Positions 1-64,000 of a DNA stretch of 64,000 nucleotides are shown here, in pieces; position 1 is the stretch's first letter; every line of letters starts with the position of its first letter. This DNA is from Rhizobacter sp. OV335. GTDB lineage: Bacteria > Pseudomonadota > Gammaproteobacteria > Burkholderiales > Burkholderiaceae_C. The notes below the pieces were generated by a model, which was not told where the DNA came from, made no database searches, and saw only the letters and a list, made by a program, of their open reading frames with translations. The stretch spans positions 62,001 to 126,000 of the forward strand of contig NZ_FRCQ01000002.1 in NCBI RefSeq assembly GCF_900142965.1. The letters are read 5' to 3'. The position numbers were made by a program, and so were the translations under genes.

Positions 1-621
1 GACTACACCGTGATGGGCGCCTCGCTGACCGGCTACTCGATGCCGATCTTCTGGTGGGGCCTGCTGCTGATCCTGTTCTTCTCGGTCACGCTCGGCTGGA
101 CGCCGGTGTCGGGCCGCATCGCGATCCAGTTCGACATCCCGGCGGTCACCGGCTTCATGCTGATCGACTCGCTGCTGTCCGATGACGCCGGCGCGTTCCG
201 CAGCGCGCTGTCGCACCTGATCCTGCCGGCGGTCGCGCTCGGCACCATCCCGCTGGCGGTGATCGCGCGCATGACGCGCTCGTCGATGCTCGAGGTGCTG
301 CGCGAAGACTATGTGCGCACCGCGCGCGCCAAGGGCGCGTCGACCTGGCGCGTGGTCGGCATCCATGCGCTGCGCAATGCGCTGATCCCGGTCGTCACGA
401 CGATCGGGCTGCAGGTCGGCACGATGCTGGCCGGCGCGATCCTCACCGAGACGATCTTCTCGTGGCCGGGCATCGGCAAGTGGCTGGTCGAGGCCATCCA
501 CCGCCGCGACTACCCGGCGGTGCAGGGCGGCATCCTGATGTCGGCCACGGTGATCATCGCGGTCAACCTGGTGGTCGACCTGCTGTACGGCGTGATCAAT
601 CCCCGAATCAGGCACCACTGA
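1..621 (+). CDS. dppB: ABC transporter permease, DppB/OppB type (5' truncated by window)
   Basis: Inner-membrane permease of a peptide/nickel-class ABC importer. The frame is open from base 1, so the N-terminus lies outside the window. The visible part has several hydrophobic segments and a clear EAA-type cytoplasmic loop (around [14 protein letters not shown], followed by LRNALIPVV), the contact site for the ATPase subunits. It ends in TGATG, sharing bases with the start of the next permease gene, which indicates translational coupling in one operon. The family is certain; the transported solute (dipeptide, oligopeptide, glutathione or other) cannot be read from the sequence, so the symbol is by homology class only. 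Confidence 0.85.
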
Positions 622-1541
622 TGAGCCAAGCCAGCCTTCCGCAAGCCGCCCCGCCCGACACCGACACCGGCACCGGCACGCCCCCGACGCAGCTGGCCGA
701 GCTGTGGCGCGATTTCCGCCGCAACCGCGGCGCGATCATCGGCCTGGCCGTCGTCGTCGCGCTGCTGCTGTGCGCGCTGCTGGCCGACGTGATCGCGCCC
801 TATTCGCCGTCCGAGCAGTACCGCGACGCGACGCTGCACGCGCCGTCGTGGGAGCTGGTCAACGGCCACCGTTTCCTGCTCGGCACCGACCCGGTCGGGC
901 GCGACGTGCTGTCGCGGCTGATCCACGGCACGCGGCTGTCGCTGCTGATCGGCCTGGTGTCGGTCGGGCTGTCGCTGAGCATCGGCGTCGTGCTGGGCCT
1001 GCTGGCCGGCTTCTTCCGCGGTGCGACCGAGTTCACCATCATGCGGCTGATGGACATCATGCTGGCGCTGCCCAGCCTGCTGCTGGCGGTCTCGGTGGTC
1101 GCGATCCTCGGCCCCGGGCTGATGAACGCGATGTACGCGATCGCGATCGTGATGCTGCCGCATTTCGTGCGCCTGACGCGCGCCGCGGTGATCGGCGAGC
1201 TCGGCAAGGACTATGTCGCCGCGTCGCGGCTGGCCGGTGCCGGCACGCTGCGGCTGATGTTCGACACCGTGCTGCCGAACTGCGCCGCGCCGCTGATCGT
1301 GCAGGCCACGCTCGGCTTCTCGACCGCGATCCTCGATGCGGCCGCGCTCGGCTTCCTCGGCCTGGGCGCGCAACCGCCGACGCCCGAATGGGGCTCGATG
1401 CTGGCCAGCGCGCTGGAGTTCATCCAGAGCGCGTGGTGGGTCGTCACGCTGCCGGGTCTCGCGATCCTGGTGTCGGTGCTGGCCTTCAACCTGATGGGCG
1501 ACGGGCTGCGCGATGCGCTGGACCCGAAGCTGAAGAGATAA
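621..1541 (+). CDS. dppC: ABC transporter permease, DppC/OppC type
   Basis: Second inner-membrane permease of the peptide-type importer, 306 residues. The start ATG at 621 overlaps the stop of the preceding permease. A polar Pro/Thr-rich N-terminus (about residues 1-35) precedes the DppC-type N-terminal transmembrane helix, a periplasmic stretch containing [15 protein letters not shown] (a typical OppC motif) and the binding-protein-dependent transport domain with the EAA loop near [17 protein letters not shown]. The following ATPase gene starts 6 bases after the stop. Together with the two ATPases it forms the standard BCDF arrangement; the substrate-binding protein gene must lie upstream of the window. 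Confidence 0.88.
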
Positions 1542-1546
1542 GACCG

Positions 1547-2515
1547 ATGGCCTTGCTGGAAGTGGATCAACTGCGGGTCGAATTCGGCTCGACCGTGGCG
1601 CCGTTCAAGGCGGTCGACGGCGTGAGCCTGCGCATCGACGCGGGCGAGGTGGTGGGCATCGTCGGCGAGTCGGGCTCGGGCAAGAGCGTGACCGCGCTCG
1701 CGCTGATGGGCCTGATCGACGAGCCCGGCCGGGTCTCGGCGCAGACGCTGCGCTTCGACGGCCATGATTTGCTGACGATGCCGCTGAAGCAGCGCCGCCA
1801 GATGCTGGGCCGCGACATCGCGATGATCTTCCAGGATCCGATGAGCAGCCTGAACCCGTGCTTCACGGTGGCCTACCAGCTGATGGAGACGCTGCGCATC
1901 CACGAAGGCGGCTCGAAGAAGGCGCTGCGGGCACGCGCGCTGCAGTTGCTGAAGGACGTCGAGATTCCCGATGCCGAGCGCCGGCTCGATGCCTATCCGC
2001 ACCAGCTGTCGGGCGGCATGAGCCAGCGCGTGATGGTCGCGATGGCGATCGCCTGCAACCCGCGGCTGCTGATCGCCGACGAGCCGACCACCGCGCTCGA
2101 CGTGACGATCCAGGCGCAGATGCTCGCGCTGCTGCTGCGCCTGCAGCGCGAACGCGGCATGGCACTGATACTGATCACGCACGACCTGGGCGTGGTGGCC
2201 GAGGTCGCGCAGCGCGTGCAGGTGATGTACGCCGGCGAGGTGGTCGAGACGGCCGGCGTGCCGCGCATCTTCGAGGCCCCGCGCCACCCGTACACCGCAG
2301 CGCTGCTGTCGGCGCTGCCGGAGCACAACATCGGCCAGCGCCGGCTCAGCTCGATGCCCGGCGTGGTGCCGGGCGCCTACGACCGGCCGAGCGGCTGCCT
2401 GCTGTCGCCGCGCTGCCCGCGCGTGCAGGACCGGTGCCGCGCCGAGCGGCCAGACCTGTACGGGCCCGAAGGCTCGCAAGCGCGTTGCTTCTTTCCGTTG
2501 ACGGAGGCCGCATGA
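1547..2515 (+). CDS. dppD: ABC transporter ATP-binding protein, DppD/OppD type
   Basis: Cytoplasmic ATPase subunit powering the peptide-type importer, 322 residues. Walker A GESGSGKS lies at about residues 40-47, followed by the Q-loop ([12 protein letters not shown]), the signature LSGGMSQRV, Walker [13 protein letters not shown] and the switch histidine in LITHDLG. The C-terminal oligopeptide-transporter extension carries the usual cysteine cluster ([16 protein letters not shown]), which in some homologues binds an iron-sulfur cluster. ATG at 1547 is chosen because it follows the upstream stop by 6 bases and begins with the expected [12 protein letters not shown]. Confidence 0.92.
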
Positions 2516-3498
2516 GCGCTGAACGCGATGAGACCGTGCTGGTCGCCAACGACCTGGCCAGGCACTACCCGGTCTCGCAGGGCTTCCTGAAGCCGAAGGC
2601 GCTGGCCCGTGCACTCGATGGCGTGTCGTTCGAGGTGAAGGCCGGCCGCACGCTCGCCGTCGTCGGCGAGTCCGGCTGCGGCAAGAGCACGCTCGCACGC
2701 CAGATCACGATGATCGAGACGCCGACCAGCGGACACCTGGTGCTCGGCGGCGTCGATGTCGCGACCGCCGATGCGGTGACGCGCAAGCGGCTGCGCCGCG
2801 AGGTGCAGATGGTGTTCCAGAACCCGTTCGCGAGCCTGAACCCGCGCAAGAGGATCGGCCATGCGCTCGAGGAGCCGCTGGTCATCAACACCACGCTGTC
2901 GGCCGCCGAACGCACCGAGAAGGCGCGCGCGATGATGGCCCGCGTCGGCCTGCGGCCGGAGTTCCACCAGCGCTACCCGCACATGTTCTCCGGCGGCCAG
3001 CGCCAGCGCGTCGCGATCGCGCGCGCGCTGATGCTGTCGCCGCGCATCGTCGTCGCCGACGAGCCGGTGTCGGCGCTCGACGTGTCGATCCAGGCCCAGG
3101 TGCTGAACCTGCTGATGGACCTGCAGGAAGAGACGCAGGTGGCCTACGTCTTCATCTCGCACAACCTGGCGGTGGTCGAGCTGATCGCCGACGAGGTGCT
3201 GGTGATGTACCTCGGCAAGGTGGTCGAGAAGGCGCCGAAGCGGCAACTGTTCGCCACGCCGCGCCACCCGTACACGCGGGCCTTGCTGGCGAGCACGCCG
3301 CGCATCGACGCGGCCTCGCGCGCGCAGAAGACGGTGCTGGCCGGCGAGTTGCCGTCGCCGCTGAACCCGCCGAGCGGCTGCGCCTTCCACAAGCGCTGCC
3401 CGCATGCGATCGAGCGCTGCCGCGTCGAGGTGCCACTGCTGGCCGAGGTGGCACCCATGCAGTGGGCGGCGTGTCATCGGGCGGCCGAGCTGGCCTGA
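2512..3498 (+). CDS. dppF: ABC transporter ATP-binding protein, DppF/OppF type
   Basis: Second ATPase of the importer, 328 residues; it pairs with the DppD-like subunit to form the heterodimeric motor. Walker A GESGCGKS is at about residues 52-59, Q-loop [12 protein letters not shown], signature FSGGQRQRV, Walker [13 protein letters not shown], and the C-terminal cysteine cluster [14 protein letters not shown]. The ATG overlaps the dppD-like stop by four bases (ATGA), with AGG six bases upstream, supporting translational coupling. This is the last gene of the operon; no T-tailed terminator is evident in the 55 bases before proA. Confidence 0.92.
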
Positions 3499-3553
3499 CA
3501 GGGCGATTCCCGCAACGCCCCTGGCCGGCACGGGGTTTGCGACAATCGCCCGC

Positions 3554-4834
3554 ATGACCTCGAACGACCTCCAGGCTGCGATTGCCCACATGGGCGCCGC
3601 GGCACGTGCGGCCAGCAGCCGAATGGCTGCTGCCACCACCGCCGCGAAGAACGCCGCGCTGCTCGCGCTGGCGCGCCGGCTGCGCGAAGACGGCACCGCG
3701 CTGGCCCAGGCCAACCAGATCGACATAGCCGCCGCCGTTGCTGCCGGACTGGCCGCCCCGATGGTCGACCGGCTGAAGCTGACCCCCAAGGTGCTGGCCA
3801 CCGTCGCCGAAGGCTGCGAGCAGATCGCCGCGATGCCCGACCCGATCGGCGAGATCACCGGGCTGCGCCGCCGGCCGAGCGGCATCAGCGTCGGCCAGAT
3901 GCGCGTGCCGCTGGGCGTGTTCGGCATGATCTACGAGAGCCGCCCGAACGTGACCATCGAGGCCGCATCGCTCGCGATCAAGAGCGGCAACGCCTGCATC
4001 CTGCGCGGCGGCTCCGAGGCCCTCCATTCGAACCTCGCGCTGTGGAAGCTGGTGCAGGCCTCGCTCGCCGAAGCCGGCCTGCCGCCCGACGCGGTGCAGC
4101 TGGTGCAGACCACCGACCGCGCCGCCGTCGGCCACCTGATCGCGTCGCCGGAAGCGGTCGACGTGATCATCCCGCGCGGCGGCAAGGGGCTGATCGAGCG
4201 CATCAGCCGCGAGGCGCGCGTGCCGGTCATCAAGCACCTCGACGGCAACTGCCACGTCTACGTCGATGCGCAGGCCGACCTCGAACTCACGCTGCGCGTA
4301 ACCGACAACGCGAAGACGCAGAAGTACAGCCCCTGCAATGCGGCCGAATCGCTGCTGGTCCACCGCGACGTCGCGGCCGCCTTCCTGCCGCGCCTGGGCG
4401 CGTTGTGGGCGCCCAAGGGCGTCGAGATGCGCTGCGATGCGGCCGCGCTCGCGCTGTTGCAGCCGGTCGCCGGGCTGACGCTGGTGCCCGCGACCGAGCA
4501 GGACTGGAACGAGGAGTACCTCGCCCCGGTCATCAGCGTGAAGCTGGTGGCCGACCTCGACGAGGCCATCGCGCACATCAACCGCCACGGCTCGCACCAC
4601 ACCGATGCGATCCTGACCGAGCACCATAGCCACGCGATGCGCTTCCTGCGCGAGGTCGATTCGGCCAGCGTGATGGTCAACGCCAGCACGCGCTTCGCCG
4701 ACGGCTTCGAGTACGGGCTGGGCGCCGAGATCGGCATCAGCACCGACAAGTTCCACGCGCGCGGGCCGGTCGGCCTGGAAGGGCTCACGTCGATGAAATG
4801 GGTCGTGCTCGGCCAGGGGGAAGTGCGCACATGA
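3554..4834 (+). CDS. proA: Gamma-glutamyl phosphate reductase
   Basis: Cytosolic enzyme of proline biosynthesis that reduces L-glutamyl 5-phosphate to glutamate semialdehyde with NADPH. At 426 residues it has normal length, with family landmarks [29 protein letters not shown], and the catalytic-cysteine segment [12 protein letters not shown] 3554 is preferred over upstream starts because it yields the usual N-terminus and lies just after a sequence resembling a -10 element (GACAAT, 3541-3546). proB is not adjacent, which is common in betaproteobacteria. The stop overlaps the queC ATG by four bases, so the two are probably cotranscribed although they belong to different pathways. Confidence 0.95.
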
Positions 4835-5568
4835 GCGATCCGCGATCCGCCCTGGTGCTGTTCTCCGGCGGCCAGGATTCCACCGCCTGCCTCGCGTGGG
4901 CGCTCGAAAGCTATTCCCACGTCGAGACCATCGGCTTCGACTACGGCCAGCGCCACGTCGTCGAGCTGGAATGCCGGCTCAACGTGCGCGCGCAGCTGCA
5001 TGCGACGTTCCCGCGCTGGGCCGGCAAGCTCGGCGACGATCACCTGCTCGACCTGCAGCTGCTCGGCCAGATCTCCGACACCGCGCTGACCAAGTCGCGC
5101 GCGATCGAGATGAACGCGAGCGGCCTGCCGAACACCTTCGTGCCGGGCCGCAACTTGCTGTTCTTCACATTCGCCGCCGCGGTGGCCTACCGGCGCGGGC
5201 TCAGCGTGCTGGTGGGCGGCATGTGCGAGACCGACTTCTCAGGCTACCCCGATTGCCGCGACAACACGCTGAAGGCGCAGCAGGTCGCGCTGAGCCTCGG
5301 CATGGACACGCCGATGACGATCGAGACCCCGCTGATGTGGCTCGACAAGGCGCAGACCTGGGCGCTGACCGACGAACTGGGCGGCGAAGCGCTGACCGAC
5401 ATCGTCGTCGAGCACACCCACACCTGCTACCTCGGCGAGCGCACTCTGCGGCACGAATGGGGCTACGGCTGCGGCCAATGCCCGGCCTGCGCGCTGCGCG
5501 CGCGCGGCTACGGCGCATGGCGCCGTCACGGCGCGATGCCGTTCGCCGACACCGAACAGGCCGGCTGA
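4831..5568 (+). CDS. queC: 7-cyano-7-deazaguanine synthase QueC
   Basis: Catalyses ATP-dependent conversion of 7-carboxy-7-deazaguanine to preQ0, an intermediate in queuosine tRNA modification. The 245-residue protein has the PP-loop SGGQDS at residues 12-17 and the C-terminal zinc site C-x14-C-x2-C-x2-C (Cys199, 214, 217, 220). ATG 4831 overlaps the proA stop (ATGA). The last 43 bases overlap the 3' end of the convergent ArsR-type gene on the other strand. No preQ1 riboswitch is visible because the gene has essentially no leader of its own. Confidence 0.95.
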
Positions 5569-6248
5569 CGCGAGAGCCACGGCGCGAGCGCGCGCCGGCC
5601 GTCCGGCGTCAGGGTCAACGCACGAGAACCTTCGACGCGCCGCAACCAGCCGTGGTTGATCGCGTGGTCGAGCAGGCTGACGGCCAGGCCGCCGGCGAGG
5701 TGGTCGCGCCGCTCCGACCAATCGAGGCACGCATAGGCGTAGCGCTTCGATCCGGCCACCGGCACCGTGACGCCCAGCGTCTGCAGCTCATGCCGGCCGA
5801 CGTCGGTCAGCACGAACTGCCCGTCGCGCGGCGCCAGCGTGCCGCGGGCCAGCAGCCCGTCGAACAACGCGACGCCCAGCTCGCCAGCCAGGTGGCTGTA
5901 GCAGGTGCGCGCCGCCTTCAGTGGCTTGTAGGCGCCGTGGTTCCACTTGTCGGCGCTGCCGGCCCGCTCGGCCACCAGCGACAAGGCCTCCAGCGCATGG
6001 CCGATGTCGGCATCGGCGAGCCGGAAATAGCGGTGCCGGCCCTGCGTGCGCACGACGACCAGCTCGTTGTCGACCAGCTGCGTCAGGTGCGTGCTGGCGG
6101 TCTGCGCGGTGACCCCGGCGACCTCGGCCAGCTCGCCGGCGGCAAGGTACTGGCCGCCCATCAGCGCGGCCAGCATGCGGGCGCGGGTCGGGTCGCCGAT
6201 CATCGCGGCGATGCGGGCGAAGCGCGGTTCGGGGCTCGGGCTGCTCAT
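5526..6248 (-). CDS. ArsR-type winged-helix transcriptional regulator
   Basis: A 240-residue DNA-binding protein. Residues of about 8-75 form an ArsR/HTH_20 winged helix ([19 protein letters not shown], then helix-turn-helix [18 protein letters not shown] and wing QGRHRYFRL). The longer C-terminal part with [12 protein letters not shown] and [15 protein letters not shown] resembles the uncharacterised ArsR-fused domain seen in many proteobacterial regulators of this length. No cysteine pair typical of metal sensing sits in the recognition helix, so metal regulation should not be assumed. It lies 20 bases downstream of the TauE/SafE gene on the same strand and probably forms an operon with it. 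Its 3' end overlaps queC by 43 bases on the opposite strand. Confidence 0.85.
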
Positions 6249-6268
6249 CGTGGGATCCTCGCACGCGC

Positions 6269-7024
6269 TCAGGTCAGCACCGAGCGCAGCGCCAGATAAG
6301 CACCGAGCAGCCACAACCCGGCGAAGAACACGCGCTTGAAGGTCTCCGGCTGCACCGCGCGCCGCAGCCGCTGGCCCAGGCCCATGCCGAGCAGCGCCGG
6401 CAGCAGCGCGAGCAGCGAGCTGCCGGCGGCCTGCGCGTCGAGCGCCCCGCCATGGCGCAGGCTGATGGCCAGCGCGATCGTCGACACCAGGAACGAGATG
6501 CCGAGCGCACGCACCAGTTCGTCCTTGCCGAGGCCGAGCGCCTGCAGATACGGCACGGCCGGGATCACGAACACGCCGGTCGCCGCAGTGACGAGGCCAG
6601 TGGCCACGCCGACCGGCAGCGACAGCCACGGCTCCCACCGCGGCGGCACGTGCAGCCGCACCGACAGCAGGCCCAAACTCGCATACACCAGCAGCGACAG
6701 CCCGAGCGCAATGCCAGCCCAACCCGGTGCATGGCCGGCGCTCAGCCAGCCGGCGCCGAGCGCGACACCGGCGCACACGCCGATCAGCAGCGTCGCCAGC
6801 CGGCGCAACAACGCGCCGAAGCCCGGCCCGGCGATCTGCCACAGGTTGGTGACGAACGACGGCACGACCAGCAGCGCCGCCGCCTGCGCCGGCAGCATCA
6901 CGACGCTCAGCAGGCCCATCGAGATGGTCGGCAGCCCGAGGCCGATCACGCCCTTCACGAAACCGGCAAGGGTGAAGACGAAGCCGGCGAACGCCAGCAG
7001 GAACAGCAGGTCGACAGAGGTCAT
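6269..7024 (-). CDS. Sulfite exporter TauE/SafE family (DUF81) permease
   Basis: A 251-residue polytopic inner-membrane protein with about eight hydrophobic helices. Landmarks of the TauE/SafE family are the N-terminal FVFTLAGFVKGVIGLGLPTISMG and the central GVATGLVTAATGVFVIPAVPYLQ repeat-like motif. Members export sulfite, sulfoacetate or other organosulfonates, but the substrate here is not predictable. The start at 7024 (MTSVDLLFL) is favoured over the upstream in-frame codon because it begins directly at the first helix. It is divergent from the 5'-nucleotidase gene with a 150-base shared control region, and upstream of the ArsR-type gene. Confidence 0.85.
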   Translation of the reverse strand: MTSVDLLFLLAFAGFVFTLAGFVKGVIGLGLPTISMGLLSVVMLPAQAAALLVVPSFVTNLWQIAGPGFGALLRRLATLLIGVCAGVALGAGWLSAGHAPGWAGIALGLSLLVYASLGLLSVRLHVPPRWEPWLSLPVGVATGLVTAATGVFVIPAVPYLQALGLGKDELVRALGISFLVSTIALAISLRHGGALDAQAAGSSLLALLPALLGMGLGQRLRRAVQPETFKRVFFAGLWLLGAYLALRSVLT

Positions 7025-7174
7025 GGGAATTCCAGGAAGCGATGTCGGATCGTCGCGCCGACGGCCCGTCAATTGCTTCGGGCTGGATCGAAGTATCGGA
7101 TTTCACAGACCTGCCACATGTCGTCGCGACACTCCCCGCTTCGCCCCAGGGCCGCCAGACAACGAGGAATTCAG

Positions 7175-9219
<2,045 letters not shown>

Positions 9220-9223
<4 letters not shown>

Positions 9224-10020
9224 CCAGCGACGTGGCCCCCGACCTGACGACGTCCGTGACGCCGGTGGCGTTGCCGGCCGACCGCACCTTCTTCTGGGCG
9301 CTGGTCGCGCTGGCAGCCGCCACCGCGGCGCTGGCGGTGGGCCTGCACCTGCGCAGCGGCGCGGGCGACCGCGAGGCGCTGGCCGCGGTGTCGACCGAGC
9401 AGCTCGCGGTGCGTGCCGGTGCCGGCCGCGATGCGCAGGCGCTGCAGCAGCTGCGCTACCGCGCGCAAGGCGGCGCGGCGCAGGCGCAGCAGGCGCTCGG
9501 CAGCGTGCTGGCGTCGACCGAAGGCGCGGACCGGGCCGAGGCGCTGCAGTGGCTGCAGGCGGCCCAGCAGCAGGGCGATGCCCAGGCATCGTACCTGCTG
9601 GGCCGGCTGCGCCTGCAATCGGGCGCGCAGCACGACGAGGCGCAGGCGGCGCGCGATTTCGAGCGTGCCGCCGCGGCCGGCCATGCCGGCGCGGCCTTGC
9701 AGCGCGGGCTGATGGCCCGCCGCGCGCAGGAGCCGGCCGCCGCGGCGCGCTGGCTGGCGCAGGCCGCGCAAGCGCACGACCCGCAGGCGCTGTTCCTGCT
9801 CGCCAACGCGGCGCGCGAAGGCAACGGCGTGCCGCGCGACGAGGCCCGCGCGCTGGCGCTGTACCGCGAGGCGGCGGCATTGGAATACCCGCCGGCCCAC
9901 CAGGCGCTCGCGATGGCCTACGAGCGTGGCGAGCTGGGCCTGGCGCGCGACAGCGACCAGGCGCGCGAGGCGCTGGCCGAGGTGGCGCATTCGCTGAAGC
10001 ATCCGCCGGTCGAGCGCTGA
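9220..10020 (+). CDS. Membrane-anchored Sel1/TPR-like repeat protein
   Basis: A 266-residue protein with a GTG start at 9220 overlapping the 5'-nucleotidase stop. One transmembrane helix at about residues 24-43 anchors a very Ala/Gln-rich helical domain. The repeats are Sel1-like (for example DAQASYLLGRLRLQSG, and ALFLLANAAREGNGVPRDEARALALYREAAALEYPPAHQALAMAYERGELG split over two consecutive repeats). Such repeats serve protein-protein interaction. Coupling to the nucleotidase suggests expression together; function unknown. The start could alternatively lie a few codons downstream, but no better start with a ribosome-binding site is apparent. Confidence 0.75.
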
Positions 10021-10092
10021 ACCGGTGCTTGTTGGCGCGGTGGCCGGGTTTCGCGTCGAGCCTGGCCGCCGCTGGCGTAGAGTGCCGCCTTC

Positions 10093-10686
10093 ATGAGCAC
10101 CCCCCAAATCGTCGCCTGGATCCTTCTCGCCGTGCTGGTCTTCTGGGCCGTCGGCGCCTACAACCGGCTGGTGCGCCTGCGCAACGTGATCGGCAACGCC
10201 TTTGCGCAGATCGACGTGCAGCTCAAGCGCCGCTACGACCTGATCCCGAACCTGGTCGAGGTCGCCCGCAAGTACGTGACCCATGAGCGCGAGACGCTGG
10301 AAGCCGTGACCGCCGCGCGCAACCAGGCCAAGGCCGCGGCCGACCTGGCCCGCTCGCGCCCCGGCGCCGCCGGGCCGGTCACCAGCCTCGCGATGGCCGA
10401 AGGCGTGCTCGGCACGGCGATGGGCCGGCTGATGGCCCTGGTCGAGGCCTACCCCGAGCTGAAGGCCGACCAGAGCCTGCGCGAACTCTCCGAGGAACTG
10501 ACCAGCACCGAGAACAAGGTCGCGTTCTCGCGCCAGTTGTTCAACGACGCGGCCTTCGACTACAACGTCGCCGCGCAGCAGTTCCCGACCCGCCTGCTGG
10601 CCGCGCTGTTCGGCTTCCGCGAGGCCGCGATGCTGCAGTCCACCACCAGCGAGGCCGAACGCACCGCGGTGCGCGTGCAGCTGTAG
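10093..10686 (+). CDS. lemA: LemA family protein
   Basis: A 197-residue member of the LemA family: an N-terminal transmembrane helix (about residues 4-22) followed by the hallmark YNRLVRLRNVIGNAFAQIDVQLKRRYDLIPNLVE and, later, ELTSTENKVAFSRQLFNDAAFDYN. The family forms four-helix bundles facing the periplasm; its role is ill defined, though it frequently neighbours M48 proteases and TPM-domain proteins. Here the M48 protease gene starts 13 bases after the stop, so a functional LemA-protease pair in the inner membrane is a reasonable inference. Confidence 0.92.
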   Translation: MSTPQIVAWILLAVLVFWAVGAYNRLVRLRNVIGNAFAQIDVQLKRRYDLIPNLVEVARKYVTHERETLEAVTAARNQAKAAADLARSRPGAAGPVTSLAMAEGVLGTAMGRLMALVEAYPELKADQSLRELSEELTSTENKVAFSRQLFNDAAFDYNVAAQQFPTRLLAALFGFREAAMLQSTTSEAERTAVRVQL

Positions 10687-10699
10687 TCCGCACGCCCCC

Positions 10700-12634
10700 G
10701 TGCGCTTTCGCGACCAGCAGCACGAGACCCGCCAGGCCACGCTGCGGCTGCTGGCGCTGTTCGCGCTGCTGCTGATCGCGCTGGTGCTGGTGGTCAACGC
10801 GGCGCTGTTCGCGCTGTGGTGGGGCGGCACGGCGCTGCTGCTGCGCGGCACCGGCTTCCTCGGCCTGCCGCCGCTCTTCTTCGAGTCCAACACCGCGATC
10901 GTGCTGCTGTTCGTGCTCGGCGGCTGCTGGGTCGAGACGGTGCGGCTGCGCAGCGGCGGTGGCGCCCATGTGGCCGAATGGGCCGGCGGGCGCGAGCTGC
11001 TGGACGCACGCGACGTGACGGAACGCCGGCTGCTGAACATCGTCGACGAGATGGCCCTCGCCTCCGGCCTGCCGCGCCCACGCGTCTACCTGCTGGAGCA
11101 CGAGCACGCGATCAATGCCTTCGCGGCCGGCTGGTCGGCCGAGGAATCGGTGATCGCGGTGACGCGCGGCGCATTGCAGCGCCTGACCCGAGACGAGCTG
11201 CAGGGCCTGGTCGCGCACGAGTTCGGCCACATCCACAACGGCGACCTGCGCCTGCACATGGTGCTGCTCGCGCTGGTGTGGGGGCTGTCGCTGGTGCACG
11301 GCTACGGCCACCGGCTGTTCGACACCGACGAAGCGGGCAACCGCACGTTCCCCGGCGTGCTGATCGGCCCCGTCTTCATCGCCGCCGGCAGCCTGGGCTG
11401 GGCCGCCGGCCGGGTGCTGCAGGCCGCCGTGTCGCGCCAGCGCGAACTGCTGGCCGATGCGAGCGCGGTGCAGTTCACCCGCAGCCGCGACGGGCTGGGC
11501 GGCACGCTGCGCAAGATCTGGCACCAGGTCGACGAGCACGAGGCCGCGCTGCACCGCGTGCCCTCGCGCCTGATGGCCGGCCAGCTGATGCAGGCGCCGG
11601 CGGGCTGGCTGTCGACGCACCCGCCGCTGCCCGAGCGGGTGCGCCGTGTCTACGGCCGCACGATGGCGCCGCTCGCGGCGCCCACGCTGCCGGTCGACGA
11701 GGCCGGCGAGCCGCGCCGCGTGCCCCCCGCATCGCCGGCGGTCGCCACCCTTTCTCCCATCGCCTATGCTGTCCCCATGCCCGAGACACCCGACTCCGGC
11801 GGCACGCTGCCGCAACCCCGTCCCAGCTCAGACGACGACGAGCGCGAGGCGATCGACCGCCTCGGCCGCGTGCACGGCCCCGGCGAAATGCGGGCGGTGC
11901 TGCTGGCGCTGATCGCGACGCCCGGCAGCCAGCGCGAACGGCGCGCCTGGCGCGACGAGACCAAGGGCCTGAGCACCGCCGATGCGCTGCGCGACGAGGT
12001 CAAGAAGCTGAGCGCCGCGGCACGCCTGCCGTGGCTCGAGGTGCTGCTCGGGCGCATCGCCCGCGCGCCGCTGCACGACCGGCAGGATGTCGTCGAAGCG
12101 GCGCGCCGCGTGATGGCGGCCGACGGCCTGGTTCGCCCGATCGACCGGCTGCATTGGCTGGCGCTGCGGCACCGGCTGGGCGAAGCGCGCCCACCGAGCC
12201 CGAACACCAGCGCGGGCAACGACCTGGCCGACCTGCCCGAATCGGCGCTGCTGCAGGTGGCGAGGCTGACGGCCTTCCTGTCGCGCCTGGTGCCCGATGG
12301 CGAGCTCGAGAGCGGCGCGGCCTGGTACCAGTCGGTGATGAAGCGCTGGGTGCGCGGCGCCATCGTGCCGGCGCCCGAGCTGCCGGATGCCGACGAGGTG
12401 GCGCATGCGCTCACCGTCGTGCAGGCGCTGCCGTGGATGCTGCGGCCGGTGCTGGTGCGCGCCTGGCTGGAAGCGGCGCTGGCTGCGAGCCCGATGAACC
12501 GGCTGTCTGACAGCGCGGCCGATGCGCTGCGCCTGGCCGGGCTGCTGCTCGACTCGCCGATGCCGCCCGAGCTGGCGCGGCACTACATCGAGCTGCCGGC
12601 GGCGCTGGTGGCCGCGATCAGCCCAGGCACATGA
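10700..12634 (+). CDS. M48 family membrane metalloprotease with long C-terminal region
   Basis: A 644-residue inner-membrane zinc protease. Two N-terminal helices (about residues 14-48 and 62-78) precede the M48 catalytic domain with HEFGH at residues 173-177, and a downstream helix and the third-ligand segment QRELLADASAVQF. Typical HtpX/Ste24-like enzymes stop near residue 320; this one continues for another 300 residues with a Pro-rich linker (about 325-380) and a helical C-terminal region I do not recognise. GTG 10700 is the only sensible start before the first helix and lies 13 bases after lemA. The 3' end overlaps the convergent BLUF gene by 17 bases. Confidence 0.85.
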   Translation: MRFRDQQHETRQATLRLLALFALLLIALVLVVNAALFALWWGGTALLLRGTGFLGLPPLFFESNTAIVLLFVLGGCWVETVRLRSGGGAHVAEWAGGRELLDARDVTERRLLNIVDEMALASGLPRPRVYLLEHEHAINAFAAGWSAEESVIAVTRGALQRLTRDELQGLVAHEFGHIHNGDLRLHMVLLALVWGLSLVHGYGHRLFDTDEAGNRTFPGVLIGPVFIAAGSLGWAAGRVLQAAVSRQRELLADASAVQFTRSRDGLGGTLRKIWHQVDEHEAALHRVPSRLMAGQLMQAPAGWLSTHPPLPERVRRVYGRTMAPLAAPTLPVDEAGEPRRVPPASPAVATLSPIAYAVPMPETPDSGGTLPQPRPSSDDDEREAIDRLGRVHGPGEMRAVLLALIATPGSQRERRAWRDETKGLSTADALRDEVKKLSAAARLPWLEVLLGRIARAPLHDRQDVVEAARRVMAADGLVRPIDRLHWLALRHRLGEARPPSPNTSAGNDLADLPESALLQVARLTAFLSRLVPDGELESGAAWYQSVMKRWVRGAIVPAPELPDADEVAHALTVVQALPWMLRPVLVRAWLEAALAASPMNRLSDSAADALRLAGLLLDSPMPPELARHYIELPAALVAAISPGT

Positions 12635-13043
12635 CCGACGCGGTGGCGACCAGTTCGTCGAACAGCGCCATCGACACCTCGCCCGACACCGCATACGGAT
12701 CGAGCTCGGCCTTCTCGGAGTACTTCAGCAGCAGCGCCGGGTTCAGCATGTTCATCTGCACCTGGCCCATCGACCAGCCGGCGAAGCGGCGTTCGCCGAT
12801 CTCCTCGTAGCGCAGCAGCGCCACGTCGCGGTGGCGCGGGTCGTTGGCGATGCGGTTGTACAGCTGGCTCACCGGCAGCCGCCCGCCCTCGAGCACCTGC
12901 AGGAAGATGCCGCCCGAAAAGCACAGCACGCCGGTCACGCCGACCTGCGGGTTGTGGGCGCGCGACTTCTTCATGATGGCCGCGAGCGCCTCGTTGTCCA
13001 TCGACGCGGCGGCACGGCTGGCGTACATCAGGCGCACGAGCAT
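12618..13043 (-). CDS. BLUF-domain blue-light photoreceptor
   Basis: A 141-residue single-domain flavin photosensor. All key BLUF residues are visible: Tyr7 (LMYAS), Asn31 (AHNPQVGVTGVL), Gln49 (FLQVLEG), Trp90 and Met92 (FAGWSMG), equivalent to AppA Tyr21, Asn45, Gln63, Trp104 and Met106. The Tyr-Gln-Trp/Met set needed for the light-induced hydrogen-bond switch is intact, so a functional FAD-binding receptor is expected. No output domain is fused; signalling must go through a partner. folE lies 11 bases upstream on the same strand, so the receptor is probably cotranscribed with it. The 3' end overlaps the M48 gene by 17 bases. Confidence 0.93.
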   Translation of the reverse strand: MLVRLMYASRAAASMDNEALAAIMKKSRAHNPQVGVTGVLCFSGGIFLQVLEGGRLPVSQLYNRIANDPRHRDVALLRYEEIGERRFAGWSMGQVQMNMLNPALLLKYSEKAELDPYAVSGEVSMALFDELVATASVMCLG

Positions 13044-13054
13044 GGCAAATCCTT

Positions 13055-13783
13055 TCAGGTCTTCTTGCTCAGCAGGGACAGGAACTCGCGGCGCAGGTTC
13101 GCGTCCTTCAGGAACGCGCCGCGCATCACGCTGTTGGTCATCATCGACTGGTCGTCCTTGACGCCGCGCCAGTGCATGCAGAAGTGGTCGGCTTCCATCA
13201 CCAGCGCGAGGCCGTCGGGCTTGACCCGGCTCTGCAATTCGTTGGCCAGCATCGTGACGGCCTCCTCCTGGATCTGCGGGCGGCTCATGATCCAGTCGCA
13301 GATGCGGGCGTACTTCGACAGCCCGATCAGGTTCGAATGCTCGTTCGGCAGGATGCCGATCCACACGCGCCCCATGATCGGGCACAGGTGGTGCGAGCAG
13401 GCGCTGCGCACCGTGATCGGGCCGACGATCATCAGCTCGTTGAGCCGCTCGACGTTCGGGAATTCGGTGACCGCGGGGATCGGCACGTAGCGGCCGCGGA
13501 ACACCTCGGTCAGGAACATCTTCGCGACGCGCTTGGCGGTCTCGTGGGTGTTGTGGTCGCTCTCGGTGTCGATCACCAGCGCCTTCAGCACCTCCTGCAT
13601 CTTGGCTTCGACCTCGTCGCGCAGCTCGTCGATCTCGCCGTCGCGGATGTGGGCGGCGATGTTGTCGTTGGCGTGGTAGCGGCAGTCGGCGCCGACCAGC
13701 CGGTAGCGGATGCGCTCGGACGCGGGCAGGGCGGCGAGTTCTGCTTCGCTTCGGGCGTCGCTGAGGGGGGGCGCTTTCGGCAT
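13055..13783 (-). CDS. folE: GTP cyclohydrolase I
   Basis: Converts GTP to 7,8-dihydroneopterin triphosphate, the first step to tetrahydrofolate and biopterins; cytosolic decamer in known members. The 242-residue protein contains the zinc ligands in SACSHHLCPIMG (Cys129, His132) and FCMHW (Cys202) and the catalytic-site stretch MTNSVMRGAF. The N-terminal 40 residues (PKAPPLSDARSEAELAALP) are longer than in Escherichia coli FolE, as usual in this order. The BLUF gene follows at a distance of 11 bases in the same direction, an arrangement that may link pterin or flavin status with light sensing (inference). Confidence 0.95.
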   Translation of the reverse strand: MPKAPPLSDARSEAELAALPASERIRYRLVGADCRYHANDNIAAHIRDGEIDELRDEVEAKMQEVLKALVIDTESDHNTHETAKRVAKMFLTEVFRGRYVPIPAVTEFPNVERLNELMIVGPITVRSACSHHLCPIMGRVWIGILPNEHSNLIGLSKYARICDWIMSRPQIQEEAVTMLANELQSRVKPDGLALVMEADHFCMHWRGVKDDQSMMTNSVMRGAFLKDANLRREFLSLLSKKT

Positions 13784-13860
13784 GTCGGCCTTTCTGGGTA
13801 CTGCGCGAGGTCGGGGCGGATCGGCGATTGTGCCGGTATCTCGCCCGTAGACTCTCGCCC

Positions 13861-15198
13861 GTGACCTCCCTGCCCCTCTCCCAGCTCCTCCTCCATGTCG
13901 CGACCGCCGTGCAGGCCGTGCGCGACGGCCGCTCCCTCAACGACGCGCTGGCGCGCTGCCCTGCCGAGGCCCGGCCCGGCACGCAGGCCCTGGCGTTCGA
14001 GGTGATGCGCAAGCTCGGTGCCGCCGAGGTGCTGCGCCGCCGGCTGGTGCCGAAGCCGCCACCGCCGTTCGTCGACGCGCTGCTGCTGAGCGTGCTGGCG
14101 TTGATGTGGCCGGGCGAGGAGCAGGAGGGTGCCGAGGTGGCCGTCGACGGCGCCCGCTACGCACCCCACACGCTGGTGAACCAGGCGGTGGAGGCCGCCA
14201 AGCAGCGCGCCCGCGCCAGTGCGTCCTTCGTCAATGCCGTGCTGCGCCGCTTCCTGCGCGAGCTGCCGGCCCAGGTCGCCGCGGCACTCGCCGACCCGCT
14301 CGCCCGCTACAACCACCCACGCTGGTGGATCGAGCGGCTGCAGGCCGATTGGCCGGACCACTGGCAGGCGCTGCTCGCCGCCAACAACAGCCGCCCGCCG
14401 ATGACGCTGCGTGTCAATGCGCGCCGCGGCACGCCCGAGGCCTATGTTCAGCGGCTCGCCGAGGCCGGGCTCGAGGGCCGCGTCGCCGGCCCGCATGCGG
14501 TGGTGCTGGCCCAGCCGACCGCGGTGCAGCGGCTGCCCGGCTTCGCGGCCGGCGATGTCTCGGTGCAGGACGCCGCGGCCCAGCTCGCCGCTCCGCTGCT
14601 GATCGGCGATGGCCTGCCGGCCGGCGCGCGGGTGCTGGACGCCTGCGCGGCCCCCGGCGGCAAGACCGCCCACCTGCTGGAGCTGGCCGACCTCGACGTG
14701 ACCGCGCTCGACAGCGACCCGAACCGGTTGGCCCGGGTGCGCGACACGCTGGCCCGGGTCGGCCAGCGGGCCACGCTGGTGGCCGCCGACGCGCGTGACA
14801 CCGCGGCCTGGTCGCAGGGCCGGCCGTTCGACGCGATCCTGCTCGACGCCCCCTGCAGCGCCTCGGGCATCGTGCGCCGCCATCCGGACGTGCGCTGGCT
14901 GCGCCGCTCGACCGACATCCCGACGCTGGCCGCGCTGCAGGGCGAGCTGCTGGACGCGCTGTGGCCGCTGCTGCAGCCGGGCGGCCGGCTGGTGTACTGC
15001 ACCTGCTCGGTGTTCCAGGCCGAGGGACGCCAGGTGATCGACGCTTTTTTGCAACGCGAAACCGGCGCGTCCGTGGCTTCCGAGCGGCCTTCGCCCGGCC
15101 ACCTGCTGCCGCTCGCCGACAATCCAGGCGAAGGCCACGCGCTCCAACCGGGTGCATCGCCCGACGGCTTCTTCTACGCACTGCTGACCAAATCCTAG
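13861..15198 (+). CDS. rsmB: 16S rRNA (cytosine-967-C5)-methyltransferase RsmB
   Basis: Methylates C967 of 16S rRNA using S-adenosylmethionine. The 445-residue protein has an N-terminal NusB-like RNA-binding domain (about residues 5-140, with VNAVLRRFLRE) and a C-terminal Rossmann methyltransferase with VLDACAAPGGKTAHLLE, the motif-IV DAPCSASGIVRRHPDVRW and the catalytic motif-VI CTCSVFQAEG. GTG 13861 is chosen because it gives the TSLPLSQLLLHVATAVQAV start; a TTG at 13828 is an in-frame alternative. It heads the rsmB-DUF4390-ntrY gene string conserved in betaproteobacteria. Confidence 0.93.
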   Translation: MTSLPLSQLLLHVATAVQAVRDGRSLNDALARCPAEARPGTQALAFEVMRKLGAAEVLRRRLVPKPPPPFVDALLLSVLALMWPGEEQEGAEVAVDGARYAPHTLVNQAVEAAKQRARASASFVNAVLRRFLRELPAQVAAALADPLARYNHPRWWIERLQADWPDHWQALLAANNSRPPMTLRVNARRGTPEAYVQRLAEAGLEGRVAGPHAVVLAQPTAVQRLPGFAAGDVSVQDAAAQLAAPLLIGDGLPAGARVLDACAAPGGKTAHLLELADLDVTALDSDPNRLARVRDTLARVGQRATLVAADARDTAAWSQGRPFDAILLDAPCSASGIVRRHPDVRWLRRSTDIPTLAALQGELLDALWPLLQPGGRLVYCTCSVFQAEGRQVIDAFLQRETGASVASERPSPGHLLPLADNPGEGHALQPGASPDGFFYALLTKS

Positions 15199-15207
15199 AA
15201 CGCATCC

Positions 15208-15807
15208 GTGCTGCGCTCTCTCCGGCTCTCTCCCAGGCAAGGCTGTGGTGCCCCCCGCGCGAGTCGCTGGGGGCGGCTGTTGCTGTGGCTGGCCATGGCG
15301 CTGCTGGTGACGCTGCACGCGCCGCTGCGCGCCGAGCCGATCGAGCTCGAGAGCTTCGACCTGGTGCGCAGCGAAGACGGCCTGACGCTGGGCTTCTCGG
15401 CCCAGTTCGAGCTGCCGCGGTCGGTCGAGGACGCGCTGCTGAAGGGCGTGCCGGTGTATTTCGTCGCCGAAGCCGAGGTCTACCGCGATCGCTGGTACTG
15501 GCGCGACAAGCTGGTGTCGTCGGCGACCCGCACCTGGCGCCTGGCCTACCAGCCGCTGACGCGCAAGTACCGCGTCACCTTCGGCGGGCTGCACCAGAGC
15601 TACGACAATCTGTTCGACGCACTCGCCTCGCTGCGCCGCGTCGTCAGCTGGCGGTTGGCCGATGCCGGACAGATCGAGGACGATGGCCACCACTACATCG
15701 AGTTCAGCTACCGGCTGGACACCAGCCAGTTGCCGCGGCCGATGCAGATCGGCATCGGCGGCCAGGCCGACTGGACACTGCGGGTCGAGCGCTTCAAACG
15801 CTTCTGA
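15208..15807 (+). CDS. DUF4390 domain exported protein
   Basis: A 199-residue protein with a positively charged N-terminus and a signal-peptide-like hydrophobic stretch (about residues 22-42, cleavage plausible after LRAEP). The remainder matches the DUF4390 pattern: IELESFDLVRSEDGLTLGFSAQFELP, KGVPVYFVAEAEVYRDRWYWRDKLV, YQPLTRKYRVTFGG. The family is almost always encoded between rsmB and ntrY in betaproteobacteria, as here, and has no established function. GTG 15208 follows the rsmB stop by 9 bases. Confidence 0.88.
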   Translation: MLRSLRLSPRQGCGAPRASRWGRLLLWLAMALLVTLHAPLRAEPIELESFDLVRSEDGLTLGFSAQFELPRSVEDALLKGVPVYFVAEAEVYRDRWYWRDKLVSSATRTWRLAYQPLTRKYRVTFGGLHQSYDNLFDALASLRRVVSWRLADAGQIEDDGHHYIEFSYRLDTSQLPRPMQIGIGGQADWTLRVERFKRF

Positions 15808-15858
15808 CACGCAACGCATCAAGGGTGATCGCTACGTCGTCGTGGGTTCGTCACTGAC

Positions 15859-18126
15859 ATGACCAAGGCTTCGCGCTGGGCATGGATCGTCTCGCTGGTC
15901 GCCGTCACCGGCGCGGGGCTGGTGCTGGTGTTCCTGTTGTCGATCGCCACCAACAGCCGCGGGCTGTACGAGAAGCACTACGTCTGGCTGTTCTGGGTCA
16001 ACCTGATCGTCGCCGCCCTGCTGTTGCTGGTGATCGGCATCGCGTCGGTGCGCCTGCTGCTGCGGGTGCGGCGCGGCAAGTTCGGCAGCCGGCTGCTGCT
16101 GCGGCTGGCCGCCATCTTCGCGATGGTGGGCGTGGTGCCGGGGCTGCTGATCTACACGGTGTCGTACCAGTTCGTCTCGCGCAGCATCGAGACCTGGTTC
16201 GACGTGAAGGTCGAGGGCGCGCTTGATGCCGGCCTGAACCTCGGCCGCGGCACGCTCGATGCGCAGGTCAACGACCTCGCGAACAAGACCCGGCTCGCCG
16301 CCGAGCGCCTGGCCGACAGCACGCCGACCGTGCAGCCGCTGCAGCTGGAACGGCTGCGCGAGCAGTTGTCGGCGCAAGAGGTGACGGTGCTCGGCCCGAG
16401 CGGCCAGGTGCTGATGACGGTGGGCCCGAGCGCTGCGGGCAACCTGTCGCCCGACCGGCCGACGCAGGCGCAGCTGCGCCAGGCGCGCGGCTCGCGCGTG
16501 TTCAGCCAGCTCGAAGGGCTCGACGAGGACACCGCGGCGAACTCGGGCACCGCGCGCATCAAGGCGCTGGCCTTCATGCCGAGCGCCAACATCTCGCTCG
16601 ACGGCCAGGACCGCTTCCTGCTCGTCAGCCAGTTGCTGCCGAGCTCGGTGGTGACGAACGCGCTGGCGGTGCAGGCGGCCTACCGCGAGTACCAGCAGCG
16701 TTCGCTGGCACGCGACGGGCTGCGGCGCATGTACATCGGCACGCTGACGTTGACGCTGATCCTCGCGGTGTTCGGCGCGCTGCTGCTCGCGGTGACGCTG
16801 GGCAACCAGCTCGCGCGGCCGCTGCTGGTGCTGGCCGAAGGCGTGCGCCAGGTGGCGCGCGGCGACCTGACGCGCAAGCAGGTGGTGTCCTCGCGCGACG
16901 AACTGAGCGGCCTGACGCGCTCGTTCGCCGACATGACCGAGCAGCTGTCCGATGCGCGCTCGCTGGTGCAGCGCAGCCTGGCTCAGCTGGAAGCGGCGCG
17001 CACCAACCTGCAGACCATCCTCGACAACCTGACCGCCGGCGTGATCGTGTTCGACCGCGATGGCCGCATCGACACCGTCAACCCGGGCGCCACGCGCATC
17101 CTGCGGTTGCCGCTGTCGGCCTACCGCGGCCGCACGCTGGCCGAGGTGCCGGGGCTCGAATCCTTCGGCCAGGCGGTGCTGCAGCGCTTCGACCTGCACC
17201 GCAGCAGCCCCGAGGCCGGCGAGCGCGACCACTGGCAGGATGCGTTCGACCTGCAGACCGCGCCCGACCGCGACAAGGTGACGCTGCTGGTGCGCGGCGC
17301 CGCGATGCCGCACGACGGCCGGCTGATGGTGTTCGACGACATCAGCGACGTGGTGTCGGCGCAGCGTGCCGAGGCCTGGAGCGAGGTGGCGCGGCGCCTC
17401 GCGCACGAGATCAAGAACCCGCTGACGCCGATCCAGCTGTCGGCCGAACGGCTGCAGCACAAGCTCGAGTCGAAGCTCGAGGGGCTCGACCAGGCGATGC
17501 TGGTGCGCTCGGTCGGCACCATCGTCAGCCAGGTGCAGGCGATGAAGACGCTGGTCAACGAGTTCCGCGACTACGCGCGCTTGCCGGCGGCGCGGCCGCT
17601 CGCACTCGACCTGAACGGGCTGGTGGCCGAGGTGCTGACGCTGTACGCCACCGCGCAGGAATCGGGGCAGCTGCGCACCGACTTCGCGGCCGACCTGCCG
17701 CCGATCATCGGCGACACGACGCAGCTGCGCCAGGTCATCCACAACCTGGTGCAGAACGCGTTCGATGCGGTGGCCGAGCGGCCCGACGGCCAGGTGCGGG
17801 TGGCCACCGAGCTCGCGCGCACCGAGCAGGGCGAGGTGCGCGCGGTGCGGCTCCAGGTGATCGACAATGGCCCGGGATTCGCGGACAAGGTGCTGAAGCG
17901 GGCGTTCGAACCGTACGTCACCACGAAGAGCAAGGGGACCGGCCTGGGCTTGGCCGTCGTCAAGAAAATCGCCGATGAACACGGGGCGCGCATCCGGCTG
18001 GCCAACCTCACCGAGGCGTCCGAGCACGGAGAAGTCGTGATCGGCGCCCAAGTTTCGCTATCATTTTCAAAATTCGCACCGGTTGGGTCCGCTGAAGCGG
18101 CCGCCGCCGACAGCCGGGTGCACTGA
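15859..18126 (+). CDS. ntrY: NtrY-like sensor histidine kinase
   Basis: A 755-residue inner-membrane sensor kinase. Two N-terminal helices (about 9-30 and 45-65), a third near 90-112, a periplasmic sensing region to about residue 290, another helix (295-320), HAMP (ARPLLVLAEGVRQVARGDL), a PAS domain (LQTILDNLTAGVIVFDRDGRIDTVN), then HisKA with His516 in RRLAHEIKNPLTPIQLSAERL and an HATPase domain with NAFDAV, DNGPGF and GTGLGLAVVKK boxes. The architecture is that of NtrY, which together with NtrX responds to nitrogen or redox state in alpha- and betaproteobacteria. The regulator gene follows after 6 bases. Confidence 0.93.
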   Translation: MTKASRWAWIVSLVAVTGAGLVLVFLLSIATNSRGLYEKHYVWLFWVNLIVAALLLLVIGIASVRLLLRVRRGKFGSRLLLRLAAIFAMVGVVPGLLIYTVSYQFVSRSIETWFDVKVEGALDAGLNLGRGTLDAQVNDLANKTRLAAERLADSTPTVQPLQLERLREQLSAQEVTVLGPSGQVLMTVGPSAAGNLSPDRPTQAQLRQARGSRVFSQLEGLDEDTAANSGTARIKALAFMPSANISLDGQDRFLLVSQLLPSSVVTNALAVQAAYREYQQRSLARDGLRRMYIGTLTLTLILAVFGALLLAVTLGNQLARPLLVLAEGVRQVARGDLTRKQVVSSRDELSGLTRSFADMTEQLSDARSLVQRSLAQLEAARTNLQTILDNLTAGVIVFDRDGRIDTVNPGATRILRLPLSAYRGRTLAEVPGLESFGQAVLQRFDLHRSSPEAGERDHWQDAFDLQTAPDRDKVTLLVRGAAMPHDGRLMVFDDISDVVSAQRAEAWSEVARRLAHEIKNPLTPIQLSAERLQHKLESKLEGLDQAMLVRSVGTIVSQVQAMKTLVNEFRDYARLPAARPLALDLNGLVAEVLTLYATAQESGQLRTDFAADLPPIIGDTTQLRQVIHNLVQNAFDAVAERPDGQVRVATELARTEQGEVRAVRLQVIDNGPGFADKVLKRAFEPYVTTKSKGTGLGLAVVKKIADEHGARIRLANLTEASEHGEVVIGAQVSLSFSKFAPVGSAEAAAADSRVH

Positions 18127-18132
18127 GGGTTC

Positions 18133-18834
18133 ATGGCCACCATTCTTGTTGTAGACGACGAACTGGGCATCCGCGCCCTGCTGTCGGAGATCCTGACCGA
18201 CGAAGGCCATCAGGTCGAACTGGCCGAGAACGCCGCGCAGGCCCGCGCGTGCCGGGAGCGCGTGCGCCCGGACCTGGTGCTGCTCGACATCTGGATGCCC
18301 GATGTCGACGGCATCACGCTGCTGAAGGAATGGGGCGCGACCACGCTGCTGACGATGCCGGTGATCATGATGTCGGGCCACGGCACGATCGACACCGCGG
18401 TCGAGGCGACGAAGGTCGGCGCCATCGCATTCCTCGAGAAGCCGATCACGCTGCAGAAGCTGCTGCGCGCGGTGGAGCAGGCGCTGGTCAAGCCGAACAG
18501 CCGCGCGGCCCCGCCGCCGCCCCCCCCGCCGCCGCCGCCGTTGCCGCGCATCGAATACGGCATGCCGCTCGAGTCGATTCCGGTGAGCCAGGTGGTGGCG
18601 CTGCCGCTGCCGCCGATCGGGCCGCAATCGGAGCAAAGCTTCGAACTCGACCGGCCGCTGCGCGAGGCGCGCGATGCCTTCGAGAAGAGCTATTTCGAGT
18701 TCCACCTGGCCAAGGAGAACGGCAGCATGACGCGCGTCGCCGAGAAGACCGGGCTGGAGCGCACGCATCTGTACCGCAAGCTGAAGCAGCTGGGCGTCGA
18801 CCTGACGCGCAACAAGCGCAGCGGCGGCATCTGA
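18133..18834 (+). CDS. NtrX-like response regulator lacking the AAA+ domain
   Basis: A 233-residue regulator encoded next to the NtrY-like kinase. Residues 1-120 are a receiver domain with acidic pocket (VDDE) and phospho-acceptor Asp52 in LLDIWMPD. A linker with ten consecutive prolines (127-136) follows, then a Fis-type helix-turn-helix (about 174-222: AREAFEKSYF-like start, MTRVAEKTGLERTHLYRKLKQLGV). Classical NtrX has a sigma54-activating AAA+ ATPase between these domains; here it is absent, giving a RegA/PrrA-like REC-polyPro-Fis layout while the HTH sequence is NtrX-like. It therefore cannot activate sigma54 promoters in the classical way. Confidence 0.9.
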   Translation: MATILVVDDELGIRALLSEILTDEGHQVELAENAAQARACRERVRPDLVLLDIWMPDVDGITLLKEWGATTLLTMPVIMMSGHGTIDTAVEATKVGAIAFLEKPITLQKLLRAVEQALVKPNSRAAPPPPPPPPPPLPRIEYGMPLESIPVSQVVALPLPPIGPQSEQSFELDRPLREARDAFEKSYFEFHLAKENGSMTRVAEKTGLERTHLYRKLKQLGVDLTRNKRSGGI

Positions 18835-18856
18835 TCGAAGCCTGCCGGCAAGCTGC

Positions 18857-18862
18857 TATACT
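18857..18862 (+). promoter_or_regulatory. Probable -10 element of the tRNA-Phe gene
   Basis: TATACT lies 11 bases before the first base of tRNA-Phe. No convincing -35 hexamer is present at the expected distance, since the position falls directly after the regulator gene stop. Strong -10 and weak -35 would be consistent with readthrough plus a local promoter. Confidence 0.45.
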
Positions 18863-18873
18863 CGTCGGCTCAC

Positions 18874-18949
18874 GGCCAAGTAGCTCAGTTGGTAGAGCAG
18901 CGGATTGAAAATCCGCGTGTCGGTGGTTCGATTCCGCCCTTGGCCACCA
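18874..18949 (+). tRNA. tRNA-Phe (GAA)
   Basis: A 76-base cloverleaf: acceptor GGCCAAG paired with CTTGGCC, D-arm GCTC/GAGC with loop AGTTGGTA, anticodon stem GCGGA/TCCGC with loop TTGAAAA (anticodon GAA, phenylalanine), variable loop GTGTC, T-stem GGTGG/CCGCC with TTCGATT loop, discriminator A and encoded CCA. It is followed immediately by a rho-independent terminator. Confidence 0.98.
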
Positions 18950-18965
18950 GATTCAGACGCCTTGA

Positions 18966-18996
18966 AAGCCCGGCCCCTCACGGCCGGGCTTTTTTG
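18966..18996 (+). terminator. Rho-independent terminator after tRNA-Phe
   Basis: A perfect 10-base-pair stem (AAGCCCGGCC / GGCCGGGCTT) around loop CCTCAC, followed by a T run. It ends 17 bases after the tRNA 3' end and also separates this plus-strand unit from the converging hipA gene. Confidence 0.93.
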
Positions 18997-19020
18997 TTTC
19001 CGGCGTTGTTGTCGGCAGCC

Positions 19021-20388
19021 TCACAGGTATCCATCCGGCAACTTTGCGGCATCGCTCGCCAACGTCAACAGCCGGGCAGCCTGCGCAACGACGAAGTCCC
19101 GAAGCTGCAGCGAGAAGCCGCGCTCTTCTTCGAGGTAGTCGATAGCGTTTGCCTGCAACGGCGCATGCTCGGTCGCCAGCCTGGCGAGGCGCGCAGCCTC
19201 TCGCTTCAACAATCGACGATCGATGCCGCACCGCTGCGCGAAATCGGCCAACTGAAATGCGCCGACTTCATCGTGCGAGAACGCGTCGCCATAGGCCATC
19301 GCCAGTTCGTGGTCGATGGCTGGGTACTGCAGCACGCTGACGAGGTCATACCAGGGCGCCGGCTCCAACCCCTGCGGGCGCACGAAGAACGAGAAGTTCT
19401 TGCCATGCGCGTCGCCGTTGCCGATGAGGAACTGGAACAGCGCCCACCGGAGCAAGGTGAGCCGTGCCGAGGCCTTGTTGAGCGTCTGCTCCACGCGGTC
19501 GAACAGCATGCTGAAGCTGACGCCTTCGCGGATGTCGCGAACCTGCTCGCCGCTTCCGAAATTGCGCTCGTACTTGTAGGTCACCGGCAGGTCCGAGGCC
19601 TGGCATGCGTCGATGACGTGCAGCCGCTTCACGGTGGCCTGCGCTGCGCCGTTCGACACCACGCGATCGAAGCGACGGACGACCAGCACCGGCCTCGGCG
19701 TCCGGTAGATGCCGACGTCCGCGACGGGAAGGCCCATGCGCTTGGCGAGCGACATGCAGAAATGCTCGTTGACCACGAGGTGCGGTGTCGCCCTGCGGTC
19801 CGGCTCCGGCTTCAGGATGTGCGTCGACGCAAGCGGGGGCTCGACGAGGAACATGCGGCCGCCTTCGTCGAGCGGACGGTCGAGCCAGACCATCAGCTTG
19901 TCCTGCACCCCCGCGATGGACATGCGAACCTTGCCGTCCCACACCGCCAGCGGAATCGCGTCGCGCTCGCTCAACCGCCGGTTCAGTTCGTCGCGTGTCA
20001 CCTCGCGTGGTGGCGTCGCGGCGATGGCGGGCGGCACCTCGCCCGTGGGCCAGAACCTGAATGCGCCTGTCGTCTCGGTGCCGAGCGCATTGATGAGCGC
20101 GAACACGTTGGCCTTGGACACGCGGCAGGTCGTGGCGATGACGTCGAGCGCACGGCCTTCAGGCAGCAGGTTCTCGACGAAGCGTTTCACGGCACCGGCG
20201 GCGTAGCCGGTCGCAGGTGGCTTGAGCGGCAGCGCCGGTGACAGCGGGAAGGCCTGCGGCGTGTCGACCCACGAGGGGGCGTAATCGAGAGACCACCGAT
20301 CCTCCAGCGGTTCATGGCCCAGCGTGGCGACCTGCAGGCCGTCGGCCCAGAGGGCGAGCGAATGCGGTGGGGTCGTCAGTGGCGTCAT
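19021..20388 (-). CDS. HipA-family serine/threonine kinase toxin (module 1)
   Basis: A 455-residue HipA-like kinase. An N-terminal HipA_N/couple domain (about residues 10-110) contains RFVENLLPEGRALD; the kinase core shows MSIAGVQDKLMVWL (ATP-loop region), THILKPEP with the lysine that contacts ATP, catalytic Asp326 in NGDAHGKNF and the metal-binding Asp348 in PWYDLVSV. Known HipA toxins phosphorylate aminoacyl-tRNA synthetases (GltX) and induce dormancy; target here is unknown. The ATG overlaps the stop of the upstream antitoxin-like gene (ATGA). It ends 24 bases from the tRNA-Phe terminator, converging on it. Confidence 0.9.
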   Translation of the reverse strand: MTPLTTPPHSLALWADGLQVATLGHEPLEDRWSLDYAPSWVDTPQAFPLSPALPLKPPATGYAAGAVKRFVENLLPEGRALDVIATTCRVSKANVFALINALGTETTGAFRFWPTGEVPPAIAATPPREVTRDELNRRLSERDAIPLAVWDGKVRMSIAGVQDKLMVWLDRPLDEGGRMFLVEPPLASTHILKPEPDRRATPHLVVNEHFCMSLAKRMGLPVADVGIYRTPRPVLVVRRFDRVVSNGAAQATVKRLHVIDACQASDLPVTYKYERNFGSGEQVRDIREGVSFSMLFDRVEQTLNKASARLTLLRWALFQFLIGNGDAHGKNFSFFVRPQGLEPAPWYDLVSVLQYPAIDHELAMAYGDAFSHDEVGAFQLADFAQRCGIDRRLLKREAARLARLATEHAPLQANAIDYLEEERGFSLQLRDFVVAQAARLLTLASDAAKLPDGYL

Positions 20389-20681
20389 GGCTGATCGAGA
20401 TGCCCGGTGACGGAGCGCGACACCGCGTGCATCCAAGGGTCGTCCTTCGGGCCGACCACGAGCGCCAGACCCAACCCGTCCAGCACGGCCAGGAGCTTGT
20501 CGAGGCGGACGGATCCCTTGCCGTTCTCGAGCCGGGAGAGCAGATCGACCGAGACGCCACTCAGTGACGCCGCGTCGTCGATCCGCAATGACTGTTCGCG
20601 CCGCCGCGCCCGCACGGCAGGGCCCAGGTCAGACACAGCGGCGATATGAAGCGGGCCCGGCGAGGAGGGGTCGGTCGGCAT
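20385..20681 (-). CDS. HipB-like XRE antitoxin/repressor (module 1)
   Basis: A 98-residue protein with an XRE helix-turn-helix (LGPAVRARRREQSLRIDDAASLSGVSVDLLSRLENGKGSVRLDKLLAVLDGLGL, about residues 18-72, given here as the domain span) and a C-terminal tail. It should bind operator DNA and neutralise the coupled HipA. The start MPTDPSSPG at 20681 is chosen as the nearest ATG giving a normal-length HipB; an in-frame ATG at 20717 is an alternative. The start codon itself lies next to a TTTCGGAATT word that recurs in inverted orientation upstream, suggesting autoregulation. Its stop overlaps the hipA start. Confidence 0.85.
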   Translation of the reverse strand: MPTDPSSPGPLHIAAVSDLGPAVRARRREQSLRIDDAASLSGVSVDLLSRLENGKGSVRLDKLLAVLDGLGLALVVGPKDDPWMHAVSRSVTGHLDQP

Positions 20682-20798
20682 TTCGGAATTCGAGAGGTGT
20701 GGGTGAATTTCCGGCATCGAAGCCGTCGATTCCTGAAATTCCGAAACTATGCGACGTCTGCGCCTCCACGGCAAGCAATTCCGCAAACTCCGAAATTC
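20681..20798 (-). promoter_or_regulatory. Candidate operator region of hipBA module 1
   Basis: The segment between the two hip modules carries TTTCGGAATT (20681-20690), its inverted counterpart AAATTCCGAAA (20736-20746) and a further pair of related words, AATTCCG and CCGAAATT, at 20778-20797. HipB proteins repress their own operons by binding several spaced palindromic sites, so this arrangement fits an autoregulatory operator. Only word repetition is observed; protein binding is inferred. Confidence 0.45.
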
Positions 20799-20805
20799 GA
20801 TGCCG

Positions 20806-22173
20806 TCAATGTCCGGTTCCGCGTTGCGCCGCCAGCTTGTTCGCCGCGTCTTGCAGACCCCCCAGGATGCTGTCGGCCAGCCCCTCGGGAAAGTCCCCCG
20901 GCAGCTGCGCGCGCACGGCATCCACCACCCGCGGCGTCTGCGCGACCAGTTCGTCGATGACGAAGCTGACCTGCCGGCCGTCTTCGGTCACGATGCCATG
21001 GCGCGCACCGAGGGCCTCCCAATGCCGACGCTGGATGTCCTGCATCTTCCAGTGCGCGCTCTTCGAGCGCACCGCCATCGCCATCCTCGCCTTGAAGGGC
21101 GAGATCTTCGACGGGCCGGCACCCAGCACCGGGTACGCCGACAGCACGTCGTAGAGCGGCGTCAACTGGTAGCGCCCGCCGGGCCGCAGGAAGAGGCTGA
21201 AGTTCTTCGCGTGGCCATCCGTCGCGCACAGCATCCAGAACAGCAACTGCGCGCGGAAGAAGGTCCGGCGATCGTGCTCGCGTGCCATCGACCCGTCGAG
21301 CACGCCGAGGATGCGGTCCATGCCGGGACCGCCCTCGGCCTCGTACTTGGCCCCGGGCGGCACGCCGCTCGCCTGGCACAGGTCTTCCTGCGGCAGGCGG
21401 ATCAGCCGCCGCTCGCCGGCCGGGCTGCGCCACCACGCGCGGTCGAAGCGCTCGACCACCAGGGCTTTCATGTCCTCGAACTGCAGCGGCCGGCTGACCG
21501 CCACCGGCAGGCCATGGGCCTGCAGGATCAGCGAGCACAGCCACTCGTTCTCAACCGAGTCGCGCATGTCGATCTTCATGCCGCCGATCAGCCCCAGCGG
21601 CAGCTTGAAGATGTGCGTGGTGGGCATGCCGCCCCGCGGCAGGCACCAGCGACCGTCCTGGAACAGCAGCGCCGTCTTCTCTTGCGCGCCCGCGATGGAG
21701 ATGCGGAAGTCGTCGTCGTTGGCCACCAGGCCCAGCGCATGCGGCGTCGTGGTTCCGCGCAGCACCTCGGCGACGTCGGCGTCGGTCAGCGGCTGCGCCT
21801 GCAGGGTCGACGGGTCGGCCGGGGTCTGGTCCGTCGGCAGGATTTCCAGCGCCCCGACGCAGTCGCGACCGGTCTCGGCCAGCAGGTCGAACGCATCGGT
21901 CGTGCCGGTCTCGTAGCGGCGTGCCATCCGCTCGCGGATGTCCTGACTGTCCGGCAACAGATTGTCGAAACAGGCGCGAACCTTGTCGCCGCGATGCGGC
22001 CCGTTGCCCGGGGTGAACGGCAGCGACAACGACAGCGGCCTCCCCTGCTCCGACCGCGTCCAGTCGAGGTCGTACTGCAGCGTGTCCGGCCCGTTCGGGG
22101 CCCGGCTCCAGGTGCCGACGAAGACCCCGTTCATCCAGAGCCCCAGCGAGCGGGTGTGCGAGCGGCGTCCCAT
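20806..22173 (-). CDS. HipA-family serine/threonine kinase toxin (module 2)
   Basis: A 455-residue HipA, closer in motif wording to Escherichia coli HipA than module 1. It shows LGLWMNGVFVGTW at the N-terminus, FDNLLPDSQDIRERMARRY, ISIAGAQEKTALL, THIFKLPLG with the ATP-contacting Lys, catalytic Asp319 in ATDGHAKNF and metal-binding Asp342 in PLYDVLSAYP. The kinase appears intact. It begins 3 bases after the stop of its HipB, so the two form an operon. Although equal in length to the module-1 HipA, the two sequences are clearly diverged, arguing for separate origins rather than a recent duplication. Confidence 0.93.
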   Translation of the reverse strand: MGRRSHTRSLGLWMNGVFVGTWSRAPNGPDTLQYDLDWTRSEQGRPLSLSLPFTPGNGPHRGDKVRACFDNLLPDSQDIRERMARRYETGTTDAFDLLAETGRDCVGALEILPTDQTPADPSTLQAQPLTDADVAEVLRGTTTPHALGLVANDDDFRISIAGAQEKTALLFQDGRWCLPRGGMPTTHIFKLPLGLIGGMKIDMRDSVENEWLCSLILQAHGLPVAVSRPLQFEDMKALVVERFDRAWWRSPAGERRLIRLPQEDLCQASGVPPGAKYEAEGGPGMDRILGVLDGSMAREHDRRTFFRAQLLFWMLCATDGHAKNFSLFLRPGGRYQLTPLYDVLSAYPVLGAGPSKISPFKARMAMAVRSKSAHWKMQDIQRRHWEALGARHGIVTEDGRQVSFVIDELVAQTPRVVDAVRAQLPGDFPEGLADSILGGLQDAANKLAAQRGTGH

Positions 22174-22176
22174 GGG

Positions 22177-22446
22177 TCACCAGGCCGGTGTGCGCGGATC
22201 GGCCGCAGCCGGCTGCGTGGGGCCGGACGCCGGCTTGCTCAGCACCAGCTCGACACCGAGGATGCCCAGCAGTTTCAGCAGCCGCGCGCTGCCCACTTTT
22301 TCGGCATTGCGCTCCAGCGCCGAATAGGTCTGCTGGGTCACGCCGAGGCGCAGGGCGGCTTCGCTTTGCGTCAGGCCGGCCTCCTTGCGGAAGGCCTGCA
22401 GCAAGGTCGGCAATTGGTCGGCCGTGCGAACGGTGAAGTCAGGCAT
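22177..22446 (-). CDS. HipB-like XRE antitoxin/repressor (module 2)
   Basis: An 89-residue XRE protein with helix-turn-helix at about residues 12-66 (LLQAFRKEAGLTQSEAALRLGV, shown in part: QSEAALRLGVTQQTYSALE) and an unstructured Pro/Ala C-terminal tail, the part that in Escherichia coli HipB contacts HipA. MPDFTVRTADQ at 22446 is preferred because upstream in-frame codons fall in the AT-rich repeat-bearing control region. Autoregulation through the repeats at 22459-22532 is likely. Confidence 0.9.
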   Translation of the reverse strand: MPDFTVRTADQLPTLLQAFRKEAGLTQSEAALRLGVTQQTYSALERNAEKVGSARLLKLLGILGVELVLSKPASGPTQPAAADPRTPAW

Positions 22447-22457
22447 ACAAATTCCAG

Positions 22458-22532
22458 GCTGTATTTCTGATTCACATATTCTAGCCTGTAGATCTGATTT
22501 ACTGCTTGAATGCTGTAAACCCGGTAAACAGC
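22458..22532 (-). promoter_or_regulatory. Candidate operator/promoter region of hipBA module 2
   Basis: This stretch is conspicuously AT-rich for the genome. It contains a direct repeat CTGTATTTCTGATT (22459-22472) and CTGTAGATCTGATT (22486-22499) spaced by 27 bases, and an imperfect 21-base palindrome at 22512-22532 with arms GCTGT and ACAGC around ACCCGGT. On the minus strand TAGAAT near 22478-22483 could serve as a -10. Multi-site repression by HipB is the expected mechanism; binding is inferred. Confidence 0.5.
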
Positions 22533-22572
22533 CCATGAACTGTTTCTATCCATCCGAACAATCGCACACATC

Positions 22573-22588
22573 TCCCCAATATTGGGGA
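22573..22588. promoter_or_regulatory. 16-base perfect palindrome between hipB and the DUF805 gene
   Basis: TCCCCAATATTGGGGA is a perfect palindrome lying about 125 bases upstream of hipB and about 90 bases upstream of the divergent DUF805 gene. Its length and symmetry suit a dimeric transcription factor site. No T-tract follows, so it is not a terminator. No copy of the sequence was noticed elsewhere in the window. Confidence 0.5.
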
Positions 22589-22679
22589 TGAATGGCCGCT
22601 TGCGGGGGCCGTCCGCCCCATGGCGCCGCTTATGCTCTCGCCCCAAACGGCGCAGGGGCTTGCGCCCTGGAGGGATTCA

Positions 22680-23996
22680 ATGGAAGGCAGTGCACAAGTG
22701 CGCCTGGTGTTCGCGGGCGAACTGGTGGGTGGGTTTCGTGCCGACGACGTCAAGCGGAGCTTCGGCCAGGCGTACAAGGTCGACGGCGAACGGCTCGATG
22801 AGGTGTTCTCCGGCGGGCGCACCGTGATCAAGCGCGCCGTGGCCCAGGACGATGTCGAGCGCTACGTCCAGAAGTTTCGCCAGATGGGCATGCAGGTGCT
22901 GGTCGAGACGATGGACGGCAAGCCCGTGCCGGTCCCACCGACGCCGCCAGCGGTGGCGCCCCCGCCGGCACCCGCGATGACCGCCACGGCGGCGCCCGTC
23001 GCTGCACCGCCGCCGAAGCCGCTCGCGGCCACGATCCCACCGCTCGCGCCGCTCGAAGAGCAGGTGACCTGCCCCAACTGCGGCGAACGCCAGCCCCAGC
23101 GTGCGTTCTGCCGCAACTGCTCCACCGACATCGCGCGCGCGATCGCCAACAAGCAGGAAGAGATGGACCGCGCCCGCGCCGAGCGCCTGGCGGCCCGCAA
23201 CGGCGGTCGCTATGCGCCGCCGAAATCCGGTGTCGCGGTGATGCACGAAGGCACCGACGACCTGCCGCCGGTGATGAGCCTGAGCTTCGACGGCCGCATG
23301 GGCCGCATCGCCTACTTCAACACCGGCATGCTGAGCCTGCTCGGTGTCGCATTGATCGGCATCGGCGCGGCCGTGATCATCCCGATCTTCCGCTCGGCGG
23401 CGGTCGTCGTGCCGCTGCTGCTGGCATTCGCCGCCTTCGGGGTCTGGTCGATGCGCGTCAGTGCGATCCGGCTGCACGACCTGAACCGCAGCGGCTGGTG
23501 GTCCCTGTTGCTGCCGGTGCCGGTCGCCGGCTCGCTGGTCGGCCTCGCGATGATGTTCTGGCCCGGCACCGACGGTGACAACGACTACGGCCCGCAGCCT
23601 CGCCAGGGCAACGGCGTTGCCGCCATGATCATGGGCATCCTGCTGGTGCTGATGCTGGCGACCTCGCTGTTCTCGTACCGCTCGTACACCAAGCGCCTCC
23701 ACCGCGAGGCCGCCGAGTCGTCGACGCAGGAGCAGTTCGACCCGCGTGCCGCCCAGGCCGCCGACGTGATCACCGGCCCGGACGCGCTGAAGGCCTTCAC
23801 CGACGACTACCTGGCCCAGCCGAACCACAAGGCCTTCGCGTCGTCCGACAGCGGCGCTTTCGGCTGGCGCTCCGGCCAGGGCTCACCGCGCGAGGCGGCG
23901 CGCCAGGCCATGTCGGCCTGCGAGGTCAACCGCAAGCCCTACACCGAACCGTGCGCGCTGGTGAACGTCAACGGGCAGTGGCTCAAGCAGCACTGA
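22680..23996 (+). CDS. DUF805 membrane protein with zinc-ribbon and Pro-rich N-terminal region
   Basis: A 438-residue protein in four parts: an N-terminal soluble domain (1-85, LVFAGELVGGFRADDVKRSFGQAY), a Pro/Ala linker (85-130), a zinc-ribbon-like CPNCGERQPQRAFCRNC (about 137-153) and a DUF805 membrane domain with helices near 220-265, 280-300 and 320-345 and the family motif RLHDLNRSGWWSLLLPVP plus PGTDGDNDYGP. A C-terminal soluble tail follows the last helix. ATG 22680 is preceded by GGAGGG at 22669-22674. The function of DUF805 proteins is unknown. The end overlaps the convergent DsbA-like gene by 14 bases. Confidence 0.85.
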   Translation: MEGSAQVRLVFAGELVGGFRADDVKRSFGQAYKVDGERLDEVFSGGRTVIKRAVAQDDVERYVQKFRQMGMQVLVETMDGKPVPVPPTPPAVAPPPAPAMTATAAPVAAPPPKPLAATIPPLAPLEEQVTCPNCGERQPQRAFCRNCSTDIARAIANKQEEMDRARAERLAARNGGRYAPPKSGVAVMHEGTDDLPPVMSLSFDGRMGRIAYFNTGMLSLLGVALIGIGAAVIIPIFRSAAVVVPLLLAFAAFGVWSMRVSAIRLHDLNRSGWWSLLLPVPVAGSLVGLAMMFWPGTDGDNDYGPQPRQGNGVAAMIMGILLVLMLATSLFSYRSYTKRLHREAAESSTQEQFDPRAAQAADVITGPDALKAFTDDYLAQPNHKAFASSDSGAFGWRSGQGSPREAARQAMSACEVNRKPYTEPCALVNVNGQWLKQH

Positions 23997-24618
23997 GCAA
24001 TTCGCGCAACGCCCGCTCGAACACCTCGGGCGGCTGGCCGCCCTGGATCAGGTGGCGGTCGTTGATGATCACCGAAGGCACGGCCTGGATGCCGTGCTGG
24101 CGGTAGAACTCCTCGCGCTCGCGCACCTCGTCGGCGAACTCGTTCGACGCGAGCACCTCGCGGGCACGCTGCACGTCGAGCCCGACCTCGCCCGCCACCG
24201 TCACCAGCACTTCGTGCGAGCTGGGGTCCTGGCCGTCGGTGAAATAGGCCTTGAACAGCGCATGCTTCAGCGCGAGCTGCCGGCCCTCGAGTTCGGCCCA
24301 GTGCAGCAACCGGTGCGCATCGAAGGTGTTGTAGATGCGCCCGCGCAAATCCATGCGGAACGTGAACCCGAGCGCCGCACCGCGCGCGCGGATGGCCTCG
24401 CCGCTCTGCGCCCGCTGCTCGGCGGTCGCGCCGTACTTCTGCATCAGGTGCTCGCCGATGTCCTGGCCCTGCGGCGCCATGTCGGGGTTCAGCTCGAACG
24501 GCTGGAAGTGCAGGTCCACCTTCACGGTGTCGCCGAGCCGGGCGATGCCCTCTTCGAGGGACTTGAGCCCGATGGCGCACCACGGGCAGGAAACGTCGGA
24601 GACGAAATCGATCTTCAT
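23983..24618 (-). CDS. DsbA-family oxidoreductase, FrnE-like
   Basis: A 211-residue thioredoxin-fold protein with the redox motif CPWC at residues 11-14 near the N-terminus and no signal peptide, so it is cytoplasmic. A helical insertion (about 45-150) and the cis-Pro loop QAVPSVIIND (about 170-180) match the DsbA/FrnE (2-hydroxychromene-2-carboxylate isomerase-related) group. FrnE-type proteins act as protein disulfide oxidoreductases or isomerases, for example in stress resistance in Deinococcus. Substrate unknown. It is a single gene, convergent with and overlapping the DUF805 gene by 14 bases. Confidence 0.9.
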   Translation of the reverse strand: MKIDFVSDVSCPWCAIGLKSLEEGIARLGDTVKVDLHFQPFELNPDMAPQGQDIGEHLMQKYGATAEQRAQSGEAIRARGAALGFTFRMDLRGRIYNTFDAHRLLHWAELEGRQLALKHALFKAYFTDGQDPSSHEVLVTVAGEVGLDVQRAREVLASNEFADEVREREEFYRQHGIQAVPSVIINDRHLIQGGQPPEVFERALRELLSAA

Positions 24619-24676
24619 GCCCCCGATTGGATCAGCCCCGCGATCCCCTGGCGGACCGACGGGGCATTCCGGCGGA

Positions 24677-25567
24677 TCAGCCGAACATCTTCTGCAGGCG
24701 CTCGCTCACCTGCTGCGGCGTCAGGTCTTCCTTGTGCGTCGAGATGAACCACTGGTGGCCGAACGGGTCGATCAGATGGCCGCTGCGGTCGCCCCAGAAC
24801 TGGTCGGCCACCGGCATCGTGACCCGTGCGCCCGCGGCCACCGCCTGGTTGACGATCGCATCGGTGTCGGGCACGTACAGCAGTGCCGAGCTCGACGAGC
24901 CGCCCAGCGTCAGCGGGCTCAGCGCCTGGTGCTCCGCCCGCTCCTCGGTCAGCATGAACTTCGCGGTACCCACCTGCAGTTCGGCGTGCATCGTCTTGCC
25001 GTCGGGCGCGTCCATCTGCATCACCACCTGCGCGCCGAACACCTTCTGGTACCAGGCGATCGCGTCCTTCGCGCCCTTGATCACGAGGTAGGGTGTGCTG
25101 CCGGTGGCAGGCGGCACCGGGTTGACCGCCGCGGGGGGTTTCGCCTGCGTCGACTCGATCTGCGCGCGCAAGCGGTCTTCCTGCTCGCGCAGCTCGGGCG
25201 TGAACTCGGCGCCGAAGTCCTCGGCTTCGAAGACCTGGCGGATCTCGATCTCCGACGACTCGCCCATCGGGCTCGGGCAGCGCTTGACCCAGGCGATCGC
25301 CTCGTCGAGCGAGTTCAGCTTCCAGAGCCAGAAGCCGGCGATCAGCCCCTTGTCGCCGCTGAACGGACCGTTGATGACGCTGCGCTCGCGCCCCTGGAAG
25401 CGCACGCGCGCGCCCTTCGAACTCGGCTGCAGCCCTTCACCGGCCTGCATCACGCCGGCCTTCACGAGCTCTTCGTTGAACTGCCCCATGGCCTCGAGCA
25501 GTTGGGTGTCGGGCATCACGCCGGCTTCGGAGTTCTTGTCGGCCTTGATCAGGATCATGAATCGCAT
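24677..25567 (-). CDS. YCII-domain and VOC (glyoxalase-like) domain fusion protein
   Basis: A 296-residue two-domain protein. Residues 1-125 match the YCII/DGPF family (RFMILIKADKNSEAG, VINGPFSGDKGLIAGFWLWKL, EIEIRQVFEAEDFG). After a charged helix and Pro-rich linker (about 128-160), residues 162-280 form a VOC fold of the PhnB/glyoxalase type (PYLVIKGAKDAIAWYQKVFGA, IDPFGHQWFISTH). ATG 25567 has a strong AAGGAG ribosome-binding site. Separate YCII and VOC proteins are often neighbours encoded with an ECF sigma factor; here they are fused and no sigma gene is adjacent. Enzymatic activity unknown. Confidence 0.85.
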   Translation of the reverse strand: MRFMILIKADKNSEAGVMPDTQLLEAMGQFNEELVKAGVMQAGEGLQPSSKGARVRFQGRERSVINGPFSGDKGLIAGFWLWKLNSLDEAIAWVKRCPSPMGESSEIEIRQVFEAEDFGAEFTPELREQEDRLRAQIESTQAKPPAAVNPVPPATGSTPYLVIKGAKDAIAWYQKVFGAQVVMQMDAPDGKTMHAELQVGTAKFMLTEERAEHQALSPLTLGGSSSSALLYVPDTDAIVNQAVAAGARVTMPVADQFWGDRSGHLIDPFGHQWFISTHKEDLTPQQVSERLQKMFG

Positions 25568-25728
25568 GCTGGATCTCCTTGGATGAATGGGAAGCGACGG
25601 CTTCATGGCTGCGACGCGCCGCAGCGGCGGGAATCGACATGCTGCCCCTTCTTTTTTGTAACCGCGACAGCGCCCGGGTTATCTTTGCGCCTGCCCATCA
25701 CTCCCGGCCGCCGCGGCCGCGCCACGCC

Positions 25729-26421
25729 ATGCCGATCGAACCGAACCTGCCCCCGACGCCGGTGCGCGTCTGGGACCTGCCGACCCGGTTGTTCCACTGG
25801 CTGCTCGTGATCTGCATCGTCGGCTCGGTCGCCAGCGCCAAGGTCGGCGGCAACGCGATGGAATGGCACCTGCGCTTCGGCCTGATGGTGTTCACGCTGC
25901 TCGCGTTCCGCCTGCTGTGGGGCTTCGTCGGCGGGCGCTGGTCGCGTTTCGCGAGCTTCATCCATGCGCCGGCCACGCTGCTGCGCCACCTGCGCGGCCA
26001 GAGCCGGCGCGACGAATGGCTGGAGGTCGGCCACAGCCCGAGCGGCGCGCTGTCGGTGTTCGCGATGCTCGCGATCCTCGGGCTGCAGGTCGCGAGCGGG
26101 CTGGTGTCCGACGACGAGATCTCGACCACCGGGCCGCTGATCCGATTCGTCAGCGGCGCCACCAGCAGCCTCGCCACCTCGTGGCACAAGAGCTGGGGCC
26201 AGTGGCTGATCTACACGCTGGTGCTGCTGCACATCGCGGCCATCCTGTTCTACCTGCTCAAGCGCGGCAACAACCTGACCGGCGCGATGGTGCGCGGCGA
26301 CAAGGCCTTGTCGGATGACACGCCGGCATCGCGCGACACCCTGGTCACACGCCTGCTCGCGCTGGTGCTGCTGCTCGCCTGCGCCGGGGTGGCCGGCTGG
26401 GTCTGGAGCCTGCGCACCTGA
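25729..26421 (+). CDS. Cytochrome b561-family di-haem membrane protein
   Basis: A 230-residue integral membrane electron-transfer protein. The prokaryotic b561/Ni-hydrogenase cytochrome-b pattern is seen: VRVWDLPTRLFHWLLV with a haem-ligand His in the first helix, EWHLRFGLM in the second, and WHKSWGQWLIYTLVLLHIAAILFY in the fourth. A further C-terminal helix (about 207-227) extends beyond the usual four. ATG 25729 gives the canonical start before the first helix. It likely shuttles electrons between quinones and a periplasmic or soluble cytochrome; no c-type cytochrome gene is adjacent, so the partner is unknown. Confidence 0.88.
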   Translation: MPIEPNLPPTPVRVWDLPTRLFHWLLVICIVGSVASAKVGGNAMEWHLRFGLMVFTLLAFRLLWGFVGGRWSRFASFIHAPATLLRHLRGQSRRDEWLEVGHSPSGALSVFAMLAILGLQVASGLVSDDEISTTGPLIRFVSGATSSLATSWHKSWGQWLIYTLVLLHIAAILFYLLKRGNNLTGAMVRGDKALSDDTPASRDTLVTRLLALVLLLACAGVAGWVWSLRT

Positions 26422-26456
26422 CAAGCCGGGCCGGGATGCCTACACTTGACCCCTGC

Positions 26457-26966
26457 ATGGACACGCCCGTCATCGAACTGGTCGCCCCCGACACGCCGGA
26501 GTTGCTCGACGCCACGCGCGCCATCATGCGCGAGTACGCGGACAGCCTGGGCATCGACCTGTGCTTCCAGGATTTCGAGAACGAACTCGCCCGCCTGCCC
26601 GGCGACTACGCATCGCCCAGCGGGCACCTGCTGCTCGCGATGGTCGACGGCGCGGTGGCCGGCTGCGGCGCGATCCGCGGCCTGCCCGACGCCGACTACG
26701 CGAACGCCTGCGAGATGAAGCGCCTGTTCGTGCGGCCGGCGTTCCGCCGCTTCGGCCTGGGCCGCGTGCTCGCGCAGGCGCTGATGGACGAGGCACGCCG
26801 TGCCGGCTACTCGTCGATGCTGCTGGACACGCTCGACGACATGGAAACCGCGCGCGGCCTGTACGCGTCGCTCGGCTTCGAGGAAATCCCGCCGTACTAC
26901 TTCAACCCGATCCCCGGCGCGCACTACCTGAAGGTGGCGCTCGACTGGCAGACCTCGACCTACTAG
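26457..26966 (+). CDS. GNAT family N-acetyltransferase
   Basis: A 169-residue cytosolic acetyltransferase. Acetyl-CoA-binding motif A is present as MKRLFVRPAFRRFGLGRVLAQAL (about residues 85-107, with the R/Q-x-x-G-x-G/A loop represented by RRFGLG), followed by MLLDTLDDMETARGLYASLGFEEI. Sequence order resembles small stand-alone GNATs acting on amino acids or metabolites; substrate unknown. ATG 26457 is chosen over 26436 because TACACT at 26441-26446 looks like a -10 element just upstream. The aldolase gene follows after 19 bases. Confidence 0.85.
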   Translation: MDTPVIELVAPDTPELLDATRAIMREYADSLGIDLCFQDFENELARLPGDYASPSGHLLLAMVDGAVAGCGAIRGLPDADYANACEMKRLFVRPAFRRFGLGRVLAQALMDEARRAGYSSMLLDTLDDMETARGLYASLGFEEIPPYYFNPIPGAHYLKVALDWQTSTY

Positions 26967-26985
26967 CGACGATCAAGGAGATCCC

Positions 26986-27801
26986 ATGAATGCGTTCCGC
27001 CAGTTGCTCGGCTCTTCCGGAGCGCACCCGCCGATCGGCACATGGATCTCGTCGGGCAGCCCGATCGTCGCCGAGGCGATGGGCTGCGCCGGCTTCGACT
27101 GGGGCGTGCTCGACATGGAGCATTCGCCGCTCGACCTGATGGACCTGGTGCACCTGCTGCAGGCGGTCTCGTCGACCAAGATGCTGCCGGTGGTGCGCGT
27201 GCCGTGGAACGACGCGGTGGTGGTCAAGCGCGTGCTGGACGCGGGGGCGTCGACGCTGCTGTTTCCTTTCGTGCAGGATGCCGACGAGGCACGCCGCGCG
27301 ATCGCCGCGACGCGCTACCCGCCCGACGGCATGCGCGGCATGGCCGGCATCAACCGCGGCTCGCGCTTCGGCACCATCGCCAACCATGCGACCACCGCCA
27401 ATCAGAACATCGGCGCGATCATCCAGCTCGAGACGCCGGCGGCCATCCAGCAGCTCGAGGCGATCGCCGCGGTGCCGGGGGTCGATGCGATCTTCCTCGG
27501 CCCGGCCGATCTGTCGGCCACGATGGGCCACGTCGGCCAGCCGATGCACCCGGCCGTGCTCGACCTGATGTCGCAAGGCGTGCAGCGCTGCAAGGCGATC
27601 GGCAAGCCGGTCGGTACCGTTGGCGGCACGCCCGAGGTGGTCGCGCAGTACCGTGCCGCCGGCTTCGATTTCGTCGCGATCGCGTCCGACCTCGGGCTGA
27701 TGATGCGCGGCGCGCAGGCCGCGCTGGCCGCGCTGCGCACGCGCGACACCGAGCACGTGCACACGCTCGCGAGCGGCACGCGTGCCGAGGCCGCGTACTG
27801 A
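26986..27801 (+). CDS. HpcH/HpaI-family aldolase (2-keto-3-deoxy sugar acid aldolase type)
   Basis: A 271-residue class II aldolase of the HpcH/GarL/YfaU family, cleaving a 2-oxo acid to pyruvate plus an aldehyde. Visible active-site features: His46 in DMEHSP, Arg71 in VVRVP, metal ligands Glu149 (QLETP) and Asp175 (LGPADLSATMG). AAGGAG lies 6 bases before the ATG. Downstream genes encode an aldose epimerase and an SMP-30 lactonase, so the likely substrate is a 2-keto-3-deoxy aldonate formed by non-phosphorylative sugar oxidation, such as from L-rhamnose, L-fucose or a pentose. The dehydratase and dehydrogenase of such a route are not in the window. Confidence 0.88.
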   Translation: MNAFRQLLGSSGAHPPIGTWISSGSPIVAEAMGCAGFDWGVLDMEHSPLDLMDLVHLLQAVSSTKMLPVVRVPWNDAVVVKRVLDAGASTLLFPFVQDADEARRAIAATRYPPDGMRGMAGINRGSRFGTIANHATTANQNIGAIIQLETPAAIQQLEAIAAVPGVDAIFLGPADLSATMGHVGQPMHPAVLDLMSQGVQRCKAIGKPVGTVGGTPEVVAQYRAAGFDFVAIASDLGLMMRGAQAALAALRTRDTEHVHTLASGTRAEAAY

Positions 27802-27938
27802 CATACCCTGAAGACGCGGGCCCGGCACCCCCAGAAAGAAGCCGGGCACCCGGCCGGTTTCGGCGCGGTACCGGCGTAGCATTGCCGCCATCCTGGGCGC
27901 CATGGGCGCCTTGTGTTCCACCCTTGCCGGGAAGGCCA

Positions 27939-28799
27939 ATGACTGGATCGTCGAACAACAGCTTTGAATTGCATGCCGGCGCGTTGCGCCTGGCCGTCCG
28001 CCCCGACTTGGGCGGCACCATCGCCGGCCTGTGGCATCGCGACCAACCCATCCTGAGATCCACCGAACCGGGCGACCTGCAGTCCCCGCGCCTGGGCGGC
28101 AGCTATCCGATGGTGCCGTACTCCAACCGCCTCGGCTACCGGCGCTTCCGCTGGAAGGGCAAGGACTACACCACCGCGCCGAACTTCGACGACAGCCCGC
28201 ATTCGCTGCACGGCGTGGCGTGGCAGCGCGCCTGGGAGGTGCTCTCCACCAGCGCGACCGAGCTGGTGCTGGGCTACACCCACGTGCCCGACGAGCACTG
28301 GCCGTTCCCGTTCAGCGTGAAGCAGTACTTCACGCTGACGCCGTCGCAATGCGGCGTGCAGCTCGTGCTGACCAACACGCACGACGCCGCGCAGCCGGCC
28401 GGTGTCGGCTGGCACCCGTACTTCCACCGCCGCGAGCGCAGCCGGCTGCACATCGACCTGTCCGACCGCTGGGATTCCGACGCCACGCAGCTGCCGGTGC
28501 GCAAGCATCCGCAGCCGGGCATCGACGGCGACGTGTCGCACCTCGGCTTCGACAACTGCTTCGAAGGCTGGACCGGCCCGGCACGCATCCGCGATGAGAA
28601 GTTCTCGATGCAGGTCACGTCGTCGCTGCCCTACCTCGTCGTCTACACGCCGGCCGAGAAGCCGTACTACTGCGTCGAACCGGTCAGCCACGTCAGCAAC
28701 GCGATCCACATGGCCGATCCGGCGGCGCACGGCCTGCGCACGCTGCAACCGGGCGAGAGCCTGGATGCGTGGATGAAGATCGACGTGTCGCCGGTCTGA
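27939..28799 (+). CDS. Aldose 1-epimerase family protein
   Basis: A 286-residue galactose-mutarotase-fold protein interconverting alpha and beta anomers of a sugar. Family landmarks are LGGTIAGLWH near the N-terminus, GSYPMVPYSNRLGYRRFRWKG, the catalytic-site His in SLHG, the HPYFHR segment and a final EPVSHVSNAIH. ATG 27939 follows GGAAGG. It is separated from the aldolase gene by 137 bases that include short GC-rich inverted repeats but no gene, and it abuts the lactonase gene with one base between. Anomer interconversion would feed a sugar dehydrogenase in the same pathway. Confidence 0.88.
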   Translation: MTGSSNNSFELHAGALRLAVRPDLGGTIAGLWHRDQPILRSTEPGDLQSPRLGGSYPMVPYSNRLGYRRFRWKGKDYTTAPNFDDSPHSLHGVAWQRAWEVLSTSATELVLGYTHVPDEHWPFPFSVKQYFTLTPSQCGVQLVLTNTHDAAQPAGVGWHPYFHRRERSRLHIDLSDRWDSDATQLPVRKHPQPGIDGDVSHLGFDNCFEGWTGPARIRDEKFSMQVTSSLPYLVVYTPAEKPYYCVEPVSHVSNAIHMADPAAHGLRTLQPGESLDAWMKIDVSPV

Positions 28800-28800
28800 G

Positions 28801-29709
28801 ATGCGCGACCTGACCCCTGACGCGCACGAGCCGCTGCCCGCACCGGCCTCGGTGCTCGGCGAATCGCCGCTGTGGCACCCGGTCGAGCAGGCGCTCTACT
28901 GGTGCGACATCGCCGGCTTCGCGCTGAACCGCTTCGATCCGGCGAGCGGCCAGCATGCGCACTGGAGCTTCGCGACCGAGGTCGCGAGCTGCGCCGCGAT
29001 GCGCGACGGCGGCATGCTGCTGGCGATGCGCGACGGGCTGTGGCGCTTCGACACCCGCACCGGCGAGCGCACGCCGCTCGTCGCCGCGCCGTACGACACC
29101 GCGCTCGAACGCTTCAACGACGGCAAGTGCGATCCGCAAGGCCGCTTCTGGGTCGGCACGATCTACGAGCCGCGCAAGCCGGCGCTCGCAGCGCTGTACT
29201 GCTTCAGCGGCGGCACGCTGCAGCGCGTCGCCGACGACGTGACGGTGTCGAACGGCCTCGCGTGGAGTCCCGATGGCCGCACGATGTACTGGAGCGACAC
29301 CACCTCGCACACCGTGTTCGCGATGGACTTCGACGGCGCGAGTGGCCAGCCCGGCCCGCGCCGCGTGTTCGCGCGCTTCCCGTTGAAGCAACCGGAGCAG
29401 GACCTCGCCACCTATGGCGGCCGGCCCGACGGCGCGGCAGTCGACAGCGAAGGCGCGTACTGGTCGGCGATGTTCGAAGGCCAGCGGCTGCTGCGCCTGT
29501 CGCCCGCCGGCGAGGTGCTCGCCGAACTGAAGCTTCCGGTGCGCTGCGCGACGATGCCGTGCTTCGGCGGTGCCGACCTGAAGACGCTGTACGTGACGAC
29601 CTCGCGCGAGAAGCGCCCGGCCGACGAACTGGCGCGGCAGCCGCTGGCCGGCCGCGTGCTGGCGTTCCGGGTCGACGTGCCGGGGCTGCCGGCGACGCTC
29701 TTCGGCTGA
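28801..29709 (+). CDS. SMP-30/gluconolactonase-family sugar lactonase
   Basis: A 302-residue six-bladed beta-propeller lactonase that opens sugar-acid lactones. The divalent-metal ligands are recognisable: Glu21 (GESPLW), Asn106 (RFNDGKCD), Asn151 (VSNGLAWSPD) and Asp210 (GRPDGAAVD). The motif ERFNDGKCDPQGRFWVGT is highly typical. The start is one base after the epimerase stop and glpD starts 4 bases after this stop, indicating one transcript. Sugar specificity (L-arabino-, L-fucono-, gluconolactone) cannot be determined. Confidence 0.92.
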   Translation: MRDLTPDAHEPLPAPASVLGESPLWHPVEQALYWCDIAGFALNRFDPASGQHAHWSFATEVASCAAMRDGGMLLAMRDGLWRFDTRTGERTPLVAAPYDTALERFNDGKCDPQGRFWVGTIYEPRKPALAALYCFSGGTLQRVADDVTVSNGLAWSPDGRTMYWSDTTSHTVFAMDFDGASGQPGPRRVFARFPLKQPEQDLATYGGRPDGAAVDSEGAYWSAMFEGQRLLRLSPAGEVLAELKLPVRCATMPCFGGADLKTLYVTTSREKRPADELARQPLAGRVLAFRVDVPGLPATLFG

Positions 29710-29713
29710 AGCC

Positions 29714-31297
29714 ATGAATCGGGATGAGCAGCTCGCGCGCCTGCGCGACGCCACGCCATGGGACCTGGCGGTGATCGGCGGCGGCGCGACCGGCCTGGGC
29801 GTCGCGCTCGACGCGGCGGCGCGCGGCTTCCGCGTCGTGCTGCTCGAAGGCGAGGATTTCGCGAAGGGCACCTCGTCGCGCGCGACCAAGCTGGTGCACG
29901 GCGGCGTGCGCTACCTCGCCCAGGGCAACGTCGCGCTGGTGCGCGAGGCCTTGCACGAGCGCGCGACGCTGCTCGCGAACGCGCCCCACCTCGCACAGCC
30001 GCTCGCCTTCGTGATGCCGGGCTACCGCTGGTGGGAGCGCTGGTTCTACGGCATCGGGCTGAAGCTCTACGACGCACTGGCCGGCCGGCGCGGGCTGGGC
30101 GACACGCAGCTGCTGTCGACCGCGCAGACGCGCGCGCTGCTGCCCACGGTGCGGGCCGAGGGCCTGCACGGCGGCGTCAAGTACTGGGACGGCCAGTTCG
30201 ATGACGCGCGGCTCGCGATCGCGCTGGCCCGCACCGCCGTCGCGCGCGGCGCCTGCGTCGTCAACCACTGCCGCGTCGACGGCCTGCTGCGCGAAGGCGG
30301 CCGCGTGACCGGCCTGCTGGCGCACGACCGCGAGCGCGGCGAACGCTTCACCGTGCGCGCCGCCTGCGTGGTCAACGCCGCCGGCGTGTGGGTCGACGAG
30401 ATCCGCGACCTCGACCGCGAACCCGGCACGCCCGGCCGCGCGCCGATGGTGGCGCCCAGCCAGGGCGTGCACCTGGTCGTCGACCGCAGCTTCCTGCCGG
30501 GCGACCATGCGCTGCTGATCCCGAAGACCGCCGACGGCCGCGTGCTGTTCGCGGTGCCCTGGCTCGGCAAGACGCTGCTCGGCACCACCGACACGCCGCG
30601 CGACGACCTGGCGGCCGAGCCGGCGCCGTTCCACGACGAGGTCGAGTTCATCCTGCGAGAAGCAGGCCGCTACCTGAGCCGCGCCCCGACGCGGGCCGAC
30701 GTGCGATCGGTGTGGGTCGGGCTGCGGCCGCTCGTCAAGCCGCCGGAGGACGACGGTGGCAACACGAAGGCGCTGTCGCGCGAGCACACGGTGATCGTCG
30801 GCCGCTCGGGCCTCGTCACGGTGACCGGCGGCAAGTGGACCACCTACCGCGCGATGGCCGAAGACGTGCTCGCACGCTGTGCCGACGCCGCGCTGCTGCC
30901 GGCGCGGCCGGCGGGCGTCACGGTGCGGCTGCCGCTGGCGGGCGCGCCGGCCGAGTCCTCGGTGTCACTGACGCGCAGCCCCGGCGAAGCGCGCTACGGC
31001 ACCGACCTGCCGGCGCTGCGCGCCCTGCCCGGCGCCGACCACTGGCTGTGGCGCGACGGCGACGGCGGGCTGAGCGAGGCGATGGTGCGCTTCGCGGTGC
31101 GCATCGAGATGGCCCGCTCCGTCGAAGACGTGCTGGCGCGGCGCTGCCGCCTGCTGTTCCTGGATGCGCGCGAAGCGCTGCGCGTGGCCCCCGAGGTCGG
31201 CCGCCTGATGCGCGACGAGTTGGGGGCGGCCTTCAACGAAGCGGCATCGGTCGGCGCCTTCGAGGCGCTGGCGGCCCGCTACCTCGAGCTGCCCTAG
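29714..31297 (+). CDS. glpD: FAD-dependent glycerol-3-phosphate dehydrogenase
   Basis: A 527-residue membrane-associated flavoenzyme oxidising sn-glycerol 3-phosphate to dihydroxyacetone phosphate and passing electrons to quinone. N-terminal FAD-binding VIGGGATGLGVALDAAARG, GTSSRATKLVHGGVRYL, SQGVHLVVDRSFLPGDHALLIP, the TDTPRDD loop and VTVTGGKWTTYRAMAEDV are all present, followed by the C-terminal DAO_C domain with RCRLLFLDA. Length is normal. No glpK or glpF is adjacent; instead it ends the sugar-lactonase cluster, so its inclusion may serve polyol or glycerol-linked catabolism. Confidence 0.94.
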   Translation: MNRDEQLARLRDATPWDLAVIGGGATGLGVALDAAARGFRVVLLEGEDFAKGTSSRATKLVHGGVRYLAQGNVALVREALHERATLLANAPHLAQPLAFVMPGYRWWERWFYGIGLKLYDALAGRRGLGDTQLLSTAQTRALLPTVRAEGLHGGVKYWDGQFDDARLAIALARTAVARGACVVNHCRVDGLLREGGRVTGLLAHDRERGERFTVRAACVVNAAGVWVDEIRDLDREPGTPGRAPMVAPSQGVHLVVDRSFLPGDHALLIPKTADGRVLFAVPWLGKTLLGTTDTPRDDLAAEPAPFHDEVEFILREAGRYLSRAPTRADVRSVWVGLRPLVKPPEDDGGNTKALSREHTVIVGRSGLVTVTGGKWTTYRAMAEDVLARCADAALLPARPAGVTVRLPLAGAPAESSVSLTRSPGEARYGTDLPALRALPGADHWLWRDGDGGLSEAMVRFAVRIEMARSVEDVLARRCRLLFLDAREALRVAPEVGRLMRDELGAAFNEAASVGAFEALAARYLELP

Positions 31298-31347
31298 ATG
31301 TCCGCTGTCTGTGTCGGGGTGTGTCAGGGAGCGCGGGTCTTTGCCCA

Positions 31348-31353
31348 TATAAT
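31348..31353 (+). promoter_or_regulatory. atpI: Probable -10 element of the atp operon promoter
   Basis: A perfect TATAAT lies 36 bases before the atpI ATG in the gap after glpD. The region at the -35 position (CAGGGA or TGTCAG) is poor, so the assignment rests on the consensus -10 and its position at the head of the nine-gene operon. Confidence 0.55.
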
Positions 31354-31389
31354 CCCGAGGCTTTGCTGCTGACGACTGTCTTCTCCGCC

Positions 31390-31863
31390 ATGACCGAACC
31401 CCTCGACCGTGGCAGAGCCCCAGAAGATGGCATCGACGACCAGCCTTTCAAGACCCTGACGCGTGAAGAAGCTCAGGCCTTGCGAGGACGAATTCCCCAG
31501 GTATCGCCCTGGAGGGTGGTTGCGGTGCAGGCGGTGGCGGGTTTGCTTTGCACGGCCATCGCGGTCGTCGTGACGCAACTGACGGGACAAGGATCTGGAG
31601 CTGCCTGGTCGGCGTTGTACGGCGCGGCGGCGGTTGTTCTTCCGGCGGCATTGCTCGCCAGGGGAATGACACGCGGGACACGAAACGCGATGGCTGCGGC
31701 CGTCGGCTTCATGTTCTGGGAAATGTTGAAGATTGCAGTTGCCATCGCGATGCTGGTGATTGCAGCAAAAGTTGTGCCCAACCTCAGTTGGCCAGTGCTG
31801 CTGGTCACGATGGTGGTGTGCATGAAGGTGAACTGGCTGGCGCTGCTGTGGCGCCGCCGCTGA
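31390..31863 (+). CDS. atpI: ATP synthase subunit I
   Basis: A 157-residue membrane protein at the head of the atp operon, with a hydrophilic N-terminus (about 1-40) and four hydrophobic helices. The sequence [20 protein letters not shown] and a basic C-terminus LLWRRR fit AtpI. In other bacteria AtpI assists c-ring assembly or magnesium uptake and is not part of the finished enzyme. atpB starts 19 bases downstream. ATG 31390 is the first start after the promoter-like TATAAT. Confidence 0.85.
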
Positions 31864-31882
31864 TGGATACAGGGTTTCACGA

Positions 31883-32728
31883 ATGACGACCGAAGGCCAA
31901 GAGCACGCCCCAAGCGCCGGTGAATACATCATTCACCACCTGCACCATCTGCAGAACAAGCACCAGGAAGGGGTCGTCGACTTCTCGGTGATCAACCTCG
32001 ATTCGGTGTTCTTCACCGTCGTGCTCGGCGCGCTGGGCTGCTGGCTGCTGTGGCTGGCCGCGCGCAAGGCCACGTCGGGCCGCCCGGGCCGCTTCCAGGC
32101 CGCCGTCGAGATCCTGGTCGAGATGGTCGACAGCCAGGCCAAGGGCATCGTCCACAACGCGCAGAGCCGCAAGATGGTCGCGCCGCTCGCGCTGACCGTG
32201 TTCGTGTGGATCTTCCTGCTGAACGCGATGGACATGCTGCCGGTCGACCTGCTGCCGTGGGTCAACGCGCACACCGTCGGCCTGCCGTACCTGCGCGTCG
32301 TGCCGACCGCCGACCTGTCGATCACGATGGGCCTGTCGCTCGGCGTGCTGCTGGTCTGCCTGTTCTACAACGTCAAGATCAAGGGCGCCGGCGGCTGGGT
32401 GCACGAGCTGTTCTCGGCCCCGTTCGGCGACAAGTGGTTCCTGTACCCGGTCAACTTCGCGATGCAGCTGATCGAGTTCGTCGCCAAGACCGTCTCGCAC
32501 GGCATGCGGTTGTTCGGCAACATGTACGCCGGCGAACTGATCTTCATGCTGATCGCGCTGATGGGCGGCGCCTTCGCCTTCACCGGCACCGGCATCGCGC
32601 TGTTCCTCGGCCACATCATCGCCGGCTCGGTGTGGACCATCTTCCACATCCTGATCATCACGCTGCAGGCCTTCGTCTTCATGATGCTGACCCTCGTCTA
32701 CGTGGGCCAGGCGCACGATCACCACTGA
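31883..32728 (+). CDS. atpB: F0F1 ATP synthase subunit a
   Basis: A 281-residue F0 membrane subunit forming the proton half-channels against the c-ring. The essential arginine is in [12 protein letters not shown], with [15 protein letters not shown] and the final helix [23 protein letters not shown] typical of the betaproteobacterial form. The histidine-rich N-terminal [10 protein letters not shown] is usual in this lineage. It is followed by a 68-base spacer before atpE containing T-rich sequence, the least GC-rich intergenic spacer of the operon. Confidence 0.97.
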
Positions 32729-32784
32729 TCTTTCGCGGCAGGTCGTTCTTTCTTCTTTCGTTCGTTTTTTTCTACCAAACCTAA

Positions 32785-33060
<276 letters not shown>

Positions 33061-33111
33061 GCCGCGCCGGATCACCGGAGCCCCTCTCTCTTTAGTTCCA
33101 GAGGCAACAAC

Positions 33112-33582
33112 GTGAGCATCAACGCTACGCTGATCGCGCAGTTGATCGTGTTCCTGATCCTGGTCGGGTTCACGATGAAATTCGTGTGGCCGCCCATCGT
33201 GAAGGCACTCGACGAGCGTGCGCAGAAGATCGCCGACGGCCTGTCGGCCGCCGACAAGGCGAAAGCCGACCTGAGCGCCGCCAACCGCCGCGTCGAAGAG
33301 CAGCTCTCGGCCGCTCGCAACGAAACCGCTCAGCGCCTGGCCGATGCCGAGCGCCTGGCCCAGGCCATGGTCGAAGAGGCCAAGACCCGCGCCAGCGAAG
33401 AGGGCGCGAAGATCGTCGCCGCCGCCAAGGCCGAAGCTGCACAGGAATCGCTGAAGGCCCGCGAGGCGCTGCGCGAGCAGGTCGCCGCACTGGCCGTCAA
33501 GGGTGCCGAGCAGATCCTCCGCAAGGAAGTCAACGCCGGCGTCCACGCCGACCTGTTGAACCGCCTGAAGACGGAACTCTGA
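33112..33582 (+). CDS. atpF: F0F1 ATP synthase subunit b
   Basis: A 156-residue peripheral-stalk subunit: one N-terminal membrane helix (about residues 5-26, [21 protein letters not shown]) and a long Ala/Glu/Lys-rich coiled coil that dimerises and holds F1 through delta. GTG 33112 is the start that places the helix at the N-terminus, and GAGG lies 8 bases upstream. atpH follows after two bases. Confidence 0.96.
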
Positions 33583-33584
33583 CC

Positions 33585-34118
33585 ATGGCCGAGCTCGCTA
33601 CCATCGCCCGCCCGTACGCGGAAGCGCTGTTCCAGGTCGCCGGCAAGGGTGACCTGAAGCAGGCCTCCGAGCAGCTCGACGCGATCGCGGCCGTCGCCGC
33701 GAACGCGCAGATGCGCCAGTACGCCGACAACCCGAAGGCGACCGTCGACCAGGTGTTCGACGTGATCACCTCGGTCGTCAAGTCGCCGCTGTCGGACGCC
33801 ACGCGCAACCTGCTGCGCGCGATCATCGAGAACGGCCGCCTGGCCGCGCTGCCCGAAGTGGCGGTGCAGTTCCATGCGCTGGTCAGCGAACGCTCGGGCG
33901 TCTCGGACGCCACCGTCTACAGCGCCTTCCCGATCGATGCGGCCCAGCTGACGGCCGTGGTCGCGTCGCTCGAGAAGCGCTTCGGTCGCAAGCTGACGGC
34001 CAGCGTGCAGGTCGAGCCCGAACTGATCGGCGGCATCCGCGTGGTGGTCGGCGACGAGGTGCTCGACACCTCGGTCAAGGCCCGTCTCGAACAAATGAAG
34101 GTGGCGCTCACGGCGTGA
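33585..34118 (+). CDS. atpH: F0F1 ATP synthase subunit delta
   Basis: A 177-residue subunit linking the b-dimer stalk to the top of F1. Typical features are [20 protein letters not shown] at the N-terminus and the C-terminal [29 protein letters not shown] 33585 follows the atpF stop by two bases; the 76-base gap to atpA contains no gene. Confidence 0.96.
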
Positions 34119-34194
34119 CGACCCGCAAGGGTTGTCCGCCGCAGGCGACAGCATTCCAACCTGCAGGCCAGCGTGCCGCGGACCGGAGAAAGCA

Positions 34195-35733
34195 ATGCAA
34201 CTGAATCCCGCAGAAATTTCCGAACTGATCAAGTCCCGCATCGAGGGCCTGGCCGGTTCGACCGACATTCGCAACCAGGGCACCGTGGTGTCGGTGACCG
34301 ACGGCATCTGCCGCATCCACGGCCTGTCGGACGTGATGCAAGGCGAAATGCTGGAGTTCCCCGGCAACACGTTCGGCCTGGCGCTGAACCTCGAGCGCGA
34401 CTCCGTCGGCGCGGTGATTCTGGGTGAGTACGAGCACATCTCCGAAGGCGACACGGTCAAGTGCACCGGCCGCATCCTCGAAGTGCCGGTCGGCCCCGAG
34501 CTCATCGGCCGCGTCGTCAACGCGCTGGGCCAGCCAATCGACGGCAAGGGTCCCGTCAACGCCAAGCTGCAGGCCCCGATCGAGAAGATCGCCCCGGGCG
34601 TGATCGCCCGCAAGTCGGTCGACCAGCCGATGCAGACCGGCCTGAAGTCCATCGACTCGATGGTGCCGGTCGGCCGCGGCCAGCGCGAACTGATCATCGG
34701 CGACCGCCAGACCGGCAAGACCGCCGTCGCGATCGACGCGATCATCAACCAGAAGGGTCAGAACATGACCTGCATCTACGTTGCGATCGGCCAGAAGGCG
34801 TCGTCGATCAAGAACGTGGTGCGCTCGCTCGAAGCCAACGGCGCGATGGACTACACCATCGTCGTCGCCGCGTCGGCCGCCGAATCGGCCGCGATGCAGT
34901 ACGTGTCGGCGTACTCCGGCTGCACGATGGGCGAGTACTTCCGCGACCGCGGGCAAGATGCGCTGATCGTCTATGACGACCTGTCCAAGCAGGCCGTCGC
35001 CTACCGCCAGGTCTCGCTGCTGCTGCGCCGCCCGCCGGGCCGCGAAGCCTACCCCGGCGACGTGTTCTACCTGCACAGCCGCCTGCTCGAGCGCGCCGCC
35101 CGCGTCAACGCCGACTACGTCGAAGCCTTCACCAAGGGTGAAGTCAAGGGCCGGACCGGCTCGCTGACCGCGCTGCCGATCATCGAGACGCAGGCCGGCG
35201 ACGTGTCCGCGTTCGTGCCGACCAACGTGATCTCGATCACCGACGGCCAGATCTTCCTGGAAACCTCGCTGTTCAACGCCGGCATCCGCCCCGCGATCAA
35301 CGCCGGTATCTCGGTGTCGCGCGTCGGTTCGTCGGCCCAGACCAAGATCATCAAGAGCCAGTCCGGCGGCATCCGTACCGACCTGGCGCAGTACCGCGAG
35401 CTGGCGGCGTTCGCGCAGTTCGCCTCCGACCTCGATGACGCCACCCGCAAGCAGCTCGACCGCGGTGCCCGCGTGACCGAACTGCTGAAGCAGTCGCAGT
35501 ACTCGCCGTTGTCGATCAGCCTGATGGGCGCGACGCTGTTCGCGGTCAACAAGGGCTTCATGGACGACATCGAGGTCAAGAAGATCCTGGCCTTCGAAGC
35601 CGGCCTGCACCAGTTCCTGAAGAGCAGCCACGCAGCCCTGCTGAAGAAGATCGAAGACAGCAAGCAGCTCGACAAGGAAGCGGAAGCCGAATTGTCCGCA
35701 GCCGTCACGGCCTTCAAGAAGAGCTTCGCCTGA
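34195..35733 (+). CDS. atpA: F0F1 ATP synthase subunit alpha
   Basis: A 512-residue F1 subunit with non-catalytic nucleotide sites. [19 protein letters not shown] is the canonical start, P-loop GDRQTGKT lies at about residues 169-176, and the conserved [17 protein letters not shown] and [12 protein letters not shown] (containing the arginine finger) are present. GGAGAAAGCA provides the ribosome-binding site. A UUCG-capped hairpin lies between this gene and atpG. Confidence 0.98.
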
Positions 35734-35745
35734 AGAAGAACCCCT

Positions 35746-35761
35746 GTCACCTTCGGGTGAC
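35746..35761 (+). other. UUCG-tetraloop hairpin between atpA and atpG
   Basis: GTCACC and GGTGAC pair perfectly around the exceptionally stable TTCG loop. No T-tract follows, and the gene order continues, so this is more likely an mRNA-stability or processing element tuning subunit stoichiometry than a terminator. Its role is inferred from structure and position only. Confidence 0.6.
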
Positions 35762-35784
35762 CGGAAAACCATAGGAGTTCGCTG

Positions 35785-36654
35785 ATGGCAGCAGGCAAGG
35801 AAATACGCGGCAAGATCAAATCGGTGGAGAACACCAAGAAGATCACCAAGGCCATGGAGATGGTTGCCGCCTCCAAGATGCGCAAGGCGCAGGACCGCAT
35901 GCGCCATGCGCGTCCGTACGCCGAGAAGATCCGCAACCTGGCGGCCAACCTGTCGACGGCCACGCCCGAGTACAAGCACCCGTTCATGGTCGCCAACGAC
36001 GGCGCCAGGACGGTCGGCTTCATCGTCGTGTCCACCGACAAGGGCCTGTGCGGCGGCCTGAACACCAACGTGCTGCGCGCCGTCACCGGCAAGCTGCGCG
36101 AGCTGGAAGCGCAGGGCCTGGGTGCCGAGGCGGTTGCCATCGGCAACAAGGGCCTGGGCTTCCTGAACCGCATCGGCGCCAAGGTGGTGTCGCAGGCCAC
36201 GCAGCTCGGTGACAAGCCGCACCTCGACAAGCTGATCGGCCCCGTGAAGGTGCTGTTCGACGCGTACGCCGAGGGCAAGCTGAAGCAGGTGTTCCTGTGC
36301 TACACGCGTTTCATCAACACGATGAAGCAGGAACCGGTGGTGTTGCAGCTGTTGCCGCTCGCGGCCGACAGCATGGTGGTCGACAAGGGCACGCACGGCT
36401 GGGATTACCTGTACGAGCCCGACGCGCCGACGGTGATCAACGAGCTGCTGGTGCGCTACACCGAAGCCCTGGTCTACCAGGCGGTGGCCGAGAACATGGC
36501 GTCCGAGCAATCGGCGCGCATGGTGGCGATGAAGTCGGCGACCGACAACGCCGGCAGCGTCATCGGCGAGCTGAAGCTGGTCTACAACAAGACCCGCCAG
36601 GCGGCGATCACCAAAGAACTGTCCGAGATCGTTGCCGGTGCGGCAGCGGTCTGA
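35785..36654 (+). CDS. atpG: F0F1 ATP synthase subunit gamma
   Basis: A 289-residue central-shaft subunit. The N-terminal helix [20 protein letters not shown] with [15 protein letters not shown] and the C-terminal helix [40 protein letters not shown] are the two coiled-coil strands that rotate within the alpha-beta hexamer; [14 protein letters not shown] is the usual central motif. AGGAGT lies 6 bases before the ATG. Confidence 0.97.
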
Positions 36655-36668
36655 CCCAGAAGATTTGA

Positions 36669-38096
<1,428 letters not shown>

Positions 38097-38111
38097 TCTG
38101 AAGGACACACC

Positions 38112-38528
38112 ATGGCAACCCTGCATGTCGACGTCGTCTCTGCCGAGGAAGCCATCTTCTCCGGCGAAGCGAAGTTCGTGGCGCTGCCGGGCGAGAGCGG
38201 CGAGCTGGGCATCCTGCCCCGCCACACGCCGCTGATCACCCGCATCCGGCCGGGCGCGGTGCGCATCCAGCGCGCTGACACCGGCGAGGAAGAGTTCGTG
38301 TTCGTGGCCGGCGGCATTCTCGAAGTGCAGCCGGGCCGGGTCACCGTGCTGGCCGACACCGCGATCCGCGGCAAGGACCTGGACGAGGCCAAGGCCGCCG
38401 AAGCGAAGAAGATCGCCGAAGAGGCCGTCAAGAACGCGAAGAGCGACCTCGACCTGGCCAAGGCGCAGAACGAGCTGGTGGCGCTGGCCGCCCAGATCGC
38501 TGCCTTGCGCAAGTACCGCAAAAAGTAA
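38112..38528 (+). CDS. atpC: F0F1 ATP synthase subunit epsilon
   Basis: A 138-residue subunit with an N-terminal beta-sandwich ([40 protein letters not shown] region, residues 3-42) and C-terminal helical hairpin rich in Ala/Lys/Glu that regulates ATP hydrolysis. It closes the operon; a large inverted repeat 18 bases downstream may stop transcription or protect the 3' end. Confidence 0.96.
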
Positions 38529-38546
38529 GCAAGGCGATCGATATTC

Positions 38547-38607
38547 GTAGCCCGGATGCCAATCCGGGGATCGGTGGTTCACGATCCCGGATTGGCATCC
38601 GGGCTAC
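38547..38607. repeat. REP-like palindromic element after the atp operon
   Basis: Two 22-base arms (38547-38568 and 38586-38607) are perfect inverted copies around a 17-base loop. Each arm is itself a near palindrome with CCCGGAT and ATCCGGG halves, the signature of REP-type units. The distal arm runs over the TAG stop of the converging DUF3617 gene. There is no T-tract. It may act as a bidirectional 3'-end structure; copies elsewhere in the genome are expected but cannot be checked here. Confidence 0.8.
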
Positions 38608-39143
38608 TTCGTTGGGACCGTGAACGGCTTCACCGTGCCGCAGTCGCTGCCCAGCCACTTGGCCGTCATCGTCATCTGCGCGCTGCGGGCCTGGCCCTTC
38701 ACCGTCATGGTCGTCGAGGTCTTCACCGCGTAGCTCTCGGGGCTGGTGAAGGTGACCTCGCCGTTGGTCTCCGACACCATCGGTTCGCCGCAGCTCGAAT
38801 GCCACTTCCAGACGCTGCCGCTGCGCGAGCCGACGTCGGTCTTGCAGCGCGTCTGGGCCTCTTGCCAGCGGCCCTGGTCGAGCGACTCCTTCGTGTGGCA
38901 GATCTTCATGCCGCCATTCGGGCCGCCCCGCGCCTTCATCGCCGCCTCCATGCGGGCCCGGGCCTCGGGCGGCATGTCCTTCATGCGCTGCGCCATGTCG
39001 GGCATCGGCTGGCCGTTGACGAGGCGCTCACTCTGCACCTCCCACAGCCCCGGCTTGATCGGTGGCGCGTTCTGCGCCTGCGCCGCGGTGGCGAGGCACG
39101 ACAACAGCAGGCCCAGTGACGCAGCAAGGCGGAAGCGGCGCAT
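38604..39143 (-). CDS. DUF3617 exported protein
   Basis: A 179-residue predicted periplasmic protein. A signal peptide (about residues 1-23, RRFRLAASLGLLLSCLATAAQAQ) is followed by IKPGLWEVQSERLVNGQPMPDM, then CHTKESLDQGRWQ, CKTDVGSRSG, the SSCGEPMVSETNGEVTF stretch and SDCGTVKPF. Five cysteines in the mature part could form disulfides. This is the pattern of DUF3617, common and uncharacterised in proteobacteria. Its stop codon overlaps the REP-like arm. Confidence 0.85.
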   Translation of the reverse strand: MRRFRLAASLGLLLSCLATAAQAQNAPPIKPGLWEVQSERLVNGQPMPDMAQRMKDMPPEARARMEAAMKARGGPNGGMKICHTKESLDQGRWQEAQTRCKTDVGSRSGSVWKWHSSCGEPMVSETNGEVTFTSPESYAVKTSTTMTVKGQARSAQMTMTAKWLGSDCGTVKPFTVPTK

Positions 39144-39220
39144 GGCGGTCTCCTGACGCGGAAGGTGAGCGGATGATGGCACGCGGCGTGCGCCCCACCA
39201 AGTGGCCCGATACTGCGGCG

Positions 39221-40012
39221 ATGTCGCTGATCGATGAAGCCCTGCGCGCCGGCCACGCACCCGCGCCGCGCACGAACACCGCGTTGCAACGCGTGCTGGT
39301 GGCCGGCGGCGCCGGCCCGCTCGGCTCGGCCTTGCTCGAAAGCCTGCTGTCGGTGCGCGCGTTCGCGCCGGTCAGCGTGCTCGTCACGCAGCCGACGCGC
39401 GCCGCGCTGCACGGCCTGCACGCGCTGCTGTGGCCCGAGGGCACGGCGCTGCCGCCGGGCGACGAGCAGGTCGGCGTCATCGTGTTCGACCGCGAACGCC
39501 ATGCCAACGGTCGCGAGCTGGCGTTCTACCGGCCCGAGCCGGCCGCGCTGCGGGCCGTCGCGGCGCAATGGCAGGCGCGCGGCGTGCGTCACTTGCTGGT
39601 GGTGATGCCGCACACGATGGCGAGCCTGCCCGATGCGCTGAAGCGCGGGCTGGCCAACCTCGACGAGCACGCGGTCGCGGCGCTCGGCTTCGAGCACCTG
39701 GTGTTCATGCGCACCGCGCAGGCCGGCGTGCACGAGCGCATCAGCCACCCGGCGCAGCGGCTGGCGCACTGGATGCTGTCGCAGCTGCAGATGATGGTGC
39801 CGCAGCGCGACCGGCCGGTGCGGGCGCAGAAGGTCGCGCAGTTCGCCGCGCAGCTCGCGGCCGGCCTGGCGTCGAGCCCGCCCGGCACGCGCGTCGTGCC
39901 GCCGGAAACGGTGTGGGAGGCCGCGCAGACCGACGACATCGCCGGCCTCGCGCGTGCCTGGCTCAACGGGCCAGCGCCAGCGCCAACGCCTGTTGAATCG
40001 GCGCGGCCGTAG
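39221..40012 (+). CDS. Rossmann-fold (NAD(P)-binding-like) protein of unknown function
   Basis: A 263-residue protein with an N-terminal dinucleotide-fold motif VLVAGGAGPLGSALLESLL at about residues 25-43, the GxxGxxG pattern of SDR/NmrA-like proteins, but without a recognisable YxxxK catalytic pair. HLLVVMPHTMASLPDALKRGL and the HERISHPAQRLAHWMLSQLQMM stretch suggest a family seen in Burkholderiales. ATG 39221 gives the natural MSLIDEALRAG start; ATGs at 39173 and 39176 with GGAAGG upstream are alternatives. Divergent from the DUF3617 gene. Its 3' end overlaps the transglycosylase gene on the minus strand by 50 bases. Confidence 0.7.
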   Translation: MSLIDEALRAGHAPAPRTNTALQRVLVAGGAGPLGSALLESLLSVRAFAPVSVLVTQPTRAALHGLHALLWPEGTALPPGDEQVGVIVFDRERHANGRELAFYRPEPAALRAVAAQWQARGVRHLLVVMPHTMASLPDALKRGLANLDEHAVAALGFEHLVFMRTAQAGVHERISHPAQRLAHWMLSQLQMMVPQRDRPVRAQKVAQFAAQLAAGLASSPPGTRVVPPETVWEAAQTDDIAGLARAWLNGPAPAPTPVESARP

Positions 40013-41261
40013 CGTCCGACGGCGGCTCGGCGTGGCGCGCCGGCGGCTTCGGCGTGCGCGGCACCGGCCGCATCTGCGACAGCACCCAGCGCACGCGCGC
40101 CGCATTGACCTCGCCATGCGCATCGAAGCGCGCCAGCTCCAGGTCGGGGTTGTGCAGCAGGCTGGCCAGCCACGCGGCCTCGGCCGGCGTCAGCCGGTCG
40201 ACGCGCTTGTGCAGCAGCTGCGCCGCCGCCGCATGCGCACCGCAGCGGCCCTGGCCCCACGGCACCAGCGACAGGTAGAGGTGCATCACGCGCGCCTTGC
40301 CGAGCGTGCGGTCCAGCTCGACGGCATACAGCAGCTCGCGCAGCTTGCGGGCGTGGCCGCGCGCGCCGCCGGTGTAGACCAGCCGCGCGAGCTGCTGCGA
40401 CAAGGTGCTCGCGCCGCGCTGCGGTTCGAACGACAGCGCGTTGCCGATCTCGTCGAGGTCGTAGCCCGGGTGCTCGTGGAAGCGCTGGTCTTCGGCGGCG
40501 ATCACCGCGCGCGGCAGCCAGGTGCCGAAGCCGCCGGCCGGCACCGCGCCGTCGGCGCCACAGTTCGGCGCCGCATTCAGCAGCGCCTCGGTGCCCAGCC
40601 CGGCGACGCGAAAGCCGTCGAGCCGCGGGTGGAACTCCAACGTGCGCTCGGGCAGGCGCAGCCGCAGGTCGAAGCGCATCAGCCCGTCGACCTGCGCGCG
40701 CGGCAGCTCGGGGATCGTCGACGCGAACAGCGCGAACGCATCGGCGATCGGTGTCACGTCGCCCTGCGCGCTCAGCTCGAGCTGCTGCGGCGTCAGCACC
40801 GCGCGCCATCGGCCGCGCACCGCATGGTCCGCCTCGCCGAGCGCGAAGTCGCCCTGCAGGTTCATGTCGGCATCGCGCGCCAGCGTGACCACCAGGCGCG
40901 TCAGCCGCACCGCATCGCCGGGCAGGCCGATGCCGCGCAGCGCGCACGGCGCGCAGGTGGCTCGCCAGGCATCGGGACCGTCCGGTGCGATCGCGACGCG
41001 ACCGAAGGGCGTGCGCACCGTGCGGCCCTCCAGCACGCGCAGCGTCACCGGGTGCGTCGCGAGCCGGATCACCGCCGGCATGCTGATCGCGCGCTGCCAC
41101 GGGCCGATGTGCAGCGTCTGCGCCCACTCGCCGTCGACCGGCCGCAGCAGGCGCAGCATCGCCCACGCGCCGACCAGCAGCGCGAGCAGCAACGCCACCA
41201 GCACGCCAGCGATCCACAACGCCCATCTTGTCCGCCAATTCGTCACGCGCCAAAGTTTCAC
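39963..41261 (-). CDS. GT51 peptidoglycan glycosyltransferase-like protein of the exosortase operon
   Basis: A 432-residue membrane protein. A transmembrane helix (about residues 14-36) is followed by a 210-residue periplasmic region I do not recognise (possibly AsmA-like beta sheet), then a GT51 domain: EDQRFHEHPG (catalytic Glu257), GASTLSQQ (283-290), RKLRE (305-309) and TPAEAAWLASLLHNP. Motif IV (KxxILExYLN) is degenerate, HLYLSLVPWG. There is no transpeptidase domain. The start is a GTG whose bases overlap the stop of the EpsI-like gene (GTGA), so translation is coupled to the exosortase locus. Lipid II polymerisation is the family reaction; activity here is plausible but unproven. Confidence 0.8.
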   Translation of the reverse strand: MKLWRVTNWRTRWALWIAGVLVALLLALLVGAWAMLRLLRPVDGEWAQTLHIGPWQRAISMPAVIRLATHPVTLRVLEGRTVRTPFGRVAIAPDGPDAWRATCAPCALRGIGLPGDAVRLTRLVVTLARDADMNLQGDFALGEADHAVRGRWRAVLTPQQLELSAQGDVTPIADAFALFASTIPELPRAQVDGLMRFDLRLRLPERTLEFHPRLDGFRVAGLGTEALLNAAPNCGADGAVPAGGFGTWLPRAVIAAEDQRFHEHPGYDLDEIGNALSFEPQRGASTLSQQLARLVYTGGARGHARKLRELLYAVELDRTLGKARVMHLYLSLVPWGQGRCGAHAAAAQLLHKRVDRLTPAEAAWLASLLHNPDLELARFDAHGEVNAARVRWVLSQMRPVPRTPKPPARHAEPPSDATAAPIQQALALALAR

Positions 41262-41803
41262 AATGCCCTCGCTGTCGTGATCGCCTGCCACGGGCCGGTG
41301 CTCTGCCCGAGTTGCGCGGCCCAGAACCAGCTGGAGGCGTCGGTGAAGGCCGCGCCATCGGCCCCGACGATCCGCTCGCACACGCGGGTGCGCTGGCCGT
41401 TGCGCTCGGCGACGAAGCAGCGCCACAGCCGCTGCGCGTCATCGCGCTCCAGCCGGGCCTGCTCGATGCGGTAGCCGAGCCCGCGGTAGCAATCGGCGGC
41501 CGGGTGCAGCATGCGGGTCGGCGTGCGCACCTCGCGCATCACCAGCACCTGCGCACCGTCGGTGAGCCGGGCGATGCGGCCCGGGAACTGCGCGGCGAAA
41601 CGCTGCTCGACGGCGCTCAGTGCGAGCGGACGCAGCGCGCGGCCTTCCCACTCGATCGGCCACTCGGACGCAGCGTCCGCCGCCGTGGTACCCGTGCGGT
41701 CACGCGGCATGCCGAGCATCGGCAGCAGCGCACAGGCCAGCAGCAGCGCCGCGAAGCCCAGCTTGTGCCGCAGGCCATCGCGGTCATTGCGGCGCAGCAT
41801 CAT
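41258..41803 (-). CDS. EpsI-like exosortase-associated protein
   Basis: A 181-residue protein with an N-terminal membrane anchor (about 13-32) and a periplasmic domain. RMLHPAADCYRGLGYRIEQARL resembles the HRPExCYxxxGW core of EpsI (exosortase-associated) proteins in which a Cys and an aromatic residue are conserved; WRCFVAERNGQRTRVCERI gives two further cysteines. It overlaps the end of the exosortase gene by 20 bases. EpsI proteins assist exosortase or polysaccharide export through an unknown mechanism. Two consecutive ATG codons (41803, 41800) leave the exact start open. Confidence 0.7.
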   Translation of the reverse strand: MMLRRNDRDGLRHKLGFAALLLACALLPMLGMPRDRTGTTAADAASEWPIEWEGRALRPLALSAVEQRFAAQFPGRIARLTDGAQVLVMREVRTPTRMLHPAADCYRGLGYRIEQARLERDDAQRLWRCFVAERNGQRTRVCERIVGADGAAFTDASSWFWAAQLGQSTGPWQAITTARAL

Positions 41804-42623
41804 CCGCCTCCCGCATCAGCATCGCCACCGCGGCGCAGACCATCGCCAGCACCGCGAGCCCGATGCCCTGGTGCCAGGCCTCGGCCAGCGGCCCGCGCGA
41901 CTCCAGCGCCACCAGCACGGTGTTGCGCAGCACGTTGCCGCTCAGCACCAGCGCGCCGACCGCGGGCAGCCGCCGCAGGAAGCTGCGTTCGCGCAGCCCG
42001 CCCAGCAAGGCCATCGTGCAGGCGCAGAAGTACGCCATCCACACCATCTGCACGCCGGAGCACGGCGCGTCGACGATCACCAACTGCCCGTCCACCACCA
42101 TCGCGGTGCCGCTGCGTTCGGCCGCCCGGCCGGCGAGTTGCAGCAGCCAGGTGCTGCACTGCGCCGTCACCAGCCGCAGCGGGAAGCCGGCGTAGAACTG
42201 CAGCGACGAAATGACCGGCAGCGACAGCACGGCCAGCCCCGCGAGCGGCAGCGTGGCCTGGCCCGACGGCGCGATGGCGCGCCAGCCGCAGGCCAGCGCC
42301 AGCGCGGCCAGCAGTGCGCCGGCCAGCGGTGGCGCGAGTGCCTGCGACACGGTGGCCAGCAGCGTCAGCGCGCCAGCCGCCACCCACCAGCCCGGCCGCG
42401 CGCTGCCGCGCAAGCCCTGCGCGTGCCACGCGGCCCAGCCGAGCAGCACCGCCACCGCGGCCAGCCCGAGCGGATCGTCCGAGCCATCGACCAGCCGACC
42501 CGCGGCCCAGCGCCAGTGCGGCCACAGCGCCACCACCTGCAGCCCGAGCCAGGCGAGGGGCGGCATCGCTTCGAAGCGCCCCAGCCAGCGGCCGGTGGCG
42601 GAGGTGGACAACACGGTTCCCAT
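41784..42623 (-). CDS. Exosortase (PEP-CTERM transpeptidase-like membrane protease)
   Basis: A 279-residue polytopic membrane protein with about eight helices. The exosortase catalytic residues are in place: Cys188 in DAPCSGVQMVW, Arg233 in GNVLRNTVL and His251 in AWHQGIGL. Exosortases recognise C-terminal PEP-TM-Arg tails and cleave or transfer the protein at the membrane. The directly upstream gene (9-base gap) encodes a protein with precisely such a tail, and no exopolysaccharide genes flank it, unlike the XrtA/EpsH type. I cannot assign a numbered exosortase subtype from memory. Confidence 0.9.
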   Translation of the reverse strand: MGTVLSTSATGRWLGRFEAMPPLAWLGLQVVALWPHWRWAAGRLVDGSDDPLGLAAVAVLLGWAAWHAQGLRGSARPGWWVAAGALTLLATVSQALAPPLAGALLAALALACGWRAIAPSGQATLPLAGLAVLSLPVISSLQFYAGFPLRLVTAQCSTWLLQLAGRAAERSGTAMVVDGQLVIVDAPCSGVQMVWMAYFCACTMALLGGLRERSFLRRLPAVGALVLSGNVLRNTVLVALESRGPLAEAWHQGIGLAVLAMVCAAVAMLMREADDAAPQ

Positions 42624-42632
42624 GGCGCGGCC

Positions 42633-44711
42633 TCATGCCTTCGCTGCCACGCGGCGGCGCTGCAGCGCGACGCCGGCCACGCCGAACACCACCAGCAGCG
42701 CCAGCCAGGCCGCCGGCTCCGGCGTGCTCGGCACCTCGGCGCCGAGCGCGGTCTCGGCCACGCCTTGCGGCAAAGGCAGCGGCTGGTCGACGGTCGGCGC
42801 GAGCGCGGGGTTCGGGTTGCGCACCACCTCGTCGATCGCGATGAAGCTGGTGTACTGCGTCAGCAGGCTGTACTTCAGGCCGAGCGCGGTGATGGCCTCC
42901 TTCTCGGCATTGCCGCCGACCAGCGATTCCTGGTCGCTGAGCGCCGCGATGCGCTGGCGGGCCCACAGGTGGCGCAACGCGGACGAGGTCTGGTCCTCGT
43001 GGCCGGCCACCATCAGCTCTTCGTGCCACGGGCCGTCGGCCGCGCGGCCGTCGAGCACCAGCCTGCCGGCGGCCGGCACGCCGGGGCGCGAGCGCCACTT
43101 GCCCTGCAGCAGCACCGGGCGGCCGCCCAGCACGTCGGGCAGCGCGGCCGGCTCTACGTCGTAGACGTCCAGCCCGTCGAAGCGCGCCTTCAGCTGCGTC
43201 AGCACCGGCGAATCGATCATGCGGCGCAGGCGCTCGGCCTGCGCGGCGGCCTCGGCCGGCTTCGTGACGACGAAGGCCTCGCCCTGGCCGGCACGCGCCA
43301 GGCCTTCGATCAGCGCGCGGTTGACGCTGCTGCCGATGCCGAACGCGAACACGTTGAACTCGTTCAGGTGGCGGCGCACCAGCTGGAACACCTCGGACTC
43401 GACCGTCACGTAGCCGTCGGTCACGACGATCACGCTGCGCGACAGGTCCGCGGGCTTCGGCAGCTCGGCGATGCGGCGCAGCGCCGGCACGATCTCGGTA
43501 CCGCCACCGCCGCTGGTGTTCGCCAGCGTCTGCAATGCGCGCTCGATGTTGGCGCGGGTGGCCGGCACCGAGGTGGGCGACAGCATGCGGCTGCTGCCGG
43601 AGAACAGCATCACGTTGAAGGTGTCGCTCGGGCGCAGGCCGCCGATCAGGTTCTGCATCAGCACCTTCGCGGTGTCCAGCGGGTAGCCGTGCATCGAGCC
43701 CGAGATGTCGACCACGAAGATGTAGTCGCGCGGGCTGACCTGCTGCAGCGGCACGGCCTTCGGCGGCTCGACCATCGCGAGGAAGAAGTTCTCGCCGCCG
43801 GTCTGGTCGTCGCCGCGGTACAGCATCAGGCCGGACGCGATGCGGTCGCCGGCGAGGCGGTAGGTCAGGATGAAGTCACGGTTGTTGGAAGCCTTCGCAT
43901 CGGCAAGGCTCACGCTCGCATGCGCGGTGTCAGCGCCCTGCACGCGGATCTCGTGCGACGACGAGGCGACGTCCTTCACGGCGATCGGCGCGTCGACGCG
44001 CAGCTTCAGGTCGAACGCGGTGTTCGACTCGGCGCCGGCACGCAGGTAGGGCGTCGCGGCCCAGGTCGGCCGGCCGGCCGCATCGGCCGCGGACGGGCTG
44101 CCGTAGCGCGGCCCGACGACGGTCGGGAACACGAAACCGTACTGCGCGTCGGTCGGCACCAGCAACTCGGTGTAGCGCAGCTCCACCGCGACGTCGTCGC
44201 CCGGCAGGATGTTGGCGACGTTCATCTCGAACACATTGGGTCGGTGCTGTTCCAGCAGCGCGCTGGTCTTGCCCTCGCGCTTGGCGTTGTCGTACTCGAT
44301 GCGCGCCTGCTGCTTCTCGCGGATGCGCGCGGTCAGCAGCCGGTTGCCGAGGCGAACGTTCATCGCGTAGATGGCGGCCTGCGTCGAGCCGGGGAAGACG
44401 TAGCGGGCCTCGATCGGCCGCTGGCCTTCGTTGCGGTAGTGCTGCGTGACGGTCACGTCGGCGATCACGCCGCTGATGCGCACGTCGACCGCGGTCGACT
44501 TCAGCGGCAGCCGGTCGGTGCTCGCGTCACCGTTGTCGATGAAGAAGTACGGGCTCTCGCCCTTGCGGGCCTCGGAGTCGTCGGCGCGGGCCGGCGACCA
44601 CGCGAGCGTGAGGATCGCGGCGAACAGCGACAGCGCGATGCACAGCATCACGCGGCCGACGTGGGTGAGCGGGCGGATCGGGTGGAACGGAACGCGGCGC
44701 AGCGGGGGCAT
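42633..44711 (-). CDS. VIT and VWA domain surface protein with PEP-CTERM sorting tail
   Basis: A 692-residue predicted exported protein. A signal peptide (about 1-42) precedes a VIT domain (about 65-190, VTQHYRNEGQRPIEARYVFPG), a VWA domain (about 328-500) with an intact MIDAS start DISGS (335-339) and VVTDGYV, a helical region with KEAITALGLKYSLLTQYTSFIAID typical of inter-alpha-trypsin-inhibitor-like proteins, then a Pro-rich linker and the PEP-CTERM tail: PEP at 664-666, helix at 669-683 and RRR at 685-687. AGGAG precedes ATG 44711. It is the evident substrate of the adjacent exosortase. Metal-dependent adhesion or matrix binding is likely. Confidence 0.92.
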   Translation of the reverse strand: MPPLRRVPFHPIRPLTHVGRVMLCIALSLFAAILTLAWSPARADDSEARKGESPYFFIDNGDASTDRLPLKSTAVDVRISGVIADVTVTQHYRNEGQRPIEARYVFPGSTQAAIYAMNVRLGNRLLTARIREKQQARIEYDNAKREGKTSALLEQHRPNVFEMNVANILPGDDVAVELRYTELLVPTDAQYGFVFPTVVGPRYGSPSAADAAGRPTWAATPYLRAGAESNTAFDLKLRVDAPIAVKDVASSSHEIRVQGADTAHASVSLADAKASNNRDFILTYRLAGDRIASGLMLYRGDDQTGGENFFLAMVEPPKAVPLQQVSPRDYIFVVDISGSMHGYPLDTAKVLMQNLIGGLRPSDTFNVMLFSGSSRMLSPTSVPATRANIERALQTLANTSGGGGTEIVPALRRIAELPKPADLSRSVIVVTDGYVTVESEVFQLVRRHLNEFNVFAFGIGSSVNRALIEGLARAGQGEAFVVTKPAEAAAQAERLRRMIDSPVLTQLKARFDGLDVYDVEPAALPDVLGGRPVLLQGKWRSRPGVPAAGRLVLDGRAADGPWHEELMVAGHEDQTSSALRHLWARQRIAALSDQESLVGGNAEKEAITALGLKYSLLTQYTSFIAIDEVVRNPNPALAPTVDQPLPLPQGVAETALGAEVPSTPEPAAWLALLVVFGVAGVALQRRRVAAKA

Positions 44712-44883
44712 GGTTTTCTCCTGGGCACGCCGCTCGGTGGGCGCGTGGTCGCAAGGATCGGCCGCGCCTGCGAAGCGGGTTCGAAGGCTGATGCGTCGCT
44801 GTGTGAAGTGCGTGTGAACCCTCAAGAGCTGGCATCGGCGCGAGCAAAAGCGCGAGCGGGGTACTTCGATGATGAGCCAGTCT

Positions 44884-45012
44884 CCCGTTCGGACTGAGCT
44901 TGTCGAAGGCCATGCGCGCTGCGGACGCAACCCTTCGACAGGCTCAGGGCGAACGGGGGTTCTTTGCCACTGCCGGGTCCCTTCGAGGACCTTTTGGGCT
45001 CAGGGCGAACGG
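44884..45012. repeat. REP-like inverted repeats (TTCGACAGGCTCAGG-type)
   Basis: Arms 44884-44909 and 44932-44957 are inverted copies of a 26-base unit with three mismatches; a broken third copy follows at 44979-45012 (CCCTTCGA ... GGGCTCAGGGCGAACGG). The core CCTTCGACAGGCTCAG...CGAACGG is a word I recognise as widespread in proteobacterial intergenic regions. Probably a REP/BIME-like cluster; spread by a RAYT transposase is possible but no such gene is in the window. Confidence 0.75.
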
Positions 45013-45042
45013 CGGTTTTGCACGCACAGAACCGATGTGTCG

Positions 45043-45291
45043 CAAAGGCGCGTGCGGGGAGGCTGTGGAGCGCCAATAGGGACGGGGCGCCGGAGCTGGC
45101 TGGTTTCATGGCCCCGCGCGTAGCGCGTTCGTGAACTGACTGTCGCCGACTGTCTGACCACAACGAACGAAGTGAGTGACGGGAGTTTCGGCGACGGGCC
45201 ATGAAACCAGTCAGCGGAGGGAAGTCTTCGCCCCCTACGGGGCGAAGACCGCACCGGCCGGCGAGCCACAGCCTCCCCGCGCGCGCCTTTG
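45043..45291. repeat. 249-base nested inverted-repeat element
   Basis: Outer arms 45043-45068 and 45266-45291 match at 25 of 26 positions as inverted copies. Inside lie further arm pairs: CTGGCTGGTTTCATGGCCC (45096-45114) with its near inverse at 45196-45214, GTCGCCGA (45142-45149) with TCGGCGAC (45188-45195), and a stand-alone perfect hairpin CTTCGCCCC/GGGGCGAAG at 45226-45247. It carries no ORF of note. The layout suits a MITE-like mobile element or a long structured RNA; no target-site duplication was confirmed. Confidence 0.75.
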
Positions 45292-45307
45292 ACGCGCCAA
45301 TACGCGA

Positions 45308-46738
45308 CTATGGGTTCAACGGAAGCGACAGCGTCGCGACCGCGCCGCCCGCCGCGGCGTTCTTCAGCGTGATGCGCCCCTCGTGCAGCTCCGCGATCTC
45401 GCTGACGAACGAGAGCCCGAGGCCGGTGCTCTTCTTGCGCGAATGCGGCCGCGCCAGCGAATAGAACTTCTCGAACACCTTCGATTCGGCGTAGTCGGGA
45501 ATGCCAGGCCCGCTGTCCTGCACGCGCAGGTCGACGGTGCGGCGGTGCAGCTGCAGCGACAGCCGCACCGTACCGCCTTCCGGCGAGAAATCGAGCGCGT
45601 TGTCGAGCAGGTTCGACAGCGCACGCTGCAGCAGGAACGCGTCACCCTCGACGCTCGCGTCAGGCCCGTCTTCCACGACGATCTTCAGCTTGCGCGTCGC
45701 CGCAGCCGCCTGCGCGCTCGCGGCCGCCTCGATCACCAGCGGCCTCAGCGCGACCGGCGCGCGACGCTCCAGGCTGCGCCGCGACTCCAGCGCCGTCAGT
45801 TCCATCATCCGGTCGACCAGCTCCTGGATGCGGTGCGTCTCGCGTGCGATGTTGGCGACGAAGCGCGCCCGGTCGGCATCGGGCATCGGCTCCTGCAGCA
45901 GCTCGGCCGCGCCGCGGATCGCCGACAGCGGGCTCTTCACCTCGTGCGTCAGCGTCTGCACGTAGTCGGCCACGTAGTTGCGCCCGGCCAGCGCATCGCG
46001 CATCTCGTCGTAGGCCGCGCCGATCGCGCCGAGCGCGCGCCGGCCGAGCCGCGGCAGGCTGAAGCTGCGCTGCGCGCGCACATAGCGCACGTAGTCGGCG
46101 ATCAACCCGAACGGCCGCACCAGCCACACCGAGACGATCACCACCAGCAGCAGCACCGCGACCACCGAGGTCACGCCGACCAGCAGCGTCTTGCGCCGCG
46201 CCGCATCGACGAACTGCCCGAAGCTCTGCACCGGCTTGCCGACGCTGACCGCGCCGATGATCTCGTTGCGCGCGCGCACCGGCGCGGCGACGTACATCAC
46301 CGCGGTGCGGTTGTCGTTGTCGATGTCGGGCGTGGTACGCGCGCCGTACTCGCCCTGCAGCGCGCGCCAGACGTCGTGCCACTGCGCGTAGTCCTCGCCG
46401 AGGTGGCGCTGCGTCGAGTCGTAGACCACCTTGCCGACGCGGTCGGTGACGATCAGCCGCAGCTCGACGCGCGTCTTCTCGAAGCCGAAGATGTCGGCCT
46501 TGAAGCGGCGCGCATACAGCGACTCGAACACCGGCGCCAGCGTCTCGGCGCGCAGCGTGCCGTCGCCCGACGAGGCCTCCAGCGTCGCGGCGATCAGGTG
46601 CGCCGTTTCCACCAGCGACTCCTCGGCCGACTCGCGGTAGCGCGGGTCGATGTCGCCGAGCAGCCGGTACATCAGCACGCCGACGCCGAACGCGTAGGCG
46701 AGCAGGATGCCGACGAAGATCCGGGTTCGCTTCGAGAT
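45308..46738 (-). CDS. creC: CreC-like sensor histidine kinase (probable non-canonical start)
   Basis: Inner-membrane sensor of the CreBC system. Landmarks: IDPRYRESAEESLVETAHL, ADIFGFEKTRVELRLIVTDRVGKVVYDS, GQDYS-like GEDYAQWHDVWRALQGEYGART, SVMYVAAPV-like TAVMYVAAPV, second helix, HAMP-like segment, His265 in THEVKSPLSAIRGAAELL, and HATPase boxes NLLDNALDFS, DSGPGIP and STGLGLSFV. The first canonical start in frame is GTG 46678, which would cut the first membrane helix. Upstream, SKRTRIFVGILLAYAFGVGV is open and begins after an ATC codon at 46738 with GGAG before it; using it gives 476 residues, close to 474 in Escherichia coli. I extend to 46738 on that basis. Confidence 0.75.
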   Translation of the reverse strand: MSKRTRIFVGILLAYAFGVGVLMYRLLGDIDPRYRESAEESLVETAHLIAATLEASSGDGTLRAETLAPVFESLYARRFKADIFGFEKTRVELRLIVTDRVGKVVYDSTQRHLGEDYAQWHDVWRALQGEYGARTTPDIDNDNRTAVMYVAAPVRARNEIIGAVSVGKPVQSFGQFVDAARRKTLLVGVTSVVAVLLLVVIVSVWLVRPFGLIADYVRYVRAQRSFSLPRLGRRALGAIGAAYDEMRDALAGRNYVADYVQTLTHEVKSPLSAIRGAAELLQEPMPDADRARFVANIARETHRIQELVDRMMELTALESRRSLERRAPVALRPLVIEAAASAQAAAATRKLKIVVEDGPDASVEGDAFLLQRALSNLLDNALDFSPEGGTVRLSLQLHRRTVDLRVQDSGPGIPDYAESKVFEKFYSLARPHSRKKSTGLGLSFVSEIAELHEGRITLKNAAAGGAVATLSLPLNP

Positions 46739-46739
46739 G

Positions 46740-47474
46740 TCAGCTCTCCGGCTTGGTGGCCGGCAGGTCTTCCGCCAGCGCGTAGCCGGTGCCGCGGTGC
46801 GTCTTGATCGGCTCCAGCGTCGGCGCCACGAGTTTCATCTTCGCGCGCAGCGTCTTCACGTGCGCGTCGACCGTGCGGTCGAGGCTTTCGGTGGCGTCGT
46901 CCCACACGCGCTCGAGCAGCGTGTCGCGCGAGAACACGTGGCCCGGGCGCGAGACCAGCGTCTTCAGCAGCCCGTATTCGTAGCGCGACAGCTCCAGCAG
47001 CTGGCCGTAGAAGCGGATCTGCCGCCGGCCGTCGTCGACCGCGATCGGCAGCGCCGGCTCGGCCGCAGCGACCGCGGCCACCGGTGCCGCGGCCGGCTTG
47101 GTCGCACGGCGCAGCACCGTGCGCACGCGCGCCACCAGCTCGCGCGGCGAGAACGGCTTGGCGACGTAGTCGTCCGCGCCCAGCTCCAGCCCGACCACGC
47201 GGTCGATCTCGTCGCTGCGCGCGGTCAGGAACACCACCGGGATGTCGGCCAGCGCACGGATGCGCTTGAACACCTCGAAGCCGTTGGTGTCGGGCAGGCC
47301 GACATCGAGGATCACCAGCGCTGGCCTCTCTTCCGGCAAGCTCGCCTGCACCAGCGCGACGGCCTCCTCGCCCGTGGCCACCCACGCCGGCTCGAAGCCG
47401 TCGGTGCGCAGCGCGTACTGCAGCGTGTCGGCGATGCCGGGTTCGTCCTCGACGATCAGGATGCGCGGCTTCAT
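46740..47474 (-). CDS. creB: CreB-like OmpR-family response regulator
   Basis: A 244-residue regulator with a receiver domain (VEDEPGI acidic pocket, phospho-acceptor Asp57 in [33 protein letters not shown]) and a C-terminal winged helix of the OmpR type ([33 protein letters not shown] region, then [12 protein letters not shown]). An Ala/Pro-rich linker of about 25 residues separates them. ATG 47474 overlaps the cysK stop (ATGA). CreBC in enterobacteria responds to carbon/energy state and cell-wall stress; the regulon here is unknown. Confidence 0.9.
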
Positions 47475-48391
47475 TCGGTCGGCAGGAAGCCTTCGATCGA
47501 CAGGTAGCGCTCGCCGGTGTCGTAGTTGAACCCGAGTACCGTCGCGCCGGCCGCCAGCTCGGGCAGCTTCTGCGCGATCGCGGCCAGCGTCGCGCCCGAC
47601 GAGATGCCGACCAGCAGGCCTTCCTCGCGCGCGGCGCGGCGCGCCATCTCCTTCGCGGCATCGGGGTCGACCTGGATCACGCCGTCGAGCAGGTCGACGT
47701 GCAGGTTCTTCGGGATGAAGCCGGCACCGATGCCCTGGATCGGGTGCGGGCCGGGCTTGCCGCCGCTGATCACCGGCGACAGCGTCGGCTCGACCGCGAA
47801 CACCTTCAGCTTCGGCCAGCGCGCCTTCAGCACCTTCGCGCAGCCGGTGATGTGGCCGCCGGTGCCGACGCCGGTGATCAGCGCGTCGATGCCGCTCGGG
47901 AAGTCGGCGGCGATCTCCTCGGCGGTGGTGCGCACGTGGACGTCGATGTTGGCCGGGTTGTCGAACTGCTGCGGCATCCAGGCGCCGGGGGTCTCGGCCA
48001 CCAGTTCGTTGGCGCGGGCGATCGAGCCGTTCATGCCCTTCTCGCGCGGTGTCAGCACGAAGGTCGCGCCGTAGGCCAGTATCAGGCGCCGGCGCTCGAC
48101 GCTCATGCTCTCGGGCATTACCAGCACCAGCTTGTAGCCCTTCACCGCGGCGACCATCGCGAGGCCCACGCCGGTGTTGCCCGAGGTCGGCTCGATGATC
48201 GTGCTGCCCGGCTTCAGCGCGCCGCTCGCCTCGGCGGCCTCGACCATCGCGAGCGCGATGCGGTCCTTGATGGAGCCGCCGGGGTTCGAGCGCTCGCTCT
48301 TCACATAGACCTGGTGCGTGCCGCCGAACAGGCGGTTGATGCGGATGTGCGGCGTGTTGCCGATGGTCTGCAGAACGTTCGATGCGAGCAT
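47471..48391 (-). CDS. cysK: Cysteine synthase A (O-acetylserine sulfhydrylase)
   Basis: A 306-residue PLP enzyme condensing O-acetyl-L-serine with sulfide to cysteine. Schiff-base Lys42 sits in [11 protein letters not shown], the substrate loop is PTSGNTG, and the phosphate-binding loop [10 protein letters not shown] and the [13 protein letters not shown] stretch identify the CysK rather than CysM subgroup. GGAGGT is four bases before ATG 48391. Its start is only 48 bases from hemE on the other strand, so the two share a short bidirectional control region; creBC follow in the same operon. Confidence 0.93.
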
Positions 48392-48405
48392 GGATACCTC
48401 CGTCG

Positions 48406-48433
48406 TTGGACCGCAAATTATGGGCGCGATAAT
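48406..48433 (+). promoter_or_regulatory. hemE: Probable sigma70 promoter of hemE
   Basis: TTGGAC (48406-48411) and GATAAT (48428-48433) are separated by 16 bases and end 6 bases before the hemE ATG, implying a very short or absent leader. The same 48-base gap must also serve the divergent cysK gene. Confidence 0.6.
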
Positions 48434-48439
48434 TCGCCG

Positions 48440-49498
48440 ATGTTTGCACCGCTTCAGAACGACACCTTCCTGCGCGCGTGCCTGCGCCAGCCCACCGACC
48501 ACACGCCCGTCTGGCTGATGCGTCAGGCCGGCCGCTACCTGCCGGAGTACCGCGCCACGCGCGCGAAGGCCGGCAGCTTCATGGGCCTTGCCACCAACAC
48601 CGACTACGCCACCGAGGTGACGCTGCAGCCGCTCGAACGCTACGCGCTCGATGCAGCCATCTTGTTCAGCGATATCCTGACCATCCCGGACGCGATGGGT
48701 CTGGGCCTGAGCTTCGCGCTCGGCGAAGGCCCGAAGTTCGCGTCGCCGGTGCGCGACGAGGCCGCGGTCGACCAGCTCGCCGTGCCCGACATGGACAAGC
48801 TGCGCTACGTGTTCGATGCCGTCACGTCGATCCGCCGCGCACTGAACGGCCGGGTGCCGCTGATCGGCTTCTCGGGCAGCCCGTGGACGCTCGCCTGCTA
48901 CATGGTCGAAGGCGCCGGCTCCGACGACTACCGGCTGGTGAAGACCATGCTGTACAGCCGCCCCGACCTGATGCACCGCATGCTGGCGATCAACGCCGAT
49001 GCGGTCGCGCGCTACCTGAACACCCAGATCGAGGCCGGCGCGCAGGCGGTGATGATCTTCGACAGCTGGGGCGGCGTGCTGGCCGACGGCGCATTCCAGG
49101 CCTTCAGCCTGGCCTACACGCAGCGCGTGCTGGACCAGCTGAAGAAGGAGCACGACGGGCAGCGCATCCCGCACCTCGTGTTCACGAAGGGCGGCGGCCC
49201 GTGGCTCGAGCAGATCGCCGGCACCGGTGCCGACGTGGTCGGGCTCGACTGGACCGTCAACCTGGGCCAGGCGCGCCAGCGCACCGGCGGCCGGGTCGCG
49301 TTGCAGGGCAACCTCGACCCGAACGTGCTGTTCGCACCGCCGGCGCAGATCCGCGCCGAGGTCGAGCGCACGCTGCAAAGCTACGGCCCGGACCGCACCG
49401 GCCACATCTTCAACCTCGGCCACGGCATCAGCCAGCACACGCCGCCTGAGCATGTCTCGGTGCTGGTCGATGCGGTGCACGAGGCCTCGAGGCGCTGA
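48440..49498 (+). CDS. hemE: Uroporphyrinogen decarboxylase
   Basis: A 352-residue cytosolic haem-pathway enzyme that removes four carboxylates from uroporphyrinogen III. The conserved [16 protein letters not shown] motif, [33 protein letters not shown] and [16 protein letters not shown] are all present, length normal. It is divergent from cysK and followed by a 380-base gap and priA, the usual neighbour in this order. Confidence 0.97.
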
Positions 49499-49878
49499 AT
49501 CGCAGCGGCGCCAGCGCGCCGGCCGCCCCATCTGACAGATTGGACCGCGTTACAGCCCAGGGGCTTCTGGGGGGAGTAATTTCCCCAGGTACGTTTGCAC
49601 AGTGCTTGACTTATCCCCAAAACGCTGAATGTGACGAATGCCCCTTAGAACGTCAACGAGCGTCGCTGCCAGATCGGGAGGCATGCGCTAAGTCGTTGAT
49701 TTCATTGAGTCTGAAAACTGCCGCTAAAGTGAGCAACGCAAGCGGAGCCCAAGCAGATCAAGAACTTAGCGCGGCTCTCTGCAGGTTTCCCACAAAGTTA
49801 TCCACAGATCTCGGGGAAAGCTCCAAAACGCCTTTTGTATCAGCGACTTAGATGAATTTCCTGTGAGTCACTCTAGCT
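49499..49878. promoter_or_regulatory. hemE-priA intergenic region with DnaA-box-like sites
   Basis: A 380-base stretch without a convincing gene and clearly richer in A+T than its surroundings. It contains one perfect DnaA box TTATCCACA (49798-49806), one single-mismatch box TTATCCCCA (49611-49619) and a weaker TTTCCCACA (49786-49794). A short hairpin GGGGA/TCCCC lies at about 49571-49587, soon after hemE. TTGACT at 49607-49612 could be a -35. DnaA-responsive control of priA is a possible role; the box number is too low for a typical oriC. Confidence 0.55.
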
Positions 49879-51981
49879 TTGGCCGATAACTCGCCCCCGC
49901 TTTCCACCGACAGCGCCACCGCGTTGCCGGTGGCGGTCGAGACCCCGCAGCACAGCGGGCTGCAGGGCACGCTCGATTACCTGAGCGAGCGCCCGCTCCC
50001 ACCAGGAACCTTGGTGCGCGTACCGCTTGGGCGGCGCGAGGTGCCCGGCATCGTCTGGCCGGGCGACCCGAGCAGCGAGCCCTCGCTCGCGTTGAAGCCG
50101 ATCGCGCAGGTGATGGAATCGCTGCCACCGCTCAGCACCCGCTGGTGCGAACTGGTCGGTTTCGCGGCGGCCTACTACCAGCGCAGCGTCGGTGAGATGG
50201 CACTGGCGGTGCTGCCGCCCGAATTGCGCAAGCTCGACGACGCCCAACTCGCGAACCGCATCGCGCGGCTGCGCAAGGCGACGGCGGCGGAACCCCTGCC
50301 GGCTGCCACGCCGGCGCCCACCCCGCCCGAGCTGAACGCCGAGCAGGCCGCGGTGCTCCAGCAGCTGGAGGCGCTGCACACGCCGGGATCGGCGCCGGTC
50401 GTGCTGCTGCACGGCCTGACCGGCAGCGGCAAGACCGAGGTCTACCTGCGTGCCGCGGAGCGGGCGCTTGCCGCCGGCCAGCAGGTGCTGGTGCTGGTGC
50501 CCGAGATCAACCTGACGCCGCAGCTGGAGGCCCGCTTCGCCGAGCGCTTCGGCAGCGGGCCGTCGCCGCGGCGCATCGTCTCGCTGCACAGCGGGCTGAC
50601 GCCGGCGCAGCGGCTCAAGCACTGGCTCGCGGCGCACCTCGGGCTGGCCGACCTGGTGCTGGGCACGCGGCTCGCGGTGTTCGCGCCGCTGCCGCGCCTG
50701 GGGCTGATCGTCGTCGACGAAGAGCACGACCCGTCGTACAAGCAGCAGGAAGGCGCGCGCTACTCGGCGCGCGACCTCGCGGTGTACCGCGGCAAGCTCG
50801 AAGGCGCCTGCGTCGTGCTCGGCTCGGCCACGCCGTCGATCGAGAGCTGGCAGCGCGCCGAGCAGGGCCGCTACGTGCGGCTGACGATGGGGCAGCGCAT
50901 CGGCGGCGGGGCACTGCCGGCGGTGCGGCTGGTCGACATGAACCTGCTGCCCAAGATCAAGGGCATCAGCACCGCGCTGTCGCCGCAGCTGGTGGCCGCA
51001 CTCGGCGCGCGGCTCGAGCGCGGCGAGCAGAGCATGCTGTTCCTGAACCGGCGCGGCTATGCGCCGGTGCTGCACTGCGGCGAATGCGGCTGGAAGAGCG
51101 GCTGCCCGAACTGCAGCGCGTTCCGCGTGTTCCACCGCGTCGACCGCACGCTGCGCTGCCACCACTGCAGCCTGACGCAGCCGGTGCCGCGCGCCTGCCC
51201 CGATTGCGGCAACCTCGACATCGCGCCGATGGGCCGCGGCACCGAGCGGCTGGAGGAGCAGCTCGCGCAGGCGCTGCCCGGCGCGCGCATCGCGCGCATC
51301 GATGCCGATTCGACGCGGCTGAAGGGCTCGCTCGAGGCGCAGCTGTCGGCGGTGCACGACGGCAACGTCGACGTGCTGGTCGGCACGCAGATGGTGGCCA
51401 AGGGGCACGACTTCCGCCGCATCACGCTGGTGGCGGCGGTCGACCCCGACAGCGCGCTGTTCAGCAGCGATTTCCGGGCGCCGGAGCGGGTGTTCTCGCT
51501 GCTGATGCAGGCGGCGGGGCGGGCCGGGCGCGATGCGGCGCAGTCGGGGGCGAGCGAGATGTGGGTGCAGACCTGGCACCCGCGCCATGCGCTGTACCAG
51601 GCGCTGCGCACGCACGACTACGCGGCGTTCGCAGCGCAGCAGCTGAAGGAGCGCGAGATGGCGGGGCTGCCGCCGTACACCCACCTGGCGCTGCTGCGGG
51701 CCGAGGCGCGCACCGCGCAGGCGGCGCGCGATTTCCTGCAGGCAGCGGCGGACCTCGCCGGCCAGTTCGAAGGGGCCGATCAGCTGCTGATCTACCCGCC
51801 GGTGCCGACCAGCATCGCGCGCGTCGCGAACGTCGAGCGCATGCAGATGCTGATGGAGGGGCCGTCGCGCGGCGTGCTGCAGCGGGTGCTGACCTCGTGG
51901 GTCGCGAGCCTGCCGTCGCTGCGCAGCGAACACAAGGGCGTGCTGCGCTGGGCACTCGACGTGGATCCGCTGGCGATCTGA
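49879..51981 (+). CDS. priA: Primosomal protein N' (replication restart helicase PriA)
   Basis: A 700-residue 3'-5' helicase that reloads replisomes at stalled forks. An N-terminal DNA-binding domain (about 30-110) precedes the helicase core with Walker A LTGSGKTEVYL, VDEEHD and the zinc module with cysteines in CGECGWKSGCPNC and CHHCSL...CPDCGN, then VLVGTQMVAKGHDF and a C-terminal domain. No ATG lies in the first codons; TTG 49879 is the start that preserves the N-terminal domain, since an upstream stop (TAG at 49874) blocks extension. A weak start may keep expression low. Confidence 0.94.
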   Translation: MADNSPPLSTDSATALPVAVETPQHSGLQGTLDYLSERPLPPGTLVRVPLGRREVPGIVWPGDPSSEPSLALKPIAQVMESLPPLSTRWCELVGFAAAYYQRSVGEMALAVLPPELRKLDDAQLANRIARLRKATAAEPLPAATPAPTPPELNAEQAAVLQQLEALHTPGSAPVVLLHGLTGSGKTEVYLRAAERALAAGQQVLVLVPEINLTPQLEARFAERFGSGPSPRRIVSLHSGLTPAQRLKHWLAAHLGLADLVLGTRLAVFAPLPRLGLIVVDEEHDPSYKQQEGARYSARDLAVYRGKLEGACVVLGSATPSIESWQRAEQGRYVRLTMGQRIGGGALPAVRLVDMNLLPKIKGISTALSPQLVAALGARLERGEQSMLFLNRRGYAPVLHCGECGWKSGCPNCSAFRVFHRVDRTLRCHHCSLTQPVPRACPDCGNLDIAPMGRGTERLEEQLAQALPGARIARIDADSTRLKGSLEAQLSAVHDGNVDVLVGTQMVAKGHDFRRITLVAAVDPDSALFSSDFRAPERVFSLLMQAAGRAGRDAAQSGASEMWVQTWHPRHALYQALRTHDYAAFAAQQLKEREMAGLPPYTHLALLRAEARTAQAARDFLQAAADLAGQFEGADQLLIYPPVPTSIARVANVERMQMLMEGPSRGVLQRVLTSWVASLPSLRSEHKGVLRWALDVDPLAI

Positions 51982-52005
51982 ATGATCAGACCGCACAAAC
52001 CGAAA

Positions 52006-52560
52006 CTATCCGATCAACTGGCGTCCGACTTTGCTGGCGGCGGTCCGGCAGTCGTTGCTCAAGTTGAACAACCGAAGGCGGTATTCGACATCGCGCAGCC
52101 CCAGCTCGTTGTCCAGATCATTCAAACGCTGTTTGCTCTCGAATCGACCCAAGGCAGCCTTGCCATCCTTTGACAGCTCCGACTGAGTCGCATCAAGTCT
52201 CGGTCGCATGAGTGGCTCGATCTCGTCGAATACAGGAGCGGATCCACCATCTCCAGACAGGCGAAGTATTTCAGACTCGATGTCCTTCGAGAGTTGCTTC
52301 AAGAGTTTGCGATCCCCTCGAGACAATTCGACAAACAGAAGCTCGCGGCCGCCACGGGGCGCATGAAGATCGACGCTCAAGGTCATCGCACTGCCTGGAG
52401 CGCCTGCCCACCACTCCTTTGCAGCTTTGACCTGTCGCTTGATCGACCCTGCGCCAGTGCTTGCGGTGCGCGAAATTTTGGTCCCGGCGTGGGAGAGTTG
52501 CCTTGTGATACTGCGCACAGAGCGCTCCTTGAAGTGTGTTGCGATGGTCCCGGCGTCCAC
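52006..52560 (-). CDS. Hypothetical protein, lower-GC accessory gene
   Basis: A 184-residue ORF I do not recognise. It is charged, with no membrane segment or signal peptide: an N-terminal basic part (KERSVRSITRQLSHAGTKISR), a central VDLHAPRGGRELLFVELSRGDRKLLKQL and a C-terminal helical part rich in Asp/Leu/Arg. GTG 52560 is chosen because GGAGGAG stands six bases upstream; GTG 52563 or ATG 52383 are alternatives. Its base composition is visibly lower in GC than the neighbours, consistent with acquisition by transfer. It is convergent with priA and downstream of the flavoprotein gene. Confidence 0.55.
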   Translation of the reverse strand: MDAGTIATHFKERSVRSITRQLSHAGTKISRTASTGAGSIKRQVKAAKEWWAGAPGSAMTLSVDLHAPRGGRELLFVELSRGDRKLLKQLSKDIESEILRLSGDGGSAPVFDEIEPLMRPRLDATQSELSKDGKAALGRFESKQRLNDLDNELGLRDVEYRLRLFNLSNDCRTAASKVGRQLIG

Positions 52561-52694
52561 CACGCTCCTCCGAAGAAGCAGTGTGTGCCCAGGACCTCTG
52601 AGTGCTTCAACTGCGATCGAGCGTTCCGCGTTGGAGCGACCTGTACGAGGAGCGCTGTGTACGTGTCCGCATGCGCGGCGCTCAGGCCAATGCG

Positions 52695-53846
52695 CTACAC
52701 CAGCAAGCCCGGCACCTGCGGCACCAGCGCCTGCCGCTGCGCCGTCGCGCTGCCCAGCAACGCGAACCCGAGCAGTTGCCCGTCGCCGCTGTGGAAGCGC
52801 GCGTCGCAGCCGTCGTCGCTGAGCGTCACCGTCCACGCGCCCGACGCATCGAGCGGCGGCGGGCACACCACCGTCGGGCAGGCCGGTGTCTTCACGATCA
52901 CCGGCATCGCCGGGTAGACGACGGGCGTCGGCTTGCCGGCCAGCGTCGCGGCCAGCGCGCGGGCCTGCTGCATGATCGGCATCACATACGGCAGCGTGTG
53001 GCCGTCGACCTCGGCACAGTCGCCGAGCGCATGCACATTCGGCGCACTGGTCGCGAGCAGGCGGTTCGTCACGATGCCGCGGTTGGTCGTGATGCCGGCC
53101 GCATGCGCGAGCGCGGTGCGCGGGCGCAGCCCGACCGCCGACAGCACCAGGTCGGCGGCCAGCGTGGCGCCGTCCTTCAGCGTCAGCGTGAAGCCGCTGC
53201 CATCGCGCTGCACCGTCGCCACCGAGGTGTTGAAGCGGAAGCCCACCCCCGCGGCTTCCAGCTTCTCGCGCAGCCGCGTGCTGGCCTGTTCCGGCAGCAG
53301 CCGCGGCAGCGCGCGTGGCGCGAGGTCGATCACCGTCGGCGCGATGCCGCGCGCCAGCAGGTCGTTCGCGAATTCGCAGCCGATCAATCCTGCGCCGAGG
53401 ATCGCGACGCGCTGCACGCCATCGAGCCGGTCGGCAAAGCGGGCATAGTCATCGAGGTCGTTGACCGACAGCACGTCGTCAGCACCATTGCCGCCGAGCG
53501 ACACGCGAATCGGGTCGGCGCCGAGCGCGAGCACCAGGTCGCGGTAGGCGATCGTCTCGCCGCCGTCGAGCTCAATCAATTGCGCGTCGGTGTCGATGCG
53601 CGCGACGACCGCGTTCGCGCGCAGCGTCGCGTTCAGCTCGGCGGCCATCTTCTCCGCCGGCTTCATCACCAGCGACGCGGCGGTCTTCTTGCCGGCCAGC
53701 GCATTCGACAGCATCGGCTTTGAATAGAAGCCGGCCTGGTCGCGGCTGACGATGACGAGCGGGGTCGTGGTGTCGAGCTTGCGCAGTTCGCGCGCGAGCG
53801 TGAAGCCGGCGAGGCCGGTGCCGAGGATGACGATCGGGTGTGACAT
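52695..53846 (-). CDS. FAD/NAD(P)-dependent oxidoreductase, rubredoxin reductase-like
   Basis: A 383-residue pyridine-nucleotide-disulfide-type flavoprotein. FAD-binding VILGTGLAGFTLARELRKLD at the N-terminus, NAD-binding VAILGAGLIGCEFANDLLARG at about 144-164 and the second FAD motif NVHALGDCAEVDG are all present; no redox-active CxxxxC pair is seen, excluding thioredoxin- or lipoamide-type enzymes. This is the rubredoxin-NAD reductase (AlkT/RubB) or nitrite-reductase-small-flavoprotein pattern. No rubredoxin gene is adjacent. GTGTGACATG: start at 53846 gives MSHPIVILG. Confidence 0.88.
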   Translation of the reverse strand: MSHPIVILGTGLAGFTLARELRKLDTTTPLVIVSRDQAGFYSKPMLSNALAGKKTAASLVMKPAEKMAAELNATLRANAVVARIDTDAQLIELDGGETIAYRDLVLALGADPIRVSLGGNGADDVLSVNDLDDYARFADRLDGVQRVAILGAGLIGCEFANDLLARGIAPTVIDLAPRALPRLLPEQASTRLREKLEAAGVGFRFNTSVATVQRDGSGFTLTLKDGATLAADLVLSAVGLRPRTALAHAAGITTNRGIVTNRLLATSAPNVHALGDCAEVDGHTLPYVMPIMQQARALAATLAGKPTPVVYPAMPVIVKTPACPTVVCPPPLDASGAWTVTLSDDGCDARFHSGDGQLLGFALLGSATAQRQALVPQVPGLLV

Positions 53847-54000
53847 GGGCGCAGGCCGTGAAGGCCATGGAAAAGCGGTCGCCACTGTAGCAGCGGGCCC
53901 CGACGGTTACCTTTGGAGCGAACTTTGGCGCAGAACGCCCGCATTGAATTGCCACCGCCCGGCTCCACGTGGGAATCTCCACCGACAAGGACTCCACACC

Positions 54001-54822
54001 GTGCTGACCCTCATCATCGTCGTGCTCCTCGTCGGCGCCTTCATCGCCTGGCTGATCGGCGAACCCTCGTGGATCGAGCTGCGCCGCCGCCGCGTGCGCG
54101 CCCGCCCGTTCCCGGCCGAGTGGCGCCAGATCCTGCGCCGCCACGTGCCCTATGTGCGCGGCATGCCGGCCGACCTGCAGCTGCAGCTGAAGAAGCACAT
54201 GCAGGTGTTCCTCGCCGAGAAGGTGTTCATCGGCTGCGGCGGACTCGACGTCACCGAGGAGATGCGCGTGACGATCGCCGCGCAGGCCTGCCTGCTGCTG
54301 CTGAACAAGCGCCGCCCCGGCTACTTCCCGAACCTGAGCCAGGTGCTGGTCTACCCCGGCGCCTTCGTCGTCGACAAGGTGCACACCGGCCCGGCCGGCG
54401 TGCTGCAGGAGCAACGCCAGGTGCTGGCCGGTGAATCCTGGTCGCAGGGCCAGGTGATCCTGTCGTGGAACGACACGCTCGAAGGCGCGGCCGCGGCCGA
54501 CGACGGCCGCAACGTCGTGATCCACGAGTTCGCGCACCAGCTCGACCAGGAGAACGGCGACGCCAACGGCGCGCCGTGGATCGGCCGGCGCCACCGGGCC
54601 CGCTGGGCCCAGGTGTTCGGCAGCGAGTTCGCGCTGCTGCAGCAGCAGGCCGAGCGCGGCGAGGCCACGCTGATGAGCCACTACGGCGCCACCAACCCGG
54701 CCGAGTTCTTCGCGGTCGCGAGCGAGGTGTTCTTCGAGCAGGCGCCGCTGATGGCCGAACAGCACCCGGCGCTGTTCGCCGAGCTGAGCCGGTTCTACCG
54801 CGTCAATCCACTCAGCTGGTAG
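54001..54822 (+). CDS. M90-family (MtfA-like) zinc peptidase
   Basis: A 273-residue protein with an N-terminal membrane helix (about 2-20), then the MtfA/M90 fold. Zinc motif HEFAH is at residues 175-179 (VVIHEFAHQLDQENG), with the downstream Glu in FFAVASEVFFE as the third-ligand region. Landmarks FIGCGGLDVTEEMRVTIAAQACLLLL and GESWSQGQVILSW are typical. Escherichia coli MtfA binds the Mlc repressor and is cytosolic; this version adds a membrane anchor, as is common in betaproteobacteria. GTG 54001 is the only start before the helix. Confidence 0.9.
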   Translation: MLTLIIVVLLVGAFIAWLIGEPSWIELRRRRVRARPFPAEWRQILRRHVPYVRGMPADLQLQLKKHMQVFLAEKVFIGCGGLDVTEEMRVTIAAQACLLLLNKRRPGYFPNLSQVLVYPGAFVVDKVHTGPAGVLQEQRQVLAGESWSQGQVILSWNDTLEGAAAADDGRNVVIHEFAHQLDQENGDANGAPWIGRRHRARWAQVFGSEFALLQQQAERGEATLMSHYGATNPAEFFAVASEVFFEQAPLMAEQHPALFAELSRFYRVNPLSW

Positions 54823-54828
54823 CGGTGT

Positions 54829-55338
54829 TCAGCTGACGCCGCCCGCGTGGCGCGCCGCGTCGATCTTGCCGAGCAGCCACTGCAGCCCGGCCAGGTGTTG
54901 CTGGTCGTGGCTCGCGAGGTAGTGCACCAGGCTGCGCAGCGTCAGCGCGCCATAGCCTTCGAACACGGCAGTGCGCTCCCATTGGGGCGGCTCGATGCGC
55001 CGCAGCAATGCCATCGTCTGCTCGCGCGCAACGCGGAACGCCGTCAGCACCTGCGCCGCATCGGCATGCGCATAGTCGCGCTCGATCACCAGCGCATCGG
55101 TGTCGATCGACGCGAGCAGCGGCCGGTCTTCGTCGAGCGTGCGCTGCAGCCGCAGGTGGTAGCCGTCGATCTCGATGTCGCGCACGTGGCACAGCTGCGC
55201 GAGCGGCGACAGCGCCTCGCTCGGCACGCCGTCCCACGCATCGGGCACGAAGCCCTCGTACCCCGGCGGAATCTCCGCGTAGAAGGCGGCGAGCTGGTCG
55301 GGAAAACTGGCGAGTGCGTTCAGGGTGGCTGCGTGCAT
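54829..55338 (-). CDS. DinB-like four-helix metalloprotein
   Basis: A 169-residue DinB/YfiT-superfamily protein. Three metal-ligand histidines can be placed: His51 in QLCHVRDIE, and the two in HDQQHLAGLQWLLG near the C-terminus. GYHLRLQRTL and the following helices match the four-helix bundle. Members include thiol transferases (bacillithiol or mycothiol S-transferases) and nuclease-like proteins; the reaction here is unknown. Encoded just downstream of the catalase unit on the same strand, 16 bases after the small ORF. Confidence 0.85.
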   Translation of the reverse strand: MHAATLNALASFPDQLAAFYAEIPPGYEGFVPDAWDGVPSEALSPLAQLCHVRDIEIDGYHLRLQRTLDEDRPLLASIDTDALVIERDYAHADAAQVLTAFRVAREQTMALLRRIEPPQWERTAVFEGYGALTLRSLVHYLASHDQQHLAGLQWLLGKIDAARHAGGVS

Positions 55339-55354
55339 CTCGCCAGTATGCCGA

Positions 55355-55435
55355 TCAAGCCAGCCAGTGGGTGATCAGGATCCCGAAGCCGAGGCCGTTG
55401 ATCAACATGCCGATCGCGAGGCGGACGGTTTTCAT
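55355..55435 (-). CDS. 26-residue hydrophobic small protein coupled to catalase
   Basis: The frame [26 protein letters not shown] begins with an ATG that overlaps the katA stop (ATGA) and encodes one hydrophobic helix flanked by basic residues at the N-terminus, the look of a small inner-membrane protein. The overlap suggests translational coupling. It is too short for composition statistics, so the evidence is position and hydrophobicity only. Confidence 0.45.
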
Positions 55436-56916
55436 CGCGCGCCCCCTTCGAGCGCTGCGAGCTTGCGCGCCACCGCGTCGCCATAGGCCGGATCGGCCTT
55501 CGTGAAGTGCCCGATCTGCCGCTGCTGGATCTCGGCCGGCACGCCGCGCATCGCACCGGCGATGTTGCTGGTCAGCCGATCCTTCTCGTCGGCCGGCAGC
55601 AGGCGGAACAGGTTGCCCGCCTGCGTGAAGTCGTCCGACTGCCCACGTTCGTCGTAGCGGCCGGCCGTGCCGTTCAGTGCCCAGCCGGCGTCGCCGTGGC
55701 CGAAGCCGGTGGGCGCCACGCCGGCCGCCTGCACCGGCGCGTAGTTCTGCGCCGCGCTGCTGCCATTCGGGTCGCCCGCGCTGCCGGCCATGCTGCCGTC
55801 GCGCTGCTGGTGGTTCACCGGGCAGCGCGGCCGGTTCACCGGCAGGTGCTGGTGGTTGGTGCCGACGCGGTACAGCTGCGCGTCGTGGTACGCGAACAAG
55901 CGGCCTTGCAGCATCTTGTCGGGGCTGAAGCCCAGGCCCGGCACGACGTTGGCCGGCGACAGCGCAGCCTGCTCCACCTCGGCGTGGTAGTTGACCGGGT
56001 TGCGGTTCAGCTCCAGCACGCCGACCGGCTGCCGCGGGAAATCGCGGTGCGGCCACACCTTGGTCAGGTCGAACGGGTTCCAGCCGGTGCGCGCTTCCCA
56101 CGCGACCGCCTCGGCCTCGGTCATCACCTGGATCGAGACGCTCCACTTCGGGAAATCGCCGCGCTCGATCGCCGCGAACAGGTCGCGCTGCGCATGGTCC
56201 GGGTCGCTGCCAGCCAGCCGCACCGCGTCCTCGGGCAGCAGGTTGCGGATGCCTTGCTGCGTCTTCAGGTGCCACTTGACCCAGACCCGCTCGCCGCCTG
56301 CATTGATCAGGCTGAAGGTGTGGCTGCCGAAGCCGTCCATGTGGCGGTAGCCGTCGGGCGTGCCGCGGTCGCTGAACAGCATCGTCACCTGGTGCAGGCT
56401 CTCCGGAGCCTTGCTCCAGAAGTCCCACATCATCGTCGGCGACTTCAGGTTGGTCTGCGGGTTGCGCTTCTGGGTGTGGATGAAATCGGGGAACTTGATC
56501 GCGTCCTTGATGAAGAACATCGGCGTGTTGTTGCCGACCAGGTCCCAGTTGCCGTCTTCGGTGTAGAAGCGCAGCGCGAAGCCGCGCGGGTCGCGCTCGG
56601 TGTCGGCGCTGCCCCGCTCGCCGCCGACGGTCGAGAAGCGCACGAAGGTCTCGGTCTGCTGGCCGACGGCGCTGAACAGGCGCGCCTTCGTGTAGCGGCT
56701 GATGTCGTGCGTGACGGTGAAGGTGCCGTAGGCGCCGGAGCCCTTGGCATGCACCACGCGCTCGGGGATGCGCTCGCGGTTGAAGTGCTGCAGCTTCTCG
56801 ATCAGGTGGAAGTCCTGCAGCAGCAACGGGCCGCGCGGGCCGGCGGTGATCGAGTTCTGGTTGTCTTCCACCGCGATGCCGGAGGCGGTGGTCAGTCGGG
56901 AAGTGTCTTGGCTCAT
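55432..56916 (-). CDS. katA: Monofunctional haem catalase
   Basis: A 494-residue clade-type small-subunit catalase detoxifying hydrogen peroxide. Distal His56 ([11 protein letters not shown]), Asn129 (LVGNNTP) and proximal haem-ligand Tyr343 in [12 protein letters not shown] are intact; [11 protein letters not shown] and the [15 protein letters not shown] motif are typical. There is no signal peptide, so it is cytosolic. AGGAG precedes ATG 56916. A possible OxyR half site lies upstream at 56992-57006. The small ORF and the DinB-like gene follow in the same direction. Confidence 0.96.
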
Positions 56917-56991
56917 GCGGGCTCCTGGTTCGGTCCCGTCAGTGTCAGAAAGCCAGGCCTTCCTGTAAATTCAATTGCTCAAAGACCAGCA

Positions 56992-57006
56992 ATAGAGAAT
57001 GCCAAT
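56992..57006 (-). promoter_or_regulatory. Possible OxyR half-site upstream of katA
   Basis: ATAG-N7-CAAT (plus strand) reads as ATTG-N7-CTAT on the katA strand, matching the first half of the ATAG-N7-CTAT repeated OxyR pattern; the second half is poor. Position about 80 bases before katA is suitable. Low certainty. Confidence 0.3.
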
Positions 57007-57011
57007 CGCCG

Positions 57012-57989
57012 TCACACGCCGGCGTGCGGCACCAGCCACGCGGCCAGCAGCGAGAAGCTCGCGAAGGCCAGCACCGTGCTGGCCAGGATGATGCGGGCGA
57101 TGCGGCCGTTGTCGGCGCGATGGCGCTCGGCCAGCAGCGAGACGCTGCTGGCGCTCGGCAGCGCGGCGGCCAGCGTCAGCGCGACGAGGCCGAAGTCGCT
57201 GATCGCGAGGCCGGCCCGGCGCGCCACGAGCCCGAGGCCGAACACCAGCAGCGGGTGCACGAACAGCTTGACCAGCGCGACCGGCAGGTAGTGCCCCACC
57301 GGCGTGCGGCCGTGCGCATGCTGGCCGGCGCGCCACAGCACGGCGCCGATCGTGAACAGCGCGACGGGCGTCGCCGCATCGCCGAGCATTTTCACGATCT
57401 GCGCAAGCGGCCCCGGCAGCTCGCGCCCGCTCGCAGCGAGCAGCGCGCCGAGGCCGATCGCCCAGGGCAGCGGGTTGCCGAGCGCGGCCCGCAGCGAGCG
57501 CCGCATCGAGACGCCGATGTCGCCGTGCGGCGTGCCGTCGTGCTGGCGCGATTGCGCGAGCGCCACGCACAGCGAACTGGTGAGCAGCAGGTCGACCAGC
57601 ACGGTGCCGATCACCGGCCCGGCGGCGCGTTCGCCGAGCAGCGCGGCCAGCAGCGGCACGCCCATGAAGCCGGTGTTCGGGAACGCGGCCACCAGCGCGC
57701 CGAACGCGGCGTTCTTCAGGTCGAGACCGCCCTTCAATGCGAGCGCGATCGCCAGCGCCACCACCAGCAGCGCGCAGACGATGTAGACGCCGATCAGTGC
57801 CGGGTCGATCAGCTGCGCGAACGGCATGCTCGCGCCGAAGCGGAACAGCATGCACGGCAGCGCGAAGAACAGCACGAAGGCGTTGAGGCCGGGGATCGCG
57901 GCTTCGGGCAGCACGTGCCGGCGGGCGGCGACGTAGCCGCACAGCACCAGCGCAAAAAAGGGAATCGTGACGGCGAGGATGGACTGCAC
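57012..57989 (-). CDS. AEC (auxin efflux carrier) family transporter
   Basis: A 325-residue inner-membrane permease with ten hydrophobic helices in two halves around a polar loop (near residues 150-165, QSRQHDGTPHG). AEC markers are PNTGFMGVPLL in the first half and PSASSVSLLAERH in the second. Characterised members carry malate, malonate or other carboxylates in symport or export. It is a single gene; substrate unknown. Confidence 0.9.
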   Translation of the reverse strand: MQSILAVTIPFFALVLCGYVAARRHVLPEAAIPGLNAFVLFFALPCMLFRFGASMPFAQLIDPALIGVYIVCALLVVALAIALALKGGLDLKNAAFGALVAAFPNTGFMGVPLLAALLGERAAGPVIGTVLVDLLLTSSLCVALAQSRQHDGTPHGDIGVSMRRSLRAALGNPLPWAIGLGALLAASGRELPGPLAQIVKMLGDAATPVALFTIGAVLWRAGQHAHGRTPVGHYLPVALVKLFVHPLLVFGLGLVARRAGLAISDFGLVALTLAAALPSASSVSLLAERHRADNGRIARIILASTVLAFASFSLLAAWLVPHAGV

Positions 57990-58017
57990 GGCGCGCAGTA
58001 TCGCCGTGCGCAGCCCC

Positions 58018-58611
58018 TCAGGGTGAGGCGGGCGACGATGCCGGTGCAGCCGGGTGCGGCGCCGCGCCCTGCCGGCGGCGGATCTCGGCGATCAGCTCGT
58101 CGTACTGCTTGCCGGTCTCCGACTTGATCAGCGACGGCCCGATGCCCGGCGGCACCCAGCGGTTCGGCACGTATTCGCCGTGGAACGCGATCAGCGTGTG
58201 CCCTCCCTCCTGCGCGGTGAGGCGGGTGGTGGCCTCGTAGCTCTTGAAGTCGCCGCTGATCAGGTGCGAGCGGATCTCCTGCGGCGCGACCAGCTCGACC
58301 GAGCGCACGCTGTGGAACGCGAAGTGCAGCAGGCCGTGGCGCGCCTCGCCGGATTGCTCGACCTGCAGCGCGTTGTTGTCATGGCCGATCACCGCGCTGC
58401 TCTTCAGGTTGGAGACGAAGCCCGCCATGTGCTCGTAGTCGGTCAGCACCGCCCACACCTGCTCGCGCTCGGCGGCGACGCTTGCGGTGACGTCGAGCAC
58501 CACCTTGCCGTCCTGCAGCGCGACCTGCACGTCGACCGGCTGCGCGTGTGCCGATGGGCACAGCAGCGACATCAGCAAGGCGGTGGACGCGAGGGCGCAG
58601 CGGACGTTCAT
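58018..58611 (-). CDS. SRPBCC/START-like exported protein
   Basis: A 197-residue protein with a signal peptide (about 1-24, ALASTALLMSLLCPSAHA) and a polyketide-cyclase/START-like fold: VDVTASVAAEREQVWAVLTDYEHMAGFVSNLKSS at the domain start and FAFHSVRSVELVAPQEIRSHLISGDFKSYE. It probably binds a hydrophobic ligand in the periplasm. A Pro/Ala tail closes the protein. MNVRCALAS at 58611 is chosen as it begins directly at the signal peptide. Divergent from the GST gene with 62 bases between. Confidence 0.82.
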   Translation of the reverse strand: MNVRCALASTALLMSLLCPSAHAQPVDVQVALQDGKVVLDVTASVAAEREQVWAVLTDYEHMAGFVSNLKSSAVIGHDNNALQVEQSGEARHGLLHFAFHSVRSVELVAPQEIRSHLISGDFKSYEATTRLTAQEGGHTLIAFHGEYVPNRWVPPGIGPSLIKSETGKQYDELIAEIRRRQGAAPHPAAPASSPASP

Positions 58612-58673
58612 CCGCGCGATGCTAAGACAGCCGGCCGTCCGCTGCACTGCGATTGTTTTGCCTACACTGCCGC

Positions 58674-59378
58674 ATGGTCGCCACCCCGCTGAAGCTGTTC
58701 ATCGCCAACAAGAACTACTCGTCCTGGTCGCTGCGCCCGTGGGTGCTGATGCGCACGCTGGCGATCCCGTTCGACGAGCAACTGGTGCCGTTCGGCGCCG
58801 GTTCGCAGGCGGAGGTCTTCGGCAGCTTCTCGCCCTCGGGCAAGGTGCCCTGCCTGGTCGACGGCGAGACGGTGGTGTGGGATTCGCTGGCGATCATCGA
58901 GTACCTGGCCGAGGCGCATCCGCAGGCCTGGCCGGCCGACCGCGGCGCACGGGCGTGGGCGCGTTGCGCGGCCGCCGAGATGCACTCCGGCTTCTTCAAC
59001 GTGCGCAACCTGTGCTCGATGAACTGCGGCGTGCGCGTGCGGATCGACCCTTGGCCGCCAGCGCTGCAGGCCGAATGGCACCGGCTGTCGGCCTTGTGGG
59101 ACGAAGGCCTCGCCCGCTTCGGCGGGCCGTTCCTCGCGGGCTCGCAGTTCACCGCCGTGGATGCCTTCTTCGCGCCGCTGGCGTTCCGGGCGCAGACCTA
59201 TTCGCCCGCGCTGTCGGCGCGTTCGAACGATTACCTCGCGCGCCTGCGGGCCTTGCCGGCGATGCAGGCGTGGTACGCCGACGCGCTGGCCGAGCCGTGG
59301 CGCCACGAAGGCCATGAGGAAGAAGTCCGCGCCGCCGGCACCCTGCTGCAGGACCTGCGCACAAGTGCCGCCCGGTAG
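58674..59378 (+). CDS. Glutathione S-transferase family protein
   Basis: A 234-residue cytosolic GST. The thioredoxin-fold N-domain (about 5-80) has LFIANKNYSSWSLRPWVLMRTL, with Ser residues near the expected catalytic position, SGKVPCLVDGETVVWDSLAIIEYLAE containing the cis-Pro and the glutathione-binding (D/E)S pair. The C-terminal helical domain follows (FTAVDAFFAPLAFR, the N-cap box region). Detoxification or maleylpyruvate-isomerase-like function cannot be distinguished. ATG 58674 is preceded by TACACT (58662-58667), a probable -10, implying a short leader. Confidence 0.9.
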   Translation: MVATPLKLFIANKNYSSWSLRPWVLMRTLAIPFDEQLVPFGAGSQAEVFGSFSPSGKVPCLVDGETVVWDSLAIIEYLAEAHPQAWPADRGARAWARCAAAEMHSGFFNVRNLCSMNCGVRVRIDPWPPALQAEWHRLSALWDEGLARFGGPFLAGSQFTAVDAFFAPLAFRAQTYSPALSARSNDYLARLRALPAMQAWYADALAEPWRHEGHEEEVRAAGTLLQDLRTSAAR

Positions 59379-59384
59379 CGGGCG

Positions 59385-59816
59385 CTAGTGCCGCTGCCCG
59401 GCCGCGATGGCCGGAAACTCCCCCGCATAGCGCTCGATCCATTCCGTCGCGGCCTCCTCGGCCGTGAGCTGCCGCCCCTCGACGCGGCCGACCGACTGGC
59501 GGTAGTCCTCGATGTGGCACACCTGCTCGACCATGCGCGCGAGGAACGCGACCTCGGCATCGAGGAAGGTCACGCCCACTTCATAGCCGGCGATCTCGCT
59601 CGGCTCGCACCAGGCCACGCGGGCATCGGCCTCGAAGGCCGGCTGCACATACGGGATGCAGATGTGCACATGCGCGCCCGGCGCCACCGCGCGGTCGACA
59701 TGCACCGCCAGGCCGCCCGCGCTGATGTCGTGCGCATGCGCCGCGGCCGCCCCGTGCATGCTGCCGGTGCCGATCTCGACCGGCAAGTCAACGGGGTGGC
59801 GGATGAACTGTCTCAT
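59385..59816 (-). CDS. PilZ-domain protein (predicted c-di-GMP binding)
   Basis: A 143-residue protein with an N-terminal PilZ domain: RQFIRHPVDLPVEIG carries the RxxxR-like element (Arg5-His-Pro, with RHPVDLP) and DISAGGLAVHV provides the (D/N)xSxxG motif. These bind cyclic di-GMP in known members. The C-terminal part (about 100-143) is helical and Glu-rich. It probably links second-messenger level to motility or surface traits. The start at 59816 gives the PilZ N-terminus; a longer frame exists upstream but has composition of a shadow frame. Confidence 0.85.
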   Translation of the reverse strand: MRQFIRHPVDLPVEIGTGSMHGAAAAHAHDISAGGLAVHVDRAVAPGAHVHICIPYVQPAFEADARVAWCEPSEIAGYEVGVTFLDAEVAFLARMVEQVCHIEDYRQSVGRVEGRQLTAEEAATEWIERYAGEFPAIAAGQRH

Positions 59817-59889
59817 GGTGTCGACGCAGTATTCGCGATCTCCGCCTGCCGCGCCAATAACCCGTTTGAAGGGGGGGTGTCGGCTTGAT

Positions 59890-61401
59890 TTATCCCGCTT
59901 GTGCGCCAGGTCGGCCCGCCTCGACGCTGTAGCGCGCCGCAGTACGGATCGTCGCGCGCGGATCGTTGGCATCGCTGACGACGCGCAGCGAGGCTTCGAG
60001 CCGCTGCGGGTTCAGCCGGAAGCTCATGTAGCCGCGTTCCTCGCTGCGGGCGTAGCGGATGTGCGGGTTCAGCGGCAGTGCCGCGTCGAGGCGAGCCTGC
60101 GCCATGCCGTGGCTGGTGATCGAGGTGCCGCAGAACTCGGTGGCCAGCGGTGCCTCGTCGCCGGGGCGGCGCTTCAGGTCGGCCACGTAGTTGCAGTGCA
60201 CGTCGCCGCTCAGCACCACCGGGTTGGCGGCGCGCCGCTCGGCCAGCGTGTCCAGCAAGCGTTCGCGCGCGACCGGGTAGCCAGCCCAGCCGTCGGTCCA
60301 GAAGCGGCCTTCCTGGGTCCAGGTGAACGGCGCCATCAGCGTCTGCTGCGCGAGCAGGTTCCAGCGTGCGTCGTTGCGGGTGAGACCCTCGTTCAGCCAC
60401 TGCTCCTGCACCGCGCCGAGCAGCGTGCGCCCGGGCGCCATCAGCTCGGGGCAGGCGGCGAGGTCGACGGTCGACGAGCCACCGCGGCCCGGCTTCTGGC
60501 AGGCCTGGTGGTCGCGGTACTGACGGTCGTCGAGCACATGGAAGCGTGCGAGAGCCCCCCAGTCGAAGCGGTCGAACACCTGCGCGTTCGCGCGCACCGG
60601 CCGTGACGACAGCGGCACCGGCATGTGCTCCCACCAGGCCTGGTAGGCGGCGGCGCGGCGATCGAGGAAGTTCGGCGCGAGGTCCTGCCCCTGGTCGTTC
60701 GCGTAGTCGTTCGCGACCTCGTGGTCGTCCCAGGTCGCGATCCATGGCGCCGCGGCATGGATGCGCTGCAGGTCGGCATCGCCCTTGTACTGCGCATAGC
60801 GGGCCCGGTACTGCGCGAGCGTCTTCGCCTCGCCGCTGCCTTCGTGCAGGCGCACGCTGCCCGCCACCGGTCCGTACTCGTAGATGTAGTCGCCGAGGAA
60901 GACGACCAGGTCGGGCGCCTCGTCGGCCAGGTGGCGCCACGCGGCGAAGTGGCCGTGGTCCCAGCGCTGGCACGATGCGATCGCGAAGGCCAGCGATTCG
61001 TTCGCGCCGGCCGGCGGCGCGGTGCGGGTGCGGCCGGTCGCGCTGCGCGCGCCGAGCGCGGTGAAGCGGTAGAAGTAGGCGCGCGACGGTGCCAGCTCGC
61101 GCGGCTGCGCATGCACGCTGTGGCCCCAGGCGGCTTCGGCGGTCTCGGTGCCGCGGGCGACGACCTGCGTGAAGGCTTCATCGCGCGCCAGCTCCCACTG
61201 CACCGGCACGCGCGGCGGCAGGTCGTCGCCGATCAAGCGCGTCCACAGCACCACGCTGTCGGCGCGTGGCGAACCGGAGGCGATGCCGAGGGTGAAGCGA
61301 TCGATGTCGGCGGCGCGCGCGTTGCGCACGAACAGCGGCGCGCTGGCGCTGGCCGCGGCCCATTGCAGCAGGCGGCGGCGGTCGAAGGAAGAGGGGGTCA
61401 T
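59890..61401 (-). CDS. phoD: PhoD-type alkaline phosphatase/phosphodiesterase
   Basis: A 503-residue exported calcium/iron-type phosphatase. A twin-arginine-like signal RRRLLQWAAASASA (about 8-21) ends near ARAAD. The PhoD N-domain contains FTLGIASGSPRADSVVLWTRL, and the metallophosphatase core has the FAIASCQRWDHGHFAAWRHL, LGDYIYEYG, WDDHEVANDYAND and SGDVHCNYVADL motifs supplying metal ligands. It releases phosphate from esters and diesters in the periplasm. No pho box was recognised. A run of seven G at 59871-59877 lies just after its stop. Confidence 0.92.
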   Translation of the reverse strand: MTPSSFDRRRLLQWAAASASAPLFVRNARAADIDRFTLGIASGSPRADSVVLWTRLIGDDLPPRVPVQWELARDEAFTQVVARGTETAEAAWGHSVHAQPRELAPSRAYFYRFTALGARSATGRTRTAPPAGANESLAFAIASCQRWDHGHFAAWRHLADEAPDLVVFLGDYIYEYGPVAGSVRLHEGSGEAKTLAQYRARYAQYKGDADLQRIHAAAPWIATWDDHEVANDYANDQGQDLAPNFLDRRAAAYQAWWEHMPVPLSSRPVRANAQVFDRFDWGALARFHVLDDRQYRDHQACQKPGRGGSSTVDLAACPELMAPGRTLLGAVQEQWLNEGLTRNDARWNLLAQQTLMAPFTWTQEGRFWTDGWAGYPVARERLLDTLAERRAANPVVLSGDVHCNYVADLKRRPGDEAPLATEFCGTSITSHGMAQARLDAALPLNPHIRYARSEERGYMSFRLNPQRLEASLRVVSDANDPRATIRTAARYSVEAGRPGAQAG

Positions 61402-61525
61402 CGGATGAAAAGGAAAGAATCGGTCGACGGGAGGCTTGCGTTTGTTCTATCACAGTCGAGCGCCGCCACCGCGCGGGTCGCTCGCCTATGATCGATGCGA
61501 CTCCCCTTCCGAAGCCGTCCCCCCC

Positions 61526-63601
61526 GTGTCCTCCTCCCCCGACTCCGCCTCCACGCTGAACAACGCCCAGATGGAGGCCGTGCAGCACCTGTCCGGTCCG
61601 TGTCTCGTGCTGGCCGGCGCCGGCTCGGGCAAGACGCGGGTCATCACGCACAAGATCGCGCGGCTGCTGCAGGCCGGCTATGCGCCGGGCCAGATCGCCG
61701 CGATCACCTTCACCAACAAGGCCGCGCAGGAAATGCGCGAGCGCGCCAAGTCGCTGATCGGTGCGCGCGCCGCAAAGCACCTGGTGGTCAGCACCTTTCA
61801 CTCGCTGGGCGTGCGCATCCTGCGCGCCGAGGGCGCGCGGCTCGGGCTGAAGGAGAAGTTCAGCATCCTCGACAGCGACGACGTGCTCGGCATCCTGAAG
61901 GATGCCGGCGGCACCACCGACATCGCGATGGCGCGCCGCTGGCAGTGGACCATCAGCCTGTGGAAGAACGAAGGCCTGGGCAGCGATGACGTGAAGCCAG
62001 AGACCGACGACGACGTGGTCGCGCAGAAGGTGATGAAGCGCTATGAAGAGCGGCTCGCGGCCTACCAGGCGGTCGATTTCGACGACCTGATCGGCATGCC
62101 GTACCGGCTGCTGAAGCGCGACGAAGAAGCCCGCGCCACCTGGCAGAACACGCTGCGCTACGTGCTGGTCGACGAATACCAGGACACCAACGCGATCCAG
62201 TACGAGCTGCTGAAGAGCATCGTCGGCGAGCGCGGCATGTTCACCGCGGTGGGCGACGACGACCAGAGCATCTACGGCTGGCGCGGCGCCACCATCGAGA
62301 ACCTGCGCCGCCTGCCGCAGGAGTACGCCGACCTGAAGGTGATCCCGCTGGAGCAGAACTATCGTTCCACCGGCTACATCCTGCGCGCCGCCAATGCGGT
62401 GATCGGCAACAACCCGAAGCTGTTCGAGAAGAAGCTGTGGAGCGCGTTCGGCGACGGCGAGCCGGTGCAGCTGGTCGAGTGCGACAACGAGGAGCACGAG
62501 GCCGAGCGCGCGGTCGCGCGCATCCAGGCGATCCGGGCGAACGGCGCGGCCGACGGCGTGCAGTTCAAGGATTTCGCGATCCTGTACCGCGCCAACCACC
62601 TGGCGCGGGTGTTCGAGAAGGCGCTTCGCAAGGCCGAGCTGCCGTACAAGGTGTCGGGCGGCCAGAGCTTCTTCGACCGCGCCGAGATCCGCGACCTGTG
62701 CGCCTGGCTGCGCCTGCTCGTCAACAACGACGATGACCCGGCCTTCCTGCGCGCGGTGACCACGCCCAAGCGCGGCATCGGGCACCAGACGCTGGGCAGC
62801 CTCGGCGAGTTCGCCGGCAAGTGGAAGACCAGCCTGTACGAGGCGCTGTTCGCCGAGAGCCTGGGCGCCGCGATCAACGCGCGCGCGATCGGCTCGCTGC
62901 ACGAGTTCGGCCGCTACGTCAGCGACTTCGAGTACCGCGCCCGCCACACCACCGGCGCCGAGGATGCGAAGGCGCTGCTGATGGGCTGGCTGAAGGACAT
63001 CGACTACGAGAAGCACCTGTACGACGGCGAGGACAGCGAGAAGCTCGCCGCATCGCGCTGGTCGAACGTGATCGACTTCATCGACTGGATCGCCAAGCGC
63101 TGCGGCGGCGAGATCGAGAACGACGGCGGCATGAGCATCGAGACCGAGCGCACCAGCGTGCTCGACGTCGCGCAGACCATCTCGGTGATCATGAGCCTGG
63201 CCGAGCGCGGCGAGGAGCAGGACGTCATCACGCTGTCGACGCTGCATGCGTCCAAGGGCCTCGAGTGGCCGCACGTCGTGCTGGTCGGCGTCAACGAAGG
63301 GCTGCTGCCGTTCCGCAGCGACGACGAGGAGATGACGCCGCAGCGGCTCGAGGAAGAACGCCGGCTGATGTACGTCGGCATCACGCGGGCGCGCACGACG
63401 CTGGCGGTGAGCACGCTGCGCCGGCGCAAGCGCGGCCGCGATTTCGTGCAGGGCATCCCGAGCCGCTTCATCGCCGAGATGAAGCTGGACGAGGCCGGCC
63501 CGAAGGAAGACCCGCGCGAGAAGCTGAAGGCGCTGCGGGCCGCGGCGCTGGCGCGGGCCGAACTGGCCAAGGCCGCGGCACCGGCAGCGGGGGCGGAATG
63601 A
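61526..63601 (+). CDS. rep: ATP-dependent DNA helicase Rep (UvrD family)
   Basis: A 691-residue SF1A 3'-5' helicase that helps forks pass protein blocks. Walker A AGAGSGKT at residues 30-37, FTNKAAQEMRERA, VDEYQDTN, VGDDDQSIYGWRGA, LEQNYRST, STLHASKGLEWPHV and YVGITRAR are the UvrD-family motifs; overall length matches Rep more than UvrD or PcrA, and the C-terminus lacks UvrD's Tudor tail. GTG 61526 gives a Comamonadaceae-like N-terminus; ATG 61571 would cut the Q motif. Its stop overlaps the next ATG. Confidence 0.92.
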   Translation: MSSSPDSASTLNNAQMEAVQHLSGPCLVLAGAGSGKTRVITHKIARLLQAGYAPGQIAAITFTNKAAQEMRERAKSLIGARAAKHLVVSTFHSLGVRILRAEGARLGLKEKFSILDSDDVLGILKDAGGTTDIAMARRWQWTISLWKNEGLGSDDVKPETDDDVVAQKVMKRYEERLAAYQAVDFDDLIGMPYRLLKRDEEARATWQNTLRYVLVDEYQDTNAIQYELLKSIVGERGMFTAVGDDDQSIYGWRGATIENLRRLPQEYADLKVIPLEQNYRSTGYILRAANAVIGNNPKLFEKKLWSAFGDGEPVQLVECDNEEHEAERAVARIQAIRANGAADGVQFKDFAILYRANHLARVFEKALRKAELPYKVSGGQSFFDRAEIRDLCAWLRLLVNNDDDPAFLRAVTTPKRGIGHQTLGSLGEFAGKWKTSLYEALFAESLGAAINARAIGSLHEFGRYVSDFEYRARHTTGAEDAKALLMGWLKDIDYEKHLYDGEDSEKLAASRWSNVIDFIDWIAKRCGGEIENDGGMSIETERTSVLDVAQTISVIMSLAERGEEQDVITLSTLHASKGLEWPHVVLVGVNEGLLPFRSDDEEMTPQRLEEERRLMYVGITRARTTLAVSTLRRRKRGRDFVQGIPSRFIAEMKLDEAGPKEDPREKLKALRAAALARAELAKAAAPAAGAE

Positions 63602-64000
63602 AGCCGATCGCCTGGGCCGTGATCATCGTCGCGAGCGCGGCGCTGGCCATCGCGTCGGGCGACGGCTGGATCGCGGCGCGCTGGCTGTTCGTGTTCAAGC
63701 CGCTGACCACGGTGTTGATCATCGCGTTCGCATGGCCGCGTGGGGCCGACCTGCCGGCGCGACAACGCTGGGTGCGGGTCGGCTTGCTGCTGTCGCTGGC
63801 CGGCGACGTGGCGCTGCTGTGGCCGGTGCAGGGTTTCCTGCCGGGGCTGGTGGCCTTCCTGCTGGCGCACTTGGCGTACATCGCCGCGTTCACGCGCGGC
63901 GTGCGCTTCGGGGCCTGGCCGGTGGCGTTCGCCGCGTATGCGCTCGTGGCCGGCACGATCCTCGCGTTGCTGTGGCACGGCGTGCCGCCGCCCTTGCGCG
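63598..64000 (+). CDS. YhhN-family lysoplasmalogenase-like membrane protein (3' truncated by window)
   Basis: The ATG overlaps the rep stop (ATGA) and 134 codons are visible before the window ends. Translation gives hydrophobic helices with KPLTTVLIIAFAW, LLLSLAGDVALLWP and FLLAHLAYIAAFTRG, the motif order of the YhhN/TMEM86 family, whose eukaryotic members hydrolyse lysoplasmalogen vinyl ethers. Bacterial function is not established. About one third of the protein is missing. Confidence 0.85.
   Translation, partial: MKPIAWAVIIVASAALAIASGDGWIAARWLFVFKPLTTVLIIAFAWPRGADLPARQRWVRVGLLLSLAGDVALLWPVQGFLPGLVAFLLAHLAYIAAFTRGVRFGAWPVAFAAYALVAGTILALLWHGVPPPLR

Follow-up and report, generated by a model that had tools for sequence, protein, structure and literature searches.

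The window analysed here is a 64 kb stretch of the soil bacterium Rhizobacter sp. OV335 (contig NZ_FRCQ01000002.1, positions 62,001-126,000 of the forward strand). It contains a run of four genes for a VIT-VWA protein, an exosortase, a small partner protein and a glycosyltransferase, with a two-component pair upstream. In the direction of transcription, the features are:

46740..47474, minus strand: creB, response regulator (NCBIfam CreB equivalog NF008296)
45308..46678, minus strand: creC, sensor histidine kinase (NCBIfam CreC equivalog NF008312)
44803..44818, minus strand: cre/blr-tag TTCACACGCACTTCAC, presumed CreB site, exact pattern match
42633..44711, minus strand: VIT-VWA PEP-CTERM protein gene (692 aa), N-terminal signal peptide by eye
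42636..42743, minus strand: XrtQ-type sorting signal, GAEVPSTPEP plus hydrophobic stretch plus RRR (alignment A1, genome scans)
41784..42623, minus strand: exosortase XrtQ gene (279 aa; NF012182)
41258..41803, minus strand: small partner gene (181 aa), separate from XrtQ here
39963..41261, minus strand: monofunctional GT51 glycosyltransferase gene (432 aa; PF00912), GTG start by eye

These coordinates agree with an earlier note on this DNA that described four tightly packed minus-strand genes: 9 bases separate the VIT-VWA gene from xrtQ, which overlaps the small-partner gene by 20 bases, and the latter overlaps the GT51 gene by 4. A promoter scan of 39700-45400 found no sigma-70-like promoter, a terminator scan found no terminator, and one strict pattern found no sigma-54 site upstream of the VIT-VWA gene.

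The VIT-VWA protein matches the Pfam models for VIT (PF08487, 117 bits) and VWA (PF00092, 57 bits) as well as PF13768 (80 bits), and its C-terminus reads GAEVPSTPEPAAW, then a hydrophobic stretch, then RRR, much as the earlier note had it (PEP, membrane helix, RRR). Its PEP-CTERM score falls under the Pfam gathering score of 20.7 in the protein scan (16.6) and above it in the genome scan (22.8). The P and E of TPE are invariant across 36 tails (alignment A1), and judged by sequence GAEVPSTPEP is an XrtQ-specific variant of the tail. A profile of XrtQ tails, searched against 43 of the 50 XrtQ genomes described below, gave one strong match per genome, always the cassette (43/43), a result that is circular for the top match. 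Members of the VIT-VWA family are known to bear LPXTG, GlyGly-CTERM or PEP-CTERM tails (PMC3237569). The protein was also considered as a class GN sortase target and rejected, its TIGR03788 score being 420 bits against a cut-off of 551.65 and its tail being PEP-CTERM, not LPXTG-like.

The exosortase belongs to XrtQ, an NCBIfam family that is already named (NF012182; 374 bits, or 373.9 in a second scan, cut-off 270), and shows no difference from that family; it scores 93 bits against PF09721. The Cys188, Arg233 and His251 that had been reported as intact are invariant among 38 aligned exosortases, the window's own included. An identity as XrtA (TIGR03109) was rejected at 20.9 bits against a cut-off of 208, which confirms that the enzyme lies outside the XrtA group. 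Among the papers searched, none on XrtQ was found, and the NCBI family notes may already describe the pairing with its cargo.

For the small partner we found no Pfam match, none of note in 32 relatives either, and no match to the EpsI model at E 1. It does match the C-terminal domain of XrtT (XrtT profile positions 291-446, 5e-12; 2.5e-9 by hhalign). The same genome encodes a bona fide EpsI linked to XrtB (TIGR02914, 142 bits, cut-off 42.8), to which hhalign aligns the small partner over a short H/C motif of 26 columns (E 0.06, not significant), and EpsI membership was rejected. 'EpsI-like', the earlier label, therefore rests on XrtT homology, on position and on fusions, the partner being fused to XrtQ in 9/59 loci; the support for it is indirect. 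The structure model (mean pLDDT 88.8) has one N-terminal helix (5-31) and its fold gave no confident match in the PDB (best E 0.11).

The fourth protein matches PF00912 (Transgly) at 121 bits, and its motif glutamates E257 and E309, which we take to be catalytic, are invariant in 42 sequences. Its model resembles 2oqo (Foldseek 7.7e-9) and has a single N-terminal helix and, at about residues 46-235, an additional beta-rich domain, for which the PDB search gave no confident match beyond the GT51 core.

Conservation of the cassette was counted on XrtQ-type loci. A 65-row count left out L039 (a copy of L104), L126 (the genome's own XrtB locus), L127 (at a contig edge) and L040 (no XrtQ frame); a 59-row count further left out the XrtN-like loci L119, L120 and L122-L124 and the XrtT locus L125. 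The 59 rows take in L117 and L118, whose exosortases (208 and 193 bits) lie below the XrtQ cut-off, and L128, with a partial exosortase (240.5 bits); L029-L038 entered by protein similarity, and not every one of them has a score from the XrtQ model. The VIT-VWA gene adjoins and precedes xrtQ in 57/57 evaluable loci, counting as adjacent, as found, L103 (cargo gene a fragment) and L118 (cargo gene in pieces). The GT51 gene follows xrtQ in 55/59. Of the adjacencies that the earlier note proposed to check, then, the one with VIT-VWA is constant, and GT51 is usually but not always part of the cassette.

This distribution bears on a reading in which GT51 makes or extends a peptidoglycan-type acceptor (lipid II or nascent glycan) and XrtQ attaches the VIT-VWA protein to it; the whole operon would then be one cell-wall anchoring machine, a Gram-negative parallel of a sortase with lipid II. 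The frequency of GT51, its invariant glutamates and extra domain, and the tie between CreBC and peptidoglycan damage in other species all speak for it. We nevertheless think it unlikely: the four loci that lack GT51 keep the other three genes, and the XrtT, XrtN-like and other VIT-VWA loci that were examined gave no GT51 match.

Whether the cassette is a one-enzyme, one-substrate system, as the earlier note proposed from a window with no other PEP-CTERM protein and no exopolysaccharide cluster, was assessed with whole-genome searches in place of the window-only count. Both absences concern the window. In the genome as a whole, Rhizobacter sp. OV335 carries 12 further PEP-CTERM places over cut-off, and a different contig holds an exopolysaccharide locus with an XrtB, so that cross-processing by XrtB is possible there. 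The earlier note would have dropped the dedicated-system idea for a genome with many unrelated PEP-CTERM proteins and an exosortase that groups with XrtA; the first half applies here, but a separate XrtB is present too, and the second half does not, the cassette's exosortase not being XrtA.

A census of 50 XrtQ genomes (leaving out G424, G509 and G537, which have partial XrtQ matches) gives a clearer view. No second exosortase match was found in 25 of the 50. Among such XrtQ-only genomes of at least 90% completeness, nothing outside the cassette exceeds the PEP-CTERM cut-off in 18/21, as scored by a Pfam model that places many cassette tails below its cut-off and could therefore overlook similar tails elsewhere. 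These 21 genomes have 0-2 PEP-CTERM matches each at E 0.05 (median 1), whereas the 23 genomes in which a second full-size exosortase is present have a median of 8 (range 2-36). The four less complete XrtQ-only genomes (<90%) have 1, 8, 3 and 4, and their extra matches may be due to missing sequence; in one of the XrtQ-only genomes, G490, a second PEP-CTERM protein is convincing. With adjacency in 57/57 loci and one tail match in 43/43 genomes, the dedicated-system reading is largely supported, tempered by the other PEP-CTERM proteins of the window's own genome, and the VIT-VWA protein is presumed to be the sole cargo of XrtQ.

The same data weigh on the alternative that a resident general exosortase (XrtB here) processes the tail, with XrtQ redundant or otherwise employed. 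XrtB does exist in this genome, and the general Pfam PEP-CTERM model picks up the tail in the genome scan. Half of the XrtQ genomes, however, keep the cassette with no other exosortase match, the conserved GAEVPST prefix is not covered by most of the other tail-profile matches listed, and the XrtQ/VIT-VWA adjacency is strict; we regard this alternative as quite improbable.

Upstream of the cassette lie two features that the earlier note missed and that are new here: the CreBC pair (CreB 315.7 bits, cut-off 273; CreC 579.8 bits, cut-off 356) and the cre/blr-tag, an exact match to TTCACN6TTCAC with 91 bases between tag and VIT-VWA start codon. It is the only exact tag in the window (0.03 expected). 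Passages of the review PMC3660660 describe the tag as the CreB signature and give beta-lactamases and the Cre-regulon of E. coli as targets that bear it.

Tag and CreC were counted on 58 rows, in which L040 was retained. L033 and L109 drop out of the tag count because their upstream regions are off the contig; L029 is counted as exact and is listed elsewhere in a second tag tally because its open frame starts far upstream; L118 is counted before its first cargo piece (four mismatches near the second). The tag is exact upstream of the cassette in 48/56 evaluable loci and has one mismatch in 6; it is absent at L121 (two mismatches) and L103 (the cargo fragment). Only 2 other exact tags occur in about 1.44 million strand-bases of XrtQ loci, and none within one mismatch precedes 26 non-XrtQ VIT-VWA genes, one of which had just 81 upstream bases.

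CreC lies upstream on the same strand in 32/58 loci (29 above 400 bits; L087, L093 and L095 lower), and is encoded elsewhere in the genome in all 22 XrtQ genomes tested that have no CreC in the fetched locus (L033, L035, L037 and L109, also with no local CreC, were left out). It was found in 9 of 26 XrtQ-negative genomes of the same family, which are the top of profile-search lists, not a random sample, and include one (G421) with a partial match counted as negative. Two sortase-type genomes tested had no CreC; distant CreC proteins (37-43% identity) occur without XrtQ too.

Such linkage could reflect descent only, an ancestral site having stayed beside creBC with no regulation, and the loci are indeed related, mostly of one family (Sphaerotilaceae by tree labels), with 32 of 58 downstream of creC. 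Yet the tag is kept at loci whose fetched part holds no creC, the columns on either side of it look almost random (mean 0.19 bits), and C6, C10 and an ACA 3' of the tag are conserved beyond the searched pattern, all of which makes mere descent a poor explanation with a small chance of being right. The tag would instead appear to be a switch site, suggesting that the cassette is turned on by cell-wall stress. According to parts of PMC2654508, P. aeruginosa CreBC responds to loss of PBP4 and to a beta-lactam, and CreD alone does not explain CreBC-dependent resistance; a portion of PMC3599342 reports that E. coli CreBC responds to colicin M.

We favor, with a probability of roughly 0.7, a dedicated single-cargo XrtQ sorting cassette under CreBC control that responds to cell-wall stress. 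The sequences themselves establish the order of the genes, the identity and triad of XrtQ, the variant tail, the tag and its link to CreBC; the stress signal, CreB binding, cleavage, acceptor and destination are predictions. CreC would sense envelope or peptidoglycan stress and phosphorylate CreB, which would bind the cre/blr-tag and turn the operon on. The signal peptide would export the VIT-VWA protein, and the tail helix and RRR cluster would keep it in the inner membrane, where XrtQ, aided by the small partner, may cut near VPSTPEP via C188 and then hand the protein to an acceptor or free it towards the surface. GT51 would be co-induced and polymerise lipid II; wall repair would be the simplest purpose. 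We propose that the cassette would be a new output of CreBC. General exosortases may have dozens of cargos, so that acceptor and sorting purpose are hard to establish; here one exosortase match, probably one cargo, one operon and a predicted on-switch bring cleavage site, acceptor and phenotype within reach of direct tests.

The parallel that the earlier note drew with VIT-VWA proteins that travel with dedicated sortases is supported. In the proteobacterial class GN system (TIGR03784 sortase, TIGR03788 target, TIGR03785/TIGR03787 two-component pair) the cargo likewise belongs to this VIT-VWA superfamily. The sortase gene adjoins it in the two profile-checked loci, L202 and L207, the only ones of the 26 non-XrtQ rows, all labeled SRT in the tree, with a profile-confirmed sortase gene. 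The two-component pair adjoins the cargo in L196, the sole locus in which the pair was scanned; its regulator scores 389 bits (over cut-off) and its kinase 569 (below 612), with CreB and CreC as the respective next-best models. Unlike the XrtQ cassette, class GN has a sortase and an LPQTAT-type tail (in 18/26 non-XrtQ VIT-VWA frames) in place of an exosortase and PEP-CTERM; a cre/blr-tag is missing even when one mismatch is allowed, and GT51 and the small partner gave no match.

An XrtT cassette (G932, L125) also combines a VIT-VWA protein with a PEP tail, a CreBC-like pair next door, and the same kind of small domain, but fused to the exosortase; it differs in being XrtT by profile (687 bits), in a best tag with three mismatches and in having no GT51 match. 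The XrtN system (TIGR04476/TIGR04477) is found in Bacteroidetes. There and in XrtQ-like proteobacterial relatives (L119, L122, L123, L124) a VIT-domain PEP-CTERM protein adjoins the exosortase, but in these cargos N-terminal membrane helices are seen by eye and Pfam gives no match to VWA, and the exosortases score 80-129 bits to the XrtQ model, below cut-off. XrtA/EpsH and XrtB share the exosortase superfamily and its conserved Cys, Arg and His (PMC1569441); they differ, according to sections of PMC1569441, in having many cargos and an exopolysaccharide locus, and in proteobacterial cargo operons that are mostly single-gene with a sigma-54 site. A quick tree of the cargos, with long branches, groups those of XrtQ; L213 nests within that group and XrtT lies next to it.

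A VIT protein, a dedicated sorter and a Cre-type pair could constitute one envelope-stress module built on at least three different sorters (class GN sortase, XrtT, XrtQ, perhaps XrtN-like), the XrtQ version joining its cargo to a GT51-supplied peptidoglycan-type acceptor. We hold this speculative and doubtful; if true, the XrtQ version would represent stress-induced cell-wall anchoring in Gram-negative bacteria.

The window's own genome contains 8 exact tags in all, against 1 for a reversed control pattern. With frames examined by eye, the cassette tag is the clear promoter site, some of the tags fall within long frames, and one (C52) may precede another gene.

The earlier note had placed four packed minus-strand genes at 39963-44711, and the gene reading of the window bears out both its coordinates and its description of the set. 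The best-supported reading of this cassette is a CreBC-controlled dedicated exosortase system, laid out in the window as follows.

46740-47474, minus strand: creB, response regulator, first in transcription order
45308-46678, minus strand: creC, sensor histidine kinase, next after creB
between creC and the VIT-VWA gene, minus strand: 596-base spacer with inverted repeats and a cre/blr-tag
44803-44818, minus strand: cre/blr-tag, inside that spacer
3' of the spacer, minus strand: packed set of VIT-VWA PEP-CTERM gene, exosortase, small partner and GT51, in that order

The GT51 gene most likely starts at the GTG at 41261, overlapping the stop codon of the partner. Much of the spacer (window 44884-45291) is taken up by three inverted repeats of 25-32 bases that are 88-91% complementary.

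NCBIfam profile searches identify the exosortase as XrtQ (374 bits, cut-off 270), with XrtA reaching 20.9 bits only, and its C188, R233 and H251 are invariant across 38 aligned sequences. The VIT-VWA protein scores 420 bits against the class GN sortase target model, under the cut-off of 551.65, and its C-terminus is PEP-CTERM, not LPXTG. The small partner shows homology to XrtT over the C-terminal domain of the latter, and in 9 of 59 XrtQ-type loci XrtQ and the partner form a single open frame; no significant similarity was found between the partner and the EpsI adjoining the genome's own XrtB, which is a B-type EpsI (267 bits, cut-off 220). Both motif glutamates of GT51, which we take to be catalytic, are present in 42/42 aligned sequences, and its predicted model (mean pLDDT 88.9) matches peptidoglycan glycosyltransferases, with an extra beta-rich domain for which structure comparison gave no confident match.

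Among the genomes sampled, XrtQ exceeds its cut-off in 46 of 299 from the same family, in 5 of 399 from the order and in 5 of 398 from the phylum, samples that overlap and each include the Rhizobacter genome itself; the named relatives that carry it are Rhizobacter, Albitalea, Caldimonas, Piscinibacter and unclassified Burkholderiales. Once duplicates and edge cases were removed, 59 XrtQ-type loci were kept, among them two exosortases under the XrtQ cut-off and one partial. A VIT-VWA gene lies upstream of XrtQ in all 57 evaluable loci (two contigs start inside XrtQ; one cargo gene is a mere fragment and one is in pieces), the partner is present in 59/59 and GT51 in 55/59. At one locus (L118, 2959-6279) the VIT-VWA gene is broken into two open pieces, the first preceded by cre/blr-tags. 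As to GT51, it could make the acceptor for the sorted cargo; four XrtQ-type loci do without it, however, and no match to it was found in the examined loci of other sorter types, so that we favour a role in co-induced wall repair over this possibility.

PMC3660660 gives the motif TTCACN6TTCAC as the Cre regulon's cre/blr-tag. It occurs once in the 64-kb window (0.03 expected), 91 bases ahead of the VIT-VWA start codon. Of the 58 XrtQ-type loci compared for the tag, each with a VIT-VWA gene, two are truncated upstream, and the 56 evaluable ones carry an exact tag in 48 instances (47 from the main count plus L029 from a separate upstream search), a tag with one mismatch in 6 and none in 2. No tag with fewer than two mismatches was found within 450 bases of 26 non-XrtQ VIT-VWA genes (for one of which 81 upstream bases were searchable) or of an XrtT-associated one. 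In 28 tag loci, hand-picked from different branches and including several Rhizobacter, the flanking columns average 0.19 bits, while conservation extends to spacer positions 6 and 10 and to an ACA after the tag, none of which belonged to the search pattern. In 32 of 58 loci CreC is encoded upstream of the cassette in the same orientation. Where the retrieved locus had no CreC, every XrtQ genome tested (22 of 22) encodes the protein at another place (40-78% identity), frequently on the contig of the cassette; by comparison, of 26 family members negative for XrtQ, 9 have a match of nearly full length (37-43% identity). In P. aeruginosa, CreBC is described as reacting to a beta-lactam and to the loss of PBP4 (PMC2654508), and in E. 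coli as reacting to colicin M (PMC3599342); on these grounds the signal for the cassette would be wall stress. CreB would then bind the tag, and XrtQ would presumably cleave the cargo for transfer to an acceptor and onward to its destination. What the sequences show directly is the order of the genes, their family assignments, the invariant triad, the variant tail and the association with the tag and CreBC; the signal, binding by CreB, cleavage, the acceptor, the destination and the part played by GT51 are inferred. Elsewhere in the genome (L226, C52:51616-51631) an exact tag stands shortly upstream of a frame for an unrelated membrane-anchored protein, possibly a second CreB target. CreD (465 bits, cut-off 275) is found near one XrtQ cassette (L079, 2602-4209), and its neighbour cluster occurs in 5 of 61 loci.

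The genome itself has 13 PEP-CTERM places over cut-off, the cassette's included, and two exosortases, the second being XrtB (401.7 bits, cut-off 275), which has as neighbours EpsI and EpsF, a chain length protein (578 bits, cut-off 423). XrtQ is the sole exosortase match in 25 of 50 XrtQ genomes searched. Of these 25, 21 are at least 90% complete, and 18 of the 21 have no PEP-CTERM place over cut-off beyond the cassette; the exceptions are a convincing protein in G490, an 88-residue frame without PEP in G415 and a frame in G586 that looks spurious. Under the cut-off, weak matches occur inside the cassette and elsewhere. Matches at E 0.05 or better have a median of 1 (0-2) in the 21 genomes and of 8 (2-36) in the 23 genomes where a second exosortase of full size occurs; two further genomes with a short second exosortase match have 1 and 3. 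The four less complete XrtQ-only genomes have 1, 8, 3 and 4, which argues against a dedicated system unless their assemblies miss an exosortase. A profile of the XrtQ tail ranks the cassette first in 43/43 genomes (44-74 bits; 33 bits in G490), a result that is circular because the profile was made from many of the same tails; its informative part is the gap from the top match to the next. Among the matches listed, the best outside the cassette is 37 bits (G488), most others begin near column 10 and therefore miss GAEVPST, and a few, as in G488 and G512, align over it.

That this VIT-VWA family carries alternative tails was previously published, as was the concept of dedicated systems (PMC3237569). 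Within the open-access literature searched, we found no link of an exosortase to CreBC or the tag and nothing on an exosortase together with a VIT domain; among the matches listed there, none mentioned XrtQ relevantly or bore on CreBC with sortase or related terms.

VIT proteins are also paired with other sorters. An LPQTAT-like tail occurs in the last 60 residues of 18 of 26 non-XrtQ VIT-VWA frames from other Pseudomonadota, and profile matching confirmed an adjacent sortase gene for two of them. At L196, such a cargo (TIGR03788, 780 bits) adjoins the two-component pair TIGR03785/TIGR03787, the regulator over its cut-off and the kinase under, with CreB and CreC, respectively, as next-best models. 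In G932, the XrtT locus (L125, 1236-7468) has XrtT (687 bits) fused to the small partner domain; next to it lie a VIT-VWA gene with a PEP-CTERM tail and a CreBC-like two-component pair, for which CreB and CreC are the top-scoring models, each under its cut-off. Proteobacterial XrtQ-like exosortases score 80-129 bits, under the XrtQ cut-off; four of their loci pair an exosortase with a VIT cargo.

L119, 5963-9735: exosortase and VIT cargo
L122, 6424-10310: exosortase and VIT cargo
L123, 4100-7799: exosortase and VIT cargo
L124, 6053-9668: exosortase and VIT cargo

The cargos, of ~800 residues, carry a VIT domain and a PEP-CTERM tail and show membrane helices on visual inspection; they resemble the XrtN cargo family, and in the 4 checked of five XrtQ-like loci they score 101-167 bits as XrtN-type cargos, under the cut-off of 250. 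L119, L120 and L122-L124 appear to form a branch between XrtQ and XrtN that has no name yet. A CreC-like kinase lies close by in L124, and only the exosortase and partner were seen in L120. In G834, a VIT-VWA protein inside the XrtQ cargo clade (L213, 4903-7389) is by eye without PEP or membrane tail, and the other VIT-VWA protein of that genome (L206) has a FAQTAT stretch and a hydrophobic tail at its C-terminal end.
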